From NCBI RefSeq assembly GCF_000739655.1, contig NZ_BATR01000017.1:1-39071 (forward strand): 39,071 bases of DNA. The letters run 5' to 3'. The notes under the pieces are model-generated. The model saw nothing but the letters and a program-made list of their open reading frames with translations, was not told where the DNA came from and did not search any database. The position numbers were made by a program, and so were the translations under genes. Source of the DNA: Verrucomicrobium sp. BvORR106. Lineage in GTDB: Bacteria > Verrucomicrobiota > Verrucomicrobiia > Verrucomicrobiales > Verrucomicrobiaceae. Shown here piece by piece: positions 1-39,071 of the stretch. The stretch's first letter is position 1. The number at the start of each line of letters is the position of its first letter.

Positions 1-84
1 CATGTCCAATCTCCCGCGGTCCTGACTTATTCCACTGCCAGCCTCCTCGTTGGTGATCCTCACTCTCCCTCCCTTCCTCACACC

Positions 85-1749
85 ATGCACCGCCGCTTCT
101 TTGTTGCCGCACTGATTGCCGCCACCGCCTTGCACCCAGGCCTGGCCCAGGAACCCACCGCCCCCCCGGCCGCCACCTCCACCCCACCCGCTGACGCCCC
201 CGCCTATGACGTCGTAGTGTACAGCGGCGTCCCCTGCGGGGTCGCCGCCTCCGTGGCCGCGGCTCGCGAGGGCGCCAAGACCCTCCTTATCGAGCCCACC
301 AAAGAAGTAGGCGGCCTCAACACCAGCGGCCTCAACACCGCCGAGACCGAGCACATGCTGAAGTGGACCTTCGGCGGCGTGGCGCAGGAGGCCTACCAGC
401 GCATGGGCTGGGAATACGGCCGCTGGAACCCGGTGTACTACTTTGAATCCAAAGTCGCGGCCAAGGTCTTCCACGCCATGCTGGATGAAGCCAAGGTGGA
501 GGTGAAGTACGGCGTGCGGGTGGACAAGGTGGAAAAGGAAGGCGCCACCATCAAGAGCATCACCCTCAGCGATGGATCCAAGATCACGGCCAAGACCTTT
601 GTGGACGCCGGTTATGAAGGCGACCTCATGGCCCGCAGTGGCGTGAGCTACACCTGGGGCCGCGAGTCGATCGAAGAGTATGGCGAATCCCTCGCCGGCA
701 TCCGCCTGGACAAGACCCCGCGCAAGGCCGCGACGGTGGATGAAAAGGGCAACCTCCTCCCCGGCATCAGCGGCTGGGCCAAGGATGTGACCGAAGGCGC
801 AGCGGACAAAAAAGTCATGAACTACAACTGGCGTCTCTGCCTCTCCAACGATCCGGAGCAGAGCGTGCCCTTCCCCCAGCCCAAGCAGTATGACCGAGCC
901 CGCTACCGCGTGCTGGAGAACTGGATCAAGGAGAAGACCGCCGCCAATGAGCCAGTGAAGCTCCTCGACATCATCGACCTCTACTCCCACGCCCCCGGCC
1001 GCAAGGACAAGAAGGAGGTCAACAACAAGCAGGCCGCCGTTATTTCCGTAGGCCACTTCGGCGGGCAGTTCGACTACCCCGATGGCGACTACGCCACGCG
1101 GGACCGGATCATCGCTGATCACACGGACTACACCCTGGGCATGTTCCACTTCCTGGCCACCGATGAAACCGTGCCAGAAACACTGCGCACCGAGACCAAA
1201 CAATGGGGCCTGGCCAAGGACGAGTTCACCAACAACGACCACTGGCCCTACCAGCCCTATGTGCGCGAAGCCCGCCGCATGAAGGGCCTCTACGTGGTGA
1301 CGCAGAAGGACATCACTGAAGACCGCCGCAAGCCCGACAGCATCGCCATGGGCAGCCACTTCATCGACAGCCACCACGTGCAACGCCTCGCCCTCTCCCC
1401 CACGGAGTTCGTAAACGAAGGCCGCATCTGGGAGGAAGGGCAAGTGTACCAGATCCCCTTCCGCGCCATCCAGCCCAAGGCCGAGGAATGCACCAACCTC
1501 CTCGTCCCCGGCGCCGCCAGCTTCTCCCACGTGGCCTTCTGCACCTACCGCCTGGAAAGCACCTGGATGAAGACTGGCCACGCCGCCGGAGTCGCCGCCG
1601 CCCGCGCCGCCCTCTGGAACAAGACCGTGCAGGACCTCATCATCGAGAACCTCCAGGAACGCCTCCGCGACCAGGGCCAGGTCATCGACTTCATCGAAGG
1701 CCAGCCCGAGAAGTTCGTGAAGGAGCAGAAGAAGGTGACGAAGAAGTAA
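85..1749 (+). CDS. Secreted FAD-dependent oxidoreductase (FAD_oxidored / PF12831-like)
   Basis: A 554-residue protein opening with a signal peptide (about residues 1-22, ending ALHPGLAQ) and a Pro/Ala-rich linker to about residue 40. The Rossmann FAD-binding segment follows: YDVVVYSGVPCGVAASVAAA, then the acidic end of beta-2 (LLIEP) and a GGLNTSGL motif. That spacing and the GG-L-x-S-G element are typical of the PF12831 FAD-dependent oxidoreductases common in Verrucomicrobia and Planctomycetes. The C-terminal part has the expected FAD-closing segment NLLVPGAASFSHVAFCTYRLES. Substrate is unknown; relatives often lie in glycan-degradation loci, but no glycosidase or sulfatase is adjacent here. 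The ATG follows a pyrimidine-rich leader with no Shine-Dalgarno. It appears to be a single-gene unit, followed by a strong hairpin. Family call is confident; function is not. Confidence 0.85.
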   Translation: MHRRFFVAALIAATALHPGLAQEPTAPPAATSTPPADAPAYDVVVYSGVPCGVAASVAAAREGAKTLLIEPTKEVGGLNTSGLNTAETEHMLKWTFGGVAQEAYQRMGWEYGRWNPVYYFESKVAAKVFHAMLDEAKVEVKYGVRVDKVEKEGATIKSITLSDGSKITAKTFVDAGYEGDLMARSGVSYTWGRESIEEYGESLAGIRLDKTPRKAATVDEKGNLLPGISGWAKDVTEGAADKKVMNYNWRLCLSNDPEQSVPFPQPKQYDRARYRVLENWIKEKTAANEPVKLLDIIDLYSHAPGRKDKKEVNNKQAAVISVGHFGGQFDYPDGDYATRDRIIADHTDYTLGMFHFLATDETVPETLRTETKQWGLAKDEFTNNDHWPYQPYVREARRMKGLYVVTQKDITEDRRKPDSIAMGSHFIDSHHVQRLALSPTEFVNEGRIWEEGQVYQIPFRAIQPKAEECTNLLVPGAASFSHVAFCTYRLESTWMKTGHAAGVAAARAALWNKTVQDLIIENLQERLRDQGQVIDFIEGQPEKFVKEQKKVTKK

Positions 1750-1773
1750 GGGGGAGGAAAAGCCTCCAGCATT

Positions 1774-1806
1774 GGCGAGCCCTGTCCTGCATGACAGGTG
1801 CTCGCC
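1774..1806 (+). terminator. Stem-loop just after the oxidoreductase gene, without T-tract
   Basis: GGCGAGC-CCTGTC, loop CTGCAT, then GACAGG-T-GCTCGCC forms a 13 bp stem with one bulged T, beginning 24 bases after the stop codon. No run of T follows, so it is not a classical intrinsic terminator. It may stabilise the 3' end or be the first part of the palindromic element that starts directly after it. Confidence 0.45.
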
Positions 1807-1821
1807 GAAGGGGCGGGAAGT

Positions 1822-2110
1822 GGGCTCCTGACGCCAAAGGCGTCAAACAAAACAGCCCTGGGTAAGGCGAGGCACGAGCCGCCACCCAGGGGGATCGATG
1901 GAAAAGCGCTGGAACTCCAAAGGAGTTCTACAAACCGTCCAAATCACCCGGAGACGGGCCGCACTACATGCAGTGTGCACCTCAGGGATCCGGTCACAGT
2001 CTGTAGAACTCACTTCGGAGTTCTGACCCATTGCCCATGTACCCAGGGTGGCGGCTCGTGCCTCGCCTGACCCTGGGCTAGCATGTATGACGCCTTTGGC
2101 GTCAGCGGGC
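1822..2110. repeat. Nested inverted-repeat element A
   Basis: The left arm (about 1828-1890) and the right arm (about 2042-2105) are near-perfect reverse complements, including GGCGAGGCACGAGCCGCCAC and the mini-hairpin ACGCC-AAA-GGCGT. Inside them a second arm pair (1910-1931 and 2002-2026) carries AACTCC-AAA-GGAGTT on the left and GAACTC-ACTTCG-GAGTTC on the right. The whole can fold into one long interrupted hairpin with smaller hairpins on its arms. Short open frames on both strands here encode near-identical peptides because of the symmetry and are not genes. Confidence 0.85.
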
Positions 2111-2225
2111 TCACTTGCGGCGTCGACGAAGGCTCCGTCCACACCGGCAGGCGGTGCCGCAAATCTCCCGACTCAAGCCAGCAGACCGCCAAGGAACCTC
2201 CTGCTGCGAGGCGCCCCCCCGCACT

Positions 2226-2471
2226 CGAACCCGGAGGGTTCACCATGAATAGCCATGCGGTGAAGCGAGCGGAGCGAGTGCAACCCATGGAAAACGTCGC
2301 GCACAAACTCTACCGCGGAGCGGTAGGCCATCACGGCGGTCATACCTCCCAAGCAGGCACACCCGTCGAAGGCCTACCGCTCCGCGGTAGCACGGCGTTG
2401 GCGCTTTCCACGGGTTTGGCTCGCTAAACTCGCCTAACCCGTGGCTACGCATGGTGAACCCTCCGGGTTCG
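2226..2471. repeat. Long inverted-repeat element B (arms about 104 bases)
   Basis: The left arm is 2226-2329 and the right arm 2371-2471, separated by about 41 bases. The outer 22 bases (CGAACCCGGAGGGTTCACCATG, split as CGAACCCGGAG and GGTTCACCATG) and the inner 20 bases (CTACCGCGGAGCGGTAGGCC) of the arms match perfectly as reverse complements; the middle is imperfect. Each matching block is itself a mini-hairpin with a 3-base loop: GAACCC-GGA-GGGTTC and TACCGC-GGA-GCGGTA. No transposase or target-site duplication was seen. Confidence 0.88.
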
Positions 2472-2525
2472 GAAACGCCCTCTAGTCAAACGATCTCCTG
2501 AGCAGGACGTTCCCCTTAGTCGAGG

Positions 2526-2654
2526 TCAGTCCACGAAGTCAGCCTGTAGCAACCGCAGGTTTTTCCGTGCCGAAGCCAGCTCCGCCTCGAACAATTCAGC
2601 CTCAGCCGCATCAAGATGGGGCATCCGCTTCCAAGCTGCAAGCAGGTCGACTCC
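2526..2654 (-). pseudogene. Possible remnant of a type II antitoxin C-terminus
   Basis: The minus frame reads DLLAAWKRMPHLDAAEAELF, then EAELASARKNLRLLQADFVD and a stop. This acidic amphipathic tail resembles, from memory, the C-terminal tails of antitoxins paired with PIN-domain toxins. Upstream the frame continues with unconvincing sequence (STRSVPRRCTG), so no intact N-terminal DNA-binding domain is present, and no toxin gene follows. The most likely reading is a decayed fragment left beside the repeat elements. A chance open frame cannot be excluded. Confidence 0.33.
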
Positions 2655-2841
2655 AGTGCACCGACGAGGAACTGAGCGCGTACTTATCGCCAAGCCTCCA
2701 TCACACCCGACACGCCCCGAAATTGGCATTGCCGTTTCGCAGGTCGAATCCGTAACCAATGGACCAGACATATTGAGGATCAATCCTACCACACGTTCCT
2801 TCTGGCTCCAGCACAACCCTCTCCCAAACGCACCCAACTAC

Positions 2842-3312
2842 ATGTCCGAACACAAAGCCTTCATCCTGTGGGAAAACACCAGTGCCGAGGGAGAGTTCAC
2901 CAAAGGACGCTATTCGCGGGAGCACACCTGGAAGTTCGACGGCGGAGTCACCGTCCCGGCCTCCCCCTCGCCTTCCGTGGTGCGCCCGCCGTTCTCCAAT
3001 CCCGACTGCGTGGACCCGGAGGAAGCCTTTGTCGCCGCCATCTCCAGTTGCCACATGCTGACCTATCTCTTCCTCGCGGGGCGAAAAGGCTTCCAGGTCG
3101 AGCGCTATGAAGACGAGGCCGTGGGCGTGATGACCAAGAACGACGCCGGCGTCCCCTGGGTCAGCCAGATCACCCTCAACATCCGCATCCAGTACGGCCC
3201 CAACGCCCCGTCGCCCGAAGAGGAAGACCACCTCCACCACGAGGCCCACGAGCAGTGCTACATCGCCAACTCCGTGAAGACAGAGATCTTGGTAAAGTCG
3301 GTAACTCAGTAA
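2842..3312 (+). CDS. OsmC-family protein (organic hydroperoxide/thiol-dependent peroxidase family)
   Basis: 156 residues from MSEHKAFILW, the normal length for the OsmC/Ohr superfamily, whose members reduce organic hydroperoxides in the cytoplasm. The two redox cysteines are visible in the usual places: ISSCHMLTYLFLA on the central helix and HEQCYIANSVKTEI near the C-terminus. A longer frame starting at 2656 exists but its extra residues look random, so 2842 is chosen. The start follows CCCAACTAC without a Shine-Dalgarno. The stop codon lies inside a CAGTAA-type repeat, so the last residues (SVTQ) may be repeat-derived. It stands alone, convergent with the AraC gene. The subgroup (OsmC, Ohr or YhfA-like) is uncertain. 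Confidence 0.88.
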   Translation: MSEHKAFILWENTSAEGEFTKGRYSREHTWKFDGGVTVPASPSPSVVRPPFSNPDCVDPEEAFVAAISSCHMLTYLFLAGRKGFQVERYEDEAVGVMTKNDAGVPWVSQITLNIRIQYGPNAPSPEEEDHLHHEAHEQCYIANSVKTEILVKSVTQ

Positions 3313-3366
3313 TTCAGTAAACCAGCAATCCAGTGCGTCAGTGGGCGGTACGTCAGTGCGTCAGTA
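3297..3366 (+). repeat. CAGTAA/GTGCGTCAGT short tandem-like repeat overlapping the OsmC stop
   Basis: A run of related units (AACTCAGTAA, TTCAGTAAACCAG, CAATCCAGTGCGTCAGT, TACGTCAGTGCGTCAGTAG) begins in the last codons of the OsmC gene. The 14-mer GTGCGTCAGTGGGC at 3333-3346 recurs at 21286-21299, just upstream of miaB. Confidence 0.6.
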
Positions 3367-3641
3367 GTTCCCTCCCACGCAGGAACCCGGCACTCCCACC
3401 GTCGCGAAGCGTCTTGGAGTGCTGGCGGCTCGACGCCGCTTTCGCCTGCTGATAGAGAGACGCCCACCCAGGGCTTTCATCAGCTGCCTCGTCCTCAAAG
3501 CACGCGAGCATCTCACGCCGAGGACACCCACCCCTCCTCCGCTCACCATCGGCGGTTGTGCTCAAGGCACAAACCGCCGCTCCTTGAAATCCTCCCGAAC
3601 TTTGTGCCTTCGTGCCTTTGTGTGAGGATTGAAAGCGCTCC
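3367..3641. other. Non-coding region between convergent OsmC and araC-type genes
   Basis: No gene is supported here. A strong hairpin lies at 3550-3579 (CGGCGGTTGTGC, loop, GCACAAACCGCCG), which could act as a terminator for either convergent gene although it lacks a T-tract. The stretch GTGCCTTCGTGCCTTTGTG (about 3604-3622) is a small internal repeat. The segment around 3405-3465 (GCGTCTTGGAGTGCTGGCGG) looks like a dispersed repeat I recall from other verrucomicrobial genomes, but it has no second copy in this window. Confidence 0.5.
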
Positions 3642-3674
3642 CCACTTTTCACTTTTTACTCTCAACTTTTCACT
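3642..3674. repeat. Copy 1 of a 33-base stop-codon-adjacent repeat
   Basis: CCACTTTTCACTTTTTACTC followed by TCAACTTTTCACT. It matches 34067-34099 at 32 of 33 positions in the same orientation. Both copies sit just downstream of a minus-strand stop codon (4 bases here, 7 at the other copy). Confidence 0.85.
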
Positions 3675-3678
3675 CTCC

Positions 3679-4572
3679 CTACAACACCGCATTCCTCTGG
3701 AACTCCCGCCGATACGCCTTCGGCGTCATCCCCATCACGCGCTGGAACTGACGGTTGAAGTTCGCCAAGTTCCCGAACCCGCAATCCAGGGCGAGGTCCG
3801 CGATCTTGATATCCTCTTCCACCAGGCGGGAGCAGGCGCGGCCGATGCGCAGCTCATTCACATACTGCGGCAGGGTCTTGCCAGTGCGGGTGCGGAAGAA
3901 GCGGCTGAAGGCTCCCGGGCTGAGGCTGGCGTGAGCAGCAGCTTCGTCGCGGTCCACGGTCTCCAGGAGATTCCCGTGAATATAGCGGATCGCCCGCTCC
4001 ATCCGTCCCTGGTCAGATCCCTTGAGCTCCGGCGCATACTGCGGGCTGGCCAGTGACTTCACGTCCTTCGAGTGGGACAGCAGGTCCAGAATGCTCAATA
4101 GCTCAATCACACGAGGCAGGCCCTGATTATCGGCCAGACGGCGCAAACGCTCCGCCACCTCGTTCCGGGTTTTTCCGGTGAAATGCAATCCGCGGCTCGC
4201 CCGCTTAAGCAACTGCCGGACGTTTTCGAGCTCCGGTCTTTGCAAAAAGTCATCGCCCATGAAATTGTCCAAAAAGCGGATGATGATCGCATGAACCGCT
4301 TTTCGGGACCGCCCGGCGCTCTCATCTTGGTGCCAGACGTGAGGCAAATTCGACCCGACCAGGACCAGGTCTCCGGCGGTCAGGGGAGCCAGGCTGTCGC
4401 CTACAACCCTGTAACCACGGCTCTTCAGCACGAGTGTCAGTTGATGTTCCGGATGAAAATGCCACTGGGCGCCGTAGTTTGGCCCCTGCACTTCTTCGCA
4501 GTGAAACGACTCATGTTCAGACAACGGGACAGTTTCCCGGATCGGTTTTCTGACTTGGTTGGCAGGCTTCAT
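3679..4572 (-). CDS. AraC-family transcriptional regulator with N-terminal cupin
   Basis: 297 residues from MKPANQVRKP. The N-terminal half is a cupin-like sensor (AQWHFHPEHQLTLVLKSRGY, then LVGSNLPHVWHQ), the usual AraC arm that binds a small ligand. The C-terminal about 100 residues are the double helix-turn-helix: MERAIRYIHGNL, HASLSPGAFSRFFRTRTGKT, and IADLALDCGFGNLANFNRQF ending in the conserved R-G-M-T-P-K-A-Y-R element. A GTG at 4605 would add 11 residues, but the ATG at 4572 fits better. It is divergent from the class-III aminotransferase with about 72 bases between starts, so it probably controls that gene and itself. The ligand is unknown. Confidence 0.9.
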   Translation of the reverse strand: MKPANQVRKPIRETVPLSEHESFHCEEVQGPNYGAQWHFHPEHQLTLVLKSRGYRVVGDSLAPLTAGDLVLVGSNLPHVWHQDESAGRSRKAVHAIIIRFLDNFMGDDFLQRPELENVRQLLKRASRGLHFTGKTRNEVAERLRRLADNQGLPRVIELLSILDLLSHSKDVKSLASPQYAPELKGSDQGRMERAIRYIHGNLLETVDRDEAAAHASLSPGAFSRFFRTRTGKTLPQYVNELRIGRACSRLVEEDIKIADLALDCGFGNLANFNRQFQRVMGMTPKAYRREFQRNAVL

Positions 4573-4644
4573 TCTGTGACAAAAGTACCGGAAATCATGA
4601 CACACGGCGTGGAGGGTGCAATGCCGAGGTGATAGCTTCTTTAC

Positions 4645-6051
4645 ATGGGCAAAGAGTTCAATATTTCACCAGTCAACGTCCCGCCAGTCGCGACGAAGTA
4701 CCGCCACATCGCCACCGCTTTGCCCCATCCGGACTCCTTGTCCACCCTGGAGCGACTGCGCACGCTGGAACCCACGTCGATGCGCGGCATGCCCCCCATC
4801 GTCTGGGAGCGGGCCGAAGACATTTTTGTGTATGACAAATACGGCAACCGCTGGCTCGACTGGAGCAGCGGGGTGCTGGTGACCAACGCCGGTCACGGCG
4901 TGGCAGAGGTGCGGCAGGCCATCATCGACCAGGTGAACAGCGGGCTGCTTCATAATTACGTTTTCCCTAGCGAAGAACGTGCCGAACTGGTGACCCTCCT
5001 TGCTTCACTTGCCCCGGCCGAGCTCAACAAGGTGTTCCTCCTCACCACTGGCTCAGAGGCCACCGAGTGCGCCATCAAGCTCTCGCGCGCCCACGGCATC
5101 AAGGTCGGCGGTCGCGGCAAGATCGGCATCGTCGGCTTCGAGCGCGGCTTCCACGGTCGCACCATGGGCTCGCAGCAGGCGGGCGGCATGGCTGGCCAGA
5201 AGACCTGGATCGTCAATGAAGACCCCTCCATCGTCAACGTCCCCTTCCCGGACGGGTACTGGCAGCAGGATGTGTCGTTTGACTGCTTCCTCGACTCCCT
5301 CGCCAAGCAGGGCCTGAAGCCCTCGGACATCGCCGGCGTCATCATGGAGACCTATCAGGGCGTAGGCCCTGACTTCGCCCCCGTGGAATACGTGGCCGAG
5401 CTCGCCGCCTGGTGCCGCCAGCATCAGATCGTGCTCACCTTTGATGAAGTGCAGGCTGGCTTTGGCCGCACGGGCAAGTTCTGGGCCTTCGAGCACTACG
5501 GTGTCACGCCGGACATCATCTGCTGCGGCAAGGGCATCAGCAGCTCCCTCCCCCTCTCGGCTGTGCTGGGCAAGGGCGAGATCATGGACCAGTTTGGCCC
5601 CGGCTCGATGACCAGCACCCACACGGGCAATCCGGTGTGCTGCGCCGCCGCCACCGCCGCGATCAACAAGCTGCTGCGCGACCGCCTCACGGAAAACGCC
5701 GCCGAGCTGGAGCCGATACTTCTGTTCGGGCTGGAGAGGATCAAGGCCAAGCACCCGCTCATCGTCGGCCACGTCTCGGCCAAGGGCCTGGTCGCTGGCA
5801 TGCAGACCGTGAAGCCCGGCACCTCGGAGCCGGATCACGATCTGGCCCACCGCATTATCGAACTGTGCTACCAGCGCGGCCTGCTCCTCTTCGCCCCCGT
5901 GGGCGCCTGGGGGCAGACGGTCAAGATTTCCCCGCCCCTCTCGATTCCGCAGGAAGCGCTGGAGGAAGGCCTGGAGGTCCTCGCCGCCGCTACGGACCAA
6001 GCCATTGCCGAGGCCGCCGGGGTGTCCGCCCCCCAGCTCTCGCTGGCCTAG
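4645..6051 (+). CDS. Class-III PLP-dependent aminotransferase (GabT-like)
   Basis: 468 residues, normal for class-III (omega) aminotransferases such as 4-aminobutyrate aminotransferase. Visible landmarks: the entry region YDKYGNRWLDWSSGVLVTNA, the phosphate-loop TTGSEATECAIKLSRA, GFHGRTMGSQQAGG, the PLP-ring Asp in LTFDEVQAGFGRTGKFWAFE (D267), the Schiff-base Lys in CCGKGISSSLPLSAV (K296), and STHTGNPVCCAAA. The amino donor cannot be deduced; GABA, ornithine-type omega-amines or beta-alanine are all possible. A weak GAGGTGA lies about 13 bases before the ATG. Divergence from the AraC-type gene suggests substrate-inducible control. A hairpin at 6081-6115 separates it from accD. Confidence 0.9.
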   Translation: MGKEFNISPVNVPPVATKYRHIATALPHPDSLSTLERLRTLEPTSMRGMPPIVWERAEDIFVYDKYGNRWLDWSSGVLVTNAGHGVAEVRQAIIDQVNSGLLHNYVFPSEERAELVTLLASLAPAELNKVFLLTTGSEATECAIKLSRAHGIKVGGRGKIGIVGFERGFHGRTMGSQQAGGMAGQKTWIVNEDPSIVNVPFPDGYWQQDVSFDCFLDSLAKQGLKPSDIAGVIMETYQGVGPDFAPVEYVAELAAWCRQHQIVLTFDEVQAGFGRTGKFWAFEHYGVTPDIICCGKGISSSLPLSAVLGKGEIMDQFGPGSMTSTHTGNPVCCAAATAAINKLLRDRLTENAAELEPILLFGLERIKAKHPLIVGHVSAKGLVAGMQTVKPGTSEPDHDLAHRIIELCYQRGLLLFAPVGAWGQTVKISPPLSIPQEALEEGLEVLAAATDQAIAEAAGVSAPQLSLA

Positions 6052-6080
6052 TCAAAGCTCAGATCCAAAGAAAATCTCCT

Positions 6081-6115
6081 CAGGGAGGCAGGCGCTCCGG
6101 TGCCTCGCCTCCCTG
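6081..6115 (+). terminator. Hairpin terminator candidate after the aminotransferase
   Basis: CAGGGAGGC ... GCCTCCCTG is a perfect 9 bp stem, extended inward by AGGC/GCCT around CTCCGG. It starts about 30 bases after the stop and is followed only by TCGCTTTG, so termination may be partial. Confidence 0.55.
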
Positions 6116-6189
6116 TCGCTTTGTGACCGGGGGTTGCGGTTTCCCCCATCCCCTGCTAAGCTGCTCCTCCAACGCCAAACTCTAACTAC

Positions 6190-7035
6190 ATGGGACTTTT
6201 CAGCAAACGCTCAGTCAGTGACCTCGGTGAGAAGAAGAAGGACATGCCTGAGGGATTGTGGGTGAAGTGTCCTTCCTGCGGAGAGAGCCTCTACGAATCC
6301 GCCCTGGCCAAGAATCTCCGGGTCTGCACGCAGTGCGGCCACCATTTCACGATGAGCTCAGGGGAGCGCATCGCCGCACTTGTCGATGACGGCACGTTCG
6401 AAGAAATCGACGCCAACCTCGACTCCGTCAACGCCCTCGGCTTCAAGGACTACCTCGCCAAAGTGAAGGCCTACCAGGTCAAGACCGGTCTCAAGGAGGC
6501 CGTCGTCACCGGCCGGGCCAGGATCGACGGCACCCCCGTGGTGCTCGCCATCATGGACTTCCGCTTTCTGGGTGCCAGCATGGGCAGCGTGGTGGGGGAG
6601 AAAATCACCCGCGCCATCGAGACCGCCACCCGCGAGAAGTGCACCGTCATCATCTTCAGCGCCTCCGGTGGCGCCCGCATGCATGAGGGCATCCTCAGCC
6701 TCATGCAGATGGCCAAGACCTGCGGTGCCCTCGCCCGCCACGGCGAGGCCAAACTGCCCTACATCTCCGTGCTCACCCACCCCACCACCGGGGGTGTGAC
6801 CGCCAGCTTCGCCACCGTGGGCGACCTCATCCTGGCCGAACCCAAGTGCATGATCGGCTTCGCCGGTCCGCGCGTGGTCAAGGAAACCACCCACAGCGAC
6901 CTCCCTCCTGGCTTCCAGACCGCCGAGTTCATGATGGAACACGGCCTAGTGGACATGATCATCCAACGCCCTGTCATGCGCGAGACCCTCGCCAAGCTGC
7001 TCAAGTACGTGCAGCAGGAGAAAAAAGCAGCCTGA
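6190..7035 (+). CDS. accD: Acetyl-CoA carboxylase carboxyltransferase subunit beta
   Basis: 281 residues, the expected length. The N-terminal zinc ribbon is intact (C27, C30, C46 and C49 in KCPSCGES and VCTQCGHHF), followed by the crotonase-like carboxyltransferase core with MDFRFLGASMGSVVGEKITR, FSASGGARMHEGILSLMQMA and the LTHPTTGGVTASFA segment. With AccA it transfers the carboxyl group from carboxybiotin to acetyl-CoA, giving malonyl-CoA for fatty acid synthesis in the cytoplasm. accA is not in the window, which is common. The start follows CTCTAACTAC with no Shine-Dalgarno. It is convergent with the DUF1501 gene, the two stops separated by an inverted repeat. Confidence 0.97.
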   Translation: MGLFSKRSVSDLGEKKKDMPEGLWVKCPSCGESLYESALAKNLRVCTQCGHHFTMSSGERIAALVDDGTFEEIDANLDSVNALGFKDYLAKVKAYQVKTGLKEAVVTGRARIDGTPVVLAIMDFRFLGASMGSVVGEKITRAIETATREKCTVIIFSASGGARMHEGILSLMQMAKTCGALARHGEAKLPYISVLTHPTTGGVTASFATVGDLILAEPKCMIGFAGPRVVKETTHSDLPPGFQTAEFMMEHGLVDMIIQRPVMRETLAKLLKYVQQEKKAA

Positions 7036-7037
7036 GG

Positions 7038-7131
7038 AAATTAGGAATTCTGAATGCTGAATTAGGAATGGAGCATCCTTGATGTCCTTCAGGAAGTTCA
7101 TTCCTAATTCCTAATTCAGCATTCCTAATTT
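7038..7131. repeat. Inverted TTAGGAAT repeat between convergent stops
   Basis: Two 33-base arms (7038-7070 and 7099-7131) are reverse complements with about four mismatches; both are built from AATTAGGAAT and TGAATGCTGAAT units. The left arm starts 3 bases after the accD stop and the right arm overlaps the DUF1501 stop codon. It probably forms a hairpin serving as a two-way 3' end. Confidence 0.85.
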
Positions 7132-8614
7132 AGGTCAGTAGTTCTCTAACTACGTGCCCGTGCACGTCGGTCAGGCGGCGGTCGATGCCGTTGTGGCGGA
7201 CCGTCAGCCTTTCGTGGTCGATGCCCAGCAGGTGCAACATGGTGGCGTGGATGTCATACACCTGCGTGGGATGATCCCGGTCCAGCGGCTTGTAGCCCCA
7301 TTGATCGCTCTCGCCATAGGTCACGCCGCCTTGGATGCCGCCGCCGCAGAGCCAGTTGGTGAAGCAGTACGGATTGTGATCCCGCCCTGAGCCGCCTTGC
7401 GTGGAGGGCATGCGGCCAAACTCGGTGGTCCAGAGGATCAGCGTATCCTCCAGCAGGCCGCGCTGTTTGAGATCCAGGATGAGAGCGCTCACCGCCTTGG
7501 CCATGCCCCAGGCCAGCGGGCCGTGGTCTCTCTCAACGTCCTCATGACTGTCCCAGTTGCGGCGGGGAAAGCCGTTGTCATTGCCGCTCCAGATCTGTAC
7601 GAACCGCACCCCGCGCTCCAGCAGACGGCGGGCGGTCAGGCATTTGCGTCCCATGCAGTCCGCCTCCTCCGCAGGATTGATCTCGGTGGGCCACACCTTG
7701 CGGTGCTCCTGGATGCCGTACATTTCCTTGATCCGCTCAGGCTCTCCCGAGATATCGAGCGCTTCAGGGGCGGCCAGTTGCATCTTGGCTGCCAGTTCAT
7801 AACTGCGGATGCGAGAGTCGAGCCGCGGATCCCCGCCATGCAGCGCCGCATGCTGACGGTTCAAGCGGGTTAACAGATCCTGTCCCGCCGACTCAGACTT
7901 CGCGCTGACATAGGAGCCCGCCTTGTGCGGGTAGAGATCCGCAATGGGCACCTCTGCACCGGGATAGATGATCGTGCCCGCATGCTGGGAAGGAAGGAAC
8001 GCCGCATCCCAGTTCTTGGGTCCGTTGGAGGCGAACCCGCGATGATCCGGCAGCACGACGAAGGAGGGCAGGTTCTCGCTAAGCGAGCCCAGTCCATAGC
8101 TCACCCAGGAGCCCATACCGGGAAATCCCGGCAGATTGAATCCCGTGGCCTGGAGCAGTGTGCCCTGTGAGTGCACACCCGTCTTGCCAACCAGATTGTG
8201 GACGAAGGCCATGTCATCCACGCAGGCACCCAGCGGGGCCACCACCTCGCTCAGCATCTTGCCGCTCCCGCCGTAGGCCTTGAAATCCCACACCGGCTTC
8301 TTCCAGGGACCCAGACCATTTTGAAATGCCTCCACCGCCTCGCCGAAGTCGGAGGGCTCGCCGTGGTGCTTGATGAGCGCTGGCTTGTAGTCAAAGAGAT
8401 CGATGTGGCTCGCAGCCCCTGCCATGAAGAGCTGCACCACCCGCTTCGCCCGCGGCGCGCGCATGGGCGCCCGCCCCTCCCCGGAGGCCGCCGCCTGGAG
8501 GACCTCACTCTGCAGGAGCGATCCCAGCGCCAGCAGCCCGAACCCCTGCCCGCTGGCCGCCAGCAGATCCCGGCGGCTCAGAGTTCTTGGTGATAACATC
8601 GACGGCGTCTTCAT
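7130..8614 (-). CDS. DUF1501 family protein, Tat-exported
   Basis: 494 residues. The N-terminus carries a twin-arginine signal (LSRRDLLAASGQGFGLLALG), so the folded protein is probably exported by Tat. The body matches the DUF1501 family (distantly alkaline-phosphatase/sulfatase-like): RVVQLFMAGAASHIDLFDYK, FVVLPDHRG, GVRFVQIWSGNDNG, DTLILWTTEFGRMP and GRDHNPYCFTNWLCGGGIQG. It lies 18 bases downstream of the PSD1 cytochrome gene in one operon; this pairing is a PVC hallmark. The biochemical role is not established, though such pairs are linked to breakdown of complex or sulfated polysaccharides. Its stop codon is within the TTAGGAAT inverted repeat. Confidence 0.93.
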   Translation of the reverse strand: MKTPSMLSPRTLSRRDLLAASGQGFGLLALGSLLQSEVLQAAASGEGRAPMRAPRAKRVVQLFMAGAASHIDLFDYKPALIKHHGEPSDFGEAVEAFQNGLGPWKKPVWDFKAYGGSGKMLSEVVAPLGACVDDMAFVHNLVGKTGVHSQGTLLQATGFNLPGFPGMGSWVSYGLGSLSENLPSFVVLPDHRGFASNGPKNWDAAFLPSQHAGTIIYPGAEVPIADLYPHKAGSYVSAKSESAGQDLLTRLNRQHAALHGGDPRLDSRIRSYELAAKMQLAAPEALDISGEPERIKEMYGIQEHRKVWPTEINPAEEADCMGRKCLTARRLLERGVRFVQIWSGNDNGFPRRNWDSHEDVERDHGPLAWGMAKAVSALILDLKQRGLLEDTLILWTTEFGRMPSTQGGSGRDHNPYCFTNWLCGGGIQGGVTYGESDQWGYKPLDRDHPTQVYDIHATMLHLLGIDHERLTVRHNGIDRRLTDVHGHVVRELLT

Positions 8615-8632
8615 GGGCGTTGCATCAGGGGA

Positions 8633-11600
8633 TCAATCCACGAACGTGAACTCATTCAGGTTCAAGATAAGGCGGCAGGTGTTGGCCAGGCCGTGCTGGG
8701 CAGCATGGGCCACCAGCGCCGTCACCTCTTCACCGGTGGCCTCGCGCCCCAGTGCCAGCGACATGGCGCGCTGCATCTGCTGCTCAGGATCGGACGCCTC
8801 CTGCTCCAGGCGTTTGGCGAAGTGCTCCGCCATCGCCACCGTCAGGCCGTTGTTGAGCATGGCCAGCGCCTGCAACGGCGAGAGGCTCTCATTCCGCCTG
8901 TCCACCCGCATGGAGGGGTCCGCACAATCCAGCACCGTCATGAAGGGCTGCTGCTGGCTGCGCACGATGAAGCGGTAGATGCTGCGCCGGTGGCTGCGCG
9001 GATCGTTGGGATCATGCAGGTGATACTGATAGTGCGGCGAGTGCTCCGGCTTCTCGATCACGAAGTCCTGGAACGACGGGCCGCCCATCGTCAGATCCAG
9101 TCGGCCGCTCACGGAGAGGATGGCATCCCGCACCGCCTCCGCCTCCAGCTTGCGCCGGTTCTGCCGCCAGAGCAGCCGGTTGTCCGCATCCACTGTGGCC
9201 GCCCGCTCTGCAACCTGCGGTGCTGCATCACTCAGTTGCCGGTAGGTGCGGCTCATGACGATGAGCTTGTGCAGTGATTTCACAGAACCCTGCAAATCAT
9301 CACGGAAGGCACGCGCCAGCCAGTCCAATAGTTCCGGATGGCTGGGCGTGCCCCCCATGCGACCGAAGTCATTGGGCGTATCCACCAGACCGCGGCCAAA
9401 GTGATACTGCCAGACCCGGTTCACCATGCTGCGCCAGAAGAGGGGGTTGTCCCGGCTCGTGATCCATTGCGCCAGGGCCACACGTCGGGCCCCTTCGTCA
9501 TTCGCATTGGCACAGGCGAACTGGCCCGCCAGAGCATCGAACGCCGCGATGCCGCCTGGTGCCATCAGCTTGTCCGGTGTCTTCACATCACCGCGTTTCA
9601 GCAGAGCAATGGGCCGGGGTTTGCCGCCAGAAGGCCCCGTCCCGGTGAACGTGCCGCTCCCATAGTGCACGGTCCCGGCATAGACCACCTGCGGTGCGGG
9701 CATGGCAGAGAGTTCCCGGTTGATGCGCTCCACCTTTTCCCGCGTCACTTCTAGCTCCTTCAGATCCTCCGGCTTGGCATGCTTAGCCAACAGGCTTTTG
9801 CGTTGAGCCTCCAGATCTGCCAGCAGTCGCGACTCGTTGCCCGGCTCGAACCCCGGAGCGACACCGTCAATGAGGTTCACCCTAGCCCAGCGCGGCGGGG
9901 CCTCAATGACATCCCGCGAGGTGACCGTGCCGCCAGTGGCGAGGTTGTTTCCTTGCTCATCCAGCACCTGGAGCTCCGCCAGCGCCAGCATGTAGTCCTG
10001 CTTCCGCTCCGCCAGCCTTGTGGCGGTGAAGCGGACGTAGCGCCCTTGGGCGCTCTCCAGCTTGAGCGTCTGCAAGGCCGTTCCAGGACGCGGTTGATCT
10101 TCCGCATCCCGATGCACCGCCGCCTTCACCTGCCCCGCGGCAAAGGCAGGATCATCACTGACCTCCACGCGATACCGCACTGGGAATCCAAACCCGGCCC
10201 CGATGCCGTTAAAGTCATCATAGCACGGAGCCACCACCACGCGGTCCACCGCCACCGCCCGCCCCAGATCCACCTGCACCCATTTCACCTCGTCGCGGGT
10301 CGCGGCCAGTGCACTGTGATAACCAAACTTCGGACTCGCATTCCCCTTGGTAGCCTTGCGCGCCTCAGTGATTTTGCCATCCAGCGTCGCCAGTTCCGGC
10401 CCGGCTTTATCTTGAAGGCTCTTCTCCAGCTTTTTCTGCCGGTCGCTCAGCTGGCGCTGTTGATACTCCAGCTCCGTGCGCTTCCGGGTCAGCACAGGAT
10501 CGGTGTAGTACTTCTTGTCCGCCCTATCCAGCGCGGCAAACACCGCCTGAAGCGAGTAGTAATCCTCTTGGGTAATGGGATCGAACTTGTGGTTGTGGCA
10601 CTGCGCACATCCCACCGTCAGGCTCATGAAGGTGCCCAGGGTGTTCTGCACCATGTCATCCCGGTCCAGATGCCGGGCGATCTTGCCGTCGATCTTTGAC
10701 TCCGGCACTTCAGCGTGGCCAATGAGATCCCACGGCCCTGCCGCGATGAACCCCAGCGCCTCCATGCCATCCCGCGTGCCGGGAAAGAGCACGTCCCCGG
10801 CGATCTGTTCTTCCGCGAACCGCGCATACGGCCGGTCCTCGTTGAAAGCACGGATCACATAGTCACGGTACGGCCACGCATTGTTGCGGGGCTTGTCCTT
10901 GTCATAACCGTGCGTCTCCCCGTAATGCACCACATCCAGCCAGTGCCGCGCCCAGCGCTCGCCGTAGCGAGGTGAGGCCAGCAAGCGATCCACGAGACGC
11001 TCGTAAGCGCGGGCATCGGAGTCCGGATCCTGGAGGAAAGCAGCGAGTTCCTCCGACGACGGCGGCAGCCCGGCGAGATCGTAGGAGAGGCGGCGGATCA
11101 AGGTGCGTCGATCTGCCAAGGAGGCTTGGGTGAGACCTTTGGAGGCAAGAGCCCGCTGGATGAAGGTGTCCAGTGTTTCGCTGGTGGTGGGGAGATCGGC
11201 AGCGGCCACCTGTTGCAGCGGCTTGAAAGCCCACCAGTCCATCCGGTCCTCCGTCTTCGCCACATCCACGCCCTCCGGCCAGACTGCTCCTTCGTCGATC
11301 CAGCGCTTCAGTGTGTCGAGGTCCGTGGAGGTTAACTTCGGCACCGATGACTTCACCGGCGGCATCATCATCTTGGATTCAGCACCCGTAATGAAACGGA
11401 CAAGCGGGCTCCGGGTGCTGGCGCCCGGGACGATGTTTGGCGCATGGTTGTCGCCCTCGTGCAACGCTATCTGCTTCAGGTCCAGACGATAACCGCTCTT
11501 CTGCTTCTCCGGCCCGTGACAGTCATAGCAGTGCTTTTCGAGGATCGGCCGGACCTCGCGGACGAAGTCCACCGGGGTCGGAGTCGCTGCGGCGGAGAGA

Positions 11601-11659
11601 CCCACGCCGCTGAGGAAGACCAGGGCGAGGATGGAGGGCCGTTGCGGAAGCAATGTCAC
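8633..11659 (-). CDS. PSD1 / planctomycete cytochrome c domain protein (DUF1549-DUF1553)
   Basis: 1008 residues from a GTG start; no Shine-Dalgarno. Domains in order: signal peptide (about 1-25), planctomycete cytochrome c domain with haem site CYDCH (residues 44-48) and the family sequence HGPEKQKSGYRLDLK, DUF1549 (LASPRYGERWARHWLDVVHY), a second CxxCH in VGCAQCHNHKFDPITQEDYY near residue 351, a coiled segment, a discoidin-like insert around residues 450-570 (VKWVQVDLGRAVAVDRVVVA), and DUF1553 at the C-terminus (NRVWQYHFGRGLVDTPNDFG and RRKLEAEAVRDAILSVSGRL). Probably periplasmic and haem-bound. First gene of a two-gene operon with DUF1501. The discoidin-like module could bind carbohydrate, which is inference. 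Confidence 0.94.
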   Translation of the reverse strand: MTLLPQRPSILALVFLSGVGLSAAATPTPVDFVREVRPILEKHCYDCHGPEKQKSGYRLDLKQIALHEGDNHAPNIVPGASTRSPLVRFITGAESKMMMPPVKSSVPKLTSTDLDTLKRWIDEGAVWPEGVDVAKTEDRMDWWAFKPLQQVAAADLPTTSETLDTFIQRALASKGLTQASLADRRTLIRRLSYDLAGLPPSSEELAAFLQDPDSDARAYERLVDRLLASPRYGERWARHWLDVVHYGETHGYDKDKPRNNAWPYRDYVIRAFNEDRPYARFAEEQIAGDVLFPGTRDGMEALGFIAAGPWDLIGHAEVPESKIDGKIARHLDRDDMVQNTLGTFMSLTVGCAQCHNHKFDPITQEDYYSLQAVFAALDRADKKYYTDPVLTRKRTELEYQQRQLSDRQKKLEKSLQDKAGPELATLDGKITEARKATKGNASPKFGYHSALAATRDEVKWVQVDLGRAVAVDRVVVAPCYDDFNGIGAGFGFPVRYRVEVSDDPAFAAGQVKAAVHRDAEDQPRPGTALQTLKLESAQGRYVRFTATRLAERKQDYMLALAELQVLDEQGNNLATGGTVTSRDVIEAPPRWARVNLIDGVAPGFEPGNESRLLADLEAQRKSLLAKHAKPEDLKELEVTREKVERINRELSAMPAPQVVYAGTVHYGSGTFTGTGPSGGKPRPIALLKRGDVKTPDKLMAPGGIAAFDALAGQFACANANDEGARRVALAQWITSRDNPLFWRSMVNRVWQYHFGRGLVDTPNDFGRMGGTPSHPELLDWLARAFRDDLQGSVKSLHKLIVMSRTYRQLSDAAPQVAERAATVDADNRLLWRQNRRKLEAEAVRDAILSVSGRLDLTMGGPSFQDFVIEKPEHSPHYQYHLHDPNDPRSHRRSIYRFIVRSQQQPFMTVLDCADPSMRVDRRNESLSPLQALAMLNNGLTVAMAEHFAKRLEQEASDPEQQMQRAMSLALGREATGEEVTALVAHAAQHGLANTCRLILNLNEFTFVD

Positions 11660-11773
11660 GCAGGCAATAACGGCGGAGAGGAGGACGACCTCTGAAACGC
11701 AATCGCGGGACAGGGGCGAGATTGGTAAAATTTGGCAGCAGCGCCGAACGTGAGCGAGTTGCCGGAGAGTACC

Positions 11774-12255
11774 CGCGCTGTGGTTGGAGTACCGCGTTTA
11801 CGCGGCTCAGTCGTGCGTCTCCGACACCTCGCTCCGCTTCAACATTTCCAATGCCCGCCTAAAGGCCAATGCCATCAGGGAAAAGAATATGCCCCGAGCG
11901 CGAATGAGAGACGCTGCTGCGCATCCATTTCACGGTCGGCTGATTGTGCAGACTCATGAGGGCCGAAGGTCCGGCGTGATACCAGCCTTGGGAACGCCCA
12001 AGGAATCGATGACCCATTAACCCTTGAGGGCTGAAGGCCCGGCCTCATCAAGCCTGCCCATAACGAGCTTCCCTGAATGACTCCGGGCCTACAGCCCTCA
12101 ACATCTAAAACTAACGCCAACCTTGGGCGTTGCCCAAGGCTGGTATTACTCCGGGCTTTCAGCCCTCAGCTCGTTCGCAAAAGGAAAATCATCGGCCTGG
12201 TTACCTTTTCCCTGATGGCATTGGCTTAAAAGCGGAACTCCAACCACGACGCGCC
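11774..12255. repeat. Nested palindromic element C (about 480 bases)
   Basis: Several arm pairs are nested. Outer: GTGGTTGGAGTACCGC (11780-11795) with GGAACTCCAACCAC (12234-12247). Next: CCAATGCCATCAGGGAAAAG (11866-11885) with TTTTCCCTGATGGCATTGG (12206-12224). Next: 11956-12004 with 12118-12167, sharing ATACCAGCCTTGGG and CGCCCAAGG. Inner: TTGAGGGCTGAAGGCCCGG (about 12024-12042) with CCGGGCCTACAGCCCTCAA (12083-12101). Mini-hairpins recur, for example CCTTGGGC-GTT-GCCCAAGG and GGGCT-TTC-AGCCC. No gene is supported between the PSD1 start and the next stop. Confidence 0.87.
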
Positions 12256-12307
12256 CTTCATTCGGAGTTATCACCCATACTCGCGTTGATCCAAATTGCC
12301 TCCTCAC

Positions 12308-12340
12308 AAAAAAGGCGCGCCCGCTTTCACGGACACGCCT
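12308..12340 (-). terminator. Intrinsic terminator of the minus-strand protease operon
   Basis: Read on the minus strand: AGGCGTGTCCG, loop TGAAAG, CGGGCGCGCCT, then six T. The 11 bp stem (three G-U pairs) followed by the T-tract starts about 30 bases after the stop at 12371. Confidence 0.85.
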
Positions 12341-12370
12341 CAAATGAATTCGTCAAACAACCACCCGAAC

Positions 12371-13972
12371 CTACTCAATCCGCTTCAGCAGCCCCAAACG
12401 ATAGGCCCCGTTCAGCAGCTTCTGGTTGTCCAGTTCGGCGGTCACGGCATCGAGATACAGAAGCTTGGGGAAGTCATCCAGCTTGATGGTGTGGATGCTT
12501 TCCTTGGACTCCTTGAACACCTTGTCGAGATCGGCCAGATCATTGATCGGCTGGCCGTTGACCTCGCTCACAATGGCACCACCGACGCGCTCATAGCCCT
12601 GGGTGCTGCGAGTGGGGAGGGCGGCGGCGAGGATCACGATCTTGCGCTTGCCTTCCTTCTCGTAGTCATCCGTATGCTTGGCCACGTGCACCAGACGGAG
12701 TGGGGCGCTGGTTTCCCAGTCGTTGCCAAAGCTCTGGAGGAACGGGATGGAGAGCTCCTGGAAGATAAGTCCGCCCATGACGAGGAAGTTCGTGCCGCGA
12801 TCAAACAGATACGGGGCCACCAGGAAGTCCTTGGGGTTCTTCCGGGTGAGCTTGCCGGTGAGGGTCTGCTCTTTGCCTCCACGAAGGACCTTCACCTTGA
12901 GTTCGTCGCCTACATAGCTGCTGCCGCGCACGATGTGGCTCATGTTCAGGGTGCCGTACTTGGGATCTTTGTAGTCGCCGCGGGAGTCCACCTTGAAGCC
13001 GTTCATCTCGAGGATGATGTCTTCTTCCTTGAGGCCGATCTGCTCTGCAGATCCGCCCTTGGTCACGCCGCTGACATACACGCCCTGCTGGTCTTTCTTG
13101 AGCCCGAGGTACTCGCGGAACTGGTCGTCCAGTGTGATCTGGAACTCCACCCCCAGGCTGGGGAAGCCCTGGTACTGGCCATCCGCATTGTCCTTCAGGA
13201 AATGCTGGATGATGGGTCCGGGCAGGATCGTGGCCGTCTGGTTCTTGGAGTCATAACGCAGCAGCAGGCCGGCGAGCTTGCCGTCCCTGATGATAGGGAG
13301 GGTGAAGCTGTTGGCCTCACTGCGGATGATGCCGATGGTTTCATAGACCAGGAACATGCTGCCCTCGACATTGTAGAGGGAGGTGAGCACCTTGTTGATC
13401 TCCATCGGGGTGACGATGAGGTCCCCCACGCGGCCGAGCTGCCAGGTCTGGAGCTTGTCGCCCACCCGGGAGTCAGCATCCACCTTCAGCGGGGTGAGGT
13501 CTTCAAAGAAGTCCTTCACCGCGGTGGCGGGTTCGAGGAGTGCGAGGTTGGCCTCGTAGTCCACAGCCTTCACCTTGGCGGGGATCTTCCGGCCGGTGTC
13601 GGCCTGCTCGAGTTCGATGTAAGTGGCATCGGCCACGATCTGGCCGGTGACAAGGATGCGGTTGCCATCCAGCAGGACACCCAGGCCACGGCGGGCGCCG
13701 GGGGAGGACTTCTGCCACGGGATGCGGTAGTTCCAGGGCTGGAAGGTGACGTTCACCTTCACGAGGGCGGTGTTTTTGCCCGCGGCCTCGATGATGGGTG
13801 CTGGTCCGCCAGCAGAGACGACCGGCGCCTCCTCAGCAGCAGCGGGAGCGCCGCCAGCGGCACTGCCGGGCTTGGGCATGTCACCCGGGCCGGCCTGGGC
13901 CAGGCAGACGCCGCCGGTCAGCAGCGTGAGCGACAGCGAGGTGAAGGTGAGTGTAGCGCGAAAGAGATTCAT
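12371..13972 (-). CDS. HtrA-like pseudoprotease with PDZ domain (catalytic residues lost)
   Basis: 533 residues from MNLFRATLTF, with a signal peptide of about 25 residues (a longer frame begins at 14032, but its extra residues are unconvincing). It aligns along its length with the neighbouring HtrA-like protein: trypsin-fold part about residues 60-250, PDZ about 280-390 (GVYVSGVTKGGSAEQIGLKE), and a C-terminal PDZ-like part with GGAIVSEVNGQPINDLADLD. Where the neighbour has the catalytic His and Asp, this protein has Gln (LVTGQIV, Q111) and Asn (EANLALLE, N142). A Ser is present (S222, EANSFTLP) but the oxyanion GNSGGP motif is gone. So it is probably not a protease; a scaffold, chaperone or regulator of the neighbour is possible. 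Second gene of the operon, 68 bases after the active paralogue. Confidence 0.85.
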   Translation of the reverse strand: MNLFRATLTFTSLSLTLLTGGVCLAQAGPGDMPKPGSAAGGAPAAAEEAPVVSAGGPAPIIEAAGKNTALVKVNVTFQPWNYRIPWQKSSPGARRGLGVLLDGNRILVTGQIVADATYIELEQADTGRKIPAKVKAVDYEANLALLEPATAVKDFFEDLTPLKVDADSRVGDKLQTWQLGRVGDLIVTPMEINKVLTSLYNVEGSMFLVYETIGIIRSEANSFTLPIIRDGKLAGLLLRYDSKNQTATILPGPIIQHFLKDNADGQYQGFPSLGVEFQITLDDQFREYLGLKKDQQGVYVSGVTKGGSAEQIGLKEEDIILEMNGFKVDSRGDYKDPKYGTLNMSHIVRGSSYVGDELKVKVLRGGKEQTLTGKLTRKNPKDFLVAPYLFDRGTNFLVMGGLIFQELSIPFLQSFGNDWETSAPLRLVHVAKHTDDYEKEGKRKIVILAAALPTRSTQGYERVGGAIVSEVNGQPINDLADLDKVFKESKESIHTIKLDDFPKLLYLDAVTAELDNQKLLNGAYRLGLLKRIE

Positions 13973-14040
13973 GATGGGTTCTGAGAAAAAAGGTCTGTCA
14001 GAAAGAAGAGAAGTGGGAAATCGAGGAAACAAGGCCGGGG

Positions 14041-15567
14041 CTATTCGTCGCCCAGGTAGCTCTCCTCGCTCACGTCATACTTCTGCATGATCACCGGATG
14101 CGCGGCATCCGCCAGCTCCCGCTTCAACACCAGCGGACGGTTCTTCTCCAGAAGCTTGATGACCACGAACTTGCCGTCGCCTTCCTTCTTCTTGAGCGCC
14201 TCTGCCAGGTCCTTCATGGTCTTGATCTTCACGCCATTGACCTCATCCACGATGCTGTGCTGATACCCCTGGAGGTAGCTGTTCACTTCATCGGGCAGGA
14301 TGGTGGTGAGGATGACCACTTCCGGACGCTCCTTGAAGATCTCCTTCGTCATGTAGTTGTCGAAGACGTAGTTGACCAGCGGATCACGGATCGAGTGGGC
14401 CTCCATAAGGTTGCGGTTCATGGGCTGGAAGAGCATGCCTGCGTACATCACGTACTTGGGCCGCTGGTTGTACTGCTCACCCAGGGTGAGGTAGGGCAGG
14501 TACCGCTTGAGCGTCAGCTCCACCGATTTCTTCTCGCCCTTGCGGAGGATCTCGGCCTTGATCTTGTCACCGGCGAACTTGCGCTCGACCACTTCGTTCA
14601 TGTTCACCAGCTCGCCATCCACGCGGATGAGGCCGTTGGTGTACACGGGACTGCCATCCAGGGAGAGGATGACATCGCCCACTTCCAGCAGACCCGCCGC
14701 GCAGCTCGCGCCGTCCACATTGGCGACCATCACACCTAGACCGTTGTCCTCGAGACCGAGGGCCTTGATCTGGGCTGGGTTTTCCACCGGGAAGTCCGTG
14801 ACGGCGAGATCCATGTAGTGATCATAGCTGCCGTCTTCCACATCCTTGAGGAAGCGGTTGATGACCGGCACCGGGATCATGTAACCCACGTTCTGGGCCA
14901 CGGAGCCGCTGTAGCCCTGGAAGGCCACGCCGACCACCTTGCCGTTCTGCAAGACCGGACCGCCGCTGTTCCCCGGGTTGATCGCCGCATCCACCTGAAT
15001 GGCCAGGTGCTGGTCGATGCCACTGTGGGAGTAGCTCTGGAAGTCGATACGGGAAACCACGCCGCGGGTCACGCTGACGCGGTCGCCGCCGATGGGATAA
15101 CCGACCGCGATCACCTCGGTGTTGAGCTTCGGAATGCCATCGATCTGGAACGGCTTCAGGTGCTCGAACGGCTTGGGATCCACCGCCTCGATCATGGCGA
15201 GGTCACAATCATGCGCGATGAAGAGGATGCGGGCCTCGAAGGGCTCCGGATCATTCATCGTGCGGATGATGAGCTTGGTGCTGTTGCTCACCACGTGCGC
15301 ATTGGTGAGGAAGCGGTTCTTGCCCACCAGCCAGCCCGTGCCGCTGCCACTGGAGGGGCGGCCACCTTGCCACGGGATACGGTAGTCAGGCTGGAGGAAT
15401 GCAGCTTCGATGCGAACGATCGCTTCAAAGGGATCCGCATCGCCCGGCTGGGTCCGGTTTGCCGAATCTGGGGCTGGAGGCGGGACGGCGGCGGGTTTTT
15501 CCTCGCCCTTCAGGGGCAGCACCATGGCCGCGAAAGCGATGGCCGGCAGAAGCAGGAGTCTGGACAT
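14041..15567 (-). CDS. HtrA/DegP-like serine protease with PDZ domain (S1C family)
   Basis: 508 residues from MSRLLLLPAIAFAAMV, a signal peptide; an open frame extends to 15741, but the added residues look random. The trypsin-like domain has a full catalytic triad: H91 (FLTNAHVVSN), D122 (HDCDLAMIE) and S201 (NPGNSGGPVL), with the substrate-entry segment ITLNIR-equivalent VSVTRGVVSRIDFQ. A PDZ domain follows (LGVMVANVDGASCAAGLLEV, about residues 280-370), then a second PDZ-like C-terminal region (SIVDEVNGVKIKTMKDLAEA). Probably a periplasmic protein-quality-control protease. It lies upstream of the degenerate paralogue and shares architecture with it. An intrinsic terminator upstream (15649-15697) isolates it from the preceding gene, so its promoter should lie between about 15568 and 15648. 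Confidence 0.92.
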   Translation of the reverse strand: MSRLLLLPAIAFAAMVLPLKGEEKPAAVPPPAPDSANRTQPGDADPFEAIVRIEAAFLQPDYRIPWQGGRPSSGSGTGWLVGKNRFLTNAHVVSNSTKLIIRTMNDPEPFEARILFIAHDCDLAMIEAVDPKPFEHLKPFQIDGIPKLNTEVIAVGYPIGGDRVSVTRGVVSRIDFQSYSHSGIDQHLAIQVDAAINPGNSGGPVLQNGKVVGVAFQGYSGSVAQNVGYMIPVPVINRFLKDVEDGSYDHYMDLAVTDFPVENPAQIKALGLEDNGLGVMVANVDGASCAAGLLEVGDVILSLDGSPVYTNGLIRVDGELVNMNEVVERKFAGDKIKAEILRKGEKKSVELTLKRYLPYLTLGEQYNQRPKYVMYAGMLFQPMNRNLMEAHSIRDPLVNYVFDNYMTKEIFKERPEVVILTTILPDEVNSYLQGYQHSIVDEVNGVKIKTMKDLAEALKKKEGDGKFVVIKLLEKNRPLVLKRELADAAHPVIMQKYDVSEESYLGDE

Positions 15568-15648
15568 AATCTTGGGGATAACGCGCGAAAGGAGTCGTCT
15601 CAGACAACGGAGGCGCAAGAACTTACAAAAGTTTTGTTTGGTGAATGC

Positions 15649-15697
15649 AAAAAAAGCCCGGCTCAACCAGCCCCACAGAGCCGCAACGAATCCGGGC
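15649..15697 (-). terminator. Intrinsic terminator between the 221-residue secreted protein gene and the htrA-like gene
   Basis: On the minus strand GCCCGG ... CCGGGC is followed directly by seven T. The loop is about 30 bases and can hold extra pairing. It starts about 70 bases after the stop codon at 15767. Confidence 0.75.
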
Positions 15698-15766
15698 CAA
15701 CTTGTCGAATACGTGCGCCCGTCACTTTCAGGCGGCACCACGATGAACCATCAGGGCATCAGGCCC

Positions 15767-16432
15767 CTACTTTTTCCCGAAACCGAACCAGCCCTTTTTC
15801 TTCTTCTCTTCCGTACCCGGTTTGGCGTTGGAGTCCGCCTTCACCGAGGCGCGACCAGTCGGGTTCACCGTCATGATCTGCGGTGCGCCTGGGGTCTGGT
15901 TCACGGTGGTGGTGGCGGGCTCCGGCCCGGGCACCACGGTGGTGAAGTTCAGCGTCGCCGGCTTCATGTTGGGCGCGTTCACTGAGTAGTCGAACGCCTT
16001 GGGAGGGAGCGCCTTGCCCGAGGCGTCATACTGGCGGATCACCCGGCGGAAGACCTCGCTCCGCGTGTTCACACACCGCTCCTCGATGAGTCGGCCCAAA
16101 CTGTCGAAGTAGAACTCCACCCGGGCAATGAGGTTGCCTGCCCCGTCTTGGATGAGGCCCTGGAGAGGGTCGCCGCCCTCGTTCAGCAAAAACGTCTTGC
16201 GGGCGATGGCCACATTGCGGGAGTCATACGTCGTCTCCGTGAGCTGACGCCCAGTGAAATCCTTTACCGAATCCGTACGGGTGCCATCCTGGTGCAGCAC
16301 AGCCTTGGCATGCATGGAGGTATCCACGATCTGCTGGGCCTCTGCCCCTGCGGCGAGAGCGAACCAGACGCCAGCCACGCCCACGAGCAACGCGGGAAGT
16401 CTGGGGGCGAACGTACAAGGGCGGGAATTCAT
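15767..16432 (-). CDS. Secreted protein of unknown function with Lys-rich GWFGFGKK tail
   Basis: 221 residues, no family recognised. Residues 1-33 form a signal peptide (ALLVGVAGVWFALAAGAEAQ). The middle has repeated YD/RHS-like phrases of the form T-x-Y-D-S-R, D-G-A-G-N-L-I-A-R-V and YFDSLGRLIEERC, which suggests a small beta-repeat protein. A Pro/Thr-rich linker follows, and the protein ends in EEKKKKGWFGFGKK, a basic-aromatic tail. The ATG is preceded by CCGGAA. It follows fmt by about 100 bases and ends at a clear terminator, so it may be the last gene of that run or have its own promoter. Confidence 0.75.
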   Translation of the reverse strand: MNSRPCTFAPRLPALLVGVAGVWFALAAGAEAQQIVDTSMHAKAVLHQDGTRTDSVKDFTGRQLTETTYDSRNVAIARKTFLLNEGGDPLQGLIQDGAGNLIARVEFYFDSLGRLIEERCVNTRSEVFRRVIRQYDASGKALPPKAFDYSVNAPNMKPATLNFTTVVPGPEPATTTVNQTPGAPQIMTVNPTGRASVKADSNAKPGTEEKKKKGWFGFGKK

Positions 16433-16533
16433 TTCCGGCGGATGCTAGCGGAACGATCTGCCGAGGGCAAGGCTGGTATTTTGCAGGGAGCAGCAGTCAA
16501 CCTGCCTGCTCGGCAGCCCGGCGGGAGAAAAAC

Positions 16534-17478
16534 TCAGCTCAAGATGACGCCCTCCAGCGCCCCCTGTCCCCGGAGGAAATCCCTGGCTGGCATGGGCTTC
16601 CGCCCCTCCAGCTGAACGTCCAAGAGCTCCAGGGCGCCATCTCCACAGGACACGAACAACCGGCCCTGAGCGATCTGCAGAGCGCCTGGATCTGCGGCGG
16701 GTGAAGAGGCATCCGCGACCTGCGCCCGCAGCACTTTCAATTGCAGAAGCTTGTCTCCTACGGGCAGGCGCGAGAATGTTCCCGGCCAGGGCTGGTAGGC
16801 GCGGATGAGGCGCTCCAACTCTGCGGCTGGCCGCTGCCAGTCCAGATGCCCGTGCTCGCGTTCCAGCTTCTTGCAGTGGGTGGAGAGGTCGTTGTCCTGC
16901 GGGATCTTGGGAGCCGTCCCGGTCTCAATGAGGGCCAGCGCCTTGTCCAGGGATGAAGGAGCCAACTGAGCGAGGCGGTCATGCAGAGAGCCTCCGGTCT
17001 CTTCCGGGTTCAGAGGGAAACAGTCCTGCAAGAGGATGGGCCCGGTATCCAGACCTGCATCCATCCACATGATGGTGACGCCGCTCTCCGCGTCCCCTTC
17101 CCGGATGGCCGCCTGAATGGGCGAGGCCCCCCGATGTCGGGGCAGGATGGAGGCGTGAATGTTCAGACAGGCCAGCCGCGGCAGATCAAGCACCTGACGG
17201 GAAAGGATCTGCCCGTAGGCCACCACCACGAAGACATCCGCCTGATACTCCGCCAGTGCAGCCACATTCTCTGGAGTGCGTAGGCGCTGCGGTTGCAGGA
17301 CGGGAATGCCGGCCTCCAGCGCACGCACCTTTACCGCTGGCGGGGTGAGCACCTGCTTGCGCCCCACAGGCTTGTCAGGCTGGGTGACCACGGCCACCAC
17401 CTCATGGGAGGTGGCCGTGAGAAGATGTTCAAGCGAGGGCAGGCCGATATCGCCCGTGCCCAGAAAGACAATACGCAT
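16534..17478 (-). CDS. fmt: Methionyl-tRNA formyltransferase
   Basis: 314 residues, the usual length. The N-terminal formyltransferase domain starts MRIVFLGTGDIGLPSLEHLL and holds the catalytic Asn-His segment LNIHASILPRHRGASPIQAA and the Asp in TIMWMDAGLDTGPIL. The C-terminal tRNA-binding domain includes LDWQRPAAELERLIRAYQPW. It formylates Met-tRNAfMet for initiation, using 10-formyl-tetrahydrofolate. Usually paired with def; here it follows an NMP kinase by 24 bases. No Shine-Dalgarno is seen. Confidence 0.97.
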   Translation of the reverse strand: MRIVFLGTGDIGLPSLEHLLTATSHEVVAVVTQPDKPVGRKQVLTPPAVKVRALEAGIPVLQPQRLRTPENVAALAEYQADVFVVVAYGQILSRQVLDLPRLACLNIHASILPRHRGASPIQAAIREGDAESGVTIMWMDAGLDTGPILLQDCFPLNPEETGGSLHDRLAQLAPSSLDKALALIETGTAPKIPQDNDLSTHCKKLEREHGHLDWQRPAAELERLIRAYQPWPGTFSRLPVGDKLLQLKVLRAQVADASSPAADPGALQIAQGRLFVSCGDGALELLDVQLEGRKPMPARDFLRGQGALEGVILS

Positions 17479-17502
17479 GCAGCAGGTAAAAGACGGGACG
17501 AA

Positions 17503-18162
17503 CTAGACGCGGTGGCTCTGCATGACGGTCCAGGCATCCAGCTCCATGATGCGGCTCAGGATATGGTGCACCACCTTGGCAGGAGGCTGGCTGGCATCAA
17601 TATCGGTGACGATGTTGCGCCCCTCGTATTTGCCGGCGGAGTAGTATTCCAGGATCGGCTTGCTCTCCTCTTCATAGGTGCGGATGCGCTTCTGGATGAC
17701 CTCATCGCTGGCGTCATCGAAGCGGTTGTCCTTGAGCGCCCGCTTGCGCAGGCGGCGGGCCAGCTCTGCACGATCCGGGCAACTCAGGTGAAACACCTGC
17801 AGCACGTCGATGTCCTGCTCCATGAACTTGGCCTGCTCCACATTGCGCGGGATGCCATCCAGCACGAGGAAATCGATGTCCGGCTTGAATCGGTGGGTCT
17901 TGTCGTGGTCGTGGATGTTGGCCCGCCAGAGTTTGACGGTCGTTTCATCCGGGACCAGCTGCCCACGGCTGGAGTAGTTCACGAACTCCTGTCCGAGGGC
18001 CGTGCGGGTGTCGAGCGATCGGAAAACATCCCCGCAGGCCATATGATAAAATCGCGGGATCGTCCCCAAGACTTTTCCTTGGGTACCCTTACCACTGCCC
18101 GGCGCGCCGAACATCAGGAAGGTGCGGAATTTCTGGAATGGTTTCTCGATTTTCTCTGACAT
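17503..18162 (-). CDS. Adenylate-kinase-like nucleoside monophosphate kinase, short-LID form
   Basis: 219 residues. The P-loop FGAPGSGKGTQ (about residues 18-28) and the core element LVLDGIPRNVEQAKFM identify the adenylate kinase fold; DGIPRN replaces the usual DGFPR. The region expected to hold the long LID with zinc-binding cysteines is a short basic segment (ARRLRKRALKDNRFDDASDE), so this is a short-LID form. Extra N-terminal residues (MSEKIEKPFQKFR) and a C-terminal extension are present. It probably interconverts AMP, ATP and ADP or a related nucleotide. Because it differs from the standard bacterial enzyme, another canonical adk may exist elsewhere, so no gene symbol is given. It sits between the GT9 gene and fmt on the same strand. 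Confidence 0.85.
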   Translation of the reverse strand: MSEKIEKPFQKFRTFLMFGAPGSGKGTQGKVLGTIPRFYHMACGDVFRSLDTRTALGQEFVNYSSRGQLVPDETTVKLWRANIHDHDKTHRFKPDIDFLVLDGIPRNVEQAKFMEQDIDVLQVFHLSCPDRAELARRLRKRALKDNRFDDASDEVIQKRIRTYEEESKPILEYYSAGKYEGRNIVTDIDASQPPAKVVHHILSRIMELDAWTVMQSHRV

Positions 18163-18192
18163 GGAACAGAAACGTAGCAGCGGGTTCGATCC

Positions 18193-19152
18193 TCACAAGG
18201 TTGACGAATGAGTTTTCTGCGGTCCATCAGCCAGCAGCGTGGCCGATTCATCCCAGACGCGGGCGGTGCTCAGCTCGGACAAATCACCTGTCTCTTCCAG
18301 CAGAATTCTGACCCCGGCGTTCTTCGGCGCCCAGATCGCCGGGTCGGTGGGGCCGAACAGCAACAAGGACCGCAAGCCCACTGCGGCGGCGAGATGCCCG
18401 ATGCCGCTGTCGTGCCCCAGAAAGGCGGTGGAGGCAGCGAGACGGTGCCCCAACTCCGGCAACGGAAGCTGGTCCCAGTGCAGGAAATCGATCCCCTGCC
18501 AACCGCTCAAGATGGCGGCCGTGGTGCCCCGCTCCAGCTCGGCCTCCCCGGTAACGAGGGCGAGCCGCCACTGGGGGTAGCGGGAGACCAGTTCCCGCCC
18601 CGTGGCAATCCAACGGTCCAGCGGCCAATTCTTCTTCGTCGAGCCGCTGCCCGGGTGCATCGCCAGAATGGGGCGATCTTGCGGCACAGCCGCGCTGGCA
18701 GCGAGATCCAGCCGGGGAGCCGGGTCTTCCAGATACATGGCGAGCCGCTCCAGCGGACGGGCCAGCTGCTCTGCCGCGTGGCCTTCCCCCGGCACGACGC
18801 GATGCGAGGCCTCCAGAAAGGTCTTCACGCCGATGCGCTCCATGTTCCCCCGGAAGTAGCCGTCCGGATCGTACAAGTAGCTCACGACGAGGTTGAAACC
18901 GCGGAAGTACTCCAGCAGGGCCTCATCCAGTGGGACATTCGGCACGAAGAGCTTGGCCATGGAGCTGTGCTCCAGATGCCGGGTCGCCTCCGCCAGCCCA
19001 CCTGCCAGGGCAAGGTCGAGGATGGGCTTGTAACCCAGGATCTCCAACTGGATGCCGGGGATGCTCTCCCTCAGCAGCCGGATGGCGGGCAGCGTCAGGA
19101 TGAAGTCGCCGATGGCCCCTCCGCGGATGACGAGGACTCGGGGGGCGGCCAT
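18193..19152 (-). CDS. Glycosyltransferase family 9 (heptosyltransferase-like)
   Basis: 319 residues with the two Rossmann-like halves of GT9. The N-terminal landmark is RVLVIRGGAIGDFILTLPAI. The C-terminal half has LAMHPGSGSTKKNWPLDRW, LGHDSGIGHLAAAVG and LLFGPTDPAIWAP, which form the nucleotide-sugar site of ADP-heptose:LPS heptosyltransferases. It most likely adds a sugar to lipopolysaccharide core at the cytoplasmic face of the inner membrane. The donor cannot be fixed by sequence alone. It shares the strand and close spacing with the NMP kinase (30 bases) and the membrane protein upstream (62 bases), so co-transcription is likely. Confidence 0.9.
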   Translation of the reverse strand: MAAPRVLVIRGGAIGDFILTLPAIRLLRESIPGIQLEILGYKPILDLALAGGLAEATRHLEHSSMAKLFVPNVPLDEALLEYFRGFNLVVSYLYDPDGYFRGNMERIGVKTFLEASHRVVPGEGHAAEQLARPLERLAMYLEDPAPRLDLAASAAVPQDRPILAMHPGSGSTKKNWPLDRWIATGRELVSRYPQWRLALVTGEAELERGTTAAILSGWQGIDFLHWDQLPLPELGHRLAASTAFLGHDSGIGHLAAAVGLRSLLLFGPTDPAIWAPKNAGVRILLEETGDLSELSTARVWDESATLLADGPQKTHSSTL

Positions 19153-19214
19153 GGCAGCGGGCGGGCGTCCACCCCGCAGATCAGGGTGTTTGCCGCATCA
19201 GGTCGGGATCCAAA

Positions 19215-19811
19215 TCAGTAGTTCACCAAGGCCACTACCAGCAGCACAATGCCATAGGCCGCACCAGCCAGGGAGGCCAGCTTCCAGCGTCCTGCAGTTT
19301 TGGTCGCCCAAGTGACCCAGTCACGCATCAGGTAGGGCATGCCCACGAAGAACATGCCGACAATGATCCAGACATAGGCGAGGATCGGCAGGAGGAGACG
19401 GCTGATCTGCGGCTGAAGAAAGGCGGCATGCAATACTGGCGAAGCGGCCAGGAGCATGAGCGTGCCGAGAGCTCTTACGGCCAGAAACTCAGGCACATAC
19501 ATGATGACCAGCGCAAAGGTGACCGGCAGGATCATGAGCAGGTATCGCCGGAAGGTGAAGAACTCACCCATGTCCATGTAGGCGGCAAGGAACAGGGACC
19601 AGACCAGGCAGATGCCCAGAATGACGATGCCCCAGGTGCGATTGCGCGGGAAGCGGCGGGCGATGGCGATGGAGGCCTCAGCGTTCAACCACGCAAAGAG
19701 GTGGGACAACGCCAAGACCAGTCCCAAGACGATGCCGGTAGCCTTCAGCGACAGCCCCGAAAAGTCGGGGTTCTGATGGAAAATCCAATTGTAGAGCTCC
19801 TGAAGATTCAT
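19215..19811 (-). CDS. Multi-pass membrane protein of unknown function
   Basis: 198 residues. Five or six membrane helices are visible: about 23-45 (ATGIVLGLVLALSHLFAWL), 60-80 (WGIVILGICLVWSLFLAAYM), 88-108 (LLMILPVTFALVIMYVPEFL), 112-130, 140-160 (ILAYVWIIVGMFFVGMPYLM) and 178-196. No known domain is recognised. It lies 33 bases after miaB and before the GT9 gene, so it belongs to the same minus-strand run. It may be confined to Verrucomicrobia. The position suggests an envelope function, but that is only context. Confidence 0.78.
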   Translation of the reverse strand: MNLQELYNWIFHQNPDFSGLSLKATGIVLGLVLALSHLFAWLNAEASIAIARRFPRNRTWGIVILGICLVWSLFLAAYMDMGEFFTFRRYLLMILPVTFALVIMYVPEFLAVRALGTLMLLAASPVLHAAFLQPQISRLLLPILAYVWIIVGMFFVGMPYLMRDWVTWATKTAGRWKLASLAGAAYGIVLLVVALVNY

Positions 19812-19844
19812 GCGGGGCGTCGGTAAGGCAGAAAGCGGGGCGGT

Positions 19845-21212
19845 CTAGTTCGCCAGAACGGCTTCCCCGTAAAGGGTGAAGTTTACGAAATCGGTCACAT
19901 GAACGTCAAAGATCTGGCCGACAAGGCGGTCTGCCGGCCCCTCAAAGACCACGATCTTGTTCGTGCGGGTCCGCCCCGTGAGGCGGGAGGCGTCCGTCTT
20001 GCTCGGCCCCTCGCAAAGGATCTCGACCTTGGTCCCGACCAGCGGCTCATATGCGGCCTGGGCGTGAGTATTGACCAAGGCGAGGAGGTCCTGGTTGCGC
20101 TCCTCTTTCACCCGCTCAGAAAGCTGGAGGGATTCATCGATCTCCGCCGCCGGGGTGCCGCGACGTTTGCTGTAGCGGAAGATGAAGGCGTTCTCAAACT
20201 TCACCCGGTCACACAGGGCGCGCGTTTCTTGATACTGCTCCTCCGTTTCCCCGGGGAAGCCCACGATGATGTCCGTGCTCACGGCGATACCGGGCCGGGC
20301 AGCGCGGATGCGGGCCACCAGGTCCTCAAACTTGGCGGCCGTGTACGGGCGATGCATCTTCTTCAAGATGGCGTCCGAGCCACTCTGGAGGGGCAAGTGC
20401 ACATGCTCCGCCAGCTTTGGCAGGTAGGTGAAGGCGTTGATGAGGTCCGCCTTGTAACCAATGGGGTGCGGACTGGTGAAGCGGATGCGCTCGATGCCAG
20501 GCACCTCGTGCACGCCCTCAAGGAGCTGCACAAAGGGGCTTTTGCCGTCCTTCATGGGGAACTCGTGCCGCCCGTACAGGTTCACGATCTGACCCAGCAG
20601 GGTCACTTCCTTGATGCCCTGATCCGCGAGGCGACGCACCTCCTCCACGATCTCCGCGATGGGCCGGCCGCGCTCTCCACCCCGGGTGTAGGGCACAATG
20701 CAGAAGGTGCACTTCATGTTGCAACCCTGCATGATGCTCACGAAGGCGGAGGCCTGCTTCTCCTTCAGGATGTGATCGCGGATCGCGTTCTGGGAGGAAG
20801 TCTCCTCCTCCACGTCCACGATCGAGAATTTCTCATCGTCCATCTGGCGCTCTTCCTTGGCGCGGACGATCTGCTCCACGTACTCCACCACGCGGTGGTA
20901 CTTCTGGGTGCCCACCACGAGGTCCACCTTGGCCGTGGAGAGAAGCTCCCCGGCGCGGCTCTGGGCCATGCACCCCATGAAACCCGTCACCACATGGGTG
21001 CGCTGGCGGTGGATTTTCCGCAGCATGCCCATCTTCCCGATGGCCTTCTGCTCCGCCTGATCGCGCACAGAGCAGGTGTTGATGAGCACGACATCCGCCT
21101 CCGGCTCCTCCCGGGTCATGGTATAGCCACGCTCTAGGAACATCTGCGACACCTGCTCGGAGTCGCGCTCGTTCATCTGGCAGCCATAGGTCTTGATGTA
21201 AACTTTGGGCAT
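19845..21212 (-). CDS. miaB: tRNA-2-methylthio-N6-dimethylallyladenosine synthase
   Basis: 455 residues, matching the methylthiotransferase family. The N-terminal UPF0004 domain has its three cluster cysteines (YGCQMNERDSEQ at C11, NTCSVRDQAEQKAIGK, and GFMGCMAQS). The radical-SAM site is MQGCNMKCTFCIVPYTRGGE, and the C-terminus carries a TRAM domain (VGTKVEILCEGPSK ... GRTRTNKIVVFEGP). It adds the methylthio group to i6A37 in tRNAs reading UNN codons, using two iron-sulfur clusters and SAM. The sequence QMNERDSE and the TRTNK ending fit MiaB rather than RimO or MtaB. It appears to head the minus-strand run to fmt. Confidence 0.95.
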   Translation of the reverse strand: MPKVYIKTYGCQMNERDSEQVSQMFLERGYTMTREEPEADVVLINTCSVRDQAEQKAIGKMGMLRKIHRQRTHVVTGFMGCMAQSRAGELLSTAKVDLVVGTQKYHRVVEYVEQIVRAKEERQMDDEKFSIVDVEEETSSQNAIRDHILKEKQASAFVSIMQGCNMKCTFCIVPYTRGGERGRPIAEIVEEVRRLADQGIKEVTLLGQIVNLYGRHEFPMKDGKSPFVQLLEGVHEVPGIERIRFTSPHPIGYKADLINAFTYLPKLAEHVHLPLQSGSDAILKKMHRPYTAAKFEDLVARIRAARPGIAVSTDIIVGFPGETEEQYQETRALCDRVKFENAFIFRYSKRRGTPAAEIDESLQLSERVKEERNQDLLALVNTHAQAAYEPLVGTKVEILCEGPSKTDASRLTGRTRTNKIVVFEGPADRLVGQIFDVHVTDFVNFTLYGEAVLAN

Positions 21213-21341
21213 GGGGAATGGGGAGCCGGGAGGATACGCCCGGAGAAGTCGGGAGGCAAGTGGCGTGCGGGGGGGAGGGGAGCCGGTGCGTCAGTGGGCA
21301 GTGGGCAAAATTCGAACTTGGAGAGCCCGCGCTTCCAGCGT

Positions 21342-21383
21342 AGTGCCTTCTGCATCCTGCGGAAGGCTCAGGGACGGTATCAC
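21342..21383. repeat. Direct repeat copy 1 (GCATCCTGCGGAAGGCTCA family)
   Basis: This 42-base unit matches 21981-22022 at 37 positions in the same orientation; the shared core includes TGCATCCTGCGGAAGGCTCA. GCCTTC ... GAAGGC can pair within the copy. The copies flank the DUF3592-like gene. Confidence 0.8.
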
Positions 21384-21410
21384 CATCTGTGCTTTACCTG
21401 CCAATCGGCG

Positions 21411-21872
21411 CTACTCGTTCACTCGCTTGCGTACCGCCGCAAACGCCAAGAGAGCCGCGCCGATGCCAAGCCCCACCACGCCAGCCCACAGCGCAGCATT
21501 GCCATCTTTAGAGCCGTCGACCAAGATGGCATTCAGTGGATAAGAGCGTTGATAGCGGACTTGCACCTCCGGCTGAATGACCTTCTCCGCCTCGTTCATG
21601 TGCTTCGAGTAATAGACCTCATGGGTGTTGAAACTCCTCTGCCACACAGAACCCTCCGCGCGATAGGTGACCTCAAGGTGGTGGGATTCCCTTCGCCTGT
21701 GCTCGTTATGCACCCAACCCCGCAAAATAATTCCTGAAGTTGTGATGCCAGAGCGCTCAAGTTTCTGCTCCTTCCGCTTCATCATCAATCCTCCGACGGC
21801 AAAAACGAAGCCGATCATAAGAAAGATGATGCCGTTGGCTCTCGGCGACTCGAAGGGTGACCTGAGGGCCAT
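21411..21872 (-). CDS. DUF3592-like membrane protein
   Basis: 153 residues with the DUF3592 layout: an N-terminal helix (about 14-31, GIIFLMIGFVFAVGGLMM), a soluble beta-rich loop containing SGIILRGWVHNEHRRRESHH and the YYSKHMN and VRYQRSYPLNA phrases, and a second helix (about 126-146, AALWAGVVGLGIGAALLAFA). The short Arg-rich end faces the cytoplasm if the usual topology holds. Function is unknown for the family. It stands alone on the minus strand between two direct repeats; codon use seems less GC-biased than in miaB, which with the repeats hints at recent acquisition. Confidence 0.75.
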   Translation of the reverse strand: MALRSPFESPRANGIIFLMIGFVFAVGGLMMKRKEQKLERSGITTSGIILRGWVHNEHRRRESHHLEVTYRAEGSVWQRSFNTHEVYYSKHMNEAEKVIQPEVQVRYQRSYPLNAILVDGSKDGNAALWAGVVGLGIGAALLAFAAVRKRVNE

Positions 21873-21980
21873 GGAGAAAGCGGTTTTAGAAGAAGCCTCG
21901 CCTCAAGTCAAGATTGGGGGGATGACGCGACCTTCAACGGCTACGTATTCCGTGAGCACATCTCGTACGGCAACGCGCTG

Positions 21981-22022
21981 ACTGCCTCCTGCATCCTGCG
22001 GAAGGCTCAAGGTCGCTATCAC
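21981..22022. repeat. Direct repeat copy 2 (GCATCCTGCGGAAGGCTCA family)
   Basis: Second copy of the 42-base unit at 21342-21383, with five mismatches, about 110 bases upstream of the DUF3592-like start. Confidence 0.8.
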
Positions 22023-22077
22023 AAAAAGTGTCTTTTCCCACCCCCTGTCCGCAAATACCTCCCCCTCCCCTCAACAC

Positions 22078-22111
22078 AAAAAATGCCGGGCAGCGCGAAG
22101 CCGCCCGGCAT
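22078..22111 (-). terminator. Intrinsic terminator of the ThuA/dehydrogenase fusion gene
   Basis: On the minus strand ATGCCGGGC, loop of 11, GCCCGGCAT, followed by a T-run. The perfect 9 bp stem with T-tract lies about 50 bases after the stop at 22159. Confidence 0.92.
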
Positions 22112-22158
22112 GATCTTGATTGCTCAATCCTCGACTGAGGTTCGATACCTACACAAAC

Positions 22159-25100
22159 CTACTTCGCCGCCACCGGTGCCTTCAAGGAGGCCAGGTACTC
22201 CACGAGGTTCACCAGGTCTTCCTGGGAGAACATCGATTGGAGGCCTGAAGGCATCATGGTATTCGGCAGCTTCTTGCGCTCGGCGATCTGCTGCTTGTTG
22301 AAGGAGTTGGCCACACCGCCGGGAAGGGCCAGCACAAGTTCGTCATTGGTCTCGCTGCGCACGATGCCCATGGCGATGGTGCCGTTCTTCAGCGTGATCT
22401 GCCAAGTCTCGAAGCCCATGCTGACGCCCGCATTGGGATTGATGATGGACTCGTAGATCACTTCCTTGCCCAGCTTGGAGCCGATCTCGGTCAAGCCGGG
22501 ACCGAAGTCCGCCCCGATGTTGCCTGCACGATGGCAGAGGGTGCAGGTGCTCTCCGCCTTGGCGTAGATGGCCTTGCCCTTCTCCACGTCCCCTTTGATC
22601 TTCACCAGTTCCGCGATGGACGGCAGCGCCTTGCCACCGGCCGCAGTCGCAGCGGGGAAGGTCTTCGCCACACGATCGCTGATGCCGGGATACGCCACCA
22701 TACTCAGCGCAGTGCCGGCGTTGGCCTTCAGTTCCTCAGGGAACTTGCCGGCTTCCGCCAGCGCCAGCAGGGCTTCCGCACCAGCGGCACTCAGAGAGAG
22801 CGCCTTCACCGAGGCAGCCCGCACAGGAAGCTCGCGGGTGGCATTGGTCAGGATCTCGGAGAGGAGGCTAATCGCCCCTTTGTCACCGCTGCCGCCCAGA
22901 AGAGCCACCACCGCATCCGCCTTGGGTGAGGTCAGAGCATTCGTGAGCTGGGTGCGGCCCGCAGGCGACTTCAGAAGCAGCTTGATGGCTTCCACCGCCA
23001 GCGGGTTGTGAGGCTCGGCCAGAGCGGCCTGTAGCACTTCCGCATCTTTCCCTGACAGGCCAAAACCTTGGACCACTTCAATGTACTCCGGCGTGCCCTT
23101 GGCGGACTCCAGCACCTTGTCGAGCACGGACTTGACCTCCGGCTTGTCGCGGAAGCTGGACTTGCCCAGGCGGTTCAAGACCTCACCGGCCACCAGCTTG
23201 CGATCCGTGGAGGTGGAGACCACTTTCACCAGGGTGTTGCCTTTAACCTCGCTGTCCGGGAGGAAGTCCAGCGCACGCAGGTAGCGCGGAAGATCGGCGT
23301 CATTGGCCTGCTTGTTGGTGAGCAACCGGGCCAAGTAGTCCAGTGCGGCGGTGCTACGCACACGCCAGACGATGTCGCGACCGGCGGGCGTGTCCCACTT
23401 GTCTCCCACGGAGGCGAGCCAGGCGGAGAAGACGCGGTCTTCACGCCCCATGGAGCCGATGCCGAGGGCTTCGAGGTACCAGCGGTCTTTGCCATCGTGC
23501 TTGGCAGCCAAAGCCACCCAGCATTCTGCAAGGACATCGGGAGACTTCGCCTCTTTGCCCGCTTCCTTCACGGGTTCGATGATCGTACGCAAGGTCACGG
23601 CATACTCACGCAGCACCTGCTTGTCCGCCTCTTTCTTGATGCGGGGCAGCAGATACGCAGGGAGGTCTTTCAGACCGGCAGTCAGCGTGTTGGTGGCGCT
23701 GGCCAGGCGAAGCTCGCGTACTGCGGTCACCCGGATGTCAGCGTCCTTGTCTTCCAGCCCCTTGGCGAGCCAGTTCTCATACTGGCCGGGAAGGCGAAGC
23801 AGCAGATGGAAGGCCCGGGCGCGAATCACTGCGTCGTCCGATTTCCAGAGCTTCTGCAGCACGTCTTCCGCCTTGGCACCCAGGGCCTGCAGTTTCCCAT
23901 ACGCCACATAGCGGGTGCTGTTGTTCGGGGACTTCAAAGCCTCGGCACAACCCGCAGCGCTGCTGAAGTCCGGCTTGGCTGGGACCTGATACGCGTTGCC
24001 CTTCGGAGCCACGCGGTAGACCCGACCGCGGATCTTTTCCGCCACGTTGTCGCCCATGTTGTGTCCGCCCACACCCGGGTCATACCAGTCCGCCACAAAG
24101 AGGGAGCCATCGGGAGCGATGGCCACGTCCGCAGGGCGGTACCAGTTGTCGTCCGTGGTGAGGATGTCCACCATCTCGGCCGTGTAACCGGCACCGAGCT
24201 TCTTCACAGGATAGGCCCGCACCGTGCGGGGACCGGCGTCGCAGTGAATGAGCTGGTTTTCAAACGCCTTGCCCAGGAGTTTGCCCTCGTTGATGAGGAT
24301 GCCCGTAGGGGACCCGCCACCGGTTTGCAGCAGGTTCGGGATGGTGCCCGGGTCGTTCTGGTGCCAATGCATGAGGGGAACCTCGGTCTCGATGTTGGTT
24401 CGAGGAGAGCGCCAGCCCGCGCCGGTGATTTCATCCGTGTAGCCGTAGCTGCCGTAGTCCACGATGGCGTTGATGCGGACGCCCTTGTTGCCGTCGTCAT
24501 CGTTGTCGGACTGCCACATGCCGCCGAAGGAGTCCACGCACACCTCGTAGTTGTTGCGGAAGTTGTGGCCCAGCGTCTCCACGTTGGTGGCCTTGCCCGT
24601 GGCCAGATCGATGTCGCAGCGGAAGATCATGCCCTGACGGTAGGGCTTGCCCTGGTCGGAGATGTCGTTGCCCAGATTGTCCTTCACCCGGGAGCCGTCC
24701 GGCCACTTGAGCTCGCGCCCCTCGTTGCCGAAGTTGAAGTAGAACTTGCCATCGGGTCCGAAGACAATGGCGTGTGCGTTGTGATCATGGTCAAAGTTCC
24801 CGCCGACCATGAAGATCTTCTCGGCCTTCTCCGCCACGTCGTCGCCATCCGCGTCCGTCAGGAGCCAGATGTTGGGGGAGGCGCTCACAATGACCTTGGT
24901 GCCCTTGTCCTGGGGGAGCACGCAGATGCCCAAGGCGTTGGTGAGTTCGCGGCTCTGGTAGAAAGTCTTCTCGCCAGCCACGCCGTCGCCCTTCTGCTGG
25001 GTGAGGATGACCACGCGGTCCCCGGCTTCACGCAGAATGCCCCAGGGCTTCATGCTGGAGCGGTAGTTCACGGATTCCACGGCCCACACGCGGCCCTGAG

Positions 25101-26676
25101 GATCGATGTCGAGGTTGGTCGGGTTCTGGATCTGGGGCTCCACGGCGAAGAGCGTGGCCTCCAGGCCCTCGGGGGTCTTGAACCCGCGCATCTGATCGCG
25201 CGCATCTTCCACCCCGTATTCTTTCTCCGCCCCGCTGGATCCCTTGCTGGCCAGCATGGCCGCGGGCGGCTCGCTGGTGAACACGCGGGCCACCGCCTTA
25301 TTCTGCCCGCCCTGTTTAGTCCCGCCTTCGTCAATACCCACCTTGCCCTCAAATGCGACCGTCCCTTCCGGGAGGTCGAAGGCGATGAGCGAGTTCGAAT
25401 GCGTGCCGAAGCCCTGCAGGGTCTGACCCGCCGGGGTGCTCTCCAGCCGCAGGTTGCCGCCGCTGGCATTGCGGTTGATCCCGATGTTTCCCCAGCCGGT
25501 GCTGGACTTCTTGATCTTCAGTTCTGTGAGCTTGGTGCGCTTGCCATCAGCACCCACCAGTGTGGGCTCCACCCAGTCGGTCCAGTCTGCGGCAATGCCG
25601 TCTGAACCTTCGGTCACCACCAGATACAGTTCCTTCGCGCCCTTCAGATCCACCTTCACTTCGACCAAGCCATCCGCCTTGCCGATCTCGCGGCGAAAGA
25701 GCGCCTTGGGCTCCGCCGCGCTGGTGGCAACGGGCTTGGCAGGTGCTGCGGCTGGCTTGGCTTCAGGCTTTTTTTCCGGCAGGCCCTGTCCGGGCTTGGG
25801 GTCCAGATTGACCTTGAGATCCTCTTCCGTCACCTTGGACGCCACGCCGTCGGCGGGGACATCGATCTTGGCGCTCCAGAGGATGGCGTTGAGCACCAGT
25901 TTGCGCTGGTCGTCATTGCCCCAACCCTTGTGGTAGTGACCGCCGGTGAAACCGAAGCCACGGCCGCCCCCATCCCGCTCGGCCGCCCAGGCCACATGTT
26001 GCGGTTTTTTGTTGGCCACCTCTTCACGCACCGTCGGGTTGCCGCTGTGCGGACCGTCCGGGCGCTTCATCGTGGTGTCTGGCGGGATGTCGCTCAGCAC
26101 TGGAGTCACGCCTTTCAAATTCGGGCGGAAGCGCATGTGGAAGTACCACTCGTCATTGGTGGTGAAGGGTTTCACCCCATTGGCCACCGGGTGCTTGGGG
26201 AATTCCTTGAAGTTCGCGTCCCAGTGTGGGTTCACACTCCAGTGGGTCTCAAAGCAGCCGCCCATCCACTCGATGAACTCCTTGTTGCCCTTGTCCGTGG
26301 TCGGCTCCACCGCGTAGTGCAGCGCCACAAAGCCCGCGCCACGCTTCATCTCCTTGTCAAGCTGTTGAATATGATCGCCTTGCAACGCAGGGTGGCCACC
26401 GCCGCCATCCGAGTAGATGAGGATGGTGTCTGCCTTGCCCAACTCCTCCGAAGAGGGCCAGTCGGCATTTAGGTGCACCTTGATGTCAGCCTGGGTGCCT
26501 GCGTCTTTGAGGCACTTGGCCAGCAACTGTACGCCGGCATTATGTTCATGCTGACCGGGGCCGTGGGATTGCTTGCCAGCAATCAGGACGATAGTTTTCG
26601 ATTTGCTGTCGGCGGCAAAGCCAGACGTCAGAGACGCCGTCAGTGCCACTCCCAGCCAGAAAGTGAGTTTTCTCAT
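22159..26676 (-). CDS. ThuA - NPCBM - PVC-type dehydrogenase - HEAT - haem-binding fusion protein
   Basis: 1505 residues from MRKLTFWLGVALTASL (signal peptide to about residue 21; an open frame starts 14 codons earlier). Modules in order: ThuA-like domain, about 22-290 (KTIVLIAGKQSHGPGQHEHN, GFVALHYAVEP); Pro/Ala linker; NPCBM-like domain, about 325-480 (ELYLVVTEGSDGIAADWTDW); PVC-type membrane-bound dehydrogenase beta-propeller, about 500-890 (PTNLDIDPQGRVWAVESVNY, VADWYDPGVGGHNMGD); HEAT-like helical repeats, about 900-1330; C-terminal cytochrome-like domain with haem site CTLCH near residue 1379 and LVNLVEYLASLK at the end. This suits a periplasmic sugar oxidase passing electrons to haem, as inferred for this PVC family. 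It ends at a strong terminator and is divergent from the gene at 26886. Confidence 0.92.
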   Translation of the reverse strand: MRKLTFWLGVALTASLTSGFAADSKSKTIVLIAGKQSHGPGQHEHNAGVQLLAKCLKDAGTQADIKVHLNADWPSSEELGKADTILIYSDGGGGHPALQGDHIQQLDKEMKRGAGFVALHYAVEPTTDKGNKEFIEWMGGCFETHWSVNPHWDANFKEFPKHPVANGVKPFTTNDEWYFHMRFRPNLKGVTPVLSDIPPDTTMKRPDGPHSGNPTVREEVANKKPQHVAWAAERDGGGRGFGFTGGHYHKGWGNDDQRKLVLNAILWSAKIDVPADGVASKVTEEDLKVNLDPKPGQGLPEKKPEAKPAAAPAKPVATSAAEPKALFRREIGKADGLVEVKVDLKGAKELYLVVTEGSDGIAADWTDWVEPTLVGADGKRTKLTELKIKKSSTGWGNIGINRNASGGNLRLESTPAGQTLQGFGTHSNSLIAFDLPEGTVAFEGKVGIDEGGTKQGGQNKAVARVFTSEPPAAMLASKGSSGAEKEYGVEDARDQMRGFKTPEGLEATLFAVEPQIQNPTNLDIDPQGRVWAVESVNYRSSMKPWGILREAGDRVVILTQQKGDGVAGEKTFYQSRELTNALGICVLPQDKGTKVIVSASPNIWLLTDADGDDVAEKAEKIFMVGGNFDHDHNAHAIVFGPDGKFYFNFGNEGRELKWPDGSRVKDNLGNDISDQGKPYRQGMIFRCDIDLATGKATNVETLGHNFRNNYEVCVDSFGGMWQSDNDDDGNKGVRINAIVDYGSYGYTDEITGAGWRSPRTNIETEVPLMHWHQNDPGTIPNLLQTGGGSPTGILINEGKLLGKAFENQLIHCDAGPRTVRAYPVKKLGAGYTAEMVDILTTDDNWYRPADVAIAPDGSLFVADWYDPGVGGHNMGDNVAEKIRGRVYRVAPKGNAYQVPAKPDFSSAAGCAEALKSPNNSTRYVAYGKLQALGAKAEDVLQKLWKSDDAVIRARAFHLLLRLPGQYENWLAKGLEDKDADIRVTAVRELRLASATNTLTAGLKDLPAYLLPRIKKEADKQVLREYAVTLRTIIEPVKEAGKEAKSPDVLAECWVALAAKHDGKDRWYLEALGIGSMGREDRVFSAWLASVGDKWDTPAGRDIVWRVRSTAALDYLARLLTNKQANDADLPRYLRALDFLPDSEVKGNTLVKVVSTSTDRKLVAGEVLNRLGKSSFRDKPEVKSVLDKVLESAKGTPEYIEVVQGFGLSGKDAEVLQAALAEPHNPLAVEAIKLLLKSPAGRTQLTNALTSPKADAVVALLGGSGDKGAISLLSEILTNATRELPVRAASVKALSLSAAGAEALLALAEAGKFPEELKANAGTALSMVAYPGISDRVAKTFPAATAAGGKALPSIAELVKIKGDVEKGKAIYAKAESTCTLCHRAGNIGADFGPGLTEIGSKLGKEVIYESIINPNAGVSMGFETWQITLKNGTIAMGIVRSETNDELVLALPGGVANSFNKQQIAERKKLPNTMMPSGLQSMFSQEDLVNLVEYLASLKAPVAAK

Positions 26677-26885
26677 GCGATGGAATGGGTGAATGAAGAG
26701 CCTACCCCATACGCACAACGCGGGGCAAGATTATCAAGTCCGGCTCCGTGCGGAACGGAAAAGTAGGATGGAAAACGACCCCACGCCCTTGGCTCTGTAG
26801 AATCGGACAAATTCTGGGAGAAATCGGACTTGAGCCACGTTATGCCGCTCCGGCTCAATCGAGCCTGTGCAACCTACCCTTCAAG

Positions 26886-27581
26886 ATGAAATCCTGCCTT
26901 CCCCTGCTCCTCGCCACCCTCACCGCCGCCTCCGCTCTGGCTCAGGATACCGGCATCTACAGCCGCACCATCTTCGCTGACGACTTTGCCAAAGACAGCT
27001 TCGGCAAACGCTGGGGCCACTACAAGAGTGGCAGTGTGGTGAAGGACGGCGTGCTTCAGGGCATCACGCCTGAGGGTTCCGACCACTCCGCCGTGGACAA
27101 CGTGGTGATTGAACCCGAGAAGGACCTCGAGGTGAACGTGAAGTTCCGCTACACCAGCGACAAGGCCAAGAGCTTCAATCTCTGGTTCGATGACAAGACC
27201 TTCAAAGGCTCTCACGCCGGTCACATCTGCAACGTCAACGTGAGCCCGACGGCGGTGAACATCGGCGACGCCAAGACCGGAAACTTCCGCAACGACATCT
27301 ATGCCAAGAAGAAAGAGCCCGGCGGCCTGAGCGCCGAGGACAAGGAACTCCTCAAGAGCAAGAACAAGAGCTTCCCCGTGAAGCTGACCCTGCAAGACTG
27401 GCACACCCTGACCGCCCGCACCCAGGGCGATGAAATCGAAGTGCTGCTGGACGGCAAGTCCGTGGGCAAGTTCAAGTCCGAAGGCATCGCCCACGAAAGC
27501 AAGACCTTGATCAGTCTTACCACGAACCCCGTGGACGTGCAGTACGATGACTTCAGCATCAAGGGCGTGGCGAAGAAGTAG
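26886..27581 (+). CDS. Secreted LamG/DUF1080-like protein
   Basis: 231 residues from MKSCLPLLLATLTAASALAQ, a signal peptide; an in-frame extension to 26748 is probably not translated. The body looks like a concanavalin-type beta sandwich related to the DUF1080 family: IFADDFAKDSFGKRWGHYKS, VVIEPEKDLEVNVKFRY, LTLQDWHTLTARTQGDEIEV and LLDGKSVGKFKSEGI. In PVC bacteria such proteins are secreted and tied to carbohydrate turnover, but no catalytic residues can be named. It is divergent from the ThuA/dehydrogenase fusion with 209 bases between starts, so joint regulation is plausible. Confidence 0.78.
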   Translation: MKSCLPLLLATLTAASALAQDTGIYSRTIFADDFAKDSFGKRWGHYKSGSVVKDGVLQGITPEGSDHSAVDNVVIEPEKDLEVNVKFRYTSDKAKSFNLWFDDKTFKGSHAGHICNVNVSPTAVNIGDAKTGNFRNDIYAKKKEPGGLSAEDKELLKSKNKSFPVKLTLQDWHTLTARTQGDEIEVLLDGKSVGKFKSEGIAHESKTLISLTTNPVDVQYDDFSIKGVAKK

Positions 27582-27645
27582 CGCCCGTCATTGGCGGCGC
27601 CGTGGCCTTCGGTAGATATCGGAAGGTCACGGGATTTCATTTCCC

Positions 27646-27957
27646 TCAATCCAAGTACGGGGGCCGTAAGTTCTTTCTCCAAGACTGCGGCTCCCGGCTT
27701 TGATGGAACACTGCCACGATCAATAGCTCGTTCTCATTGCTCCTACTGTAGATCAGCGTGTACGGGAATCGTCGAACGTTGCAGTGCCTGAATCTGGGTG
27801 TCAAACGTCCCCACGCCTCGGGGAATCGCAACATTAAATCGATGGCGTGATCGACTTCCTCCAAGAACTCTGCCCCTAGTCCGGGCACCTTGGATTCATA
27901 ATAGGCCGCAGCGTCGTCCAACTCCGTTGCTGCTGGCGAAAGCAACCGGTATCTCAC
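27646..27957 (-). CDS. ParE/RelE-family toxin of a type II toxin-antitoxin system
   Basis: 103 residues from a GTG start. The RelE/ParE fold is recognisable: RYRLLSPAATELDDAAAYYE, GAEFLEEVDHAIDLMLRFP, then VRRFPYTLIYSRSNENELLI and VFHQSREPQSW. ParE-type toxins target gyrase and RelE-type toxins cleave mRNA on ribosomes; sequence alone does not settle which, though the helical start favours ParE. The start overlaps the stop of the upstream antitoxin by 4 bases (GTGA), so translation is coupled. Confidence 0.9.
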   Translation of the reverse strand: MRYRLLSPAATELDDAAAYYESKVPGLGAEFLEEVDHAIDLMLRFPEAWGRLTPRFRHCNVRRFPYTLIYSRSNENELLIVAVFHQSREPQSWRKNLRPPYLD

Positions 27958-28178
27958 TTCTGAAACCGGCTCTTGAGGGCATTCAGCGTTTTGGGTCCGT
28001 CCAAGGCGAGAATTTCACCCTTTTGGAAAGCGTCCAAGCGAGAGTTTGCCTCATCGGCCCAAGATTTCTTCAATTCAGACGGCGTATGATCAAGGCTCTC
28101 GATCAGCCTGTCCGCGAGCACAGCACGCTCGACCTCAGTCAGTTGCAAGGCTTCTTTTTCGATGGTTGCAGCGTTCAT
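27954..28178 (-). CDS. Antitoxin, addiction-module family (PF09720-like)
   Basis: 74 residues: EALQLTEVERAVLADRLIES followed by LKKSWADEANSRLDAFQKGE. This LxxxERxxLAxxLIxSL pattern with the later W-x-x-E-A-x-x-R segment marks the small addiction-module antitoxins that pair with RelE/ParE toxins. It precedes the toxin, overlapping by 4 bases. Such antitoxins usually repress their own promoter; no operator was identified upstream. Confidence 0.9.
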   Translation of the reverse strand: MNAATIEKEALQLTEVERAVLADRLIESLDHTPSELKKSWADEANSRLDAFQKGEILALDGPKTLNALKSRFQK

Positions 28179-28187
28179 CGTAGCGAT

Positions 28188-28194
28188 GAGGAGG
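28188..28194 (+). promoter_or_regulatory. Strong Shine-Dalgarno-like GAGGAGG before an orphan ATG
   Basis: GAGGAGG lies 8 bases before an ATG at 28203, on the strand opposite the antitoxin. The frame begins MNTTAEEKRNELEGSYSEMP and runs to 28508, but after about 35 codons it crosses a repeat and the 3' end of the SH3-like gene, where it looks random. It may be the start of a gene truncated by the repeat. In a window almost free of Shine-Dalgarno sequences this stands out. Confidence 0.25.
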
Positions 28195-28327
28195 TTCTCT
28201 TTATGAATACCACAGCGGAGGAGAAACGCAACGAACTCGAAGGCAGCTATTCAGAAATGCCAAGGGACTTAACTCAGACTGAAACAAGCCGTTCTCCAAG
28301 CTCAGCAGCATCGAGCCTCCCACCCTC

Positions 28328-28370
28328 ATCTTGTCAATCCGTCAAAAATCTTGTCAATCCTGTCTCAAAA
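28328..28370. repeat. ATCTTGTCAATCC direct repeat
   Basis: ATCTTGTCAATCC occurs at 28328-28340 and 28348-28360, period 20, followed by GTCAAAA and TGTCTCAAAA. The unit resembles a short dispersed repeat (CAAGAT / GACAGGATT) seen in many bacterial genomes. It begins just after the stop at 28374, again next to a gene's 3' end. Confidence 0.65.
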
Positions 28371-28373
28371 TCG

Positions 28374-29144
28374 TCACCCCGCCCACGGCAGTTCTGCAAA
28401 CTCCATCTCAAGGTGCTTGGCTCGAACCCAGCCGGTGAAGCCGCTTTCCGTGCGGATCAAATACCATTGATTTGCCATGGCTTCAATGTCATCGCCGGGC
28501 TTCGCTGACGAGGGATCCCAGAGCAGCACGCGGAACTTGCTGCCCTTGCGGGTGTTGGCGAGCACGGTCTTGCCATCACGCTTTTGATACACCGGGAAGG
28601 AGGTCACCACGGTGCCTTCAATGCCGGAGGTTTCCTCAATGCCCAGCGAATAAAACTCCTGCGGGATCTGGGTGAGGTTCAGGTCCTTGCCAAAGACGTA
28701 TTTCTCTGTCTTCATCCAGAAACCCATCCAGGCCGTGGCGATCAACGTGCCGTTCCCGGGCACCTTCAGATCCCCCTGGCCTTTCACCTTGCCCACCTGC
28801 TTGAGCTGGCCGTTCACCATGGCGAAGAAGTAGCGGACAAGGTAGTCGCTGTCGCCCTCGGCCGTGACTTCCAGAACCTTGGCTGGCTGATCGCCGGAAA
28901 CTCGGTGAGCCTCCAGCGCGACGGTGAAGCCGGTGAACTCCTTGCCCAACGGGATGGATTCTTTACCCGCCTTAAGCACGGCGGATTCGAAATCAGCATC
29001 CGGATTCGAGCGGCTCAGCTCCACAGTATAGGTCTGCGACTGACCATTGCCCGCGAGGTCCACACTCAGCGTCGGCGGAGGATCCAGGGCAAACAACGCC
29101 GGGACCATCACCAGACCCAGCCAGACAGGCAGAAGAGCTTTCAT
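28374..29144 (-). CDS. Secreted protein with C-terminal SH3-like domain
   Basis: 256 residues from MKALLPVWLGLVMVPALFAL, a signal peptide. Residues about 20-130 are a beta-rich region with no family recognised (SVDLAGNGQSQTYTVELSRS). The C-terminal about 70 residues resemble a bacterial SH3 domain: GKTVLANTRKGSKFRVLLWD, then NQWYLIRTESGFTGWVRAKH. It is probably periplasmic or peptidoglycan-associated. It lies 53 bases after the SWIM gene on the same strand and could be the last gene of that operon, although its secreted nature differs from its nuclear-acid-binding neighbours. Confidence 0.78.
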   Translation of the reverse strand: MKALLPVWLGLVMVPALFALDPPPTLSVDLAGNGQSQTYTVELSRSNPDADFESAVLKAGKESIPLGKEFTGFTVALEAHRVSGDQPAKVLEVTAEGDSDYLVRYFFAMVNGQLKQVGKVKGQGDLKVPGNGTLIATAWMGFWMKTEKYVFGKDLNLTQIPQEFYSLGIEETSGIEGTVVTSFPVYQKRDGKTVLANTRKGSKFRVLLWDPSSAKPGDDIEAMANQWYLIRTESGFTGWVRAKHLEMEFAELPWAG

Positions 29145-29197
29145 AACAAGAGGATCAAAAGAAGAGCAGAGCAGAGTGAGCTGAGTTGCCCACGTCC

Positions 29198-30100
29198 CTA
29201 TGCCTTCTTCTTTTTGACCGCGCTCTTCTTTGTGACAGCTTTCTTGGCCTTTTTCGCCACTTTCTTGCTGACAGCTTTCTTGGCCGCCGCCTTCTTCTTG
29301 GGCGGGGTGTTCACTGCAGGCTCAGGATTGGCCGACGGGATGGCATCCAGAAGCCCATCGGGGATTTCCAGACTGCCCAGATCGATACCGAACACATCGG
29401 ACAAGTCCGAGACATCAATCACCCCCTCCTGCGAACCCCCATCCACTGCCGTCAGTGCCTGAACCGCGTCCACGGCACTCGTCCCGATGAGCTCTGCCGC
29501 ATCCACCCCGCGCAGTTTGAAAAAGAGGGAGGGATCATCGTCCAAACGGCAGCTCACGCCATAGAGCGTGGCGGCGGCATGCTTGCAGAGGCCCGCGTAA
29601 TCCGGACACGAGCAGGTGATAACAATCTCCTTGGGCGCAGGAAACAACCCGCCCGCCGGATCGGTCACCTGCTGGAGAATGTGGTCGTTCAACTTGCCTC
29701 CCAGCAGCTCCACCAGGGATCCGATGCGTCCCGTGCAATCGTCCTTGAGGTTCTGCCACCGGGCCTTCGCCAGAGGCTTGATGGCGATGCGCACCTCATA
29801 GAGATCTGACCCCATCACGGTGCTGGTGATCTCCCCCTGCTCGATGGCAAGATCCATCACCGATCCTTGCCGGAGATAGGTACGCCCCCGTGGCAAACGG
29901 TTGGAGTAGTCACTGTAAGCCTCCAGATTGCGATTCCAGGCTTTTCCCCAGAAGGTGATGCTCAGCCCCAGCTTGGCCTTGGGCACCACCGGAGCCAGGA
30001 GTTCCCCTTTCTTGCGACGCTGATCCACCTTGCGTTTCGTCCTCGCCTTGGCGGCGGCGCGATCTTCGAAGTCGTCGTAGCTGTAGGAGTTCCAGGACAT
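29198..30100 (-). CDS. SWIM zinc-finger protein with Lys/Ala-rich tail
   Basis: 300 residues. The SWIM motif is ITCSCPDYAGLCKHAAATLY near residue 160-180, with the CxCxnCxH ligands C, C, C and H. The N-terminal part (WNSYSYDDFEDRAAAKARTK, then SITFWGKAWNRNLEAYSDYS) matches the bacterial SWIM protein family. From about residue 265 the protein is a Lys/Ala repeat (KKKAAAKKAVSKKVAKKAKK) like the C-terminal domain of histone H1, expected to bind nucleic acid without sequence specificity. It lies 26 bases after the SNF2 gene and the two are probably translated together; SWIM-SNF2 pairing is known in bacteria. Role in DNA or chromatin handling is inference. Confidence 0.9.
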   Translation of the reverse strand: MSWNSYSYDDFEDRAAAKARTKRKVDQRRKKGELLAPVVPKAKLGLSITFWGKAWNRNLEAYSDYSNRLPRGRTYLRQGSVMDLAIEQGEITSTVMGSDLYEVRIAIKPLAKARWQNLKDDCTGRIGSLVELLGGKLNDHILQQVTDPAGGLFPAPKEIVITCSCPDYAGLCKHAAATLYGVSCRLDDDPSLFFKLRGVDAAELIGTSAVDAVQALTAVDGGSQEGVIDVSDLSDVFGIDLGSLEIPDGLLDAIPSANPEPAVNTPPKKKAAAKKAVSKKVAKKAKKAVTKKSAVKKKKA

Positions 30101-30126
30101 GCGCAGGTGGGAGAGGGAGAGGCAGG

Positions 30127-32880
30127 TTACTCAGCGCCCATAGCACGGAACTGCAGGAACTCGACGAGATCTTTGTCGTTCATCTCGGTCAGGAGCTTCA
30201 CGGCCCCGTCACCATCTCCGCCCAGAATCTCCTGAGCCAGCCCGCGCTTCTCACGGATGATGCCGTCGATCTTCTCCTCCAGCGTGCCCTGGCAGACGAA
30301 CTTGTGCACCATGACCGCCTTCGTCTGACCGATGCGGTAGGCTCGATCAGTGGCCTGATCTTCCACGGCCGGATTCCACCATCGGTCGAAGTGGATGACG
30401 TGACTCGCGGCGGTGAGCGTAAGCCCCGTGCCGCCGGCCTTGACGGAGATGACAAAGAAGGGTGGGCCGCCAGGGCTCTGGAACTCTTCCACCAGCTGGC
30501 CGCGTTTCCCCACTGCCGTACCGCCGTGCAGCACCAGTCCGGGGCGACCAAACACCGCGGCCAGATAGTCGGCCACCGGCAGGGTCATTTCCTTAAACTG
30601 GGTGAAGACAATCACCTTCTCCTGGCGATCTGCGATACCGGAGCAGAGCTCCTCCAGCCGCTGAAACTTGCCGCTGTCCGCCGGCAGGTAACGGCTGTCA
30701 CCACTCCATTGCGAGGGATGGTTGCAGATCTGCTTGAGCTTCATGAGCGCGGCCAGGATCACGCCCTGCCGCTGGATCTGGTCTTCCGTGTCCCCCAGTT
30801 CACGGGCCAGGGCGGTGACCAGCCGCTGATAGAGCTGCGCCTGCCGCTTGGACAGCGAGCAGAAGGCGGTCATCTCCGTCTTGCGCGGGAGGTCCGGCGC
30901 AATGGCGGGATCCGTCTTCACGCGCCGCAGGATGAAGGGGCGCACCAGCTTGCGCAGCGGAGCGTAGCCGCTGCCCGCCTTCGCCATCTGTCGTGCCCGG
31001 GCGGCAAAGGAACCGGCGGATCCCAGCAATCCAGGGTTCAGGAAATCAAAAAGGCTCCAGAGATCGCCCAGACGGTTCTCCACCGGAGTGCCCGTGAGGG
31101 CGATGCGCAGGGTGCCCTGCAGCTTCTTCACCGTGCGGGCCTGACTGGACCCGGCATTCTTGATAGCCTGGGCCTCATCCAGCACCGCCAGATCCCAGGT
31201 GATTTCATTGAAGCCCGCCAGCTTGCCCAGTGTGGTGTAGGTGGTGAGGAACACACCGCCCTGCTTCATCGCAGGATGCTCCCCGGCCTCCGCCTTGGCC
31301 AGTTCGCCGGCACTCAACGAGGAGCGGTGAGCAATGACCACCGGCACCTCCGGCGCGAATTTCCTGAACTCCCGTTCCCAGTTGGCCAGAAGCGAAGCCG
31401 GAGCCACCACCAGACTGGGGGCGAGGGGCTGCTTCGCCTTCACGCGGGCCTCACGACGCCTCAGCACTAGGGCGATCAATTGCAAGGTCTTGCCCAAACC
31501 CATGTCATCGGCCAGGCAAGCACCACACCCGAGGCGACCCATGAAGTCCAGCCAATCCAGCCCACGTTGTTGATAGTGCCGGAGGGTGGCCTTGAGCCCT
31601 GCGGGAGGCTTGCTGCCAGCGCTGTCCGTCTCCGCCCGCATGTCACCCAGGAGTTTGCGCAATGAGTCCCCGGCGATGAAGTTGGCCAGCCCTCCGGTGT
31701 CATCCAGCGTCAAGCCCTCCGCCACGGCACCCGCTCCGCCATTCCACCCGGCCAGCCAGCGCAATCCTTCATGAAAGGGCACGCCGTCGCGGTTGGCAGC
31801 CTCCGCACGATGCCAGTGATTGAGCGCCTGCTGGAGGCGCTCGCGGTCGGGTTCGATCCACTTGCCCCGCAACGAGATGAGCGGAGCGTCGCTAGCGAGG
31901 ATCTTGGCGATCTCCTCCCGCGTCAATGGCTCGCCACCGAGGGCCACATTCACATTGAAGCTCAGCAGCACCTGCGCCCTCACCGTGCTCTGCTTGTCTC
32001 CCGCATCCAAGGTGACCTGCACCTGCGGTGAAGGCGGTCGGCGCCCCTGCCACCAGTCCGGCACCTTTACGAGCAAGCCGCTCTCCTCAAAGACGGGGAT
32101 CTCCTGAAGAAAGGCAAAGGCCTCCGCTGGTTCCCAGGCCAGTGCCTGAAAGACACGCTTGGAGGCGATGAGCTGCTGCACGAGAGCGCTGCATTTGGAC
32201 GCGGCATTGAGCGGCTCCAGCAGCGTCTGCAAGGCACTGCGATCATTCCGCCCTGCACTGTCCTGCAAGGCACGGGCCAGCGGCAGATGTTGGGGTTCAC
32301 TCCGGGCATTCACCCGGTGGGTGTAGGTGGCGATGAAGGCGAAGGGACGCTGGGGATCGCGTTTGTTCTCCGCCAGATGCAGGGTGACCCTGCCGACCAT
32401 GCGCCACACGGGGTGCAGCTCCCGCAAGACGGCCTCTACGTCACTCCCGGCTGCGACGATCCGCGCCGCCAGGGTGCCGTGCAGCGCCTGCCACAATACG
32501 GCCAACCTCTCCGGGCTCAGGTACTCCATGCCATGCACCGGAGGTGCTTCCTGAATCCACTTCTCCATCAGTGCGGAGGCCGGGGTCGCCACAGGGGTCT
32601 GCCAGGCGCCCTCCCGCAGACCGGGCACCTGACAGAACTGCATGATGAACTCCCGCACCAGATGACGCCACCAGGCGAGGTCGGCGGGCAGGTCACCATC
32701 CGCATCTTCCCCGGCCAAAGTCAGCAGCGCGGCCGTCGGGCTCCCCTCATCGGCGTCAGCGGCCCGCAACGCCTTCTCCAGCTTGCCCGGCACCTCGTCG
32801 GTTTCCGCGAGCCCCTCTGGGGTCAAAACCAGAACGCCCTCAGGCGTGAGATGAAGCAGGGGCAGGAGCTCGGCAGACAT
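30127..32880 (-). CDS. SNF2-family ATPase (DEAQ-box helicase-like)
   Basis: 917 residues from MSAELLPLLHLTPEGVLV; the in-frame extension to 32943 covers a terminator and is rejected. The N-terminal 430 residues are a poorly conserved region typical of bacterial SNF2 proteins. The ATPase core has Walker A in LADDMGLGKTLQLIALVL (about residue 457), the DEAQ box VLDEAQAIKNAG (about 568), motif III ALTGTPVENRLGDLWSLFDF, and the C-terminal helicase lobe with VFTQFKEM, SVKAGGTGLTLTAASHVIHF and AYRIGQTKAVMVHKFVCQGT (about 847). It translocates on double-stranded DNA at the expense of ATP. It precedes the SWIM gene by 26 bases. No nuclease or methyltransferase is nearby, so it is not an evident defence locus. 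Confidence 0.94.
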   Translation of the reverse strand: MSAELLPLLHLTPEGVLVLTPEGLAETDEVPGKLEKALRAADADEGSPTAALLTLAGEDADGDLPADLAWWRHLVREFIMQFCQVPGLREGAWQTPVATPASALMEKWIQEAPPVHGMEYLSPERLAVLWQALHGTLAARIVAAGSDVEAVLRELHPVWRMVGRVTLHLAENKRDPQRPFAFIATYTHRVNARSEPQHLPLARALQDSAGRNDRSALQTLLEPLNAASKCSALVQQLIASKRVFQALAWEPAEAFAFLQEIPVFEESGLLVKVPDWWQGRRPPSPQVQVTLDAGDKQSTVRAQVLLSFNVNVALGGEPLTREEIAKILASDAPLISLRGKWIEPDRERLQQALNHWHRAEAANRDGVPFHEGLRWLAGWNGGAGAVAEGLTLDDTGGLANFIAGDSLRKLLGDMRAETDSAGSKPPAGLKATLRHYQQRGLDWLDFMGRLGCGACLADDMGLGKTLQLIALVLRRREARVKAKQPLAPSLVVAPASLLANWEREFRKFAPEVPVVIAHRSSLSAGELAKAEAGEHPAMKQGGVFLTTYTTLGKLAGFNEITWDLAVLDEAQAIKNAGSSQARTVKKLQGTLRIALTGTPVENRLGDLWSLFDFLNPGLLGSAGSFAARARQMAKAGSGYAPLRKLVRPFILRRVKTDPAIAPDLPRKTEMTAFCSLSKRQAQLYQRLVTALARELGDTEDQIQRQGVILAALMKLKQICNHPSQWSGDSRYLPADSGKFQRLEELCSGIADRQEKVIVFTQFKEMTLPVADYLAAVFGRPGLVLHGGTAVGKRGQLVEEFQSPGGPPFFVISVKAGGTGLTLTAASHVIHFDRWWNPAVEDQATDRAYRIGQTKAVMVHKFVCQGTLEEKIDGIIREKRGLAQEILGGDGDGAVKLLTEMNDKDLVEFLQFRAMGAE

Positions 32881-32898
32881 GCAGCGGGTCGGGAGACA

Positions 32899-32952
32899 AA
32901 CAAAGAAAGAGCCCGCTCTCGCACTTCCCAGAGGGATGCGCAAGGCGGGCTC
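32899..32952 (-). terminator. Terminator between the DUF1080 and SNF2 genes
   Basis: On the minus strand GAGCCCGC ... GCGGGCTC (8 bp, loop about 28) is followed by TTTCTTTG. It lies 25 bases after the DUF1080 stop and just before the SNF2 start, so SNF2 would need its own promoter between or readthrough. Confidence 0.62.
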
Positions 32953-32976
32953 AAAGAGGAAATCAGGACTGCCAGA

Positions 32977-33714
32977 CTACTGCTTGAGGATCAGGTCCTT
33001 GAACTGGACGATCATGGGAGGACCGGCATGAATCTGAAGAGCCAGGATGCCTTCCTTGGGAGCATTGGCGGCGTCTTCGTCCGTCACGTCCACGGTCTGC
33101 TTGCCGTTGATGAAGTGCTGGAGGTGGTTGCCCTTGGCCACGATCTTGTACTCATTCCAGTCTTCGCTCTTGATAGAGGCCTGGATCTCTTTGCTGTCAC
33201 CGACAGTGCCGGTGGCTTCCACCGCGAAGTCCTTGCTCTTGGGATCAGCGGGGTTCTTGGCCTGAGACTTGATCACCGTCTTCTGGCCGCGTTGGGCGAG
33301 GATGCCACGGCCTTTCTCTTCATAGAGGATGCCGCTGTAGGTCGTACCAGCTTCGAAGTCGGCCTGGTAACCGCTCACCACCGGACCGTACTGCCCTGGG
33401 GCCAGCTCCTTGCTGCGATACTGCACGCCGCTGTTCCCGGCGACGATGCGATATTTGAAGGTGAGCTCGAAGTCACCCACCTTGCCGTCCTTGTAGACCA
33501 GGAAGGTGTTGTGGCTCAGCGGGCTCTTCTTGGGATCCGCCTCAGAAGCCGGGGTCTGGCCGGTGATGGCCCCGTCCTTGACGGACCAGAGATCCTTGTT
33601 CCCCTCCCAGCCGGTCAGATCTTTGCCATTGAAGATGGCCTTGCCTTCCTCCGCCGAGGCAGAGTGAAGCGTGAGGGCGGCGGCAACGAGGGAGTAGAGA
33701 AATGCGCGTTTCAT
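32977..33714 (-). CDS. Secreted DUF1080 (3-keto-disaccharide hydrolase-like) protein
   Basis: 245 residues from MKRAFLYSLVAAALTLHSAS, a signal peptide; a frame to 33879 is open but its added part is not protein-like. The DUF1080 entry motif is present: GKAIFNGKDLTGWEGNKDLW, then WSVKDGAITGQ and FELTFKYRIVAGNSGVQYRS. The C-terminus ends in VQFKDLILKQ, the usual closing strand. The family is a concanavalin-like fold; some members hydrolyse 3-keto sugars in the periplasm. The ThuA/dehydrogenase family oxidises sugars, so the two could act in one route, though they are 6 kb apart. It is followed by an intrinsic terminator. Confidence 0.92.
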   Translation of the reverse strand: MKRAFLYSLVAAALTLHSASAEEGKAIFNGKDLTGWEGNKDLWSVKDGAITGQTPASEADPKKSPLSHNTFLVYKDGKVGDFELTFKYRIVAGNSGVQYRSKELAPGQYGPVVSGYQADFEAGTTYSGILYEEKGRGILAQRGQKTVIKSQAKNPADPKSKDFAVEATGTVGDSKEIQASIKSEDWNEYKIVAKGNHLQHFINGKQTVDVTDEDAANAPKEGILALQIHAGPPMIVQFKDLILKQ

Positions 33715-34040
33715 GAGTGCAGCTAAACGGAGACTTCGTCTGCTTTCCAGCATGGAGGATGGAAAAGTTTGTCCCGCTTTCGCGGGAGGCAGGAGGAGAA
33801 GGTCCTGACCCGGGACTCTGGTGCCAGCGACCTGCGCCCGCAACTGGACCTCGCTGGCATCCACTCCGGGATGCAACACTCATTTTGATCTTCCGGAGGT
33901 ATCAGTCGCTCCGCTCCTTCACTCTCCGGCTAATGGCTTTGATGCCTCCGGCATCGGATAGCCCGGACTGAGACACGATCAGATCGTCAAAATCAACGCC
34001 CCAACTTCCCGATGAGGTTCTGGGATCGGTCACGAATCAC
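33715..34040. other. Non-coding region upstream of DUF1080 gene
   Basis: No gene is supported. It holds the hairpin TCCCGC-TTTC-GCGGGA (33772-33787), a longer stem TGCCAGCG / CGCTGGCA (about 33823-33858) and repeat element D. The DUF1080 promoter should lie in its left part. Confidence 0.5.
33882..33994. repeat. Small nested inverted-repeat element D
   Basis: The centre is GATGCC-TCC-GGCATC (33941-33955), extended outward by CCGGCTAATGGCTTT against GGATAGCCCGG. The outer arms ATTTTGATC...ATCAGTC (33882-33906) and GACTGAGAC...GTCAAAAT (33966-33993) are also complementary. It has the same style as elements A to C: a mini-hairpin with a 3-base loop within a longer interrupted stem. Confidence 0.65.
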
Positions 34041-34068
34041 AAAAAAGGCGCTGACTCCTGCCAGCGCC
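34041..34068 (-). terminator. Intrinsic terminator of the Bax-inhibitor-1-like gene
   Basis: On the minus strand GGCGCTG, loop of 8, CAGCGCC, then six T. The 7 bp GC-rich stem plus T-tract lies about 40 bases after the stop at 34107, with the 33-base repeat in between. Confidence 0.9.
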
Positions 34069-34099
34069 ACTTTTGACTTTTTACTCTCAACTTTTCACT
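34067..34099. repeat. Copy 2 of the 33-base stop-codon-adjacent repeat
   Basis: Matches 3642-3674 at 32 of 33 positions. It lies between the stop codon at 34107-34109 and the terminator hairpin, overlapping the latter by two bases. Confidence 0.85.
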
Positions 34100-34106
34100 G
34101 CCCTTC

Positions 34107-34847
34107 TCAATCCTTCCGGCTAGCCAACTTCGCCAGCAACCGCAGGATCTCCACGTACAGCCAGATAAGTGTGACCAGCAGGCCAAAGGCGGCATACCAC
34201 TCCATGTACTTGGGGGCACCGTGCTCGACGCCCTGCTCGATGAAGTCAAAATCAAGGACGAGGTTCAATGCGGCGATCACTACCACAAACACACTGAAGC
34301 CGATGCCGATCAGACCGCTGCCGTGGATGTAGGGGATCTGGATGCCGAAGAAGCCCAGCACCATGGTGATGACGTACACCAAGGCAATGCCGCCAGTGGC
34401 AGCGAAGATGCCGAGCTTGAAGTTCTCTGTGGCCTTAATGAGGCGCAGGGAATACGCCGCTAGCAGCGCGAACAGAACGCCCAGGGTGAGCAATACGGCC
34501 TGCAACACAATGCCCTGAAACTGGAGGGCATACATGGCGGAGAGAGCACCGACGAAGAGCCCCTCAGCCACAGCATACAAGGAGCCAGTGAAGGCGGCCC
34601 ATTCCTTTTTGAAGACGGTGATGAGGCACAACACCAGACCGGCGATGGCGCCACCGATCATCCACGGCATGGCCGCCGAGGGGTTTGCCATGCCGAGCTT
34701 GTAGGTGTAGCAGGCGCAGGTAAAGACGATCACCATGAACAGGGCGGTCTTGTTCACCGTACCCTGCAGGGTCATGGCGGGTTGCGATGCACCGACCCGA
34801 AGCTCGGCGAAGGTGGATTCCGAAAGCGCGGGATTCGAGGTTCTCAT
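34107..34847 (-). CDS. Bax inhibitor-1/YccA family membrane protein
   Basis: 246 residues from MRTSNPALSESTFAELRVGA; an open frame to 34988 adds residues that look random. After a soluble N-terminus (about 1-35, with TLQGTVNKTALFMVIVF opening the first helix) there are seven hydrophobic helices, including AAMPWMIGGAIAGLVLCLIT, AVAEGLFVGALSAMYALQF and FGLLVTLIWLYVEILRLLAK. The phrases GTVNKTA, EGLFVGALS and LDFDFIEQGVE are hallmarks of the YbhL/YccA-like group of the Bax inhibitor-1 family. Members are inner-membrane proteins, some of them pH-sensitive calcium channels; the role here is not known. It follows the flavin reductase gene by 79 bases and ends in a clear terminator. Confidence 0.92.
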   Translation of the reverse strand: MRTSNPALSESTFAELRVGASQPAMTLQGTVNKTALFMVIVFTCACYTYKLGMANPSAAMPWMIGGAIAGLVLCLITVFKKEWAAFTGSLYAVAEGLFVGALSAMYALQFQGIVLQAVLLTLGVLFALLAAYSLRLIKATENFKLGIFAATGGIALVYVITMVLGFFGIQIPYIHGSGLIGIGFSVFVVVIAALNLVLDFDFIEQGVEHGAPKYMEWYAAFGLLVTLIWLYVEILRLLAKLASRKD

Positions 34848-34926
34848 GGCTCGTAGAAGGGTTGGGGGGATGAAACGATGGCCAGCCCTGTCGGAACGAA
34901 GGGGCTGTTTCTCCAGAGATTGTACT

Positions 34927-35562
34927 TTAAGGGGCCGGACGACGCATGACAAACAACGATTCGGGCAAAACACGACTATAGGACGCACCGCCCAAGCGCG
35001 AAACGTAGTCCACCGCGGCCGGCTGGATCTCAGAGGGATCCGAGGTCATCAGCCCCTGGGCGACGTGGAACATGACCACCTCACCGATGATGTAGTTTGC
35101 GGCATCCGGTCCGCTGCCGTGATGCACCACCGTGTGCAGCTTGCACTCCATGGCGAATGGAGCCTCCAGCACGCGGGGTGGCTTGACCCTGAGCGAGGGC
35201 ACCGCTGTGAAGCCGCTGTCCGGCCACTCGCTCACCCCGTAGGGCACCGGACGAGAAGTAGCCACCATCCCCTGCGTCATCGCCCCAGAGACCGTGTGGA
35301 TGACGTACTCTCCCGTCGCGTGGATGTTGCGCAGGGTGTCCTTGAAGGAGCCGTCCTCCTTGGTGCAGGGGGAAAAACAGACGCTCACCGGATTGGACCC
35401 TGCGCCCATGAAAAAGGAGAACGGAGCGAGATTGGGGACGCCATCTGCGGACAGCGTGGAGACAAAGGCGATGGGCCGCGGTGCGACGGCATGGATGAGC
35501 AGATCGTAGGGATCGAAGCCCAGATCAGGAGCCTTGGGGTCAAATGCGTGATGGGAGTTCAT
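34927..35562 (-). CDS. Flavin reductase family protein (FMN-binding split barrel)
   Basis: 211 residues. The start region FDPYDLLIHAVAPRPIAFVS, with TLSADGVPNLAPFSFFMGAG and VSVCFSPCTKEDGSFKDTLR, is the classic entry of the DIM6/NTAB flavin reductase family. It then shows NIHATGEYVIHTVSGAM and the EAPFAMECKLHTVVHHGSG strand. The family binds FMN in a split beta barrel and reduces flavin or acts as a flavoenzyme. No partner monooxygenase is near. It lies 32 bases after the GntR-type gene, so the two may be co-transcribed and share control. Confidence 0.92.
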   Translation of the reverse strand: MNSHHAFDPKAPDLGFDPYDLLIHAVAPRPIAFVSTLSADGVPNLAPFSFFMGAGSNPVSVCFSPCTKEDGSFKDTLRNIHATGEYVIHTVSGAMTQGMVATSRPVPYGVSEWPDSGFTAVPSLRVKPPRVLEAPFAMECKLHTVVHHGSGPDAANYIIGEVVMFHVAQGLMTSDPSEIQPAAVDYVSRLGGASYSRVLPESLFVMRRPAP

Positions 35563-35594
35563 GAAGAGAGGTACGAAATGGGAGAGTTCGAGGA

Positions 35595-36686
35595 CTAGAC
35601 AGTGCCGCCGGGGAGGAACTTGGGGGTGAGTCGGATGGCCCGGACGGGCTCCCGACCGTGCTCGGCCAGTCGGCGCACGGCGTTGGAGACCCGTCGGGTG
35701 AACTGGCTCAGGCTGGTGGCATAACGGGCGACCGGCGGCACGGCATGTTCAAGAAAGGCGTCATCATCACGGGAGATCACGGCCACGTCTTCCGGGATCC
35801 GTTTGCCCTTCTGCAGGAGGTGCATCATGACCGTGACGACATGCAGCCCCCGCGCCACAATAAAGGCGGTGGGCGGATGCGAAGCGCTCATGGCCTTGTC
35901 GATGAGCTTGCAGAGATGCGGAGCGGTGCCGTCATGCCGGATCACCGTGGGCACAGTGGCAGGTTCCGCAGCCATGGCCTCCAGAAACCCCTTTTCACTG
36001 TCGGCATCGCCGCCGAAGGCCCCCCGGGGCAGGACGAGCGCGATGCTGCGATGTCCTTTGCGCCGGAGCAGGCCACCGGCATGCCGACAGGTGGCGCGGA
36101 AGTCCGAGTCAATGGAAGGCAGCGCGATCTCAGGCGAGCTGGATCCCACCACCAGACAAGGCAGCTTACGCCTCACAAACCACTGCTGGATGGGGTCCTT
36201 TGAGCCAAAGATGACCCAGGCCGCCGCCGGCACCCGGTTCACCAGCGCGTCCAAGGAGCGGTCAGGATGCTCCGTGTAACTGGCCGGGCTGATGTGCAGC
36301 TCAAAGCTGAACCCCGCACGGTTAAGACTCGCCCGCAAATCATCCACCAGGCACATCGAGGTGGGGGCCATCTCCAGCAAGGGGCGGGAGGAAATGGCGG
36401 CAATGAGGCGGGAAGGCTCCGCCTCTGTCGCAGCCTGCACCCCGGCGCAGATGCGACGACGCTGCCGGGCCGATGCCGCGACCCAGCCATCCGCTTCCAG
36501 CACCTCCAGCGCGGCCCGCAACGTGGGGCGACTGACTTGAAGCTGGGCGCACAGATCCCGCTCTCCTGGCAGGAACCCCTGCCAGTGCCCGGAACGCACA
36601 CCCTCCTTCAGACTGTGCACGGTCTGGGCCGTGAGCGAGTATCGCTGAGGCAGGGCGGGCTGCGAGGAGAGGTCTGGGGGCGACAT
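35595..36686 (-). CDS. GntR-type winged-helix regulator with LacI-like sugar-binding domain
   Basis: 363 residues. The N-terminal winged helix (about 15-75) has LPGERDLCAQLQVSRPTLRA and LEVLEADGWVAASARQRRR, the GntR pattern. Residues about 90-360 form a periplasmic-binding-protein-like sensor of the LacI/GalR sort (VNRVPAAAWVIFGSKDP, LPCLVVGSSSPEIALPSIDS, HRSIALVLPRGAFGG, EDVAVISRDDDAFLEHAVPP). This domain pairing is common in Verrucomicrobia and senses sugars. It is divergent from the SDR/amidohydrolase/SDR operon, with a palindrome 5 bases upstream of its own start, so it probably represses both itself and the operon until a ligand binds. Confidence 0.9.
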   Translation of the reverse strand: MSPPDLSSQPALPQRYSLTAQTVHSLKEGVRSGHWQGFLPGERDLCAQLQVSRPTLRAALEVLEADGWVAASARQRRRICAGVQAATEAEPSRLIAAISSRPLLEMAPTSMCLVDDLRASLNRAGFSFELHISPASYTEHPDRSLDALVNRVPAAAWVIFGSKDPIQQWFVRRKLPCLVVGSSSPEIALPSIDSDFRATCRHAGGLLRRKGHRSIALVLPRGAFGGDADSEKGFLEAMAAEPATVPTVIRHDGTAPHLCKLIDKAMSASHPPTAFIVARGLHVVTVMMHLLQKGKRIPEDVAVISRDDDAFLEHAVPPVARYATSLSQFTRRVSNAVRRLAEHGREPVRAIRLTPKFLPGGTV

Positions 36687-36691
36687 CTGGT

Positions 36692-36712
36692 CTGGTCAGG
36701 GGAAGTGACCAG
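36692..36712. promoter_or_regulatory. Candidate operator for the GntR-type regulator
   Basis: CTGGTCA-GGGGAAG-TGACCAG is a perfect inverted repeat of 7-base half-sites with a 7-base spacer, in the 130-base region between the divergent GntR and SDR starts. It begins 5 bases from the regulator's start codon, a good place for autorepression. Confidence 0.65.
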
Positions 36713-36816
36713 GAGCCTACGCTTGTTCGCCCTGTGCCTGCAAGCCAAAATCCCCAACCTACCTGACTGCCCCCCTTCGGGCTTCACCCCTTCCCCCACA
36801 CAACCACCGGAGAATC

Positions 36817-37599
36817 ATGCACGCCCCGTTGTTTCAGCTCCACCAGCGAGACATCTGGGTGTTTGGCGGCGCAGGCTATCTGGGCCGGCCTGTGGTGACG
36901 CAACTCCTCGCCATGGGAGCCCGGGTGCTCTGCGTGGACATGGAGGACCGGGCTACTCATGCCGTGGCGGAATCTGGCTGGAACGACCAAGTCACCCCGG
37001 CCTCTCTGAATGTGAACGAGGTGGACGAGGCAACGCAGTTCGTGGAGTCACAACTGGTCACCCGGGGCACACCTCACGGCCTGGTGGTGATGACCTTTCA
37101 ATCCACTGCCAGGCGGCTGGACGAATTAAGCGCAGCAGAGTTTGATGCCGCCAATCACGGCAATCTCACCGCCACCTTCAGCCTGGCCCGACCGGTCGCG
37201 GCCGCTATGGCCCGCCAGGGACGCGGCAGCATGGTCCTCTTCTCCAGCATGTACGGCTCCGTGTCGCCGGATCCGAGGGTGTATAAGGAACCCATGACGC
37301 CCAACCCGATCGAGTACGGAGTGGGCAAGGCCGGGGTGCAGCAGATGGCGCGCTACTTTGGCGTGCATCACGGTCCCCACGGCGTGCGCTGCAACTCCAT
37401 CTCGCCCGGGCCTTTTCCCAATCCCAAGGTGCAGGTGGATCACCCGGACTTTGTCAGCCGACTTTCCTCCAGGGTCCCGATGGGCCGCGTGGGTCACGCC
37501 AGCGAGATCGCCGGTGCCGTGGTCTTCCTGCTCAGCGATGCCTCCAGCTTCATCACCGGTCAGAACCTCGCCGTGGACGGCGGCTGGACCGCTTGGTGA
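36817..37599 (+). CDS. Short-chain dehydrogenase/reductase (SDR)
   Basis: 260 residues. The Rossmann start is VFGGAGYLGRPVVTQLLAMG, a GxxGxLG form, with VDMED marking the end of beta-2, where the acidic residue favours NAD. The catalytic Ser lies in MVLFSSMYGSV and the Tyr-x-x-x-Lys in IEYGVGKAGVQQMARYFGV. The C-terminus has RCNSISPGPFPNPKVQVDHP and the closing SSFITGQNLAVDGGWTAW. Substrate is unknown; position suggests a sugar or sugar acid. A GGAG six bases before the ATG is one of the few Shine-Dalgarno sequences in the window. First gene of the operon. Confidence 0.92.
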   Translation: MHAPLFQLHQRDIWVFGGAGYLGRPVVTQLLAMGARVLCVDMEDRATHAVAESGWNDQVTPASLNVNEVDEATQFVESQLVTRGTPHGLVVMTFQSTARRLDELSAAEFDAANHGNLTATFSLARPVAAAMARQGRGSMVLFSSMYGSVSPDPRVYKEPMTPNPIEYGVGKAGVQQMARYFGVHHGPHGVRCNSISPGPFPNPKVQVDHPDFVSRLSSRVPMGRVGHASEIAGAVVFLLSDASSFITGQNLAVDGGWTAW

Positions 37600-37628
37600 C
37601 CACCCCTTTCATCAACGCCCTCTTTCCC

Positions 37629-38603
37629 ATGCTCATCGACTGCCACAACCACGTTGGAGCGGACCTGCTCTTTTACCTGCATGGCGACTTCCCCTATGCC
37701 CAGCAGCTCGTGGCCATGATCCAGGAGGGCGGGGCCCTGGGCGTCACGCACTGGGTCGTCTTTCCTTTTGTTTCCTATGCCGCCATGGACACCACCAGGT
37801 TCCGCGCCGGCGAGGCGGGCTTCGGCTCCGGCGGCCTGGAGAAGGTGCCCTACGCCTTTGAGAACCGCCGCCTGCTGGAGGAGTGTCACAAGTTGTTTCC
37901 TGAAGAGGGACGCAAGACACTGCCATTCGTGATGGTGGACCCCCTACGCGAGACCGCCGCCCAGGCGGTCGAGCTGCATCGCCTCAGGGAACAGTATCGC
38001 TTTCACGGCATCAAGATCCAGAGCACGATCATCCAGGCCGACATCAAACGACTCGCCCATGAAGGCCAGGTCTTCCTGGAACTGGCGCGGGAGTGGGATG
38101 TCCCCTTTCTCATTCACAGCAGTGTCGCAGAGAGTGATCTCTGGGCCCAGGCGTCCGACATCCTTGATCTCGCGGAGGCGAACCCCGACGTCCGCTTTTG
38201 CCTGGCGCACTCCTGCCGCTACGACAAGGAGTGTCTGGACCGCGTGAACGCCCTGCCCAACACGTGGTTCGACTGCTCCGCGCACTGCATTCACTGCGTG
38301 GGCGCGGTGGATGATCTCCCCTACATCGCCCCGCGTTCCCGACGCTTCGACAGCGACTACTCCCGCCCAGAACGAGTGATTGCCGACATCGCGGAAGCGT
38401 ATCCCACCAAGTTTATGTGGGGCAGTGACTCCCCTTTCTACAGCTACGCCGCAGAGATCAATCATCAGGTGGTGAAGCTGATCAGCACCTACGAGAAGGA
38501 GGTGACGGCATTGAAAGCGAGCCCGCCCGAGGTAGTGACGCGCATTGCCTCCACCAACACCCTCGCGTATCTGAAGCTGCATGATGAAAGCATTCTCTCT
38601 TGA
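37629..38603 (+). CDS. Amidohydrolase-family protein (amidohydrolase_2-like)
   Basis: 324 residues from MLIDCHNHVGADLLFYLHGD. The HxH metal pair is CHNHV (H6, H8); further ligand candidates are HSS in PFLIHSSVAESDLW, the H of FCLAHSCRYDKE and the Asp in MWGSDSPFYSYAAE, so a TIM-barrel metal-dependent hydrolase is likely. An alternative TTG start at 37593 overlaps the SDR gene, but the protein fold begins at the ATG. It lies 29 bases after the SDR stop. It may hydrolyse a lactone as fuconolactonases of this family do, or decarboxylate; both are guesses from context. Confidence 0.9.
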   Translation: MLIDCHNHVGADLLFYLHGDFPYAQQLVAMIQEGGALGVTHWVVFPFVSYAAMDTTRFRAGEAGFGSGGLEKVPYAFENRRLLEECHKLFPEEGRKTLPFVMVDPLRETAAQAVELHRLREQYRFHGIKIQSTIIQADIKRLAHEGQVFLELAREWDVPFLIHSSVAESDLWAQASDILDLAEANPDVRFCLAHSCRYDKECLDRVNALPNTWFDCSAHCIHCVGAVDDLPYIAPRSRRFDSDYSRPERVIADIAEAYPTKFMWGSDSPFYSYAAEINHQVVKLISTYEKEVTALKASPPEVVTRIASTNTLAYLKLHDESILS

Positions 38604-39071
38604 GGGACGGTCCGCCCTGGTCACGGGGTCTTCGCAGGGCATCGGGTTCGCGGTCGCACAAGGCCTGGCCGAAGCCGGGGCCCGGGTGATCTATCACGGC
38701 CACCAGACACGTCCGTCCGACGTGCCGGAACCGGCGGTCTATCTGCTGGCCGACCTCACCCAGGAGACGGCGGCAGAGCAGTTGATGGCCGAGGCCGTCG
38801 CAGCCGATGCGGCGCTGGATCTACTGGTGTGCAATGCCGGCAGCTTCTTTGACCTGCCGGTTCTGGAAATGACGCGGGAGCGCTGGGACCGCACCATGGC
38901 GCTCAATCTCACCTCCACGTTCTTCCTCGCCCAGGCCTTTGCACGCCATCTGGTGACAACTGGAAGGCCGGGAAGCATCATCATCACCTCCAGCACCAAT
39001 GGGTTTCAAGGCGAGGTCAACTCCTGCGCCTATGACGCCAGCAAAGGTGCACTGCTCATGCTCATCCGCTC
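38581..39071 (+). CDS. Short-chain dehydrogenase/reductase, cut by the window end
   Basis: Partial; 163 codons are visible and the frame is open to the last base. It starts MMKAFSLEGRSALVTGSSQG with the TGxxxGIG motif (TGSSQGIG), then LLVCNAGSFFDLPV, a catalytic Ser in IIITSSTNGFQG and Tyr-x-x-x-Lys in CAYDASKGALL, so the active site is complete. The ATG overlaps the end of the amidohydrolase gene by 23 bases, so translation is probably coupled. Together the three genes form one operon. The frame has no stop in the window, so it is easily missed by a simple gene search. Confidence 0.93.
   Translation, partial: MMKAFSLEGRSALVTGSSQGIGFAVAQGLAEAGARVIYHGHQTRPSDVPEPAVYLLADLTQETAAEQLMAEAVAADAALDLLVCNAGSFFDLPVLEMTRERWDRTMALNLTSTFFLAQAFARHLVTTGRPGSIIITSSTNGFQGEVNSCAYDASKGALLMLIR

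Follow-up and report, generated by a model that had tools for sequence, protein, structure and literature searches.

Several described systems come close to the locus investigated here. First, REPINs are pairs of REPs in inverted orientation, dispersed through the genome, whose ends are conserved and which enclose a spacer; they are related to Y1 enzymes and are lost asymmetrically, as described by Bertels and Rainey (2011, PMC3116915). Second, in RAYT or TnpA-REP systems and REPtrons a Y1 gene lies between inverted REPs with a GTAG-like head, and the letters of the arms vary with the enzyme (Nunvar 2010, PMC2817692; PMC8266576). Third, TIRYT genes form TIRtrons, in which the Y1 gene sits between long, partly self-complementary terminal inverted repeats that are also found in the genome as single or dimeric repeats (Di Nocera 2013, PMC3733652). 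As far as these sources describe them, these traits recur in the elements reported below, where the head is more often ATAG than GTAG and asymmetric loss is a candidate reading. According to the same literature, TnpA-REP recognises headed REP hairpins on single-stranded DNA in vitro (PMC8266576), and certain repeats of P. putida and P. fluorescens join degenerate GTAG units to stem-loops (PMC3733652). Whether the enzyme sees a long hairpin or separate REP hairpins is a question asked in the REPIN literature itself (PMC3116915, Figure S11 legend).

We analysed a window of 39,071 nucleotides, the whole stretch taken from contig NZ_BATR01000017.1 (C193) of Verrucomicrobium sp. BvORR106, whose genome (G000) comprises 8.69 Mb in 209 contigs. 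With a probability of roughly 0.8 (0.82), element B of this window (2226..2471) is a REPIN-like non-autonomous element of an IS200/IS605-type transposase, which would have arisen from a unit of the form 'arm - Y1/HUH gene - arm' by loss of the gene.

Element B, to which no strand is assigned, is an inverted pair of tripartite units of A/A type with a short centre. Its left arm (2226-2329, 104 nt) contains, on the plus strand, an outer mini-hairpin GAACCC-GGA-GGGTTC (2227..2241), read from the sequence and with its pairs counted in the covariation test below; the head ATAG, 5' of the REP stem (2249..2252); a REP-type stem-loop CCATGcGGT...AACCCATGG (2253..2290); and an inner mini-hairpin CTACCGC-GGA-GCGGTAG (2310..2326). 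Beyond the 41-nt centre, or loop (2330..2370), the right arm (2371-2471, 101 nt) carries its parts on the minus strand, namely, the inner mini-hairpin CTACCGC-TCC-GCGGTAG (2374..2390), the REP-type stem-loop CCACGGGT...ACCCGTGG (2408..2444), whose stem departs from that of the left arm by a paired change, the head, which reads CTAC on the plus and GTAG on the minus strand (2445..2448), and the outer mini-hairpin GAACCC-TCC-GGGTTC (2456..2470). The outer 22 and inner 20 bases of the arms are exact reverse complements, and when the arms are aligned with gaps, 84 of 97 aligned columns are identical and 13 mismatched, with 11 further positions in gaps. A preliminary description of the window had reported this two-arm hairpin with its arm and loop lengths, and had recognised the perfect blocks as mini-hairpins with a GGA loop; its anatomy proved exact on re-reading.

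As DNA, element B folds with -92.9 kcal/mol (z -12.7), and as RNA with -170.4 kcal/mol (z -16.5), and in neither case was any of 200 shuffles as good. It sits, together with a second element, A, between two plus-strand genes, for an FAD-dependent oxidoreductase (85-1749) and an OsmC-like protein (2842-3312). The statement of the preliminary description that no transposase is present agrees with the lack of any Y1 (PF01797) match on the window contig, Y1 being the one family searched; 18 such matches occur elsewhere in the genome. An Rfam search of positions 1500-3300 at a relaxed threshold returned four matches, none of which reached its gathering score, the best being to a microRNA precursor family (E 0.013, 29.8 bits vs 124); all four were read as artefacts of the palindrome. 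Plasmid records searched in distant mode gave no match.

Element B belongs to a large dispersed family. In its own genome, a first search gave at least 101 matches (40 of 88 first-look candidates scored), and one with the transposase region of a congener at least 134 (40 of 164 candidates scored), adding further places. An iterated nhmmer model identified, among the loci fetched, at least 97 units of about 101 nt at no fewer than 58 places; 91 of these units are full-length by our criterion, one with an internal gap. The exact pattern of the outer mini-hairpin occurs 103 times genome-wide vs once in a backwards control, and about half of these 103 sites were located individually. Arm remains at C72, C112, C120 and C123:13456, among the sites listed, lie beyond the 58 places, so that the counts given for the family are lower bounds.

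As in REPINs, units occur as adjacent two-arm pairs, of which there are 29-30 among the 91 full-length units, a number that depends on the set of loci fetched, and the resulting elements are gene-less inverted repeats of about 245-270 bp. Most other two-arm copies have a centre of 63-66 nt; short centres are found in this genome in element B and at C191 (42 nt), and eight full-length matches of B-like size occur in the congeners G001 and G003. Two pairs, L049 204-486 and L051 207-493, have their outer hairpins facing, that is, tail to tail, and not in the usual orientation. In nine of 29 two-arm elements at least one reading frame stays open over the whole length, and we did not adopt a coding reading of these frames.

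The order of parts within the unit is outer mini-hairpin (GAACCC-GGA-GGGTTC), head, REP stem-loop, variable stretch and inner mini-hairpin. Alignment of 88 of the 91 full-length units, leaving out two at the transposase relic described below (L133) and the gapped right unit of L137, showed that 11 nt separate the outer mini-hairpin from the REP in 85 units and 12 nt in the other three. This spacer ends in the head, which is ATAG in 49 units, GTAG in 35, TTAG in three and ATCG in one. The REP stem-loop is CCATGGGT...ACCCATGG with a loop of CGAGCGNAGCGAG type, and 15-19 variable nucleotides separate it from the inner mini-hairpin CTACCGC-GGA-GCGGTAG. Pairing in three stems named beforehand was found in 98.3% of 1848 cells, vs 30-43% in slid controls. 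Double-sided changes affect eight of 21 pairs (51 cells), and no shuffle out of 500 reached any of the five measures, where the shuffles ignore relatedness and the slid control accounts for it but favours a structure derived from the consensus. The doubly changed pairs fall in the REP stem (four) and in the inner mini-hairpin (four); the outer mini-hairpin has none, so that it counts as conserved and not as proven by covariation. The preliminary description had made its idea of a structured mobile family depend on other copies and compensatory changes, and both were found, the former in large number.

Comparison of the two arms bears on what keeps them alike. The preliminary description had suggested gene conversion or selection for the ends, and one may add that the arms could be held together by pairing into a single functional long hairpin, given that the minimum-energy fold of a single B copy is indeed a long hairpin and that the ends of the window's copy are identical. 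The family as a whole makes conversion, or such arm-to-arm pairing, very unlikely. First, arms of the same element are slightly less alike (identity 0.759) than arms taken from two different elements (0.786), and re-pairing the arms at random 2000 times nearly always gave a higher identity than the true pairs, in part because two types of arm exist. Second, in 24 of the 28 two-arm elements of the aligned set the REP stems of the two arms are unlike. Third, REP pairs are better kept within the own arm (440 of 448 cells) than from arm to arm (405 of 448). The similarity of arms therefore speaks against gene conversion, and the constraint is local, not arm-to-arm. Selection for the ends is the better fit of the two suggestions, but what is kept extends beyond the perfect blocks, to three local hairpins per arm.

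The two arm types also confer polarity on the element. All 30 ends that follow TCAT/GCAT(T) are of the G type (GGGTTCG), whereas the remaining 61 ends comprise 49 of A type, 11 of G type and one unread. By arm type, 29 pairs divide into 20 G/A, six A/A, to which the window's element B belongs, two G/G and one read in part; among the 20 G/A pairs, 19 have the TCAT flank, and in every case it is the G arm that adjoins it. The flank motif, GCGCGTTATCTCAT, occurs 18 times in the genome with at most one mismatch and is absent from the backwards control. Thirteen of these positions adjoin family units, three adjoin lone or degenerate ends (C170, C118:155112 and C42:61604), and two lie, by eye, within apparent coding sequence. 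With 13 plus three of 18 positions at family ends, the motif accompanies the G-type end, either as a target or as a component of the element itself.

Tandem arrays of 7-8 nt, with letters varying by locus, were observed just upstream of the TTATCTCAT motif, for example before position 1501 in L015 and in L014, and at 1330-1500 in L193. At least 14 bases of tandem repeat within 150 nt were found at 16 of 28 TCAT ends vs four of 63 other ends and none of 267 background windows (Fisher p 2.9e-7 for the enrichment at TCAT ends). Target preference, slippage at the hairpin and common ancestry are candidate causes. Arrays of the form (GTGCGTCR)n occur on C31, C96, C107, C114 and C151 (L248, L251, L252, L253, L255), and the first 100 of 155 matches to this repeat form 17 clusters: five precede the flank motif of family B, one is some 130 nt away from a B end, two fall in the L034 transposase locus, five are followed by a conserved motif, GGGTTCGAGGTA, and four have neither. 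Arrays of the same 8-mer thus being found elsewhere too, an exclusive partnership with family B was ruled out. Our literature search on heptamer arrays together with REP and IS200 found no paper.

The arms of family B frame a transposase gene in a congener. At locus L106 of G003, a Y1/HUH transposase gene (L106:1492-1938), with the HxH motif and the Tyr aligned, has B-type arms in inverted orientation on both sides, complete with outer hairpins GAACCC, heads GTAG and ATAG, REP and inner mini-hairpin, the last with different letters (GAACCGC instead of CTACCGC). These inverted flanks match each other at E 3e-27, and a second, partial arm lies upstream. At the orthologous place of the window's genome (C158:3968-4383), what is left is the two arms and roughly 25 codons from the start of the gene; its remainder is gone. 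None of the 18 PF01797 matches of this genome has B-type arms, allowing up to two substitutions per motif. An intact cognate gene is present in G003, and the C158 relic is the sole counterpart recognised in G000. Because no intact gene of the L106 clade was recognised in G000, the family is probably immobile and decaying in the window's genome.

The centres of the gene-less elements also point to L106. The consensus of 20 G/A element centres, all turned to one orientation, matches the non-coding edges of L106, at the 5' side over 15 nt (score 22) and at the 3' side over 31 nt (score 32), in each case with none of 1000 letter shuffles as good. When single centres are averaged, the 5' edge scores 15.4, a value that shuffles also reach (maximum 15.8 of 300); the 3' edge, at 31.4, is well above the shuffled maximum of 21.5. 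A MITE of a DDE transposase of the IS630, IS4 or IS5 type would equally be a dispersed, gene-less inverted repeat of about this size; however, the gene framed by such arms encodes a Y1/HUH enzyme, and the flanks of the two-arm elements inspected show, by eye, no common target duplication, which leaves such an origin scarcely credible.

L106 scores 66.8 bits against the IS200/IS605 model NF033573 (cut-off 55) and 83.9 bits against Pfam Y1_Tnp PF01797 (cut-off 23), and fails the NCBIfam model for REP-associated tyrosine transposases, NF047646, with 25.7 bits against a cut-off of 80. On this basis it is an IS200/IS605-type Y1 transposase with RAYT-like surroundings. L113 and L034 likewise remain under the NF047646 cut-off, with 26.3 and 19.3 bits. 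The nearest relatives of L106 are L113 (58%) and L109 (55%) of G024, whose arms are related to B arms, and its nearest protein in the window's genome, among the seven compared (L031-L037), is L034 (42%).

The arrangement around L106 is not an isolated case. We read the flanks of eight Y1 loci of the window's genome (L031-L038), and around L031-L037 found inverted arms of similar layout with other letters. Five genomes yielded 36 strong single-domain Y1 matches (7 + 29), of which 31 were tested, two being too near a contig end and three being without fetched sequence. An inverted flank match at E<1e-3 is present at 28 of these 31 loci, leaving three without, vs none of 84 control windows (BvORR034), and mini-hairpins of at least 6 bp with a 3-nt loop stand on both sides at 24 of 31 vs one of 84. 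The strict triple, defined as inner mini-hairpin, perfect REP stem, CTNN and outer mini-hairpin, occurs on at least one side at 16 loci and on both at 12, with none in the 84 controls; where shown, the spacing between REP and outer mini-hairpin is 10-13 nt. Since the remaining 15 loci, some of them with clear inverted flanks, fail this strict search, the tripartite layout is common at Y1 loci, and its universality goes beyond the evidence.

Other features were seen at these loci. At L116 (G003:C1:2184232-2187492), a hairpin GAACCGGGACGGTTC recurs in tandem at intervals of about 96 nt, on either side of a longer gene with a Y1 domain. Some Y1 genes look broken, with a frame that ends early in L037 (G000:C46) and one internal stop each in L110 (G001:C95) and L114 (G018:C261). 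By eye, the REP loops of L031, L035, L094, L106, L109 and A1 units have GCTCG/CTCGC-type words in common on differing stems, and these words are perhaps a shared contact of the enzymes.

Family matches number at least 49 in G001 (20 of 84 candidates scored) and at least 46 in G003 (20 of 75 scored), and G002, a 2.5 Mb assembly 76% complete, gave none. Outside the genus, weaker matches were found in three of 34 genomes searched (G018, G024 and G027). All our comparisons draw on three congeners and, within one family, two additional genera. Element B occupies the same place in G000, G001 and G003, all three genomes examined there, and comparison of these sequences therefore indicates that the window's copy is old.

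Its neighbour, element A (1828..2105, no strand assigned), has the same layout in other letters, with outer mini-hairpins TGACGCC-AAA-GGCGTCA on the left (1829..1845, plus strand) and TGACGCC-TTT-GGCGTCA on the right (2088..2104, minus strand). Read side by side, the arms of element A and those around transposase L035 (G000:C106) look similar. Both G000 and G001 carry element A; at its place G003 has a lone TGACGCC-TTT-GGCGTCA, the form of the right end, and both flanks continue, the right one with a further deletion about 20 nt away. Similarly, at C170 a lone GAACCC-TCC-GGGTTC follows the TCAT motif in the window's genome, and G001 has a partly deleted element there. A weaker case lies within G000, where a lone hairpin at C122:38008 compares with a full element at C122:40921, with 49 nt of right flank in support.

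As judged from the aligned loci, these three cases are consistent with an element being lost and one of its terminal hairpins staying behind. At A in G003 and at C170 in G000 the hairpin kept has the loop of the right end, which fits asymmetric excision, although plain deletion between repeated hairpin halves would give the same product. REPIN excisions seen in reads of P. fluorescens are described as asymmetric as well (PMC3116915). The lone hairpins with matching flanks at A, C170 and, more weakly, C122 might instead be targets from before insertion, with elements inserting into mini-hairpins that match their own ends. We consider this rather unlikely, as the pair of states at C170, a partial element in one genome and a lone hairpin in the other, is what stepwise loss predicts, and a pre-existing hairpin identical to the end of the element would need an explanation of its own. 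Among the loci and relatives compared, neither a target duplication nor a clean, hairpin-free empty site was seen. At L014 the left flank aligns in G001 (94% over 816 columns) and is followed by unrelated sequence, with no clean site, and around the lone hairpin of L201 both G001 and G003 carry other repeats between the flanks. Separately, the G003 orthologue of G000:C39:33116 is interrupted, directly behind the TAG head, by an insert of about 1.6 kb (L188, G003:C1:5902800-5906900, 1095-2704), whose gene matches PF02371 of the IS110 family with 63.7 bits and PF01548 with 23.1 bits, the latter under its cut-off. Insertion of IS110-family elements in REPs is known (PMC1525189).

REPs can be mobile and used by the host at once. 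Element B could accordingly be pictured as a structure selected by the host, such as a BIME-like protein site, a terminator or an mRNA 3' end, kept for its fold and with a mobility that is past or irrelevant. Its strong folds as DNA and RNA, the compensatory changes in the family and the intergenic position of a copy common to G000, G001 and G003 would suit such a role. We nevertheless regard it as improbable, because the arms match those framing transposase genes, the elements are polar with a fixed flank motif, the orthologous B copy of G001 has lost pairs in both inner mini-hairpins, and relatives reduce elements to one hairpin. A host-functional RNA or nucleoid site, both raised in the preliminary description, is not needed to account for the data, whereas its proposal of a non-autonomous mobile element is well supported by the dispersed family, the arm-framed transposase of the congener and the presence and absence of element A.

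The origin that we favour for B, gene loss from a Y1 unit, would start with a transposon-like 'arm - Y1/HUH transposase gene - arm', from which the gene was lost and the arms were left. Transposase supplied in trans would then have recognised, on single-stranded DNA, the REP hairpins with their heads, the mini-hairpins also belonging to the ends of the element, and the pair of arms would have moved as one polar unit with its G-type end beside TTATCTCAT; loss of an element would leave one mini-hairpin. Transposition itself we infer from sequence comparison, and the arm-framed transposase of the sister species probably explains how the elements spread.

It is tempting to go further and speculate that in Verrucomicrobiaceae the end recognised by the transposase is a tripartite hairpin code (mini-hairpin with 3-nt loop, headed REP, mini-hairpin), in which the letters diverge by transposase clade and the spacing of REP to outer mini-hairpin stays at 10-13 nt, in elements that are polar, moved on single-stranded DNA and excised asymmetrically, and in which identical arms are disfavoured. 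The left end would adjoin TTATCTCAT, in many cases directly behind arrays of 7-8-nt tandem repeats, asymmetric excision would leave one mini-hairpin as a footprint, and selection would act on a clover of local hairpins, so that these REPINs would avoid becoming perfect long palindromes. We hold this extension, in all its parts, to be possible but doubtful.

Among the openly available papers listed for RAYT/TIRYT or for Verrucomicrobium palindromic repeats, we found no account of such elements. The genus offers a natural series, from the intact unit (G003) through the relic (G000), gene-less elements and a partial element to lone mini-hairpins, which illustrates how REPIN-like families can arise and decay outside Proteobacteria. 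Moreover, the question of a long hairpin versus separate REPs is one to which the inequality of the arms and the local covariation are relevant, and several sets of enzyme and arms with one layout in different letters provide a panel for decoding how Y1 enzymes recognise hairpins.

Comparison with the described systems shows where these elements stand. Unlike REPINs as described (PMC3116915), they have three hairpins per end (about 101 nt), their arms are of two types and polar, and in the window's genome we recognised no intact cognate gene. They differ from RAYT systems and REPtrons in an enzyme, L106, that falls below the RAYT cut-off and above that for IS200/IS605, in heads that read mostly ATAG (49 of 88 units, against 35 with GTAG), and in two extra mini-hairpins per arm. 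With TIRtrons, compared by their published description (PMC3733652), they share a Y1 gene flanked by long terminal inverted repeats which themselves make up a family of repeats, but here the REP stands between two mini-hairpins at a fixed spacing, and does so with several enzymes. In the same phylum, REP families in dimers are described from Opitutus terrae (Verrucomicrobia), whose GTAG-17/GTAG-19 partners lie 1-2 bp apart, in an account that makes no mention of tripartite arms in the part available to us (PMC3733652). Finally, IS200/IS605 elements provide the closest enzyme model and have polar ends with a fixed flank at one end, although the arms found here are inverted repeats and known members are described as being without terminal inverted repeats (PMC2817692).
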